Shown in pieces: positions 1 to 40,288 of a stretch of DNA of 40,288 bases. Origin of the DNA: Verrucomicrobiales bacterium (GTDB lineage: Bacteria; Verrucomicrobiota; Verrucomicrobiia; Verrucomicrobiales; DEV007). Numbering within the stretch: the first letter of the stretch is position 1; each line of letters starts with the position of its first letter. The position numbers were made by a program, and so were the translations under genes. The notes under the pieces were generated by a model that did no database searches, was not told the origin of the DNA, and was given only the letters and a program-made list of their open reading frames with translations. The stretch spans positions 1 to 40,288 of the forward strand of contig JAKSBG010000070.1 of the NCBI GenBank assembly GCA_022361255.1, written 5' to 3'.

Positions 1-11
1 AACTTGCTGAA

Positions 12-3000
12 ATGAAACGATTTAACGCGCTTCTCCTCCTTTCCTGCCTGTCGCTCTCCCCCGCCCTCGGAGAAAACAAATCCGACGCCCTGCCTGAAAC
101 GGTTAGCTACTACGAGCACATCCGCCCCGTCTTCCAGGCCAAGTGCCAGGGCTGCCACCAACCTGCCAAAGCGAAATCGGAATACATCATGACCGATGTG
201 GCCTCGCTCATCAAAGGCGGCGAGACGGACAAAGCCATCATTCCCGGCAAACCGGACGAAAGTTATCTACTCGAACTGGTCGTAGCGCACGAAGGGGAAA
301 AACACCCCGAGATGCCTCCCAAGGAGGAACCTCTCACTGACTACGAAGTGAAGCTGGTGAAAAAGTGGGTCACGCAGGGGGCGAAAGATGACACCCCGGA
401 AAATGCGCAGCAGAAATACACGATGGAGAACCCGCCCGAATACGCGGTTCCCCCACTCGTCACTTCGATGGACTACTCCCCCGACGGAAAACTGCTCGCG
501 GTAGCCGGTTTCCACGAAGTGCTTGTCCACAAAGCGGACGGTTCCGGACTCGTCACCCGTCTCGTGGGGCTGTCCGAACGCATCGAATCCGTTGCCTTTT
601 CCCCAGACGGCACCCAACTTCTCGTTGCCGGCGGCCTGCCCGGCCGGATGGGAGAAATTCAGATCTGGGACCTCGCGAAAAAGGAGCTGAAACTCTCAAA
701 GATCGTCGGATTCGACACCGCCTACGGCGCGAGCTGGTCGCCGGACGGCAAGCACGTCGCCTACGGCCTCCCCGACAATACGGTTCGCGGGATCAAAGCA
801 TCGAACGGCGAGCAAATCCTTTTCATGGGATCGCACAATGACTGGGTTCTCGACACGGTCTGGTCGATCAAGGGCGATCACCTTGTCTCGGTGGGCCGCG
901 ACATGACATCGAAACTCACCAAAGTCGAGACCGAGCGCTTCATTGACAACATCACCTCCATCACTCCAGGAGCGTTGAAAGGCGGAGTCAATACCGTGAC
1001 GCGTCACCCGAAGCAGGATCACGTCCTCGTGGGTGGTTCTGACGGGGTTCCCCAGATCTATCGCATGTACCGCGAAACGGTGAGGAAGATCGGCGACAAC
1101 GCGAACCTCATCCGAAAGTATCCGGCAATGAAAGGCCGGATCTGGGACGCTGATTTCGTCCCCGACGGGAAAACCTTCGCCGCCGTTTCCAGCCTCGACG
1201 GCAAAGGCGAGATCAGCCTCTACAAATCGGAATATGACGCGACGATCACCCCCGAGCTGAAAAAGCTTTTTGAAACCGTCCGCCGCTCGACTAACGCCGC
1301 CGAGAACAAGGACGACAAAATCGAAGAATTCCAGACCCGGGGAGCCGAGCGCATTGCGAAAGTCGATGTGGGAACCGCACTCTATTCTGTCGCTTTTTCC
1401 TCTGACGGAAAAACCATCGCTGCGGCCGGTGCGGACGGATCAATCCGCCTTCTCAACGCCGCTGACCTGAAGGAGAAACTCGCCTTTGCCCCGATCAGCA
1501 TCGACAAGGAGCGCGCCATCGTGAAAGCCGATCCGAAAGCAACAGACCGCGCAAAAGGAAAAATCGCCGATCACAAAGAATCCCTTCCCAAAGGTCGCGA
1601 GGTTACCGCGATCGAAGTCAGCCCGAAGACCATCGACATCGATTCCCCGAACGCCTACCGCCAGCTTCTCGTGACCGCGAAGCTCAACACCGGCGAGACG
1701 GCTGACATCACTCGCATGGTGAAATACCAGCTCGACCAGCCGCTCGCCTCCATCTCAAAAACCGGCGTTTTCCGTCCGACCAAAGACGGAGCAGCCACGC
1801 TCGCTATCAGCTACGAAAATGTGAAAGACGACGTGCCCGTGAAAATCGGGAATCAGGCCGCAGATGTTCATCTCAATTTCGTTCAGGACGTCAATCCCGT
1901 TATCACCCGCCTCGGCTGCAACATGGGAACCTGCCACGGGGCCAAGGACGGCAAAGGCGGATTCAAACTCAGTCTGCGCGGCTACGATCCCCTCTACGAC
2001 GTTCGCGGTTTCTCCGATGATCACTCGGCCCGACGCGTCAATTTTGCCTCGCCCGATGATTCACTCATGCTCCTCAAGGCGACCGGCGCTGTCCCGCATG
2101 AGGCAGGAGTCGTTACAGAAATGGATTCCCGCTACTACCACACGATTCGCCAGTGGATCGCGAGTGGAGCCAAACTCGATACCAACGTTGCGAGAGCGGC
2201 CTCGATCGAACTTTTCCCGAAGAATCCCGTGATTCAAAACATCGGTGCGATGCAGCAGCTGCGGATTGTCGCCCGCTACACGGACGGAAAAACGCGCGAC
2301 GTCACTCTCGAATCGTTCATTGAATCCGGAAACACGGAAGTCGCTGAGCACGACGACTTCGGCCTTCTCAAAACGATTCGTCGCGGGGAGGCCCCCATTC
2401 TTGCCCGTTATGAAGGTGCCTACGCCGCCACTACGCTGACGGTCATGGGCGACCGCGAAGGATTTACCTGGCAGCAACCCGAAGCCTGGGGTGAAATTGA
2501 CAAGCTCGTCGCTTCCAAATGGCAACGCATGAAGCTCAAACCGAGCGAACTCTGCAGCGACGAAGAATTTATCCGCCGCGTCTACCTCGACTTAACAGGG
2601 TTACCTCCCGCATCTGACAGGGTTAAGTCATTCATCAAAGAGGGTTCACCGACGAAGGAGAAACGGGCCAAACTCGTGGATGAACTGATCGGTTCCCCGG
2701 AGTTTGTCGATCACTGGACCAACAAATGGTCTGACATGCTTCAGGTGAATTCCAAGTTCCTCGGCGGCGAAGGCGCCAAGCTCTTTCGTGAGTGGATCAA
2801 AACCGAGATCGCGGCAAACACTCCCTACGACAAATTCGTTTACAAAATCCTCACCGCGACCGGCTCAAACAAAGAAAATCCCGCCGCGAGCTACTACAAG
2901 ATTCTCCGTGATCCTGACATGATCATGGAGAACACGACGCACCTTTTCCTCGCGACCCGGTTCAACTGCAACAAGTGCCACGATCACCCCTTCGAGCGCT

Positions 3001-5150
3001 GGACGCAGGATCAATACTACGAAACGGCCGCCTACTTTGCGCAGATCGATTTGAAGCGGGACGGAAAAAATGCCCCGAAACAGAACATCGGCGGAACCGC
3101 AGTCGAAGGAGCCAAGCCTCTCTACGAAATCGTCGGTGACAAGGCCGAAGGCGATATCAAACACGACCGCACCGGCGAGGTGCAGCCTCCGGCTTTTCCC
3201 TACGAGGCAACGATTGAAAAAGCGGCCTTTGCCGATCCCAAAGCTCCCACCCGCCGGGAGGAACTTGCCGGGTGGATCACGAGTCCGGACAACCAGTATT
3301 TTGCTTCCAGCTACGCCAACCGGATCTGGGGATACCTGTTGGGAACCGGAATCATCGAACCGCTCGACGACATTCGCGCCGGCAATCCTCCAACGAATCC
3401 GCAGCTGCTCAACTACCTGACAAAGCAGTTCGTGCAGAGCGAATTCAACGTGCAGGAGCTGATGCGTGAAATCTGCAACTCGCGAACCTATCAACTCTCT
3501 ATTCGGACCAATGAGTGGAATGAGAAAGACGAGACGAATTTCTCCCACGCCAAGGCCCGCCGCCTTCCTGCCGAGACGCTCTACGATGCGGTCCACTTTG
3601 TCACCGGAGTGAAACCAAACATTCCCGGAGCCGGAGCCGGAACCCGCGCGAGTCAGCTCCCCGACGCCAAGCTCGACCTCAAGAGCGGCTTCCTCGCCAA
3701 CCTCGGTCGCCCCGCCCGCGAGAGCGCCTGTGAGTGCGAGCGATCAGACGATCTGCAAATGAGTGCTGTGATGGCGTTTCTGTCAGGGCCTGCCATCGCT
3801 GATGCGATCGGCTCAGACAGCAGTGACCTTCCCGCCCTCGTCGCAAGCCAGCCCGACGACCGCAAACTGGTTGAGGAAATCTATTACCGTGTCCTTGCCC
3901 GCGCACCTCGCAAAGCCGAAATTGATGCCGCCATCGCGAGCATGAACGAGATCGAGAGCGATCACCAGAGCCTTCTCGCCAAAGCCTCCCGGGCCGAGGC
4001 AGACTGGGTCAAAAAGCGCAGCGAACTGGAGATCAAACGCCACCAGGCAATCAACAAGGCGAACGCTGACATCACAGCCTACACGCCCGAATACAACAAA
4101 AAGAAGGCGGAGGCCGAGGCCGCGCAGAAGCAGCGCATCGCCGACGCCGCAAAAGCCGAAGAGGCAAAGCGCGCCGAGCTTCCCCAATTAATCAATGCGT
4201 TCGCCGCCGGCGTAAAAGCCGACCAGCTCTGGACCCGTTGGCACAAACTCGACGTCGCCAGCGTGACCTCTTCGGACAAGGTGAAAGTTGAGATCACTCC
4301 TGAAGGATCGGTTCGATACACCGGAGGATACAAGAAAGGCAACATCGACTATCTCGTTACCGGAAAAACGACGGCGCAGAACATCACCGGAATCATGATT
4401 GAGGCACTGCCAAACGCGGCAAATGCGGCCTACGGTCCGGGATTGAACCCCAACGGAAACTTCGTCATTACCGAAGTGCAGACCAGGTGGAACACGCTAG
4501 CCGATCCGAAAAAATCGAATCCGCTGAAAATTACCGGAGCCAAAGCGACCTTCAATCAAAACGGCTTCGATGTGAAGAATGTCTTCAACGGAAACGTCGC
4601 CCGGAACGACAAAGGGTGGGCCCTTTCGGGAACAAACTACCAGATCCCCCATCGTGCCGTCCTCAAATTTGAAAAGCCCGTTGCCGGTGATGCCAAAGGA
4701 GCAAATCTCACGGTCGGTGTCCTGTGCCGCTACAGCCAGGGAGACTATCCGATTTCCCATTTCCGTATCTGGTATACCACCGACGAAAATCCGATGAACT
4801 TTGGATTGCCCGCACAGGTGGCATCCGCCGTCGCTTCGGCCCCCGCCAAACGCAGCGAAGCCGAGCAGAAAGCGCTCGCCGCCTACGTGGAGAAAAACAA
4901 TGAGGATCTCGCAAAACTCGTCGCCAACCATCTTGCGCAGAAGCGCCCTCTCCCTGCAGACCCGAAGATGACCGGACTGAAAGCTGCCCTGACAAAAGCA
5001 GAAACGCCCGTTTCCGAACCGCAGCCGCTGGTCCAGCTCCGCAGTGACACGAACTACTCCATCGAACAGGCCGCGAACCGGAGACTCACCGCTGCCCAGG
5101 ATCTCGTCTGGGCGCTTGTAAACAGCCCGTCATTTTTGTTTAATCGCTAA
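12..5150 (+). CDS. Secreted WD40 / PSCyt1 / DUF1549 / DUF1553 cytochrome-like giant protein
   Basis: The protein has 1712 aa with a clear Sec signal peptide (about 1-20, cleaved after ALG). Domains in order: a PSCyt1-type haem site CQGCH (C45, C48, H49); a WD40-like propeller at about 155-483 with repeated SPDG strands; a bacterial Ig-like (BIG2-type) domain at about 531-603; a CNMGTCH motif (C636, C641, H642); DUF1549 with CNKCH at C986-H990; and DUF1553 from about 1080. DUF1553 is interrupted at about 1308-1690 by a charged Ala/Lys/Glu coiled coil and a beta-rich module. Its usual ending ([17 protein letters not shown]) returns at the very C-terminus. Proteins of this family are abundant in PVC bacteria and pair with DUF1501 proteins, as here. 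Their reaction is not established. A role in extracytoplasmic polysaccharide binding or oxidation is inference. The ATG at 12 is supported by the signal peptide. Confidence 0.93.
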
Positions 5151-5176
5151 TAGAAGAAAAAAGGAATACGGAACCG

Positions 5177-5201
5177 GGAGATCGGGGAAATTCCCCGCTC
5201 C
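5177..5201 (+). promoter_or_regulatory. Hairpin between the DUF1553 and DUF1501 genes
   Basis: In the 82-bp gap, GGAG plus CGGGGAA pairs with TTCCCCG plus CTCC. This gives an 11-bp GC-rich stem with a 2-nt AT bulge and a short A-containing loop. TTTCC follows rather than a long T run. It could be a partial attenuator that lowers expression of the downstream DUF1501 gene, or a processing or stability hairpin. The structure is visible in the sequence; the function is inference. Confidence 0.35.
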
Positions 5202-5232
5202 TTTCCAATCCACTCCCAACCAACCGCCCACC

Positions 5233-6700
<1,468 letters not shown>

Positions 6701-6702
<2 letters not shown>

Positions 6703-6730
6703 GCCCCGGGTTCTTTACACCCGGAGGCTC
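6701..6730. terminator. Probable bidirectional terminator hairpin between convergent genes
   Basis: GAGCC-CCGGGT (6701-6711) pairs with ACCCGG-A-GGCTC (6719-6730), an 11-bp GC-rich stem with one bulged base around a short TC-rich loop. It covers the 12-bp gap between the convergent DUF1501 and SDR genes and both of their stop codons. There is no strong T tract on either side, so the terminator call rests on stem strength and position. Confidence 0.5.
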
Positions 6731-7491
6731 ATGTAGCCTCCGTCGATGTTGTAGGCTTGTCCTGTAATGTAGGACGCATCGTCGCTGCAAAGATAGAGTG
6801 CGAGTTTGGCGATTTCGTCCGGCTTCGCCATGCGTCCGATCGGCTGCACTTTGGAGAGCTTTTCAAACATCTCATCTTTGGTGTCCGGATAATTTTTTTC
6901 CAGGTAACCGTCCACGAAGGGAGTGTGCACGCGCGCCGGGCAGATCGCATTGCAGCGGATGCCATCATCGAGATAGTCTGCGGCAATGGAGAGGGTCATC
7001 GTATGAACCGCTCCCTTGCTTGCCGAATAAGCGAAGCGATCTTTGAGGCCGGTGATTGCGGCGATGCTGGACATATTCAGCACCACTCCCCCGCCCCCTT
7101 CCACCATCATCGGTAGAATCGCGCGCAGGCACTGGTAAACACCTTTCACATTCACATTCATGACGCGGTCGAAGTCATCTTCGCCGGTGGAAGTGGCCGT
7201 CCCGATATTGGCAACACCGGCGTTGTTCACCAGAATGTCGATTTTCCCAAATTCGGAAACGGCACCATCAACGGCTGATGACACGGATTCGGCACTGGAT
7301 ACATCGCAGGAGCGCCAGATCGCTGTGCCTCCGGCCTGATTGATTGCTTCCGTTGTCTCGATAGCAGCGTCCTGATCGAGATCAAAAACGACGACCTGCG
7401 CACCGGCCCCTCCGAAAGACTCCGAAATGGCGCGCCCGATTCCTGATGCGCCTCCGGTTACGACTGCTGTTTTACCTGTTAAATCAGACAT
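6715..7491 (-). CDS. Short-chain dehydrogenase/reductase (classical SDR)
   Basis: The 258-aa protein has all classical SDR landmarks. TGGASGIG (12-19) is the dinucleotide-binding loop. NNAG sits at 89-92, the catalytic Ser is at about 141-142, and YSASK gives Y155 and K159. An Asp at residue 37, at the end of the second strand, points to NAD(H) rather than NADP(H). The C-terminal ASYITGQAYNIDGGY is typical of sugar or alcohol dehydrogenases of this family. The substrate cannot be told. The gene lies 72 nt downstream of the Gly/Thr-rich protein gene on the same strand and converges on the DUF1501 gene. The start codon lies inside a strong inverted repeat (7489-7517). Confidence 0.93.
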   Translation of the reverse strand: MSDLTGKTAVVTGGASGIGRAISESFGGAGAQVVVFDLDQDAAIETTEAINQAGGTAIWRSCDVSSAESVSSAVDGAVSEFGKIDILVNNAGVANIGTATSTGEDDFDRVMNVNVKGVYQCLRAILPMMVEGGGGVVLNMSSIAAITGLKDRFAYSASKGAVHTMTLSIAADYLDDGIRCNAICPARVHTPFVDGYLEKNYPDTKDEMFEKLSKVQPIGRMAKPDEIAKLALYLCSDDASYITGQAYNIDGGYMSLRV

Positions 7492-7517
7492 GCCCTACCG
7501 TGTGTCGGCAGGGCATG
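7489..7517 (-). promoter_or_regulatory. Hairpin enclosing the SDR start codon
   Basis: Read on the minus strand, CATGCCCTGCCG pairs with CGGTAGGGCATG around a 5-nt ACACA loop. As RNA this is a 12-bp stem with one G-U pair. The last three bases of the stem are the ATG of the SDR gene, and the only Shine-Dalgarno-like bases (AGGG) are in the same arm. Folding should therefore hide the start site. A second ATG lies in the other arm and opens a 10-codon frame that overlaps the SDR start. The role is inference: translational control, or a terminator for the upstream gene. Confidence 0.5.
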
Positions 7518-7563
7518 CGTAGCAAGATCTAATCTGTGGCGTGATCAGAAAGGTGGGAAGATA

Positions 7564-8613
7564 TTATCTATCGTTGTCGCCCCCTCCAAAAAGCGAACCG
7601 AATCCCGAGAAAATTCCGGAACCGGATTTACCTTCCTCTTCGGTGACGTTTTTGTCGTCAGTATCCCCTCCAGAGCCGGAAAATCCACCTTGTTCCATAA
7701 ATTGGTTCGATGCGTCTGCCAAATCAATATCTTCACCGTTTGCACCAACTGTCACCCCTGTTCCTGATATGACTCCGGCATCCGTCAATCCACCTAAAAT
7801 TCCAGCAGCCAATCCGGCCAATACCTCTGCATCCTTTTCATCAGCAAGCCAACCGACTAGAGGATCAAACCACGCATCCGCGTCGTTATCGGAACCAACT
7901 GTCGCACCGGCGCCAACAGACGTGGACCCGAGATTCGCAGTTGCACTCAAATCGATGCCGTCTGAATCGGCGGAAAGATCTAGAGAAAGAAGAGGATTGG
8001 AAGCGGATGACCCGGATCCCGTTGCTTCCTCACCCGTACCTGACGAATCATCGGGAGCAGTGGCCACCGTCTCCGTTCCTGTCGTGCCTCCGGCCCCTGT
8101 GCCTCCTGCCGAGACCGAAGCATCGACTGAACCGGTAGTTCCTCCCGCTGCAACAGTGGCTCCTGCAGAGCCCGTAGTTCCGTTGCTGTCAGTTCCACCA
8201 CCAACAGTAACACCCGCAATTACAGCGGGGGACTCGTCGACATCGGGGATCAACATATTTCCAAGCGAGGCCAGGGTATCAGATATCCCTCCGCCAGTCG
8301 ATGCAGATGCTCCACCGGCGAAAGATGTGCTGGAAACGTCAGCAGATGCTCCAAGAGATGCAGCAAATCCGGCATCGCCCGGTCTTGGCATAAATCCAAA
8401 AACCCGCTCCTGTTCGGCAGCGGAAAGCAACGAAAGAGTCTTCGCGAGCTTCTTTCCATACTCTACATAATCGCCCCCTGCAAAACCGGAACTGACGGTG
8501 CATTGCACAGCAAGAAGCTGAGCCGAGGCTTCATCATCCGAAAACTGCCCGAAGGACGAGAACGGGAGAAAAAAGACGGCTACCAGAGGGAGCCAGAAGG
8601 ATTGTATTTTCAT
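7564..8613 (-). CDS. Secreted Gly/Ser/Thr/Asp-rich low-complexity protein, function unknown
   Basis: I do not recognise this 349-aa protein. It has a convincing signal peptide (hydrophobic core FWLPLVAVFFLPF, cleavage near FGQ). A short Cys-containing segment with predicted helix follows at about 23-75 (LLAVQCTV, YGKKLAKTLSLLSAAEQERV). From about residue 80 to the end it is highly acidic and dominated by Gly, Thr, Ser, Ala and Asp, with recurring AGGTTGS, AGATVG and GTGVTVG-type phrases. Near the C-terminus there is a Trp-containing helix (DAWFDPLVGWLADEKD) and a GSGIFSGFGSLFGGG tail. There is no LPxTG, PEP-CTERM or autotransporter sign. It is probably an extracellular or cell-surface structural, adhesive or matrix protein. 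A promoter-like TATAAT lies about 29 nt upstream of the ATG. Confidence 0.75.
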   Translation of the reverse strand: MKIQSFWLPLVAVFFLPFSSFGQFSDDEASAQLLAVQCTVSSGFAGGDYVEYGKKLAKTLSLLSAAEQERVFGFMPRPGDAGFAASLGASADVSSTSFAGGASASTGGGISDTLASLGNMLIPDVDESPAVIAGVTVGGGTDSNGTTGSAGATVAAGGTTGSVDASVSAGGTGAGGTTGTETVATAPDDSSGTGEEATGSGSSASNPLLSLDLSADSDGIDLSATANLGSTSVGAGATVGSDNDADAWFDPLVGWLADEKDAEVLAGLAAGILGGLTDAGVISGTGVTVGANGEDIDLADASNQFMEQGGFSGSGGDTDDKNVTEEEGKSGSGIFSGFGSLFGGGDNDR

Positions 8614-8875
8614 GATTCTGCGAGTGCTTCACATTACAGTTATTATATTTTTTATGGTTTTTCAATATCTTTTATGCAACTTCTCGCACTTTTTGATTAC
8701 AAAATCGGTATTGTTTAGAGAACTTGATTTGGATGATATTTATAAAGGTTATCTCGGAAGGAAGAAATCCTGCTTGGAAATGCCTGAGATCTCTGGCCAT
8801 TCAAAATCCACCTTGATCCTCCTCTACCCGAGATTATGCTCCGCCTTTCGGACCCCTCCCCTTTTCCTTTCCGGA
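8614..8875. promoter_or_regulatory. AT-rich divergent intergenic region with promoter-like boxes
   Basis: This is the longest gene-free stretch (262 bp) and is clearly more AT-rich than its surroundings, especially 8630-8750. Toward the minus-strand gene a perfect TATAAT lies at 8642-8647, about 29 nt before its ATG, but no good -35 box is 16-18 nt away. Toward the plus-strand gene TTGTTT and TGATAT occur with a 17-nt spacer near 8709-8738. The frame of the downstream gene stays open through the region from an ATG at 8612, but the composition and the family's normal N-terminus argue against translation. Confidence 0.4.
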
Positions 8876-9340
8876 ATGAATCTCGCAGAAATACTTACAT
8901 CGGAACGGATCGTTCCCAACCTCGCTTCCGAAGAGCAGCTACCCGCGATCACCGAACTGGTGGATCGACTTGTTGCTGTCGGGTCTTTGACACCGGAACA
9001 ACGGGATCCCGCACTCACTGCACTCAAAGAGAGGGAAGAACAACGCAGTACCGGAATCGGTGGAGGCATCGCAATTCCGCATTCCTTTCTGCCAAACCTC
9101 GACGGAGTGCTCGCCATCTTCGGGAGATCGATTCCCGGCATCGATTTCTGTGCACTGGACAGAGCACCAGTCCATTTCATCGTTCTCTTTCTTGTTCCCG
9201 AAAAGGAACACAATCTGCACCTCAAAACACTGTCCTCGATTGCCAAGATCATGAACAGCGCAGACACCAGAAACCGTCTCGCCGAAGCAGGAACCGAAAC
9301 GGAAATTCTCGACATCCTCACCAATCGTCAGGTGGCTTGA
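8876..9340 (+). CDS. PTS EIIA type-2 domain protein (PtsN / fructose-IIA-like)
   Basis: The 154-aa single-domain protein fits the PTS_EIIA_2 family in length. Its N-terminus, MNLAEILTSERIVPNL, matches the family's usual start, so I chose the ATG at 8876 over earlier in-frame starts at 8780 and 8612. The phosphorylatable His is H69 in GGGIAIPH, followed by a typical beta-strand region (VHFIVLFLVPEKEHNLHL). There is no EIIB or EIIC partner nearby, so a regulatory nitrogen-PTS-type role is more likely than sugar uptake. The gene precedes argS by 57 bp on the same strand and may be cotranscribed with it. Confidence 0.88.
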   Translation: MNLAEILTSERIVPNLASEEQLPAITELVDRLVAVGSLTPEQRDPALTALKEREEQRSTGIGGGIAIPHSFLPNLDGVLAIFGRSIPGIDFCALDRAPVHFIVLFLVPEKEHNLHLKTLSSIAKIMNSADTRNRLAEAGTETEILDILTNRQVA

Positions 9341-9397
9341 GTCGGTGCCCTTTCCTGTTCTTTCCCGTTTTCCCAGGAATTTCAACTTTCCGGAACC

Positions 9398-11167
9398 ATG
9401 TCACAGACCTTCGCTGATCAACTCTCCGAACTGCTCAACACCGCCCTTCGCTCCACTTCCGCCGCAGATCAAATCCCGTCCGGTTTCACCGCGCAGATTG
9501 ATCAGGCTCAAAACCGGAATTTTGGTGACTACCAGTCGAACGCCGCCATGGTGCTCGCCAAGCAGGTGAAGAAAAACCCCCGCGAGTTTGCTGCTGAAAT
9601 CATTGAGGCGATTCCCCAGTCGGACCTGATTGATACTCCGGAGATCGCCGGCCCCGGGTTTATCAATTTCCGGATCTGTGGAGAGGCTTTGGAAAACCGA
9701 TTGAGTGCCCTGCTCGAAGATATCGAAAGAATCGGCGTCGCACCGGCGGAAAATTCACGGACAACGGTTGTCGACTACTCGGCCCCCAACGTGGCCAAGC
9801 CGATGCACATCGGGCACATTCGGGGAACGATTATCGGGGACTGCCTCGTTCGCATCAGCCGCTTTCTCGGCCACAACGTTATTTCTGATAATCACATCGG
9901 CGACTGGGGCACCCAGTTCGGTATGATTCTCTGGGGATGGAAAAACATTCTCGACGAATCCGCAATGGAGGAGGATCCGATCGAGGAACTTCTCCGGATT
10001 TACCGCGAAGTGAACGCCAAAACAAAGGACGATGAATCTTTCAAAGACATCTGTAAAAACGAGCTCGTAAAACTCCAAAGCGGTGATGCGGAGAATCTCG
10101 CGATCTGGGAAAAATGTATCGAGCTGTCCAAGTCCGGTCTCCAGAAAATCTACGACCGGCTCGACATCCACTTTGATCTCTGGCTCGGTGAAAGCTTTTA
10201 CAATGACAAGCTCGGCCCGCTCGTCGACCAGTTGCTCGCCTCCGGGATCGCAGTGGAATCAGAGGGCGCAGTCGCCGTTTTCTCCGATGGAACCCTGGGC
10301 GAAAAGGATGATCCTTTTCTGAAAAACGAGGACGACGAGTGGAAACCGCAACCGGCTCTGATCCGGAAATCAGATGGTGGCTTTCTCTACGCAACGACCG
10401 ACATCGCAACCATCGACCACCGCATTGACGAGCTGAAGGCCGACGCCATCTGGTACGTCGTCGGAGCACCACAGCAGCTTCACTTCGATCAGTTGTTTCA
10501 AATTTCGAAACGCAGGGGCCAGGACGTAGACCTGCAGTTCATACCCTTCGGCTCCATTCTCGGGAAAGACCGCAAGATGCTGCGGACCCGTTCCGGTGAA
10601 ACAGTCCAGCTTGCAGATGTTCTCGACGAAGCAGTCGTGAGGGCACGTGCGATTGTCGACGAGAAAAACCCCGATTTCACTGATGAAGAAAAGGCGGAGA
10701 TCGCGGAGGTCATCGGAATCGGCTCGGTCAAATACGCCGAGTTGAGCCAGTTCCGCATGACGGATTACATCTTCGACTGGGATACGATGCTCGCCCTGAA
10801 AGGCAACACCGCCCCCTATCTTCTCAATGCTTACGTCCGGACGCGGGCCATCTTCCGGAAACTCGGGAGCGATTACGAAGTGGCATCCGAAATCTCCCTG
10901 ACAGAGGACGCGGAAAAAACACTGACGCTGAAGCTCGCTCAGTTCGCTGAAATCGTTCCCACGGTGCTCGACGATTTCCGCCCGAATGCGCTGGCCCAGT
11001 ATCTCTACGAAGTGGCGACGACCTACCACAAATTCTGGGAGGCCTGCCCTGTTTTGAAAGCAGACGGTGCTGTTCGCGAAACCCGCCTTGCCCTCTGTGA
11101 GCTGACCGGACGAGTGCTGCGATGCGGATTGGGCTTGCTCGGAATCAAAACGACAGAGAAGATGTGA
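9398..11167 (+). CDS. argS: Arginine-tRNA ligase
   Basis: The 589-aa class I aminoacyl-tRNA synthetase has the signature SAPNVAKPMHIGHIRGT, with HIGH at residues 137-140. The KMSKS-equivalent segment is GKDRKMLRTRSG, at about 389-400. An N-terminal Arg-tRNA additional domain (about 1-110, with NFGDYQSNAAM) and a C-terminal DALR anticodon-binding domain complete the normal architecture and length. It charges tRNA-Arg in the cytoplasm. The MoxR gene begins 12 bp downstream, so this housekeeping gene appears to head or join the following run. Confidence 0.97.
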   Translation: MSQTFADQLSELLNTALRSTSAADQIPSGFTAQIDQAQNRNFGDYQSNAAMVLAKQVKKNPREFAAEIIEAIPQSDLIDTPEIAGPGFINFRICGEALENRLSALLEDIERIGVAPAENSRTTVVDYSAPNVAKPMHIGHIRGTIIGDCLVRISRFLGHNVISDNHIGDWGTQFGMILWGWKNILDESAMEEDPIEELLRIYREVNAKTKDDESFKDICKNELVKLQSGDAENLAIWEKCIELSKSGLQKIYDRLDIHFDLWLGESFYNDKLGPLVDQLLASGIAVESEGAVAVFSDGTLGEKDDPFLKNEDDEWKPQPALIRKSDGGFLYATTDIATIDHRIDELKADAIWYVVGAPQQLHFDQLFQISKRRGQDVDLQFIPFGSILGKDRKMLRTRSGETVQLADVLDEAVVRARAIVDEKNPDFTDEEKAEIAEVIGIGSVKYAELSQFRMTDYIFDWDTMLALKGNTAPYLLNAYVRTRAIFRKLGSDYEVASEISLTEDAEKTLTLKLAQFAEIVPTVLDDFRPNALAQYLYEVATTYHKFWEACPVLKADGAVRETRLALCELTGRVLRCGLGLLGIKTTEKM

Positions 11168-11179
11168 TCCTCTGCTGCC

Positions 11180-12139
11180 GTGGATACTCAACTCAAAGAA
11201 CTGCAAACCTTTCTCAACCGCACCGTCCTCGGTGCCGATCTGGCGGTTTACGACTTAGTCGCCGCCTTGCTTGCCAGCGGACACGTCCTGATCGAAGGGC
11301 CTCCCGGAGTTGGAAAAACCACGCTGGCAAAGTCACTCGCCGCGGCGGTGAAAGGTCGCTTTCGCCGCGTGCAGTTTACCCCCGATCTGCTGCCTGCCGA
11401 CCTTGTGGGCTATTCCCTTTACCGGCAGGATCGCGAGGCTTTTGAATTTGTGGAGGGGCCGGTTTTTACCAACCTCCTCCTTGCCGACGAGATCAACCGG
11501 ACCAGTCCACGCATTCAAAGCGCCCTGCTGGAGTGCATGAACGAAGCGCAGGTCAGCGTCGACGGAGTCACTCATGATCTTCCCGATGTGTTTCAGGTGA
11601 TTGCGACCCGAAATCTGCGCCACGGGGCCGGCACCTTTCCCCTTCCCGCCCCTCAGCTGGACCGCTTTCTCATCAGCGTATCCATGTCGCTCCCCGATCG
11701 TGAAACAAGGGCGGACATTCTCCAGCAGCACGCCGGAGACCCGGCTCCTCATCACGCGGAGGCCGGGGACGAAAGCTCGGGCATCGTTGAGCTCGAAACC
11801 TTGCAGACCTGGCAGGACGAAGTCAGAAATGTCACCCTTTCCCCCAACTTGTCCCGCTACATTATCCGGCTCTGCGATGCCATTCGCGCACATCCCGAGA
11901 TCGATGCGGTCATCAGTAACCGCGGAGCTATCGCAATCATGCGCTTCGCTCAGGCCGTCGCCCGAATCGAGAATCATGACGCCGTCTACCCGGAAGACGT
12001 GAAGCGCGCCTTCATCCCCTGTGTGTTTCACCGCCTCCTCGGCGATGAAGGGGAATTCGGCCAGGAGGAATCGACCCGACGTTCCGCCGCCCTGAGAATG
12101 CTGCTCGAAGAGTTGCGCGAAAGCGTTTCCGTTGAGTAA
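11180..12139 (+). CDS. MoxR-family AAA+ ATPase
   Basis: The 319-aa protein starts with GTG, 12 bp after argS. The Walker A motif is GPPGVGKTT (40-48), Walker B is LLLADE (99-104), and family motifs QFTPDLLPADLVG and PLPAPQLDRF are present. The sensor segment reads ATRNLRHGAGTFPLP where most relatives have an ATQNP-type motif. This looks like a mild subfamily variant, with the Asn kept. MoxR ATPases act as chaperones, usually with a DUF58 partner that here follows after 9 bp. A membrane or cell-envelope maturation role is likely from the context. Confidence 0.93.
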   Translation: MDTQLKELQTFLNRTVLGADLAVYDLVAALLASGHVLIEGPPGVGKTTLAKSLAAAVKGRFRRVQFTPDLLPADLVGYSLYRQDREAFEFVEGPVFTNLLLADEINRTSPRIQSALLECMNEAQVSVDGVTHDLPDVFQVIATRNLRHGAGTFPLPAPQLDRFLISVSMSLPDRETRADILQQHAGDPAPHHAEAGDESSGIVELETLQTWQDEVRNVTLSPNLSRYIIRLCDAIRAHPEIDAVISNRGAIAIMRFAQAVARIENHDAVYPEDVKRAFIPCVFHRLLGDEGEFGQEESTRRSAALRMLLEELRESVSVE

Positions 12140-12148
12140 AGTATCCCA

Positions 12149-13318
12149 ATGAAGTCCGGCTCCACCGATGTTCGACAAAGCCCGGCGGGTTTTGCCGCAA
12201 TCTGGACTGCCGTCGGATTTCTGATCACCGGTGCCGTGATGCTGTCCGGACCGCTTTTGCTCATCGGATTGATTCTCGCGGGCACATGGATCACGGCGCG
12301 GTATCTCGCCAGTCGTCATCTGGAGGGACTCAGCATCGAGCGATCCCTCCCGGCACGAGCCTGGACGAATCGCCGCTTTGCGGTCGAGGCGATCCTTTCG
12401 AACACCGGGATGACTGCCCGCAATTTCATTTTTCAGGATCCTCTTGCAGTCGGTAACCATCCACCAGTTGTTGAGTTGGAGAGCGGAGAAAAAACCACTC
12501 TCAGTTACGCCGCACGCTGTTCAAGGCGGGGGCAGGTTGTGGTCGAAAACTGGACCGCCCAATCCGGATGGCCGTTGAACTGGTTTGAATCCCGGCGAAG
12601 CGGAAAGTTCTCCCATCGCGAAAGCAACTCCATCCTTGTTCTCCCCGATCCGTGGCTCCCTCCGCGGCTCCGCGACCACGTCGACGGGTTGCTTGTATCC
12701 GCCTCCCCGTGGACTGGCGTCCCGGAACCGGCATCGGAATTTCGCTACCTTCGGGAATTTCGTGGCGGTGACGCCGTCCGGAAAATTCACTGGCCTGCCA
12801 GCCTGAAGACCGGAGAGCTTCTCGTTCGCGAAACTGAACCTCCACGCCCGCTTCCTACTCGATACGGAATTCTTCTTCATTCCTTTTCTCCAGGCGGAGA
12901 ACTGGTGACTCCGGAATCTTTCGAGACCGTTCTTCGTATCACTGCAGGTCTTCTCTACCGCTTTCGCAACGCCGGAATCGAAATCGTTTTTCAGGCGTTT
13001 CCGGATGAATCGGCCAGACTCCGACACCGCGAAGACTTCGACCGGGCGCTCGATGAGCTGGCACTTCTCCGGAGGAAACCGGTTTCAGAACTTTCTCTCA
13101 TCGAATCCCGTCCCGGAGCCTTTCAAAACTGCGACGAGGTTTTTGTCATCAGCGATTGCAGTCGCGAACTCTGGGAAAACGAATTGTCCGCAGCGATGTC
13201 AGTTGCTCATTGTGTCGATGCAAAGTCAGTCGGCATCGGCCGTTCTGTTACTCCTCCGCTCAGTCTCGCCCGGAAACTTTCCGATCATTCCCGTTCTGCA
13301 CGCCGCTTCGCATCCTGA
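12149..13318 (+). CDS. DUF58 domain membrane protein
   Basis: The 389-aa protein has a hydrophobic hairpin at about residues 13-45 that should anchor it in the inner membrane. The DUF58 core lies at about 197-230 and carries the family motif FRYLREFRGGDAVRKIHW followed by SLKTGELLVRE. A von-Willebrand-factor-A-like region follows. DUF58 proteins are regularly encoded with MoxR ATPases and transglutaminases, exactly as here (9 bp after moxR, 5 bp before the transglutaminase). Their biochemical role is unsettled. Confidence 0.92.
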   Translation: MKSGSTDVRQSPAGFAAIWTAVGFLITGAVMLSGPLLLIGLILAGTWITARYLASRHLEGLSIERSLPARAWTNRRFAVEAILSNTGMTARNFIFQDPLAVGNHPPVVELESGEKTTLSYAARCSRRGQVVVENWTAQSGWPLNWFESRRSGKFSHRESNSILVLPDPWLPPRLRDHVDGLLVSASPWTGVPEPASEFRYLREFRGGDAVRKIHWPASLKTGELLVRETEPPRPLPTRYGILLHSFSPGGELVTPESFETVLRITAGLLYRFRNAGIEIVFQAFPDESARLRHREDFDRALDELALLRRKPVSELSLIESRPGAFQNCDEVFVISDCSRELWENELSAAMSVAHCVDAKSVGIGRSVTPPLSLARKLSDHSRSARRFAS

Positions 13319-13323
13319 ACCAC

Positions 13324-15420
13324 ATGCGGATTCAACCCGTCATTCTCGTAGCGCCTTTCCTGGCCGGATTCACCGGCTGGATGCTTTCGGGTTCACCGAT
13401 TCCAATGGCATTTGCCACAGTGCTTCTACTCGTCGCGCTCACAGGAAAGCCTTTTCGGAAATCAGAGTCGATTCAGCAGTTTCTCTTTTTCCTTTTTCCC
13501 GCTCTATCTCTGGTTTCTGTCTTGATTCAAATCCGGCTTTTTCAGCGTGGAGAAGCACTCGCAACCAACGCCGATCTTCCCGGCTGGTTCATCGCGGGAG
13601 CAGGAATCACGGCAACAGCAGCGATGCTTTCCCTGTTGCGGGTTACCAGATGCGGGGATGCCGTCTACTCTCTGGCACTGGCAGGAGGCCTCCTCGTTTT
13701 TTCCTCCGCCTTTCCGGTCGAACTTTATGATTTCAGCGAATGGCAGGTCTATCCGCTGGCAGCGCTTCCGGTCGTTCTCCTTCTGATCACCGGGCTGTCC
13801 GACCGGAAAATGAGAACATTTCCCCTCCTCGCTTCCGGGATTGCCGGTAGCCTCGCTCTGTCCGGTATCGGAATATTCTTCGCCAATACCACCGACAGAC
13901 TGGATGAGTGGATTCACCGCGACGAGACCAAACTCACCGACTACGACCGGGGCGGTGCGCCACAACTCGACGACGGCCGGGGAGGCCCCGACGGCAGCTC
14001 CCGCCGACTTCCGCGCGAAGTAAAACTCACTTTCGACGACCGGGTTCGTATCTATCTCCAACCGCAATCGCCGGAACTGTTCCGCGACCAAACGAGACGC
14101 CCCCTCTACTTGCGAACCTCGACTGTCGCGGTCTTCGAAAGCGACGAAGTGATCGCTCCGGTTCGCAGTGCACGCTGGCTCTACGATGACGACGACGGGG
14201 AAACAGATTTCACAATCTCTCTCCGCGCGACTCAACCCTATTCGGAAAAAAACGAACCCTCTTTGGTATCCGACTATACCCTCTTCATTGAGCGGGAGGC
14301 CGCCTACGCACTCCCGTTGCTACACGGCACGTCCCGGGTCTCCGCCAGCGCCCTTTACGAGTTCGCCGACAACTGGTATCAGCTCGCTCCGGATGAGAAA
14401 TTTGATCGCCTCCGCTATACCGCTTCGGTGCCGTCAAAACTCCCCGCCGGACTCCCGGGAGGAAGCATCAACTCTCTCCGCCAACCCGGTGCACCGGGAA
14501 TCTATCTCAACCTTCCGCCATCTCCTCTCGCGGCCCGCGTCACCCATTTTTGCGAAGCCCTTCCCGACTATATGACACTGGAGGGGCTTCGAGCCTACCT
14601 GGAAGATCACGCGACCTATTCTCTTGATTTCGAAACTCCGGAAGATATGAGTCCAGTCGAAAATCTTCTCTTCGGGAACAAAGAGGGGCACTGCGAACTC
14701 TACGCTGCTGCGGCTGTGATGATGCTCCGAAGTCTCCGCATTCCCAGCCGGCTCGCCTATGGATACAGCGGAGGAATCGCCGATCGAAATCAGCAGGTGA
14801 TCGCGTTTCGTGACCGCGATTTTCATGCCTGGGCGGAAGTGCTTACCCCTGAAAATACCTGGGCTGTCTTCGACGCTACTCCGGCATCCGACGAGGCAGC
14901 CTCCCGCAACCCCGTTGCCTCCCCTGTCCCGACTGTCGATTTCGCAGGGTATGAGAATTTCTCCACCTCCGAGCTGGATCCCCATGAAAGGGGAAACCCT
15001 CTCGCCAACTGGTTCTTCTCCGCGACCTATTTTCTCTCCCGGCATTTTCTCCCGTTGACCGGAGGCGGAATCACTCTTGCGATCGTGTTTCTTCTTCTGA
15101 AAAAGAGAAAAAAGAACGAAATCGACCTGCATTCGCGTGGGCAATCGACTAGATCAAGCAGAAACCAGACCTCCGCGCTCATGCAGGCTCTCGTATCCTG
15201 CGGGAATCTTCTCGGAACCGAGAAGGAAGCAGGGCAAACCTGGAGGGAATTCCTGGAGACACTCGGTAAGGAATCGGAGATACCGCAGGTATTTGAGGAA
15301 ATTGTTTCCTATCACTATCGTATCTGCTACGCCCTCGATACTCCTGACCCTGACACAGAGACAAACTTGCAAAACCGCCTTACGGAGTGGAAAGATTGCC
15401 AAACCGACTCCGTACGATAA
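13324..15420 (+). CDS. Membrane-bound transglutaminase-like protein
   Basis: The protein has 698 aa counted from the ATG at 13324, which lies 5 bp after the DUF58 stop and begins directly with the first membrane helix. Earlier in-frame starts would overlap DUF58. Several transmembrane helices occupy about 1-185. A periplasmic region follows with the transglutaminase core. The catalytic triad is visible as C457 in EGHCELYAAA, H501 in RDFHAWAEV and D517 in WAVFDATP. A further helix sits near residue 580, and a cytoplasmic tail ends the protein. It forms the standard MoxR-DUF58-transglutaminase set. It may crosslink or process envelope proteins, but substrates are unknown. Confidence 0.92.
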   Translation: MRIQPVILVAPFLAGFTGWMLSGSPIPMAFATVLLLVALTGKPFRKSESIQQFLFFLFPALSLVSVLIQIRLFQRGEALATNADLPGWFIAGAGITATAAMLSLLRVTRCGDAVYSLALAGGLLVFSSAFPVELYDFSEWQVYPLAALPVVLLLITGLSDRKMRTFPLLASGIAGSLALSGIGIFFANTTDRLDEWIHRDETKLTDYDRGGAPQLDDGRGGPDGSSRRLPREVKLTFDDRVRIYLQPQSPELFRDQTRRPLYLRTSTVAVFESDEVIAPVRSARWLYDDDDGETDFTISLRATQPYSEKNEPSLVSDYTLFIEREAAYALPLLHGTSRVSASALYEFADNWYQLAPDEKFDRLRYTASVPSKLPAGLPGGSINSLRQPGAPGIYLNLPPSPLAARVTHFCEALPDYMTLEGLRAYLEDHATYSLDFETPEDMSPVENLLFGNKEGHCELYAAAAVMMLRSLRIPSRLAYGYSGGIADRNQQVIAFRDRDFHAWAEVLTPENTWAVFDATPASDEAASRNPVASPVPTVDFAGYENFSTSELDPHERGNPLANWFFSATYFLSRHFLPLTGGGITLAIVFLLLKKRKKNEIDLHSRGQSTRSSRNQTSALMQALVSCGNLLGTEKEAGQTWREFLETLGKESEIPQVFEEIVSYHYRICYALDTPDPDTETNLQNRLTEWKDCQTDSVR

Positions 15421-15899
15421 TGGAAGAATCACCCTGGCATGAAAAAATCCGAGGCTATATCGATCTGAAAATGCTCGATGAAGCATGGAACGCGATCGAA
15501 CAGCTCCCTCCCGACGAGCGTTCATCCCCCGAAGCGCAGGAGCTTCGGATTATAGTCATGCTGGACCGGGGACGACTCCATGACGCCTGGGAGCTGAGCG
15601 CAGTTCTTTCCGACTTGCATCCGGAGAATCACGCCGGATTCATTCAGGGAGCCTGGTGTCTCCATGCCCGCGGCGAAACGGAGCGTGCCATCGAGCACCT
15701 CAATTCCGGCCCTGCATCGCTTCGTGACGAACCCATCTATTTCTACAATCTCGCCTGCTACGAGCTTGCCCTCGGAAAAAAACAGGCTGCGCTGACCTGG
15801 CTTAACAAGTCTTTCGAAATGGATCCTCCGTCGCGAGCCAAAGCCCTCGAAGACCCGGATCTTGCTGAGCTTCGTGAATCCATTCTCAATCGGGACTGA
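15420..15899 (+). CDS. Small TPR-type protein
   Basis: The 159-aa protein begins at the ATG that overlaps the transglutaminase stop codon (TAATG), which indicates translational coupling and decides the start over an ATG 33 bp upstream. It has helix pairs of tetratricopeptide style, such as LDEAWNAIEQLP, LHDAWELSAVLSDLHPEN, TERAIEHLNSGP and FYNLACYELALGKKQAALTWLNKSFEMDP. The last is a good TPR match. There is no signal peptide. It is probably a cytoplasmic protein-binding adaptor for the MoxR/DUF58/transglutaminase assembly. Confidence 0.85.
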   Translation: MEESPWHEKIRGYIDLKMLDEAWNAIEQLPPDERSSPEAQELRIIVMLDRGRLHDAWELSAVLSDLHPENHAGFIQGAWCLHARGETERAIEHLNSGPASLRDEPIYFYNLACYELALGKKQAALTWLNKSFEMDPPSRAKALEDPDLAELRESILNRD

Positions 15900-17050
15900 T
15901 GGAAGAAATCGAAAAACTCTTCCGCCACAATTTCGAAGAACGTGGTGAACTGGGTGCCTCGCTGGCGGTCTGGCGAAACGGTGAAGAGATTCTTTCTCTC
16001 CACGCCGGGTGGCGGGACCGCGACGAATCGGAGCCGTGGACTGCCGATACGCTCTGCCCGGTCTGGTCGGTCACAAAAGGTCCTGCAGCCATTGCAACCC
16101 TTCATGCGCTCCATGAAAACGGAATCTCTCCATCTGCCCGCGTCAGCGAAGTCTGGCCGGAACTCCGTGCCGCCCGCGATTCCAGACTGACCTTCTCCAA
16201 ACTGCTGGCACACGGGGCTGGACTCGCTGCGCTCGGCCCGGAGAACCGCCCGGACACCCTCAACTACTCCGCCGTGCTTTCCGCTCTGGAGCAACAGGAG
16301 CCGAACTGGGAACCGGGGAAAGCTCACGGATACCATCCCCGGACCCACGGATACCTTCTCGATGAAATCGTGAGGCGCGTTTCCGGAGCCAGATCCCTGG
16401 GTAGTTACTGGGCCGAAGAAATTGCGGCCCCTGCAAAAATCGACTTTTCCATCGGAGAACTGTCCTCGAGTCAGCTTGACCGGCTCGCTGCTGTCGTTCC
16501 TCCCAAAATCCAACGTCCAAATCCCGAGGAGCTCCCCTTCTATCGCGCCATCGGCGACCCGGACTCGATCGCCGCCTCTGCGTTTGGCTCCCCCTCCGGC
16601 ATGCGGGCGCTTAGCGATATTAACAAGCTGGAATATCTTCAGGCCGGACTCCCATCGCTCGGGGGAGTTGGTTCTGCGTCCGGCATCGCCCGGTTCTATC
16701 AGATTCTCGCACAGGCCGGAGAGTTGGACGGGATTCGCTACCTCCCCCGGCCGGTGGTGGAAGCGGCCCGATCCCTGCAGTTTTCCGGTGACGACAAAAC
16801 CTTTCTCATTCCCACGGCATTCGCAGCCGGATTCATGAAAGACCCGGTTGGACCGGACGGCAAAAAAATCCGTCAGTTTTTCGGCCCTTCTCTGCAGGCC
16901 TTCGGCCAACCCGGAGCGGGAGGAAGTCACGCCTTTGCCGACCCCGAAAACGGAATTTCATTCGCCTATGTGATGAATCAGATGGAGACAGGAGTACTTC
17001 CCAACCGCAAGTCACTTGATATGGTTGATGCGCTGTATCGGGAGTTGTGA
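15899..17050 (+). CDS. Beta-lactamase-fold serine hydrolase (class C / EstB-like)
   Basis: The 383-aa protein overlaps the TPR stop (TGATG). The nucleophile motif SVTK gives S57 and K60. The second catalytic Tyr is in GYHPRTHGYL (Y145), the arrangement of EstB-type esterases and beta-lactamase-related proteins. The C-terminal GQPGAGGSHAFADPE corresponds to the third motif. No signal peptide is evident, so it may act in the cytoplasm as an esterase or peptidase rather than as a secreted beta-lactamase. It is the last gene of the argS-moxR run and converges on a sulfatase 84 bp away. Confidence 0.9.
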   Translation: MEEIEKLFRHNFEERGELGASLAVWRNGEEILSLHAGWRDRDESEPWTADTLCPVWSVTKGPAAIATLHALHENGISPSARVSEVWPELRAARDSRLTFSKLLAHGAGLAALGPENRPDTLNYSAVLSALEQQEPNWEPGKAHGYHPRTHGYLLDEIVRRVSGARSLGSYWAEEIAAPAKIDFSIGELSSSQLDRLAAVVPPKIQRPNPEELPFYRAIGDPDSIAASAFGSPSGMRALSDINKLEYLQAGLPSLGGVGSASGIARFYQILAQAGELDGIRYLPRPVVEAARSLQFSGDDKTFLIPTAFAAGFMKDPVGPDGKKIRQFFGPSLQAFGQPGAGGSHAFADPENGISFAYVMNQMETGVLPNRKSLDMVDALYREL

Positions 17051-17134
17051 GAGCCGGTAGTCCTCTGATGAAGAGTGAAAAGAGAACGAAAGAGAATTCC
17101 CGGAAAAGTAGAACTGGTCACCTTTAGACCAAGG

Positions 17135-18514
17135 CTACGGTTTCCACCATCCGTCCAACAATTCCTTCAAGGCATCGACCCTTTCCGTGTCCGCACTCAA
17201 ATCCCTTTCCTCGCGCGGGTCATTCTCTACGTCAAACAACACCGTTTTTTTGACATACCCGCCCCACGGTTCATCGCCCTGAGGAACGATCAGTTTCCAG
17301 TCCCCTTTCCTCACCCAGCGATAGGCAACATCGTCTTCCGCCTTCCACGTGGCCGATGCATCCCCCGGATAAATCGCACCGAACACCGGGCGCTGCGGAT
17401 CAATATCACCTAACAAATCCACACCGGGAAGCGAGTCCCGCCTCTCCGCCCCGGCCAGTCGCAGCAGGCTCGGGACAATATCAATGCTGCTTACCAGTTC
17501 GTCTCTCTCACCCGGCTCCACCTTCCCATCCCAGCGAATCAGGATCGGACTGCGGACACCTTCATCAAAGGGCGCGCGCTTGCTGTTTTTTGTGTGGGCG
17601 AATTCCTCTTCGCGACCTCGCTGCGGACTGGTTGAAGGACTCCAGCCATTGTCTGACACGAACACGAAAATGGTATTATCCGGGTCTGCTTTCTCTTCCA
17701 CGAAACGGACCAGCCTTCCCACCGTTTCATCGAATTGCGCGATGGAAGCGAAGTAGGGAATCTCGTGCGGCTTCACCCCCGGTGTACTTTCGGCGATGTC
17801 ATAAAACTCCTCCGGGGAGTCGTGCGGCTGGTGCGGCAGGTAGGGAGCATACCAAACCATCCACGGCGTGTTCTCCTTTTCACACTCGACAATGAATGTC
17901 TCGATCGGCTCCATCGTTTGCCTGCCGATCTTCAAACCGGCGTCCCCGTTTCCATGAGCAGCCAACTCCCCGCCCGCCAGTTTCCGGATTCCCCCGAATG
18001 TCTGCGATGCGGGAGGTGGTTCGAAGGTTGTCATTCCCTCGGTAAACCCACCGTTGCGCCAGTGACCTTCCCAGAACTTCCCAGTTTGCAGGCAGCGGTA
18101 ACCCAGCTCCTTCGCAAGGATGCCGGGAAGCGTCTCCACCTCCGAAATCCGCTCGAACTCACGGTTTCGCACTTTTTCATATTCCGCCCGGGACTTCATT
18201 CTGTTGTAGGCGGAATTCCCCGGGGGTCCATGATTAAAATACACTCCGTGCTGATGAGGATACAGGCCTGTCATCAAGGTCACGAGCGAAGGACGACAGA
18301 CAGAAGTCGTCAGATACCCCTTCGGGAAAAACGCCGATTTCTCAGCGAGGCGGTCCAGATGTGGAGTGTAGACACGATCATTCCCCATGAACCCGAAGTC
18401 GGTCCACGACTGGTCGTCGGAAATGATGTAGACGATGTTCGGCCTGTCTTCAGCTACCACCCAAACCTGACAGACACACCATGCGAAGAGGAGTATTGGA
18501 AAGAGCTTTCTCAT
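17135..18514 (-). CDS. Secreted sulfatase with CRPSL active-site motif
   Basis: The 459-aa protein has a signal peptide (about 1-21) followed by the sulfatase start RPNIVYIISDDQSW, with metal ligands D33 and D34. The formylglycine site reads SVCRPSLVTLMTG (C73, P75, S76), with Leu where the canonical C-x-P-S-R has Arg. Other sulfatase landmarks are LYPHQHGVY, LQTGKFWEGHW, FVFVSDNG and RSPILIRWDG. The gene is last in the minus-strand run, and its ATG overlaps the stop of the upstream sulfatase (ATGA at 18511-18514). It probably removes sulfate from an exported or imported glycan. No sulfatase-maturating enzyme is encoded in this window. Confidence 0.93.
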   Translation of the reverse strand: MRKLFPILLFAWCVCQVWVVAEDRPNIVYIISDDQSWTDFGFMGNDRVYTPHLDRLAEKSAFFPKGYLTTSVCRPSLVTLMTGLYPHQHGVYFNHGPPGNSAYNRMKSRAEYEKVRNREFERISEVETLPGILAKELGYRCLQTGKFWEGHWRNGGFTEGMTTFEPPPASQTFGGIRKLAGGELAAHGNGDAGLKIGRQTMEPIETFIVECEKENTPWMVWYAPYLPHQPHDSPEEFYDIAESTPGVKPHEIPYFASIAQFDETVGRLVRFVEEKADPDNTIFVFVSDNGWSPSTSPQRGREEEFAHTKNSKRAPFDEGVRSPILIRWDGKVEPGERDELVSSIDIVPSLLRLAGAERRDSLPGVDLLGDIDPQRPVFGAIYPGDASATWKAEDDVAYRWVRKGDWKLIVPQGDEPWGGYVKKTVLFDVENDPREERDLSADTERVDALKELLDGWWKP

Positions 18515-20265
18515 TTCACCCTTTCGAGATGAATTCCATTCAATCGCATCAGCTCACGACCGGGTGCGGAAACGACCTCGGCTTTCATTGCCACGTCCCC
18601 TTTTTTCAGCACAATCGTTCCCGCATCGAAAACCCCGAACTGCTCTGCTGTCGTTGTTGCCTTGACTGCATGTTCGACTGAGGAATCTCCCGAAGAGATT
18701 CTCAGGACACCTCCCGCATCGAGCGGGCGGCAACCATAGCTAAGCTTCACGGTATAGGTCCCGGGCTCTACTACGTCGAGGCACCAGGTTGCTGACTCGC
18801 CTGTCGCCTTCCAGCCGTCAATCGTATCCCAGTCGTAACCGTCGAAGGTATAGTTGATATTCTCCCCCTCCCATTTCGCCCAACTCGGCTCGATCTCGAC
18901 CGGATCTTCTCCGGGGTGCCCTACCGGAATTCGAATCGGGGCGTAGGTGATTCCGTCCGTGACCTCCTCGAACCATCGCACGAATTCCTCCCGCAACCTT
19001 TTCGCAATCTCCGGCTCTTTCCTGATCAGGTTCTTCTTCTCTCCGGGATCATTCTCCAGATCGAACAAACGCCAACCCGATTCGCTCGGAGTGGCCGTCG
19101 TGCCGAATTGCGCCATCAACTTCCAGCGCTGATCACTCACGGCCCACCGCCGGTCCGGGTTCGGAAAATACCGATCCCAGGTGTGGTAGACATATTCGTG
19201 GTGAGACTCCCCTTTTCCCGACTCGAGCAGTGGCACGAGGCTTTTCCCGTCGACCACCAGGTCGGAAGGCAGCTCCACGCCTGCCAGTTCGCAAAAGGTC
19301 GGCAGCAAATCTACATGCGACACCTGTCCGTTCACTACCCCGCCGGCCGGAACAGTTCCCTTCCATCGCGCAAAAAACGGCGCCCTCACACCGCCCTCGT
19401 AGACACCGGCCTTGTTGCCGTTCATTCCGCCTTTCCAGAATTTGCTGACTCCGCCGTTGTCACTGGTGAAAATCACGAGCGTGTCTTCCGCGAGACCAAG
19501 CTCCTCAAGCTTTGCGAGCACTTTGCCGACGTTGTCGTCGACACGTTCGACTAGCGAATAAATACGAGCCTCTCGCATCGGCAGGCCTCGTTCGAGGTAT
19601 TTTTCCAGCGTTTTGTCCCCCTCCGGCTGGCCGTAGTGAGACGTGTCGAGCAACCACGGGGAATGAGGCGCATTGAACATCAGAGCGCAGAAAAACGGAT
19701 CGTCCCCCTTTGCTGCAGTGGCCTCGACAAAATCAATTGCCGCGTCAGCAAACAAATCGGTGACATAGCCACGGGCCTCGACCGGCGTACCGTTGTGATA
19801 TACCTGGTCGGGAAATTCATACCGCTCAATGTGGCCGTGATAGTGTCCGAAAAACTCATCAAAGCCCCTTTCCTGTGGCTGGTAGCCGGGATACTTCCCG
19901 AGATGCCATTTTCCGAAAAGTCCCGTCCTGTACCCCGCCTCCTTCAGCAACTGCGCGACCGTTACTTCCCCGGTGCCCATCGAGTCCCCGCCAAAGCGGG
20001 TGTTGTAGAGTCCGGTCCTCAGGTAATACCGCCCCGTCATGACACCGGCACGGGTCGGCGCACAAACCGGAGCCGCATAGTAGCGCCGGAACTGAGTGCC
20101 CTCCTTCGCGAGACTGTCGATATGTGGTGTGTCAATGTGAGGGTTCCCCGTTGCGCCCGTATCCCAGTAGCCCTGATCATCGGTCATAATGAAAAGAAGA
20201 TTGGGTCGTTCCGCTGCGAAAACCGAACAGCAAGTCAGAAAAACGACAGTAAGGAGATATCTCAT
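18511..20265 (-). CDS. Secreted arylsulfatase with C-terminal accessory domain
   Basis: The 584-aa protein has a signal peptide of about 18 residues, then RPNLLFIMTDDQGYWD with metal ligands D29 and D30. The formylglycine motif is canonical, CAPTR (C68-R72), within APVCAPTRAGVMTGRY. LFGKWHLGKYPG and IFTSDNGGV are further catalytic-fold landmarks. After the sulfatase domain (to about 450), a beta-rich C-terminal module has TWCLDVVEPGTYTVKLSYGC and VLRISSGDSS. It resembles carbohydrate-binding-type modules often fused to PVC sulfatases. It is coupled by ATGA overlaps to genes on both sides, so the two sulfatases are likely made together and may act on one substrate. Confidence 0.94.
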   Translation of the reverse strand: MRYLLTVVFLTCCSVFAAERPNLLFIMTDDQGYWDTGATGNPHIDTPHIDSLAKEGTQFRRYYAAPVCAPTRAGVMTGRYYLRTGLYNTRFGGDSMGTGEVTVAQLLKEAGYRTGLFGKWHLGKYPGYQPQERGFDEFFGHYHGHIERYEFPDQVYHNGTPVEARGYVTDLFADAAIDFVEATAAKGDDPFFCALMFNAPHSPWLLDTSHYGQPEGDKTLEKYLERGLPMREARIYSLVERVDDNVGKVLAKLEELGLAEDTLVIFTSDNGGVSKFWKGGMNGNKAGVYEGGVRAPFFARWKGTVPAGGVVNGQVSHVDLLPTFCELAGVELPSDLVVDGKSLVPLLESGKGESHHEYVYHTWDRYFPNPDRRWAVSDQRWKLMAQFGTTATPSESGWRLFDLENDPGEKKNLIRKEPEIAKRLREEFVRWFEEVTDGITYAPIRIPVGHPGEDPVEIEPSWAKWEGENINYTFDGYDWDTIDGWKATGESATWCLDVVEPGTYTVKLSYGCRPLDAGGVLRISSGDSSVEHAVKATTTAEQFGVFDAGTIVLKKGDVAMKAEVVSAPGRELMRLNGIHLERVK

Positions 20266-21761
20266 TTCGGAATTTTGTTCAGAGTGTAATAGGCATTGGG
20301 GAAATCGAGAGCCTTTCCGTCCGCTGACTTGAGTCCGGCCGTGCGAAGCTCATGAACAAAAAGAGGCCGGCAGCCTTTTACCTTCAGCCTGATCCTTTTC
20401 CCACCTTCCTGTATTTCGATACCGTTAATTTCATGTTGCTTTGTCAGGATCTCCTCCCCTCCGTAGGCCGATGAATACTCGTAGGTGTAGCTCATCATTG
20501 AAAAAGCCTCCGGCGTCACGGTGTCCGGATCCACAGGTTCGGTAAAGACCAGCTCAAATCCGTCCGGTTTTGCCCGCATTTCCTGCATCGCAAAAGGTGT
20601 AATACCCGAATAGCTGATCCGCTGCAAACCGTAGGAACGGTTTCCCAGCGATGACCAGCCGCGATTGGTCATTCCCACAAAAAGTTGCCCGTCCGGAGAA
20701 AAGCACAGCCTCACCACTGCTGCGGGGAATCCCTGCATGAATCGAAAACAAGCTCCCTGATATTCCCCGCCCACTTTCTCCAGGAACACCCGATTGATCG
20801 AGGAATTGGTAAACTCGCCAACAAGCAACTGCCCGTCGAAAGGTCCAAATTTCCCCTTCTGATCGATCAATTCGATATCTGTCGCACTGCGGTCCATTTT
20901 GTTATAGGGCAGCCAGACGGCCGGGGGAACAAACTCGGGAGACTCGGCGAGGGCGTCCGGATAGGGCTGATTCGGTTTCGGCTTCGCCTTCATTTTGAAA
21001 GGCGCATCGGGGAGTTTCAAACTCTCGAGCGACTCCTGGTTTCCGTAGAACACTCCGGGACGGAGGTGGTAAACGGGAGTCGCCGGAATCCAGGTTCCCT
21101 GCTGATCGGTGAAGAACATATCTCCGACGAGGTTTCGACCGAGTCCGGAGGGTGAACGCATCCCGAGCGATTTCGGCACAAAGCGCCCGTCATCACCAAT
21201 GATTCCACCCCAGCCCCGCCAGCCGATCCGGTTGTCGGCAAGATTACCCATTCCGAGATTCAAGGTCACCCAAAGCTGATCCTTCCCGTCCCGCTCCGGA
21301 CCGTAGGCATAGGCATGATAGTTTCCGGACACGTTCCAGCCGTCACACTCTGTTAGGTAGGCATCTGCTACCCCGTCTCCGTCAGAGTCTCTGAGACGCG
21401 TAATCTCGGCACGCTGCGACACTAACAGATCCCCCTTATCGAGTGTCACCCCGAGCGGTTCGTGCAGACCCGACGCAAACAGTTGGTAGGAAATCTCTGC
21501 GGGATCATTCGCGAGCGGATTCTCCACCATCCAGACTTCCCCTTTTCGAATGGCCACTGCCAGTTTGCCATCAACCCATTCGATTCCACTGACCTCCATC
21601 GTGATCCCGTCACCCGGTTTCCATTCCTTCGACCGAGAGTCATTCGGCGAACTGGCGGACATCAGTTCAAAAACCTCGTAGGAGTTCTTTTTCTCCTCCG
21701 CACAAAGTGAAAAAGCCAGCGAGGCAATTCCCCCGATCACCATGTTTCTATGTAATCTCAT
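20262..21761 (-). CDS. Sorbosone/glucose-dehydrogenase-like beta-propeller, secreted
   Basis: The 499-aa protein has a signal peptide (about 1-21) and a six-bladed-propeller-like body: ITMEVSGIEWVDGKLAVAIRKGEVWMV, GLHEPLGVTLDKGDLLVSQ, and a calcium-type loop DSDGDGVADAY. The C-terminal part (about 375-499) looks Ig-like and contains FELVFTEPVDPDTVTPEAFSM. No CxxCH is present, so it is not a haem protein itself. It overlaps the pentahaem cytochrome gene upstream (ATGA 21758-21761), which would be a natural electron acceptor if it oxidises a sugar. A cofactor such as PQQ cannot be confirmed from sequence. Confidence 0.85.
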   Translation of the reverse strand: MRLHRNMVIGGIASLAFSLCAEEKKNSYEVFELMSASSPNDSRSKEWKPGDGITMEVSGIEWVDGKLAVAIRKGEVWMVENPLANDPAEISYQLFASGLHEPLGVTLDKGDLLVSQRAEITRLRDSDGDGVADAYLTECDGWNVSGNYHAYAYGPERDGKDQLWVTLNLGMGNLADNRIGWRGWGGIIGDDGRFVPKSLGMRSPSGLGRNLVGDMFFTDQQGTWIPATPVYHLRPGVFYGNQESLESLKLPDAPFKMKAKPKPNQPYPDALAESPEFVPPAVWLPYNKMDRSATDIELIDQKGKFGPFDGQLLVGEFTNSSINRVFLEKVGGEYQGACFRFMQGFPAAVVRLCFSPDGQLFVGMTNRGWSSLGNRSYGLQRISYSGITPFAMQEMRAKPDGFELVFTEPVDPDTVTPEAFSMMSYTYEYSSAYGGEEILTKQHEINGIEIQEGGKRIRLKVKGCRPLFVHELRTAGLKSADGKALDFPNAYYTLNKIPK

Positions 21762-23890
21762 TTCCAGAAATAGGTAAATGTTAGTCTATCGTCTGCTTCT
21801 TCGACGATTGTCTCGACACCTTCCGGGTGACTCACGTCAGGAGCCCCGCCATCGCTCCAGCTGATCATACGGATCATTTTTCCGTCAGTGACGGAAAACT
21901 TCTCCCTGATCTCACGGCCCTCTTTGGAAACAATGAAAGTCGGATTGCCATCGCCATCCAGCTCATAGCCCCGGAAACGCCCTGCTTGTTCTGCTTCGGG
22001 GAACGGATACACATCCTCACTCAACGGATCGCCGAACGGAGCAGCACGTGTAAACCAGGTGTCGTAGGCGTCGAAGAATGCCCCCCTCCAGATCAGCGCA
22101 GGCTTTCCCTTTTGCCCGTCAAAGGCAAGATGGATGTCTCCCGGAAAACCAACGAGAATGGCCTTCGTACCGCTCTTGTTGAAAAATGTTCTCTGGATCA
22201 TCGGACGATCTTGCGGCACCAACTCAAACTGCCCGCCACTCCGGTCCGGAAAACCTTCGGGAATCCCTTCCCCGTCTTCGATAAAATTCCAGATCGCACC
22301 AATCTGCCGCTCCGTATCCCCACCCAGCACATCTGGCAGAGTCGATTTTCCACCCGGCCAGAGCGGAGGCATCAGTGTGCCCGGGCGGTACTCCGCTGGA
22401 TTCAACAAGTAGCTCCGGAACCAGGTAGGCTGAAGTCGTTTGTCGAGATTGCTGAGATCCACTGCCGGGATTCCGAGCGACTTCTGCTCTCCCCAGTTGT
22501 GACAAGTGATGCAGTTTACGCCACCTTGAATGCCGAGCAATTTTCGACCCACGTCCCTGTCATCCGCCCGATCTTCGAGAGGCACCGGATCATCCGGTCT
22601 GTCCAATTCCTCCAGCCACTCTGTCAAACCGGCGGCATGCGCGGCATAGGCCGGCATCTGCGTTTTGACATAGGGTCGCACCCTGTTTTCCGCCTTCCCT
22701 TCCAGAACTCCCTTCAACCATTCGGGTTTCAGTTTGTGCCCGATTCCAGTCAAGGGAGGGGGAAGACGCCCCGAATCACCGAGCCCCTCGTTCCCCACGA
22801 AAAACGGATTTGCCGCAGTCGTCGGGCCACCAACCGAATCGCGATCATGACAGGCATAACAGTTCAGCGCGGCAAGGGTAAGGTGGGCTCCATCCCCTTC
22901 AAAGCCGTCTTTCTTTTGCAGGAAAAGCAGCAACGACTCGCGTTGCAGGTCTGTCAGATTGTAGAAAGGCAGGCCCTCGACCTTTTCCTTCGAAAGGCAA
23001 TGGTGAGCACCGTCTCCTCCAATCTCCCTCACCCCGTCAGGCTTGAGACCGGGGATTTCGTGGCAGGCCGCACAGTTCATTTTCTGCACGAGGGCTTTTC
23101 CCCGGGCTGCTTCCTCCACCGTCGACTCCGGCCAGTCATCCACCCCGGATACTTCCCTGGGGTCCGAGGCCTGAATGTCGAGAAGGTGCGCCGCGACATC
23201 TATCGCCTCCTGAGGCTCGAGTTGGATGTGAGGCATACGACTATCCGGCCGATACTTCGATGGCGACGAAAGAAAGAGGTTCAGTGCCTCCAGGCTCGTT
23301 TTTGCCTGCAGGTCGGGATGAGCGATCGCAAGTGAAGCATCGAAATCATTCCCGCTCCCGTGTGGCCCCCGGTAGTCAGCAGTGGGAGCATGACAGGCAA
23401 CGCATCCCTTCTCATGATAGATCGCACTGCCCCGCTCTGCGTTGGCATGCCGCCCCGCGCGGAATTTGATTCCCTTTCCGATCGTTCCAAGAAACGCAAG
23501 GATGTCCCCCAGATTTTCGTCGGACATGCCGTGCAGCATGGAAGGCATAGTCGAACCCTTCCGACCGTTCTCCGGATTGCGGAGAAACTCACGCAACCAT
23601 TCCCGTTCCACACGCTGGCTCAGATCAACGAGCTTCGGACCTTTCCGCTCCACCTTCACCGGGGAATCTCCATGACAGTTCGCACAACCGAGCTCCGAAA
23701 ACAGAATTGCCCCGCCTTCGACAGACGCCTCAGCACTGTGAAACCGTTCAAAACCGATCACATGAGGTTCCGCCTGCAATGACGTCACTAGCAAAAACAG
23801 AATCAAACCCTGTTGAGTCAACCACCCAACAGGGTTGCGTCGATGAACCAACCCTGTTGGCTTCTCCCGTTTACACTTGCTATCTTTCAT
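21758..23890 (-). CDS. Secreted pentahaem cytochrome c
   Basis: The 710-aa protein has five CxxCH haem sites: C69-H73 (CANCH), C163-H167 (CVACH), C273-H277 (CAACH), C344-H348 (CYACH) and C460-H464 (CITCH), each with a downstream Met-containing PxxMP-like segment. The signal peptide core is LILFLLVTSLQA, ending near residue 40. The n-region is unusually long, and residues 11-29 are encoded by a palindromic repeat (23806-23860). The C-terminal 200 aa are a beta-rich domain without haem sites. The ATG at 23890 lies 16 nt after the epimerase stop. In-frame TTG codons after the palindrome are alternative starts. It probably accepts electrons from the adjacent propeller protein in the periplasm. 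Confidence 0.9.
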   Translation of the reverse strand: MKDSKCKREKPTGLVHRRNPVGWLTQQGLILFLLVTSLQAEPHVIGFERFHSAEASVEGGAILFSELGCANCHGDSPVKVERKGPKLVDLSQRVEREWLREFLRNPENGRKGSTMPSMLHGMSDENLGDILAFLGTIGKGIKFRAGRHANAERGSAIYHEKGCVACHAPTADYRGPHGSGNDFDASLAIAHPDLQAKTSLEALNLFLSSPSKYRPDSRMPHIQLEPQEAIDVAAHLLDIQASDPREVSGVDDWPESTVEEAARGKALVQKMNCAACHEIPGLKPDGVREIGGDGAHHCLSKEKVEGLPFYNLTDLQRESLLLFLQKKDGFEGDGAHLTLAALNCYACHDRDSVGGPTTAANPFFVGNEGLGDSGRLPPPLTGIGHKLKPEWLKGVLEGKAENRVRPYVKTQMPAYAAHAAGLTEWLEELDRPDDPVPLEDRADDRDVGRKLLGIQGGVNCITCHNWGEQKSLGIPAVDLSNLDKRLQPTWFRSYLLNPAEYRPGTLMPPLWPGGKSTLPDVLGGDTERQIGAIWNFIEDGEGIPEGFPDRSGGQFELVPQDRPMIQRTFFNKSGTKAILVGFPGDIHLAFDGQKGKPALIWRGAFFDAYDTWFTRAAPFGDPLSEDVYPFPEAEQAGRFRGYELDGDGNPTFIVSKEGREIREKFSVTDGKMIRMISWSDGGAPDVSHPEGVETIVEEADDRLTFTYFWK
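23806..23860. repeat. Palindromic element within the cytochrome c coding start
   Basis: CCAACAGGGTTG at 23826-23837 and CAACCCTGTTGG at 23849-23860 are exact 12-bp inverted arms around an 11-nt loop. A third copy of the arm core, AACCCTGTTG, lies at 23806-23815. In the minus-strand reading frame the element encodes PTGLVHRRNPVGWLTQQGL, a string unlike a normal signal-peptide n-region. It resembles REP-like palindromes that insert into or near coding sequence. Dispersal elsewhere in the genome cannot be seen from here. Confidence 0.65.
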
Positions 23891-23906
23891 TTGAGTAAAC
23901 GTTCAT

Positions 23907-24818
23907 TTACACCTGCCCCAGACACTCGGTCAAATACGCACGGGATTCGTTGATCACTCCGGTGATTTCACCGGCAGTCGGACGCATCGGGATTCCACGC
24001 GGAACGGGATGCATAAAGATCTCGGACAGTCCTTCGAAACCGATCTCTTTCAACGCGGCGACAAGGGGAACGTAGTCGAGAGTGCCGAAGCCTGGCATCT
24101 GCTTCACTTCGTCCTCCTTTGTCATCTTCTTCTTCGAGGACGGATGAAATTCCTGAAAATAGAAGAACGGCAACTGCTCTTTGCCGATTTCGCGAATCAG
24201 TTTCGGCATTTCTTCAACCGCATCATAAAGATGATGCGGGGCAAAAGCGATGCCGACATTTTTTGACGGGTTGAGCTCGACAAAATAGCGGATTGAATCC
24301 GGCGAGGAAAGCATGGCGTTTTTGTGATTTTCGATCGCCATCGTGATACCGAGCTCCTCCGCGAGTTCGTAATGTGGTTTCAGTTTTTCAAAGAATGCCT
24401 GCACCTGTTTTTTCGCTTCGGCTCCGACAGGATCCTTTTCTCCCATGCTCCCGGAACCGCAGACAGTCATGTGTCCGCCGTTCTTTTTCACCCACCTCAT
24501 TTCTTCATCCTGTTTGAACGGGCCGAGAGGGTAACAGGTCGAGATCGACATCCTCGTTTTGTGCTTTGTCAGGAGAGATTGAAACGCCTCGTCACCCATC
24601 TCCTCAATCTGCTCCCGGTGAGTCGCGTGAACCTTTCTCCAGATATCGACTGAACCGGATCCCGATTCATTCGCCGCTGCAAGAACCTGCTCCAGTGGAA
24701 GGTCACCATACATGGCAGACGAAAGAACATAGTTCAGCGAAAACTCCTCCGCCGTCCTCCCTGACAAGGGCACAAAAGCGGCCGCCGCCGCGCCTTTAAC
24801 AAAATCGCGTCTCTTCAT
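23907..24818 (-). CDS. Tat-exported sugar phosphate isomerase/epimerase-like TIM barrel
   Basis: The 303-aa protein starts with a twin-arginine signal (MKRRDFVKGAAAAAFVPLSG). The body fits the xylose-isomerase-like TIM-barrel family (AP_endonuc_2). Family features include LGITMAIENHKNAM, FAPHHLYDAVEE and FFYFQEFHPSS, with acidic and His metal-ligand candidates at strand ends. It probably isomerises or epimerises a free sugar or keto-sugar outside the cytoplasm. The gene sits second in the six-gene run, 38 bp after the DJ-1-like gene. A 6-bp palindrome (GGAATT/AATTCC, 24825-24840) lies in that gap. Confidence 0.87.
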   Translation of the reverse strand: MKRRDFVKGAAAAAFVPLSGRTAEEFSLNYVLSSAMYGDLPLEQVLAAANESGSGSVDIWRKVHATHREQIEEMGDEAFQSLLTKHKTRMSISTCYPLGPFKQDEEMRWVKKNGGHMTVCGSGSMGEKDPVGAEAKKQVQAFFEKLKPHYELAEELGITMAIENHKNAMLSSPDSIRYFVELNPSKNVGIAFAPHHLYDAVEEMPKLIREIGKEQLPFFYFQEFHPSSKKKMTKEDEVKQMPGFGTLDYVPLVAALKEIGFEGLSEIFMHPVPRGIPMRPTAGEITGVINESRAYLTECLGQV

Positions 24819-24856
24819 AATACTGGAATTTCAGAATTCCGTTTTTCTTCCGCTTC

Positions 24857-25432
24857 TCACTCAGCGCCTGCGGCTTCCTCGAGCATCTTGATCCACGGCC
24901 CGACGTAATGCCCGTTATCGTGGAAAGTCCGCCCCGATACAAGATTTCCGTCGATCACGCAAGGTTCGTTAACATAGGTTCCTCCACAGATCTCGAGGTC
25001 GAACTGACACTTCGCGACAGTCGCCATGCGACGCCCTTTCACCCGATCCGCCCGCGCCGGAATCTCAACTCCATGACAAACACTGGCGATGGGTTTGTTG
25101 TTGTCAAAAAACCACTGCGTCATCCGGATCAAATCTTCATCCTCACGGATGTATTCGGGGGCGCGACCACCGGAGAAAAGAATGCCGAGATACTCTTCGG
25201 GATTTACCTCTGAAAAAGCCAGATCCGCCTGAATCTGATAGCCTTCCCACTCCTTCGTGATCGTCCAGCCGGGACGAATCTCGTGCATCACCATCTGGTA
25301 AAGACGCTTTTCGGGTGCGATCACCACAGGCTGGATCCTTGCCTCCTGCAGACGATAAAAGGGATAGAGGGTGTCCACTGTCTCAGTGGCGTCTCCAACG
25401 ACGATAAGAGCTTTTCCAATGTAATCTGACAT
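24857..25432 (-). CDS. DJ-1/PfpI family protein
   Basis: The 191-aa cytoplasmic protein has the flavodoxin-like DJ-1/PfpI fold. The N-terminal strand is KALIVVGDATETVDT, the acidic partner is in the SGGRAPEYIREDEDL segment, and the nucleophile elbow is ASVCHG with C119 followed by H120. It ends with the family-typical LVSGRTFHDNGHYVGPWIKMLEE. Activities in the family include glyoxalase, protease and deglycase-like chemistry. The specific one is unknown. It is the first gene of the minus-strand run and is divergent from a XylR-type regulator, so it may detoxify reactive carbonyls made during sugar oxidation (inference). Confidence 0.88.
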   Translation of the reverse strand: MSDYIGKALIVVGDATETVDTLYPFYRLQEARIQPVVIAPEKRLYQMVMHEIRPGWTITKEWEGYQIQADLAFSEVNPEEYLGILFSGGRAPEYIREDEDLIRMTQWFFDNNKPIASVCHGVEIPARADRVKGRRMATVAKCQFDLEICGGTYVNEPCVIDGNLVSGRTFHDNGHYVGPWIKMLEEAAGAE

Positions 25433-25513
25433 GTCGCCATCGTAATCGCGTTGCGCATTCTGTCACTACAGTTACACTTCACAAAACATCAGGTTTTTCG
25501 TCACACCCGATTC
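25433..25513. promoter_or_regulatory. Divergent promoter region between regulator and six-gene run
   Basis: This 81-bp gap must hold the promoters for the XylR-type regulator and the minus-strand run. I see no clear sigma-70 pair and no strong dyad. Loosely spaced TCAC/TTAC/TTCAC direct repeats occur at about 25462-25483, roughly one helical turn apart. These would suit an AraC-type operator, but the match is weak. Confidence 0.3.
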
Positions 25514-26671
25514 ATGCCGGAAAAATCACTCAAACGTGTTGCCATTCTTGTCGAAACAACTCGCTCCTACACCAGGGATCTGCTCGCGGGAGTGAGCCGT
25601 TATCTTGATGCCCACGGTCCGTGGTCGACCTTTCTGGAGCTGCGGGCCTTTGAGTCATCACTCCCGCCCTGGTTGGACGGTTGGGATGGAGACGGCATCC
25701 TGATGAGGACTCACAGCGCTGAAATGGCACAGGCTATCGCATCCACCGGGGTCCCCGCAGTGGAATTGCGCTCCACCAATTATCGTGACGATATCCCTTT
25801 TGTCGGTATGGACAATGCCCTCATCGGGGAGAGTGTTGCTGATCATTTTCTCAATCACGGATACCGGAGATTCGCCGCCTACACGCTTGATACGGAGGCA
25901 TTCTTTCGAGAGCGAGTCAGAAATTTCGTCACCCGAATCGAAAGACAAAACCACCCCTGCGAGCTTCTTCCCGCGCAAAGTGAATCCTCTCCCGGTGACT
26001 GGGAGGCGCACCAGCATGAGCTGATCACCTGGTTGGAGTCTCTGCGCAAACCTGTCGGCATCTTTGCGACCAACGACCAGCTCGCCGTTCGGCTCATTGA
26101 TGCCTGCCGACGCGCCGGAATTTCTGTTCCCGAAGAAATCGCCGTCGTGGGCTGTGAGAATGAAATCACTCTCTGCGAGTTTTCCTCCCCCACCCTGACA
26201 AGCGTACGATTCGATGGACACGCAGTAGGCTATCGGGCCGCCGGGATTCTCGACCGGCTCATGCAGGGGAAGGCGATTTCGACGAAGGAAGTTCTGATAC
26301 CTCCCCGCGGAATCGAAGTCCGCGCTTCTTCCGATGAATTCGTTCTCGAAGACCCTCTGGTCCTGCGGGCTGTTAGACACATTCGCGATTACGCTTTCAC
26401 CGGCATCAAGGTTGCGGATATCTGCGCCTTCACGAACGTCTCGCGGAGTACTTTGGAACGCCGGATGAAGCAGGCCATCGGCCGGGGCACAAAGGCGGAA
26501 ATTCTTCGAGTTCGATTCCGCGAAGTGAATCGGTTGCTGCGGAACACAAATCTAACGATCGATGCCATTGCTGACCTCACAGGATTCTCCCACACTCACT
26601 ACCTGCAGACCACCTATCGGGAACGCTACAACATGACTCCGGGACAGTACAGGAGACAGAGTCAGCGTTAG
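25514..26671 (+). CDS. XylR-type transcriptional regulator (sugar-binding domain + AraC HTH)
   Basis: The protein has 385 aa from the ATG at 25514, where the family begins (MPEKSLKRVAILVETTRSYTR). An upstream TTG would add 21 unlikely residues. A LacI/periplasmic-binding-like effector domain spans about 1-275, with FATNDQLAVRLIDACRRAGISVPEEIAVVGC. It is followed by a C-terminal AraC-type double helix-turn-helix (IKVADICAFTNVSRSTLERR and NLTIDAIADLTGFSHTHYLQ). Such regulators bind a sugar and activate adjacent catabolic operons. Only 81 bp separate it from the divergent six-gene run, its likely target. Confidence 0.92.
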   Translation: MPEKSLKRVAILVETTRSYTRDLLAGVSRYLDAHGPWSTFLELRAFESSLPPWLDGWDGDGILMRTHSAEMAQAIASTGVPAVELRSTNYRDDIPFVGMDNALIGESVADHFLNHGYRRFAAYTLDTEAFFRERVRNFVTRIERQNHPCELLPAQSESSPGDWEAHQHELITWLESLRKPVGIFATNDQLAVRLIDACRRAGISVPEEIAVVGCENEITLCEFSSPTLTSVRFDGHAVGYRAAGILDRLMQGKAISTKEVLIPPRGIEVRASSDEFVLEDPLVLRAVRHIRDYAFTGIKVADICAFTNVSRSTLERRMKQAIGRGTKAEILRVRFREVNRLLRNTNLTIDAIADLTGFSHTHYLQTTYRERYNMTPGQYRRQSQR

Positions 26672-26706
26672 AAATGGCAGCATTCGTCAACGGACGCACA
26701 CCCATT

Positions 26707-26725
26707 CGCAGGATCTGCGTTTTTT
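26707..26725 (+). terminator. Intrinsic terminator after the XylR-type regulator
   Basis: CGCAG-GAT-CTGCG followed directly by six T residues lies 36 bp after the regulator stop and upstream of the PPK2 gene. The stem is only 5 bp, but GC-rich with a tight loop and a proper T tract. Confidence 0.5.
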
Positions 26726-26769
26726 CTCTTCAGATCGCGGCCTAGTGTACATCCGCCAACTCTTTTTTC

Positions 26770-27735
26770 ATGGACGAAACTACGAAAACACCGCCATCCA
26801 ACCTACCCGCACGAAATGGACGAGAACCGTCAAAAGATATAATTCTATCCCCGGAGTTTGCTGATCTGGAAGAATTGCTCGACGCCCGGAACGGGGGAAA
26901 AACAGGGCTGACACACAAGGTATCTCTCGAGGTCGCCTACGAAAAAGGAGTCTATCCTTACAAAACCAAAATGCCCACTGGCGAGTACGAGCAACAGAAG
27001 CTGAAGCTGCAGGCCGAGCTTCTCAAAGTTCAGAAATGGGTGAAGGTAAAAGGAAAGAAGATCGTCATCCTGTTCGAGGGGCGCGATGCGGCCGGGAAAG
27101 GCGGCACGATTAAGCGTTTCATGGAGCACCTCAATCCAAGAGCCGCTCATGTTATCGCGCTCGAAAAACCGACCGAACGCGAAAAGGGCCAGTGGTATTT
27201 TCAACGCTACATCAACCATCTCCCGACAAAGGGGGAAATCGCTTTGTTTGATCGATCCTGGTATAACCGCACCGGCGTGGAAAGGGTCATGGGTTTTTGC
27301 TAATCGCGTGAATACCTCGAATTTCTGAGACAATGCCCATCTGTCGAACGCATGCTGGTGAACAGCGGAATTCTCCTTTTCAAATACTGGTTTTCGGTAA
27401 GCCGCACCGAGCAGCTGCGACGGTTTCACTGTCGCAAAACGGATCCGCTGAAGCAGTGGAAACTCAGCCCCATCGATCTCAAATCACTCGGCAAGTGGGA
27501 CGACTACACCCACGCCAAGGAGGCGATGTTTTTCCACACCGACACCGCAGACGCCCCCTGGACGGTGATCAAATCGGACGATAAAAAACGGGCGAGAGTT
27601 AATTGCATCCGTCATTTTCTCAACAGTCTTGACTATCCTGACAAAGACCCGGAAATGATCGGAACGCCTGATGAGAAAATTATTGTAAAAGCTTCGGACG
27701 AATACAATGCGGAGGATTTGGATAAGATTATCTAG
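26770..27735 (+). pseudogene. ppk2: Polyphosphate kinase 2 family gene interrupted by an in-frame TAA
   Basis: The frame reads as one PPK2 protein of about 321 codons, with a TAA at 27301-27303. Before the stop are the Walker [10 protein letters not shown] (104-112), the family motif [20 protein letters not shown], and the upstream helix [18 protein letters not shown]. After the stop, in the same frame, are SREYLEFLRQCPSVER, ILLFKYWFSVSRTEQLRRF, DPLKQWKLSPIDL and the conserved end HAKEAMFFHTDT. Alignment by eye places the stop at one residue (usually Thr) after the FC motif, with no length change, so one substitution explains it. The 177-aa N-terminal product would lack the C-terminal lid and helices. 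A fresh nonsense mutation or a sequencing error is likelier than readthrough. An intact gene would transfer phosphate between polyphosphate and nucleotides. Confidence 0.88.
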
Positions 27736-27785
27736 ACGCCTCCGCGGTCACAGGTTTCGGGGTCAAACCGCCTTCTTAGGGTATT

Positions 27786-27827
27786 GAGGAGAAAGGTCCT
27801 CCCGCTCCTGCGACAGCGCTATGTCGC
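27786..27827. repeat. Two adjacent small hairpins, REP-like
   Basis: GAGGA (27786-27790) pairs with TCCTC (27797-27801), and GCGACA (27810-27815) with TGTCGC (27822-27827) around AGCGCT-type self-complementary bases. Both lie in the 140-bp gap between the broken PPK2 gene and the ceramidase-like gene. They could be a palindromic repeat unit or a terminator without a T tract. Confidence 0.35.
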
Positions 27828-27875
27828 CTCCATTTCCCCTTGAGAACGAACCCGGATCTTGAAAGGATTCTTTTC

Positions 27876-29114
27876 ATGAACCGTAGCTCTCTGCTTTTTT
27901 CGATCTTCGCAGTATTCGCAGCTGTCGTCTTCCTTTATGCGGATGACGAGCCGAAAGCCTCCTGGAAAGCGGGTTCAGCCACGGCGACCATCACTCCTCA
28001 TCGCCCCATGCCGATGTCGGGCTACGCATCGAGGAAAGACAATCCGGCCGAAGGCACCGAACAGGATTTGTTTGCCAAGGCCCTCGCGATCGAAGACGCA
28101 GAAGGAAACCGGCTCGTTTTTGTGACAACGGACCTGATCGGAATCATTGCCAAATACAGGGCGGACGTGGAACAGGCAGTCGGTGAGAAGTTCAATCTCG
28201 CCCCTCATTCTCTCGTCATGAATGCATCGCATACCCACTGCGGCCCCTCCTACGGGCGGGACGACACGCAGGACTACTACGACCAGCTTGTTGAAAAGAC
28301 GGTTGGAATCATTGGGGAAGCGCTGGAATCCATGGAACCGGCGCGGCTCTACTACAGCGAGGCAAAGTGCGCCTTTGCGATGAATCGGCGAACACCAACA
28401 CCGACCGGTTATCGCAATCACCCGAATCCGGAGGGAGCTGTCGACCACACCGTGCCGGTTCTCAGTGTTCGTGATCCAGAGGGAAATCTGAAAACAGCAC
28501 TTTTCGGATATGCCTGCCACAACACGACAATGGGTTTCATGAAATGGTTCGGAGACTATGCCGGTTACGCTCAGGAATATCTCGAGGCAGATCACGAAGG
28601 TCTCACCGCCATGTTTATGAACGGTTGCAGCGGCGACCAGAATCCCTACCCCCGCCGCATGCTCTACTTTGCTCAGCGGCACGGCAGATCGCTCGCAACA
28701 GCCGTCGAAGCGGCCCTCGAGGTCAGCCAGGGAACCTTTTTCCACCAGAAAGAACTTAACAGTAGGATCTCAGGAAAGATGGACACGGTGAAACTTTCCT
28801 TTACGGAAGAGTCCGGTCGCGAGGATTACGAGTATCCCGTTCAGGTGATCCGCATCGGCGACGGATTGTCGATGATCACGATGGCCGGGGAAGTGACGAT
28901 TGACTATTCTCTGCGGCTGAAGAAAGAACTCGCCACAGAGGAATCGCACGTCTGGGTCGCCGGATACACCAATGACTACAACGGCTATGTTCCGAGCAAA
29001 CGGGTTCTTCTCGAAGGAGGCTATGAGGCAAACAGCCGCCCCTGGAATCCGGATCTGGAGGAAAGAATTATTGGAAAGATTCACGAAATGGCGAAAGCCG
29101 TGACAACACCCTGA
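27876..29114 (+). CDS. Neutral-ceramidase-like secreted hydrolase
   Basis: The protein has 412 aa from the ATG at 27876, chosen because an AAAGGA site precedes it and the signal peptide (core SLLFSIFAVFAAVVFLYA) starts there. The N-terminal domain of neutral/alkaline ceramidases is clear: WKAGSATATITP, LVFVTTDLIG, the zinc motif ASHTHCGP (H119, H121) and a second His in GYACHNTT. Where the family's catalytic loop is GDVSPN, this protein has GDQNP (253-257), with Asn replacing the Ser nucleophile. It is shorter than classical ceramidases (about 650 aa) and lacks their C-terminal Ig-like domain. It may hydrolyse an amide in a lipid or sugar. Ceramide is not assured. Confidence 0.85.
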   Translation: MNRSSLLFSIFAVFAAVVFLYADDEPKASWKAGSATATITPHRPMPMSGYASRKDNPAEGTEQDLFAKALAIEDAEGNRLVFVTTDLIGIIAKYRADVEQAVGEKFNLAPHSLVMNASHTHCGPSYGRDDTQDYYDQLVEKTVGIIGEALESMEPARLYYSEAKCAFAMNRRTPTPTGYRNHPNPEGAVDHTVPVLSVRDPEGNLKTALFGYACHNTTMGFMKWFGDYAGYAQEYLEADHEGLTAMFMNGCSGDQNPYPRRMLYFAQRHGRSLATAVEAALEVSQGTFFHQKELNSRISGKMDTVKLSFTEESGREDYEYPVQVIRIGDGLSMITMAGEVTIDYSLRLKKELATEESHVWVAGYTNDYNGYVPSKRVLLEGGYEANSRPWNPDLEERIIGKIHEMAKAVTTP

Positions 29115-29124
29115 CAAACAGCTA

Positions 29125-29910
29125 TCACCAGAGTGTATAACCGCCGTCAATGACAAGCGATGCTCCCGTCATATAACGGGAGGCCTCACTGGCCAGGTAG
29201 ACCACGAGAGGTCCAAGATCCTCCGGCTCACCGAAAGCTCCCATCGGAATGGCCTCTTCAAAGCGGGAAATAACGTCGGGATTCTCTTTTGCCCAGCGCT
29301 TGTTGGGTTCGGTCATGAATCCGCCGGGGCAGATCGCATTCACAGTAATCCCGTGAGGTGCCCAGTCAGCAGCAGTGGCACGGGTGAAATGAAGAACTGC
29401 TGCCTTTGCCGTTTCGTAGCTCCTCCCGCCGATTCCGCGATTTGCCACAAGCCCTGAAATCGAAGCCATATTGATCACCCGGCCCCCGACTCCCCGCTCG
29501 ATCATCTTACTACCGACGTTCCTGGTGCATACAAACGTGCTCGTCAGGTTCAGGTCCAGAATTTTCTGCCAATCTTCGAGAGATTGCTCTTCGACCGGAA
29601 CATCAACCAGTCTCCCTCCGGTATTGTTAATCAAAATGTCGATGCCCCCCGTGTCGTTCCAGGCTGTCCCGCACATCGATTCGACTTCTTCAGAATTCTG
29701 AGCATCCGCTTCAAACGGATACGCTTTTCTCCCCAGGGATTCGATCTCAGCGGCCGTTCGGCTCAAGCTTTCCCGATCCCGACCTGAAAACGCAATGTCC
29801 GCGCCCACTCCGGCGAGGGCCAATGCCATTTCCCGGCCGAGTCCCCTGCTGCCTCCGGTAATGAGTGCCCGTTTCCCGTCGAGACGAAACCGGTCGAGTA
29901 TTCCGCTCAT
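29125..29910 (-). CDS. Short-chain dehydrogenase, gluconate-5-dehydrogenase-like
   Basis: The protein has 261 aa from the ATG at 29910, which overlaps the lactonase stop (ATGA, 29907-29910). This settles the start over one 39 bp upstream. The motif TGGSRGLG lies at 18-25, NNTGG follows the fourth strand, and YETAK carries the catalytic Tyr and Lys. FSGRD after the second strand puts Arg44 where NADP(H)-dependent members carry a basic residue. The N-terminal FRLDGKRALITGG and C-terminal GASLVIDGGYTLW resemble gluconate or deoxygluconate dehydrogenases. Coupling to a lactonase fits an aldonolactone, aldonate, keto-aldonate route. The exact substrate is inference. Confidence 0.88.
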   Translation of the reverse strand: MSGILDRFRLDGKRALITGGSRGLGREMALALAGVGADIAFSGRDRESLSRTAAEIESLGRKAYPFEADAQNSEEVESMCGTAWNDTGGIDILINNTGGRLVDVPVEEQSLEDWQKILDLNLTSTFVCTRNVGSKMIERGVGGRVINMASISGLVANRGIGGRSYETAKAAVLHFTRATAADWAPHGITVNAICPGGFMTEPNKRWAKENPDVISRFEEAIPMGAFGEPEDLGPLVVYLASEASRYMTGASLVIDGGYTLW

Positions 29911-30986
29911 TTCTTTACCCCCAAAACCCAGGCTGGACTTCTCCCGCAATCGTATCGCTTCAGCTCCGTCAACTTGCCGCTGGCAGTGTCGCGACGGTAT
30001 ACCACGAGATTGTCAGCTCCCTGTCCGGCCGCCACGAGAAAATTCTCTCCGCCTTCAATCAAATTGAAAGATCGCGGCGTCTTGCCCGTCGGGGTCTGCC
30101 CCCGGGAGGAAATTTCGCCGGTTTGTTCATCGATCGCAAAAACCGCGATACTGTCATGCCCACGGTTCGAAGCATAGACAAACCGCCCGTCGGCACTGAT
30201 CTCGATATCGGCACAACTTCCCTTGTCCGCAGGCCAGTCATCCGGGATCGTTGAAACAGTTTGCCGCATCGTCAGGGTTCCCTCCCCTGCGTCATAGTCG
30301 CAGAGCGTGACGCTCTTGCCCTGTTCATTCACCTGATACACCCATTTCCCGTTGGGATGAAATTGCAGGTGTCGCGGCCCCTGCCCGTCTCCCGCTTTCA
30401 GAACTTTCGGGTCATTCAGCACAAGCTCTCCGCTCTCTGCATCGAACCGGAACTGCGTCACCTGATTCAGTTCTCCCGTATGTGGACAGAAGGCAAAACG
30501 GTTCGCCGGGTCAGTCTGAATGCAATGCGCTTTCTTCCCCACCTCCATCACTTGAACGGGCTCGCCTATGACGACACCGCTTTCAATCCGGTTCACACTG
30601 ACAGTTCCATCGCCGTAGTAGGCGGCAAGCAACCATTTGTTGGTTTTGTCAGGATAAAGATAAGCTGCGCTCCCAGCTGACTTCGCGGTTCCTTCCAATT
30701 TGAGGAGCCCGCTGTCGGGATCGATGGTAAGAGTGGCAAACTGAGCCGTGGAACGAACCGATGCGTAGATCCTGCTTCGGGAGGAATCGAGCCAGAGACA
30801 ACCGGGTGAGCCCTCCAGCTCGACTTCACCGATTCGCTCCAGTTTTCCATTTTCCTCATGCAGAGAGAACACAGCGATTCGATTGTCCCTGCTCTCAGAA
30901 ACATACACGAAGGTTCCAGCCACGACCGGAGACGCTAACAAAACAACATGGAGTGAGAAGACAATGAATCGGAAAGAGAAGTTCAT
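29907..30986 (-). CDS. Secreted lactonase family seven-bladed propeller (6-phosphogluconolactonase-like)
   Basis: The 359-aa protein has a signal peptide (about 1-23) and repeated blades typical of the Lactonase (PF10282) family: FVYVSESRDNRIAVFSLHEENGKLERI, GDGQGPRHLQFHPNGKWVYQVNE, DIEISADGRFVYASNRGHDSIAVF and TGKTPRSFNLIEGGENFLVAAGQGADNLVVY. Export argues against the pentose-phosphate role of the cytoplasmic Pgl enzyme. It more likely opens free aldonolactones outside the cytoplasm. It is followed, with overlap, by an SDR. A 105-bp region with several dyads separates it from the divergent ceramidase-like gene. Confidence 0.9.
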   Translation of the reverse strand: MNFSFRFIVFSLHVVLLASPVVAGTFVYVSESRDNRIAVFSLHEENGKLERIGEVELEGSPGCLWLDSSRSRIYASVRSTAQFATLTIDPDSGLLKLEGTAKSAGSAAYLYPDKTNKWLLAAYYGDGTVSVNRIESGVVIGEPVQVMEVGKKAHCIQTDPANRFAFCPHTGELNQVTQFRFDAESGELVLNDPKVLKAGDGQGPRHLQFHPNGKWVYQVNEQGKSVTLCDYDAGEGTLTMRQTVSTIPDDWPADKGSCADIEISADGRFVYASNRGHDSIAVFAIDEQTGEISSRGQTPTGKTPRSFNLIEGGENFLVAAGQGADNLVVYRRDTASGKLTELKRYDCGRSPAWVLGVKK

Positions 30987-30997
30987 GGGATCATAAA

Positions 30998-31090
30998 GAA
31001 CGGTACACTCCCGTTCGTCCAGCCCGGGCAGGGACGGGATTCCGGCACAGGAAATCTTTCTCTGCCCCCTGATTCGCGGGATGATCCCGC
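30998..31090. promoter_or_regulatory. Divergent regulatory region with three inverted repeats
   Basis: In the 105 bp between the lactonase and the second ceramidase-like gene are GAACGG-N7-CCGTTC (30998-31016), CGTCC...GGACG enclosing GCCCGGGC (31016-31036), and GCGGGAT-G-ATCCCGC (31076-31090). The last ends one base before the ceramidase ATG. The first has the form of a dimeric repressor operator. The last could fold as a 5-bp hairpin in the mRNA and hinder initiation. No regulator gene is adjacent. Confidence 0.45.
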
Positions 31091-31091
31091 C

Positions 31092-32531
31092 ATGAGATAT
31101 CTTTACCCGCTATTCGCTTTCTCTATTCTTCTTCTCACACCATCCGTGAATGCACAGACTGCGGAGGGGCTTCAGGCCGGAACGGCAGCCGTCGATATTT
31201 CGCCTACCGTAAAACCCTTTCAACTCCGTTCCGGAAAATCCGACTACGTTCACGACCCTCTCCACGTCCGGGCTGTTGCTTTCCAGAACGGAGAGGGACG
31301 CGCCGTCATTGCGCTCATGGATGCCATCGGAGTGGGCCGGGAAATGACCGATGAAGCAAAAGCGATCGCTGCGGAGAAAACAGGATGGAGCCCGGAGCAG
31401 ATGCTGGTATCCGGAACCCATACTCACACCGCTCCCAAAGGGGGCGACAGCTCGCCCGGCCGGATCGCCTACGAAAAAACGCGAAAGGAGGGGCTCGCGA
31501 AAGCGCTCATCGAGGCAATCGAATCGATCGAACCCGCGCAGGTCGCTTTCGCTTCCGACGAGGAACCGACCGAAGTTTTTAATCGTCGCTGGTATAAGGA
31601 AAAAGGAACCATGCCCAAGAATCCACTGGGAGGTTACGACAAGGTAAAGATGAATCCGGGCTTAAACGATCTCGTCAAGCCCGCCGGTCCGACTGATCCG
31701 GAAGTCGCCATAATTAACGTGCAAACTCGCAAGGGAAAACCGCTTGGGCTCATTGCGAATTACGCCCTTCACTATGTCGGTGGCGTTCCCAGGGTCATCG
31801 ATGAAAACGGTCGGGAGATTGGCATGGCTTCAGCCGACTATTTCGGTGAATTTGCCCGCATCATGCCGGCCCGCCTTCGGGCATCAGGCAGCGAAAACTT
31901 CGTCGCGATGATGACCAATGGTGCCAGCGGCGACATCAACAACATCGACTTTTACCGCAATCGCCCTCCCCGCGCCCCATTCGAACAAATTCGAGTAGTG
32001 GCGGGAAAAACCGCCGACGCTTCCTATCGCGCCGTTGGAAAGATCCGGAAATACGATACCTCCCCCGTCGTTGCGATGAAGCAGCGACTCGTCTCGATTC
32101 GCTACCGAAAACCACCGCAGGAGGACATCGACCGCGCCATTGAATTGATGAAACTCAGTTCCAAAGAACGGAACGAAATCAACAGCCGAACCAGTTCCGT
32201 TGCTCAGAACACCCTCCGGTTTTCCGAGCCGGAGATGACAGAAACGGAGGAAGTCATCATCCAGGCCGTGCGTATCGGTGACCAGGCCATCGTAACAATG
32301 CCCTTTGAAGTGCTTGTCGAAATCGGATTGGAGATCAAAGAAAAAAGTCCTTTTCCGCACACGATGCTGATCGAACTCGCGAACGGCGGATACGGCTACC
32401 TTCCGCCGCCCCATCAGCACGAGCTCGGCGGTTACGAAACGTGGCTTGGAACGTCGCGTTTTGAAAAAGACACCTCGGTTATCCTGACAAAGCACCTGCT
32501 GGAGATGCTGGCGGAACTGAAGGAACAGTAG
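31092..32531 (+). CDS. Second neutral-ceramidase-like secreted hydrolase
   Basis: The 479-aa protein has a signal peptide (about 1-22, ending VNAQT). It shows the neutral ceramidase N-terminal pattern: LQAGTAAVDISP, AVIALMDAIGV, zinc motif SGTHTHTAP (H110, H112) and a later His in NYALHYVGG. The catalytic-loop equivalent is NGASGDINN (G280-N284), again with Asn where ceramidases have the nucleophilic Ser. It is divergent in sequence from the first copy at 27876, so it is not a recent duplicate. A C-terminal VRIGDQAIVTMPFEVLVEIGLEIK segment is conserved in both. It is probably a secreted amidase or esterase of unknown substrate. Confidence 0.85.
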   Translation: MRYLYPLFAFSILLLTPSVNAQTAEGLQAGTAAVDISPTVKPFQLRSGKSDYVHDPLHVRAVAFQNGEGRAVIALMDAIGVGREMTDEAKAIAAEKTGWSPEQMLVSGTHTHTAPKGGDSSPGRIAYEKTRKEGLAKALIEAIESIEPAQVAFASDEEPTEVFNRRWYKEKGTMPKNPLGGYDKVKMNPGLNDLVKPAGPTDPEVAIINVQTRKGKPLGLIANYALHYVGGVPRVIDENGREIGMASADYFGEFARIMPARLRASGSENFVAMMTNGASGDINNIDFYRNRPPRAPFEQIRVVAGKTADASYRAVGKIRKYDTSPVVAMKQRLVSIRYRKPPQEDIDRAIELMKLSSKERNEINSRTSSVAQNTLRFSEPEMTETEEVIIQAVRIGDQAIVTMPFEVLVEIGLEIKEKSPFPHTMLIELANGGYGYLPPPHQHELGGYETWLGTSRFEKDTSVILTKHLLEMLAELKEQ

Positions 32532-32578
32532 CTGCACGGTTGCCCGAAAGAAGGAGGGGCATTCCCCCGGACGAGGTC

Positions 32579-33901
32579 TCAGCCCCAGTCGCGATAGTCC
32601 ATTTTCATCAGCGCTTCCTGCGCGGCATCATCGCCCTGAATTTTTTCCGCGGCCGGATCCCATTTCAGAGCGCGCCCCAGCCTTGCCGAAACCCAACCGA
32701 GATGCCCGGGCGTGATGGAACGATGGCCGTTCTCTGCGGGGGCCGCTGTTTCCTTCCGGTTTTTTACGCAGTCGATGAAGTTCCGCTGGTGGCCCGGTGA
32801 GCGGTAAGCCTTCCAGTCGCCCGCATTGAAATCTTTTGCAAGCCATTCGGGATTGGATGTTTCAATCTGTCCGCGATCCACCCAAACCCAGCCGTTTTCC
32901 CCGATCCACTTCGTGCCCTTTCGGAACCCGGTGGATATGATCCCTTTTTTGCCATCCGCAAAATCGGAGTGCACTTCGTACTCAACCGGAGTGTCGTAGA
33001 CTTCCGTTTCCGCCCAGGTCCAGCCTTTTGCTTCAACCCTGACAGGCCCACTGTTTTCATACCCCATGCCCCAGTGCGCGATATCATTGTGATGACCAAT
33101 CCAGTCCATGATGTTGCCACCTCCGTAAGCGGTGTGCCAGCGCCACCATCGATGGTGGCGGGCTTTCATGTAGGGAAGCCGTTCACCGGGACCGCACCAG
33201 AAATTGTAATCAAGCCCCTTCGGGACATCGATCACCTCTGTATTCCCCTGAGCATCGCTGTATCCGGCTGGAAGCCCCACTTCGAAACGGGAAACGTTTC
33301 CGAGATGCCCGTTCCTGACAATTTCCACGGCTTGACGAAAAACCGGCTCGGAGCGCTGCTGGGATCCGACTGAGAAGACGGCGTTTTTCTCTGCGACCTT
33401 TTGATAAACCGCCTGCCCCTCGCCGAACAGATGCGTGACCGGTTTTTCACAGTAGACATCGATCCCCTTCTCCAGCGCAGCCATCGTAATGTGGTAGTGC
33501 CAGTGATCCGGAGTCGCTACCATGACTGCATCGAGATCGTCCCGCTCGAACAGTTCACGGAAATCGGAATACGCTGCGCAGTCGGTGTTTCCGTATTTCT
33601 TATCGACGGATTCTTTACCCGGCTTCCTTCCCAGCGGGCGCCCCTCTCCCCACTCCCTTTCCCGGTAGTGGTGATCGTGAACATCGCAGATCGCGACTCC
33701 CTGAACGTCCGCGTGATTGAGAAAAGCTCCCATCACACCAATTCCCCGATTGCCCATTCCGATGAAGCCCATCGTGATCCGCTCACTGGGAGCCGGACGG
33801 TCTCCCGATCCCAGAGCCGAAGCGGGAATGATCGAGGGAAAACTGATTCCCGCTCCAATCCCGGCAGCGGAGGACAAGAAATTTCTTCGTGATTGCTTCA
33901 T
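32579..33901 (-). CDS. Tat-exported Gfo/Idh/MocA family oxidoreductase
   Basis: The protein has 440 aa from the ATG at 33901, which places a twin-arginine signal (QSRRNFLSSAAGIGAG) right at the N-terminus. A TTG 36 bp upstream would push it inward. The Rossmann motif is GFIGMGNRG (45-53), and the family EKP motif lies at 152-154 within CEKPVTH. The C-terminal alpha/beta domain has WWRWHTAYGGGNIMDWIGHHNDIAHW, with the His residues used by exported family members. These enzymes oxidise or reduce sugars with a bound nicotinamide, and exported ones can act as glycosidases. The gene follows the hydroxyisobutyrate-dehydrogenase-like gene by 73 bp, and a hairpin abuts its start. Confidence 0.92.
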   Translation of the reverse strand: MKQSRRNFLSSAAGIGAGISFPSIIPASALGSGDRPAPSERITMGFIGMGNRGIGVMGAFLNHADVQGVAICDVHDHHYREREWGEGRPLGRKPGKESVDKKYGNTDCAAYSDFRELFERDDLDAVMVATPDHWHYHITMAALEKGIDVYCEKPVTHLFGEGQAVYQKVAEKNAVFSVGSQQRSEPVFRQAVEIVRNGHLGNVSRFEVGLPAGYSDAQGNTEVIDVPKGLDYNFWCGPGERLPYMKARHHRWWRWHTAYGGGNIMDWIGHHNDIAHWGMGYENSGPVRVEAKGWTWAETEVYDTPVEYEVHSDFADGKKGIISTGFRKGTKWIGENGWVWVDRGQIETSNPEWLAKDFNAGDWKAYRSPGHQRNFIDCVKNRKETAAPAENGHRSITPGHLGWVSARLGRALKWDPAAEKIQGDDAAQEALMKMDYRDWG

Positions 33902-33924
33902 CCCGGAACTTTGCCTTTTCCGGG
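33902..33924 (-). promoter_or_regulatory. Hairpin directly before the Gfo/Idh/MocA start codon
   Basis: On the minus strand CCCGGAA pairs with TTCCGGG around a 9-nt AAGGCAAAG loop, and the ATG follows immediately. The purine-rich loop contains the only Shine-Dalgarno-like bases (AAAGG/AAGG). The structure is visible in the sequence. A role in limiting translation is inference. Confidence 0.4.
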
Positions 33925-33974
33925 GAACCTCTGACAAGGATCTTTCCCGACGCGATGGAGTTAAGGGGCGGGAA

Positions 33975-34901
33975 TCAGGGATCCTGACGACTGATCCAGT
34001 CCACTCCGCTCATTTTGGCGAGTGACAGCTCCAACGCCTGCGTCCCGTCACGCCCATGCCCCTGTGCCTGCAGGGCGAGGTAAAGTTGATTGGCCAAAGC
34101 AAGTCCCGGCATAACCAATCCCATACGTTTGGATTCTTCCAGGGCGATTCCCATATCTTTAATAAAGTGCTCAACAAAAAAGCCGGGATCAAAGTTGTTC
34201 TCCATGATGCGCGGACCAAGATTTGAAAGAGACCAGCTACCTGCTGCCCCTGAGCCGACCGACTTCAATACGGTGGGAAGATCGAGCCCTGCTTTATATC
34301 CGTACAACAACGCCTCACAGACCCCCACCATGTTGGATGCTATCAGGGTTTGATTGACCATTTTCGTGTGCTGACCGGCTCCGGCGGCGCCTTGGTGAAC
34401 GATTGTTTCCCCCATCGCTTCCCAACAGGGACTGAGGGCTTCAACAATTGCCTCTTCACCTCCAATCATGATGGAAAGCGTTCCATTTTTCGCTCCGATA
34501 TCGCCCCCCGAAACTGGTGCGTCCACGGAGTGGACACCGCTATCCATTGCGGCATCTGCGATCTCGATGGCAAGCGATGGTTCACTTGTCGTCATATCGA
34601 CAAGCACAGTCCCTGACGCAGCTCCGGCGAGAGCGCCGTCCTCTCCCAGCATTACCTCGCGAACATCCGCTGGAAAGCCTACAATGGAAAAAACGACATC
34701 AGATTGCTCCGCTACCTCTCGCGGCGTATCTGCCCAACCTGCCCCTTTATCGAGCAGGGATCGAGCCTTGTCTTTCGTCCGGGAATAGACCGTCGCCTGA
34801 AAGCCCGCGTCTATGAGATGTCCGCACATGCTGCTTCCCATTACCCCGGTTCCAATCCAACCAATACGCGTAGACCCCGGGCTCACTTGATTCATCCTCA
34901 T
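33975..34901 (-). CDS. Beta-hydroxyacid dehydrogenase (3-hydroxyisobutyrate dehydrogenase family)
   Basis: The 308-aa protein has the Rossmann motif GWIGTGVMG (14-22), the substrate-binding signature [19 protein letters not shown] (from 128) and the catalytic Lys in GQHTKMVNQ (K180). The all-alpha C-terminal domain has [13 protein letters not shown] and [17 protein letters not shown]. The family includes 3-hydroxyisobutyrate, tartronate-semialdehyde and GLYR-type reductases. The sugar-acid context here favours tartronate semialdehyde or a related hydroxyacid, but this is not proven. A second Met two codons in is an equally good start. It probably shares a transcript with the downstream Gfo/Idh/MocA gene. 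Confidence 0.9.
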
Positions 34902-34978
34902 ACGAAACCATTGTCCCCCATTTCATTCTCCGTCAACACGCCATCGTCTAATCCTCTCCAATTTGTTCCACTGACGGA

Positions 34979-36208
34979 ATGCATCAACTTTTCACTGTTC
35001 TGTCAGTATTGCTCATCACCGGATTTTCCGCAGCGAACGACTCTCTCTACGAAATCGAAAGATCAACGGCTGCGCAAGGCTTTGACAAAGAGATGTGCTG
35101 GGTTCACGCCAGAGCGGGAGCTATGCCGGGTGAGGAAGGGCCCACCGTAGTTATGACAACACAGAAACTTCAGCTTTCCGGCTCGGATGTTTTTTACGCA
35201 ATACACAGCCTTTACACCAAAAATCTCGGCGATACCTGGACCGCACCTGTCGAACAACCCACTTTTGCACGCGTTCCTTTTTCCTATAAAGATAAGAAAA
35301 ATCTCGAAATGACGGTGTGCGATTTCTGGCCCAAATGGCATTCCGCAACCGGAAAACTTCTGGGAACGGGGCACACCGTGGTCTACGAAAACAACCGTGT
35401 CATGCACGTCCGCCCCCGGGCAACACCCTACGCCGTCTATGATCCTGCCGGGAACACCTGGTCAGAGTGGAAAACCATTCAATTGCCGGATCACCCGAAA
35501 TTTGAAAATGCCGGAGCAGGTTGCGTACAAAGGACAGATCTGAAAAACGGCGACATACTCCTGCCTATCTATTTCAAAGCACTCGAAGCCCCCCAATACG
35601 CGGTAACAGTACTTAGATGCCGGTTTGACGGAAAAGAGATGACATACCTCGAGCATGGCAGTGAGCTGTCTATCCCGGTCAAACGGGGACTGTATGAGCC
35701 GTCCATTACCCAATTTGGTGACCGCTTCTTCCTGACGATGAGAAATGACGATCACGGTTATGTTTCGGTTAGCAATAACGGGCTTGATTTCTCCGAACCC
35801 AAAAGATGGACCTTTGACGACGGAGCCGACCTGGGCAACTACAACACACAACAGCACTGGGTTTCCCACTCAGATGCACTGTTTCTTGTCTATACCCGTC
35901 GAGGTGCGAACAATGACCACGTCTTTCGTCACCGCGCTCCGCTGTTCATAGCGAGGGTTGATCCCGAAAATCTCAATGTGATCCGTGATAGCGAGCAGAT
36001 TCTCGTTCCGGAAAAAGGAGCCAGGCTCGGCAATTTCGGAGTTACCGAAGTCAGCGCCAATGAAACCTGGGTTACCGCCACAGAGTGGATGCAGGCGCCC
36101 GGGCCCAACTATCACGATCCCACTCCCCTCATCGAGCGAGGTGCGGATAACCGTATCTGGATTGCCAAGTTGAAATGGAAGAAACCAAATCGGGCGTTTT
36201 CCCACTGA
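34979..36208 (+). CDS. Secreted sialidase-like (BNR-repeat) protein
   Basis: The 409-aa protein has a signal peptide (about 1-18, core LFTVLSVLLITGFSA). The body looks like a sialidase-fold propeller, with degenerate Asp-box turns (TKNLGDTWTAP, VSNNGLDFSEPKRW) and family phrases such as RRGANNDHVFRHRAPLFIARVDPE and GNFGVTEVSANETWVTATEWM. Arg and Asp candidates for the sialidase active site are present but cannot be assigned with confidence. It may release sialic acid or another terminal sugar, or be a related hydrolase. A sulfatase gene follows 72 bp downstream on the same strand. Confidence 0.8.
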   Translation: MHQLFTVLSVLLITGFSAANDSLYEIERSTAAQGFDKEMCWVHARAGAMPGEEGPTVVMTTQKLQLSGSDVFYAIHSLYTKNLGDTWTAPVEQPTFARVPFSYKDKKNLEMTVCDFWPKWHSATGKLLGTGHTVVYENNRVMHVRPRATPYAVYDPAGNTWSEWKTIQLPDHPKFENAGAGCVQRTDLKNGDILLPIYFKALEAPQYAVTVLRCRFDGKEMTYLEHGSELSIPVKRGLYEPSITQFGDRFFLTMRNDDHGYVSVSNNGLDFSEPKRWTFDDGADLGNYNTQQHWVSHSDALFLVYTRRGANNDHVFRHRAPLFIARVDPENLNVIRDSEQILVPEKGARLGNFGVTEVSANETWVTATEWMQAPGPNYHDPTPLIERGADNRIWIAKLKWKKPNRAFSH

Positions 36209-36280
36209 TGGCTATTCACTGTCAATCACCATTCAGCCCGAGTTACGTTCGTCCCCGGTAGCCCCTGACACATTCCTCTT

Positions 36281-37690
36281 ATGAAATTGTTCCTCTGCTG
36301 CGCGACTGCTCTATTCACTTATTCCTCGATTTCTGCGGCCCCGCCAAATATCCTCTTCCTTCTGGCAGATGACATGCGACCGGATTGTATTGCGGCTCTC
36401 GGAAATGAAAAAATCGAAACGCCCAACCTTGACCGCCTCGTCGAAAAAGGAATGACCTTCACCCGTGCCACCTGTTCCTATCCGATCTGCGTGGTAAGTC
36501 GCTCTGAAATGCTAACCGGCCGCCTTGGTTGGGAGAACGGGGTAACTGGATTACGTGGCGGAAAGTTTCGTCCCGATCTCACCTTCTGGGCCGAGGCCCT
36601 CCGGGATGGCGGCTACGAGACATGGCATGTCGGGAAGTGGCATGTCGGAGGCAGGCCGTCGACGCGGGGCTACACCGGTATTGCCGGCATGTTTGGAAGC
36701 GGGGGCGGCAAATACTGGAAAGAAGGTCAGACCGACTGGAAAGGCTTCCCCATTACCGGTTACCGTGGCTGGATTTTTCGAAGTGACGACGGAAAAACCC
36801 ACTTCCCTGAAATGGGTGTTGGGGTCACCCCTGACATTAGTAAAAAATTTGCTGATGCCGCGGTTTCACTGATCGAAAAAAATCCTGACGCACCGTGGTT
36901 CTGTCACGTCAACTTCACAGCACCTCACGACCCCCTGTTCGTTCCGCCCGGTCTGGAAGGAAAATACAAAAACCCGGACATGCCGGTTCCCGGCAATTTT
37001 CTTCCCGTGCACCCGTTCGACCACGGAAATTTTGACGGACGCGACGAAGCACTTCTTGCATGGCCCCGCACAGAAAGCGCCGTTCAAGACCTGCTTCGCG
37101 TCTACTATTCAGCGATCGACGATATGGATGCCCAGATCGGAAGAATCCTTGAAGCGGTTGAGAAAACCGGTGAGCTCGACAACACGATTGTCATTTTCAC
37201 CAGCGACCACGGCATGTCCTGCGGATCTCACGGCTTGCGGGGGAAACAGAATATGTATGAGCACACCATCAATGTGCCATTTATCGTTGCCGGTCCCGGG
37301 ATTTCGCGTGGCACCCGAACCGAAGCTCAGGTCTACCTTCGGGACCTTTATCCCACTACTTGCGACCTTGCCGGAATGGATATACCGGCATCCGTTACTG
37401 CTTCCAGCTTCGCACCAGTACTCCGGGGCGAAACGAATCTACACCACGAAGACATCTACGGATACTTCACTGATACGCAACGCATGGTTCGCTCGAATGA
37501 AGGATGGAAACTGGTTTTCTACCCTCACATTGATCGCTGGCAGATGTTCGATTTGAACTCCGATCCGATGGAAAAAAACGATCTTGCTAACTCACCGCAA
37601 AGCAGACACAGGGAGCAGTTCAATCTTCTAAGAGACAAACTGGATTCGTGGAGAAAAGAGTCCGGGGATCCGCTGCTTTCCAAAAACTGA
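36281..37690 (+). CDS. Secreted sulfatase with CVVSR active-site motif
   Basis: The 469-aa protein has a signal peptide (about 1-20), then PPNILFLLADDMRPD with metal ligands D30 and D31. The formylglycine site is CVVSR (C70-R74), with Val in place of the usual Pro/Ala at the third position. The downstream SEMLTGRLGWENG and WHVGKWHVGG support the family. VIFTSDHGMSCGSHGLRGKQNMYEH is close to choline-sulfatase and iduronate-sulfatase-like members. Cys is kept as the residue to be converted, but the changed motif may affect recognition by the maturating enzyme. It is likely expressed with the preceding sialidase-like gene. Confidence 0.93.
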   Translation: MKLFLCCATALFTYSSISAAPPNILFLLADDMRPDCIAALGNEKIETPNLDRLVEKGMTFTRATCSYPICVVSRSEMLTGRLGWENGVTGLRGGKFRPDLTFWAEALRDGGYETWHVGKWHVGGRPSTRGYTGIAGMFGSGGGKYWKEGQTDWKGFPITGYRGWIFRSDDGKTHFPEMGVGVTPDISKKFADAAVSLIEKNPDAPWFCHVNFTAPHDPLFVPPGLEGKYKNPDMPVPGNFLPVHPFDHGNFDGRDEALLAWPRTESAVQDLLRVYYSAIDDMDAQIGRILEAVEKTGELDNTIVIFTSDHGMSCGSHGLRGKQNMYEHTINVPFIVAGPGISRGTRTEAQVYLRDLYPTTCDLAGMDIPASVTASSFAPVLRGETNLHHEDIYGYFTDTQRMVRSNEGWKLVFYPHIDRWQMFDLNSDPMEKNDLANSPQSRHREQFNLLRDKLDSWRKESGDPLLSKN

Positions 37691-37917
37691 ATCCCGATGG
37701 GGCGATTCGACTAAGGAACGGAGGCATCCGGAGCAAGAGAGTTCCCGAATGAGCATTCCAGCTTGATCTTAAACACAAGTGTGGTCTTTGGTAGCCTCTG
37801 AGATCGAAATCAAACCGGTGAGGCAACGAATCGCTCCCCTTCGACAGAATCTCTGCCGTTTAATCACGAGCCCGTAACTGTAATCAATATTCATTTCCCG
37901 TTAACCCTCCTTCATTC
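37691..37917. other. Intergenic region, no gene seen
   Basis: These 227 bp separate the third sulfatase from the following propeller gene. I see no ORF with coding character, no convincing terminator and no RNA gene. The region presumably carries the promoter of the gene starting at 37918, but no clear sigma-70 boxes stand out. Confidence 0.4.
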
Positions 37918-40288
37918 ATGCGCTGTCCCCTCGTAGTTCTCGCCGCTTTATTCACAGGAATTCCGATTCAAGCTACTGAAGTCGATACGAACAAAGAAAA
38001 AGGCAAAACCGTTGCGACCCCCGTCGAGTTCAAGTCCACCGCAGAATACGACAAGGAGGCCGAAGTTCGCATCAGTGGATTCACCCTGCCGGATGGTGTT
38101 AAAGCCTCCCTTTTTGCCGATTCCAGCCAGACACAAAACCCGAGCGCGATCTGTTTTGACCGGAACGGAAAGCTCTATGTCGCGGAGATTCACCGCTGGC
38201 GGGCCGGCGTGCAGGACATTCGCAACGAGCAGCAGATTCTGCTCGACGATATCAACAACCGGACCAGCGCCGACCGTCTTGAGATGTATCAGCGCGACCA
38301 GGTGACCCGTCCCCTCGCATTCTATTCCGAGTTTGAGGACCGTATTGTCGCTCTGGAGGACACAGACGAAGACGGACGCGCCGACAGCTACACCGTATTT
38401 GCCGACGGCTTCAATGATCCGCTGGACGGCCCCGGAATCGGGCTCGTCGCCGGACCGGAGAATGAAATTTACTACACCAACATTCCCCACGTCTGGAAGC
38501 TTACCGATGGTGACAAAGACGGAAAAGCGGAAGAACGCGAATCGCTACAGGACGGATTCGGGGTCCGTATGAGTATCTCGGGGCACGACATGCACGGCAT
38601 CATCTGGGGTCCGGACGGGAAGCTGTACTGGTCCATCGGTGATCGAGGCTACCACTTCACAACGAAGGAAGGGCGTCACTACGACCGCAATTACGAAGGA
38701 GCTGTTTTCCGCTGCGATCCTGACGGCTCGAACGTGGAGGAAATCTACCGGGGACTGCGTAATCCCCAGGAGCTTGCTTTCGACAAATTCGGAAACCTTT
38801 TCACCTGCGACAACGACGCCGATCAGTGGGACAAAGGACGCCTCGTCTACATCCTCGAAGGCGGCGACTCCGGCTGGCACCATGGTCATCAGGTCATTCT
38901 CAATTTCCGGAACCAGCGCGAATTGCGGACACCGGACTACGACCATCCCGGTCACAAGACCATTCCCATGAGTCCCTGGATGGCTGAGGGGATCTGGGAG
39001 ACACTTCACCCGGAACGCCCTGCCTTCGCCCTTCCTCCCGTCGACATCGTTTCATGGGGCCCGAGCGGATTCGTCTACAACTACGGGGCCACCGCAATGC
39101 CGAAACGCTACGCCGATCACTTCTGGATCTGCAATTTTGGAGGAGCGAAAGGTGACCTCGAAGCGTTTTCGGTAAAACAAAACGGGGCTGGATTCGCTCT
39201 CGACCACCATGAAAAATTTATGGAAGGCCTCGGCAACACCGACGTCGAATTTGGCCCCGACGGCCGCATGTATCTGAGTTGCTTCAACAACAACGGCTGG
39301 TACAAGCAGGATCTCGGCAATATCTACGCGCTGGAATCAGAGGAACCCCACAACGTCGATCTCCTGAAAGAGACCGAAGAACTCCTGACCACCAATCTTG
39401 CGACCCTGCTGGAAAACGAAGTTGCCCCCCTGCTCGCTCACGTAGACATGAGAGTTCGACTTTTCGCTCAGTTCGATCTCGTTCGACGTGGCTCGAAAAA
39501 CGTGTTCCTCGCGGCAATCGAGCAGACCGGGAATCAGCTTCAGCGCCTCCACGGAGTCTGGGGACTGGGCCAGCTCGCGCGAAAAGACCCATCACTTTTG
39601 CAGACTCATGTCGAACTACTCACCGACTCTGATCCGGAAATTCGCGCCCAGGCTGCAAAAATCATTGGTGATTCCCGCAGAGAGGATCTGGGAGAGTCTC
39701 TCGCAGCCGCTCTCGATGATGAATCCGCCCGCGTCCAATCCTTCGCTGCCATTGGCGTCGGAAAAGTCGGCTACGCGCTCGCACTTCCGAAACTCATCGA
39801 AATGCTCGCGGCTAATGACAATGCGGACGTATTTCTCCGTCACGCCCTGATCCAGGGGATGTGGGGCCTCAATGAGCGTGAGAAAATGCTGAAGGAATTC
39901 AAGAACGAATCAAGCGCCGTTCGGCTCGGCGTTCTCCTCACACTCCGGAAGCTGGAGGACCCGCGGGTGAAATACTTCCTGAACGACGAGGACAAATTCA
40001 TTCGCGACGAAGCCGTCCGCGCAATCAACGACCTCGACCTTTTCACCGCTCTTCCTGATCTTGCAGCGCAGATCGCCCCGTTTCTTCCGGGATCGGCAAA
40101 CGCAGCCGAGCCCCCTGAAAACCACCGGGATATCCTGACACATACACGCATTATCAATGCCAACTTCCGCACCGGCACTCCGGAACATGCCTCCCACCTC
40201 CTCGCCTATGCTGCCAACACATCCCTGCCGATGATCCTTCGCGAGCAGGCCCTCAAGGCAATTCAGGAATGGAAACAGCCCAAACCGG
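37918..40288 (+). CDS. Sorbosone/glucose-dehydrogenase-like propeller with HEAT repeats, partial
   Basis: The frame is open from the ATG at 37918 to the window end (790 codons, 3' end missing). A signal peptide (MRCPLVVLAALFTGIPIQA) is followed by a propeller of the PVC membrane-bound dehydrogenase type: PSAICFDRNGKLYVAEIHRW, a calcium-type loop DTDEDGRADSY, HGIIWGPDGKLYWSIGDRG, GLRNPQELAFDKFGNLFTCDND and PHNVDLL. From about residue 520 to 770 are alpha-helical HEAT-like repeats (LTDSDPEIRAQAAKIIGD, LDDESARVQSFAAIGVGKVG). Relatives usually end with a c-type haem domain, which would lie beyond the window. It is a likely periplasmic sugar-oxidising or sugar-binding protein. Confidence 0.88.
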   Translation, partial: MRCPLVVLAALFTGIPIQATEVDTNKEKGKTVATPVEFKSTAEYDKEAEVRISGFTLPDGVKASLFADSSQTQNPSAICFDRNGKLYVAEIHRWRAGVQDIRNEQQILLDDINNRTSADRLEMYQRDQVTRPLAFYSEFEDRIVALEDTDEDGRADSYTVFADGFNDPLDGPGIGLVAGPENEIYYTNIPHVWKLTDGDKDGKAEERESLQDGFGVRMSISGHDMHGIIWGPDGKLYWSIGDRGYHFTTKEGRHYDRNYEGAVFRCDPDGSNVEEIYRGLRNPQELAFDKFGNLFTCDNDADQWDKGRLVYILEGGDSGWHHGHQVILNFRNQRELRTPDYDHPGHKTIPMSPWMAEGIWETLHPERPAFALPPVDIVSWGPSGFVYNYGATAMPKRYADHFWICNFGGAKGDLEAFSVKQNGAGFALDHHEKFMEGLGNTDVEFGPDGRMYLSCFNNNGWYKQDLGNIYALESEEPHNVDLLKETEELLTTNLATLLENEVAPLLAHVDMRVRLFAQFDLVRRGSKNVFLAAIEQTGNQLQRLHGVWGLGQLARKDPSLLQTHVELLTDSDPEIRAQAAKIIGDSRREDLGESLAAALDDESARVQSFAAIGVGKVGYALALPKLIEMLAANDNADVFLRHALIQGMWGLNEREKMLKEFKNESSAVRLGVLLTLRKLEDPRVKYFLNDEDKFIRDEAVRAINDLDLFTALPDLAAQIAPFLPGSANAAEPPENHRDILTHTRIINANFRTGTPEHASHLLAYAANTSLPMILREQALKAIQEWKQPKP

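Follow-up and report, generated by a model that had tools for sequence, protein, structure and literature searches.

The array at the start of a cytochrome c gene

The window studied here is the whole stretch of 40,288 nucleotides from a Verrucomicrobiales bacterium (GenBank assembly GCA_022361255.1, contig JAKSBG010000070.1). Its minus strand carries a cytochrome c-domain gene (21758-23890; Cytochrom_C, E 2e-29) and, upstream of it in the same direction, a gene (23907-24818, minus strand) that looks sugar-isomerase-like by eye. The short junction 3′ of the latter's stop codon, which falls in the start region of the cytochrome reading frame, holds a 53-bp array at 23806-23858. The array has no strand as a whole and reads AACCCTGTT-N13-AACAGGGTT-N13-AACCCTGTT, where AACAGGGTT is AACCCTGTT on the opposite strand; it shows 0 mismatches to AACMSKGTT-N13-AACMSKGTT-N13-AACMSKGTT. 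The boxes lie at 23806-23814 (+), 23828-23836 (−), and 23850-23858 (+), at a step of 22 bp.

A sequence-only reading of this DNA had pointed to a perfect 12-bp palindrome encoded in frame at this place. Its arms, CCAACAGGGTTG (23826-23837) and CAACCCTGTTGG (23849-23860), are separated by a loop of 11 nt as described, and the region is indeed open in a 710-aa reading frame (21758-23890, minus strand), where it encodes PTGLVHRRNPVGWLTQQGL. The third arm also reported there is present from 23806 as an extra copy, AACCCTGTTG, but is shorter than the other two. The palindrome exceeds chance (2 matches in the whole window against 0.15 expected, with 1 mismatch permitted), and the two-box pattern has 6 matches in the window against 0.29 expected. 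Nonetheless, the palindrome is not the repeated unit: what repeats is a 9-bp box, AAC-(CCT or AGG)-GTT, set three times (23806, 23828, and 23850) at a strict 22-bp step. The palindrome at 23826-23860 corresponds to boxes 2 and 3, and it forms a hairpin because these adjacent boxes happen to be oppositely directed, whereas many sister arrays are unidirectional. A plasmid search with the cytochrome as query gave no match, nor did tRNA and Rfam scans of the window.

The window holds further arrays. One, with all three boxes in the minus direction, spans 2594-2646 (boxes at 2594, 2616, and 2638) and lies within the PSCyt2 (DUF1549) domain of a plus-strand gene at 12-5150 that encodes WD40-type repeats and PSCyt1, PSCyt2, and PSD1 domains. 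A probable but weak two-box array, AACCCTCTT-N13-TACCCTCTT with a low score of 12, is found at 14255-14285 in a transglutaminase-domain gene (13324-15420).

Anatomy and copy number of the arrays

Searched genome-wide, the exact motif of the palindrome is a single copy in the 5.85-Mb genome, not one of the dozens that a mobile element had led the sequence-only reading to anticipate. Its idea of a dispersed family nevertheless holds, with hundreds of members, once the looser three-box array is taken as the repeated thing: allowing ≤3 mismatches, the pattern occurs at 338 places in this genome (the own genome hereafter) against 0 for a reversed control pattern, and blastn with the 101-bp region returns 68 matches there. 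The step is equally distinctive. Across 664 kb of the own genome, the count of three-box arrays (≤3 mismatches) was 64 at 22 bp and zero at steps of 17-21 and 23-27 bp, and a position-weight scan gave 122 scoring positions at 22 bp, a number that also counts neighboring shadows, against a mean of 1.2 at ten other spacings. A first census of 55 arrays comprised 52 of three boxes, 2 of two, and 1 of four, with a step of 22 bp in 106 of 109 cases and of 21 bp in the remaining 3. A signal at offset 44 had suggested arrays of more than three boxes, which the offset profile, showing only three, ruled out.

The box is palindromic in its outer AAC...GTT, and its direction is visible solely from the 3-nt core (CCT or AGG). 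The core-oriented loose consensus is A-Y-Y-Y-AACCCTGTT-G-R-R-T, in which the 9-mer holds nearly all of the information; the fourth letter outside the box ends is A in 72% and T in 75%. This makes the extended box near-palindromic (A-N3-AAC-NNN-GTT-N3-T). The flank profile shows no conservation past ~4 nt outside the outer boxes, and there is therefore no terminal repeat or duplicated target. All eight orientation patterns are found among 66 own arrays (−−+ 13, −−− 12, +++ 11, +−+ 9, −++ 9, −+− 7, +−− 3, and ++− 2). Box orientation is thus nearly free, and spacing is fixed. With centers 22 bp apart, or two helical turns, the boxes would lie on one face of the helix.

A consensus-free pairing of 9-mers in the own genome places AACAGGGTT at the top for offset 22, although this pairing is noisy, with other tandem repeats at several offsets, and is weaker evidence than the step profile; it did not recover the box in G007 and did so only weakly in G012. 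In a genome of another genus (G048), 68 two-box arrays (≤2 mismatches) stand against 0-6 at eight control spacings.

Position relative to genes and proteins

Genes were called with a home-made gene finder on 883 kb, 8.0% of which is non-coding. Sixteen of the 76 arrays sit inside called genes; the intergenic ones fall in tandem (38), convergent (10), and divergent (6) gaps, and 6 are at contig edges. Divergent gaps hold arrays in both genomes compared (6/54 intergenic arrays in the own genome and 11/53 in G048). The neighboring stop codon lies at a median of 18 nt, and most members of the family follow closely on the end of a gene. Arrays can also be read through as protein, as had been proposed. 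The strings encoded by in-gene arrays are QQG, QTG, NPV, DPV, and TLL; the nine host proteins searched include HemW-like, RsmB-like, MutL-like, and PSCyt-type proteins and a chromate transporter. Synonymous codon choice supports a signal at the DNA level: the first box of the array in the PSCyt2 gene is spelled by the codons ACA GGG TTR, whose joint frequency in the own genome is ~0.004 (0.144 x 0.226 x 0.122). For annotators, the warning is that NPVG..QQG, QQGS..STG, and similar peptides of these genomes reflect a DNA-level constraint visible in proteins and are not inserted elements.

Origin of the arrays

Orthologues of two array-bearing genes bear on how arrays arise. Across the array at 2594-2646, all 23 congeneric orthologues (L256-L278) align without a gap. 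The first two boxes are kept with ≤2 mismatches each in 10 of these 23 (the alignment being read by eye), and the third in 0/23, the own gene having KEG where they have ADK/ADD-type residues. The same search brought up six more loci, all of them distant paralogues, in which a gap of 2 residues lies close by. The second case is a HemW-like gene whose array (positions 4594-4646 of locus L194) has three perfect boxes in the HemN_C domain. Here, 26 of 27 orthologues are gap-free at the array; the exception, G004, is gapped and has two perfect boxes in a shifted position. Counting the variants AACCCTCTT and AAGAGGGTT as matches, boxes 1 and 2 are kept (≤2 mismatches) in 19 of the 26 gap-free orthologues, and box 3 is perfect in G002 and present as AAGAGGGTT in G022 and G045. 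Two of the boxes are therefore older, and the third is an addition by substitution. Judged from these alignments of two arrays, arrays in genes are built in place by point substitution, not inserted.

The proposal of a mobile insertion is thus contradicted at both in-gene arrays tested (23/23 and 26/27 orthologues gap-free). REP elements are described as hairpins of 20-40 bp with a GTAG or CGTC tag at one end (PMC3733652). The arrays have no such tag, no terminal repeat, and no duplicated target, and copy number does not appear to follow transposases of the RAYT type: Y1_Tnp has 3 matches in the own genome and 0 in both G009 (135 arrays, 69% complete) and G002 (71 arrays, 75% complete). MITE or transposon ends with target immunity, raised by the even spacing described below, were rejected as well, as the tested arrays form by substitution. 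Separately, G038 and G015 have 40 and 33 Y1_Tnp matches, respectively, which bear no relation to array number and represent a separate transposase expansion.

The cytochrome junction itself was compared by collecting orthologues in a genus search and reading the sequence upstream of a conserved motif; the classification sets aside G036 (L157) and some loci (L158 and partial orthologues). Differing two-box arrays or remnants of them occur in G007, G043, G008, G045, G015, G004, and partly G001, and G006 (L149) has a box-like fragment only. No boxes are found at the junction in G044 (L148), G022 (L151), G005 (L153), G012 (L154), G037 (L155), G010 (L161), G014 (L162), G011 (L163), G042 (L164), G021 (L165), G020 (L166), and G009 (L168). 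The sequence-only reading had looked for the palindrome to be absent from this site in orthologues; that several carry differing two-box arrays here comes near to what it had itself named as evidence against insertion. The peptides NPVW and NPVR recur at the junction because of the boxes. The start codon ATG overlaps the upstream stop codon in G008, G045, and G015, from which the array is probably translated in the n-region of the signal peptide, as had been suggested. At this junction alone an insertion may have taken place, because the length of the n-region varies among orthologues; G022 has a long n-region and no boxes.

Range, dialects, and orientation rules

We surveyed the two-box pattern across 288 genomes of the order, with controls giving 0-1. 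Counts above 0 were obtained in 30 of the 33 genomes of the own genus, ranging from 1 to 295, in all four genomes of genus g12 (463, 145, 280, and 303), and in both of genus g16 (69 and 445), which belong to the same family. Counts are 0-2 in the remaining genera of the family and 0-3 in other families. Two-box relatives, which show box variants, are thus confined to a single family, where three genera have them. Some congeners are array-poor at 94-95% completeness (G040 with 0, G037 with 2, and G042 with 1). Of 70 matching stretches, 60 are from Verrucomicrobia(les) MAGs; the 10 from other phyla proved on inspection to be ordinary tandem repeats with other cores or repeats, and a wide taxonomic spread was rejected.

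Both box variants and box number vary between genomes of the family, and so does the orientation rule: 32/41 perfect arrays run all one way in G009 (JAHDCN), 18/19 are inverted pairs in G166, and G048 and the own genome are mixed. G037 has only two pattern matches (C50, at 240558 and 261066; L367 and L368). Both are inverted pairs with perfect boxes, and a gene of cation-efflux type (by eye) lies no more than ~0.5 kb from either one.

Viral contigs yielded 0 stretches with three boxes. As for viral carriers of two boxes, 5 of 6 stretches have non-matching cores or look chance-like and were dismissed. One viral contig (L364, viral_contigs) reads AACACTGTT-N13-AACCCTGTT with matching spacer letters, possibly phage or mislabeled host DNA.

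Inverted pairs behind rpsI

One position shared between congeners is behind rpsI, which was matched in 31 genomes and examined at 30 loci (L379-L408). In 22/30 congeners, a two-box array in inverted order (0-1 mismatch) lies 29-55 nt 3′ of the gene and is followed by T-rich sequence; the other 8 have unrelated sequence at that place, several of these being hairpins. The arrays fold as a 14-bp stem (−21.2 kcal/mol for the own copy). By position and predicted fold, inverted pairs occupy the terminator position of rpsI, a terminator-like use, and the 22 hairpins with boxes against the 8 unrelated sequences form a clean natural replacement series. The array-poor genomes G021, G011, and G014 have their few arrays at shared core-gene places, in all three behind rpsI; G021 and G014 also share two other places, one 3′ of an S18-like gene and one flanked by a tilS-like and a typA-like gene (names by eye).

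Even spacing

Arrays also keep their distance from each other. On complete or near-complete contigs, the 76 arrays of the own genome leave 44 gaps, only one of which is below 4 kb (the smallest, 3238 bp). Uniform placement would give 15.9 such gaps (0/5000 simulations as low) and placement weighted to intergenic DNA 17.1 (0/3000 as low), and the gap CV is 0.45 against 0.84-0.89. In G048, 58 gaps separate the 68 two-box arrays counted over 578 kb; 1 of them is below 2 kb (75 bp) against 13.0 expected (0/2000). For G166, with 12 gaps, the result is no more than suggestive (p 0.0085 at 2 kb, whereas at 3 kb the gaps do not differ). Typical distances are mostly 5-14 kb, repulsion extends over about 3-5 kb in two genera, and the density is ~1 array per 12 kb, as measured on array-enriched sequence. 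One contig of the own genome (G000:C169; L181, L182, and L237) is array-free for 44 kb, until 44276, at ordinary G+C, and is possibly an acquired region.

Comparison with known systems

Near-palindromic sites across a chromosome are familiar from matS, a near-palindromic protein site with a 3-nt centre. The arrays, with their putative protein, resemble matS/SlmA/Noc/parS-type sites in this respect. They differ in being multi-box, phased, and present on nearly all sampled contigs, in their asymmetric conserved core (CCT/AGG), and in their rapid turnover between congeners. Repressor operators that can be read in either orientation, such as omega heptads and Arc or MetJ boxes, are asymmetric boxes bound side by side in direct or inverted order, as the boxes here are arranged; those operators control few promoters, whereas here there are hundreds of evenly spaced sites.

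Like REP (GTAG/CGTC) and Rickettsia palindromic elements, the arrays are dispersed short palindromes behind genes and sometimes in reading frames. Unlike these families as described in PMC3733652, they lack a tag tetranucleotide, are not insertions where in-gene arrays were aligned, have boxes in any orientation, and show no apparent RAYT link.

The arrays also bear a likeness to the uptake sequences DUS (Neisseriaceae) and USS (Pasteurellaceae). In passages of PMC3630211 and PMC1939737, these sequences are said to come in dialects, to occupy permissive places in the core genome, to form inverted pairs at terminators, and to be evenly spaced and subject to molecular drive. Set against that description, the arrays share a short over-represented motif, freedom of orientation, in-place evolution, even spacing, and permissive core-gene positions, as well as apparent species dialects and inverted pairs at terminator positions (PMC1939737, PMC3630211). 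Uptake sequences have been argued to be less even than compaction sites ought to be (PMC1939737); in contrast, the arrays here are very even. They also differ from the single 9-12-bp core of DUS/USS in having two or three boxes in strict 22-bp phase, and their density is far below that quoted for USS/DUS in PMC1939737. Finally, literature searches found no report of such a signal in the host phylum.

Possible functions

We tentatively propose, by analogy and well aware that it may prove wrong, that the arrays are an uptake-signal-like self-DNA mark. They would be a genome-wide DNA recognition signal of 9-bp boxes (AAC-CCT-GTT) with weak symmetric flanks and centers 22 bp apart, two boxes per array being ancestral and three the state of the own genome. 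Arrays arise by point substitution wherever the sequence is permissive, mostly behind genes and sometimes within them, and a putative sequence-specific protein would read the boxes side by side, each in either orientation. As a mark of self-DNA of the DUS/USS kind, an array would cause the fragment bearing it to be preferentially taken up and recombined; biased replacement (molecular drive) would then raise array number, and a second array within one fragment length would add little gain, which would yield even spacing. Such a mark would also give rise to species dialects, and inverted pairs could be reused as terminators. Taken together, free orientation, origin in place, evenness of spacing, permissive positions, apparent dialects, and terminator pairs match what PMC1939737 and PMC3630211 say of DUS, which establishes likeness, not membership. 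ComEC is present in the own genome and in 40/41 good family genomes, with or without arrays, and is uninformative since it is equally frequent in array-free genera. Array-free genus g14 of the same family lacks ComEC in 9/10 genomes, although most of the family keeps it. Literature searches found no report of competence in this group.

In our reading the uptake-like mark is the first choice, and a chromosome-organizing site is a close second. A dimeric protein that binds every 5-14 kb, each time to a tandem set of two or three 22-bp operators, could shape, segregate, or mark the nucleoid, in the manner of matS/SlmA/Noc sites but genome-wide. As tandem near-palindromes of 22 bp, two or three to an array, the boxes resemble operators for an intracellular dimer more than an uptake signal. 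The even spacing with its repulsion over ~3-5 kb in two genera is explained as well or better than by uptake, and the helix-phased, near-palindromic extended boxes and the rpsI position conserved across congeners fit too. However, a swing from hundreds to almost none among congeners (0 in G040, 2 in G037, and 1 in G042) would be odd for such a site unless another box is used, and we regard this role as possible but the less probable of the two.

That inverted pairs simply end transcripts or bind a global regulator, the arrays being a terminator or operator family that multiplied, would account for the stop codon at a median of 18 nt, the 14-bp stems and T-rich sequence behind rpsI, and the inverted pairs that predominate in G166 and remain in G021; the pairs of G166 (18/19) fit an operator role too. 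Yet 23/66 arrays of the own genome are unidirectional (+++ or −−−) and unable to form a long hairpin, 16/76 are intragenic, divergent gaps are also occupied, and even spacing is left unexplained, which makes this role unlikely. Least probable is the REP- or MITE-like mobile palindrome of the sequence-only reading, perhaps with target immunity accounting for the spacing. It can draw on the hundreds of scattered copies, their intergenic preference, and the large copy-number differences among congeners; against it stand the gap-free orthologues at the two tested in-gene arrays, box orientations that vary freely among copies, the lack of a GTAG/CGTC tag, TIR, or TSD, and Y1_Tnp counts that do not appear to follow copy number.

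Implications

We consider it fairly probable that the arrays represent a new class of genome-wide self-DNA signal, found in a verrucomicrobial family without cultured members and built from several boxes in phase with the helix. Between lineages, the number of boxes (two to three) and the orientations allowed (inverted only, all one way, or free) have changed; biased DNA exchange or chromosome folding would keep the even spacing of 5-14 kb, and a putative protein would read the signal. Literature searches found no report of this array, and the matches listed for four 10-mer sequence strings were unrelated by title. To our knowledge, genome signals of the uptake type have been described only in a few proteobacterial groups. 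If the proposal is true, the phased and evenly spaced multi-box signal of Verrucomicrobiales would be a genome mark of a new kind. It would come with natural replicates, as dozens of congeners differ in whether arrays are many, few, or absent, in having two or three boxes, and in their orientation rules. Two old questions would become testable on them: what makes such signals evenly spaced, and how changes in a signal and in its reader go together.
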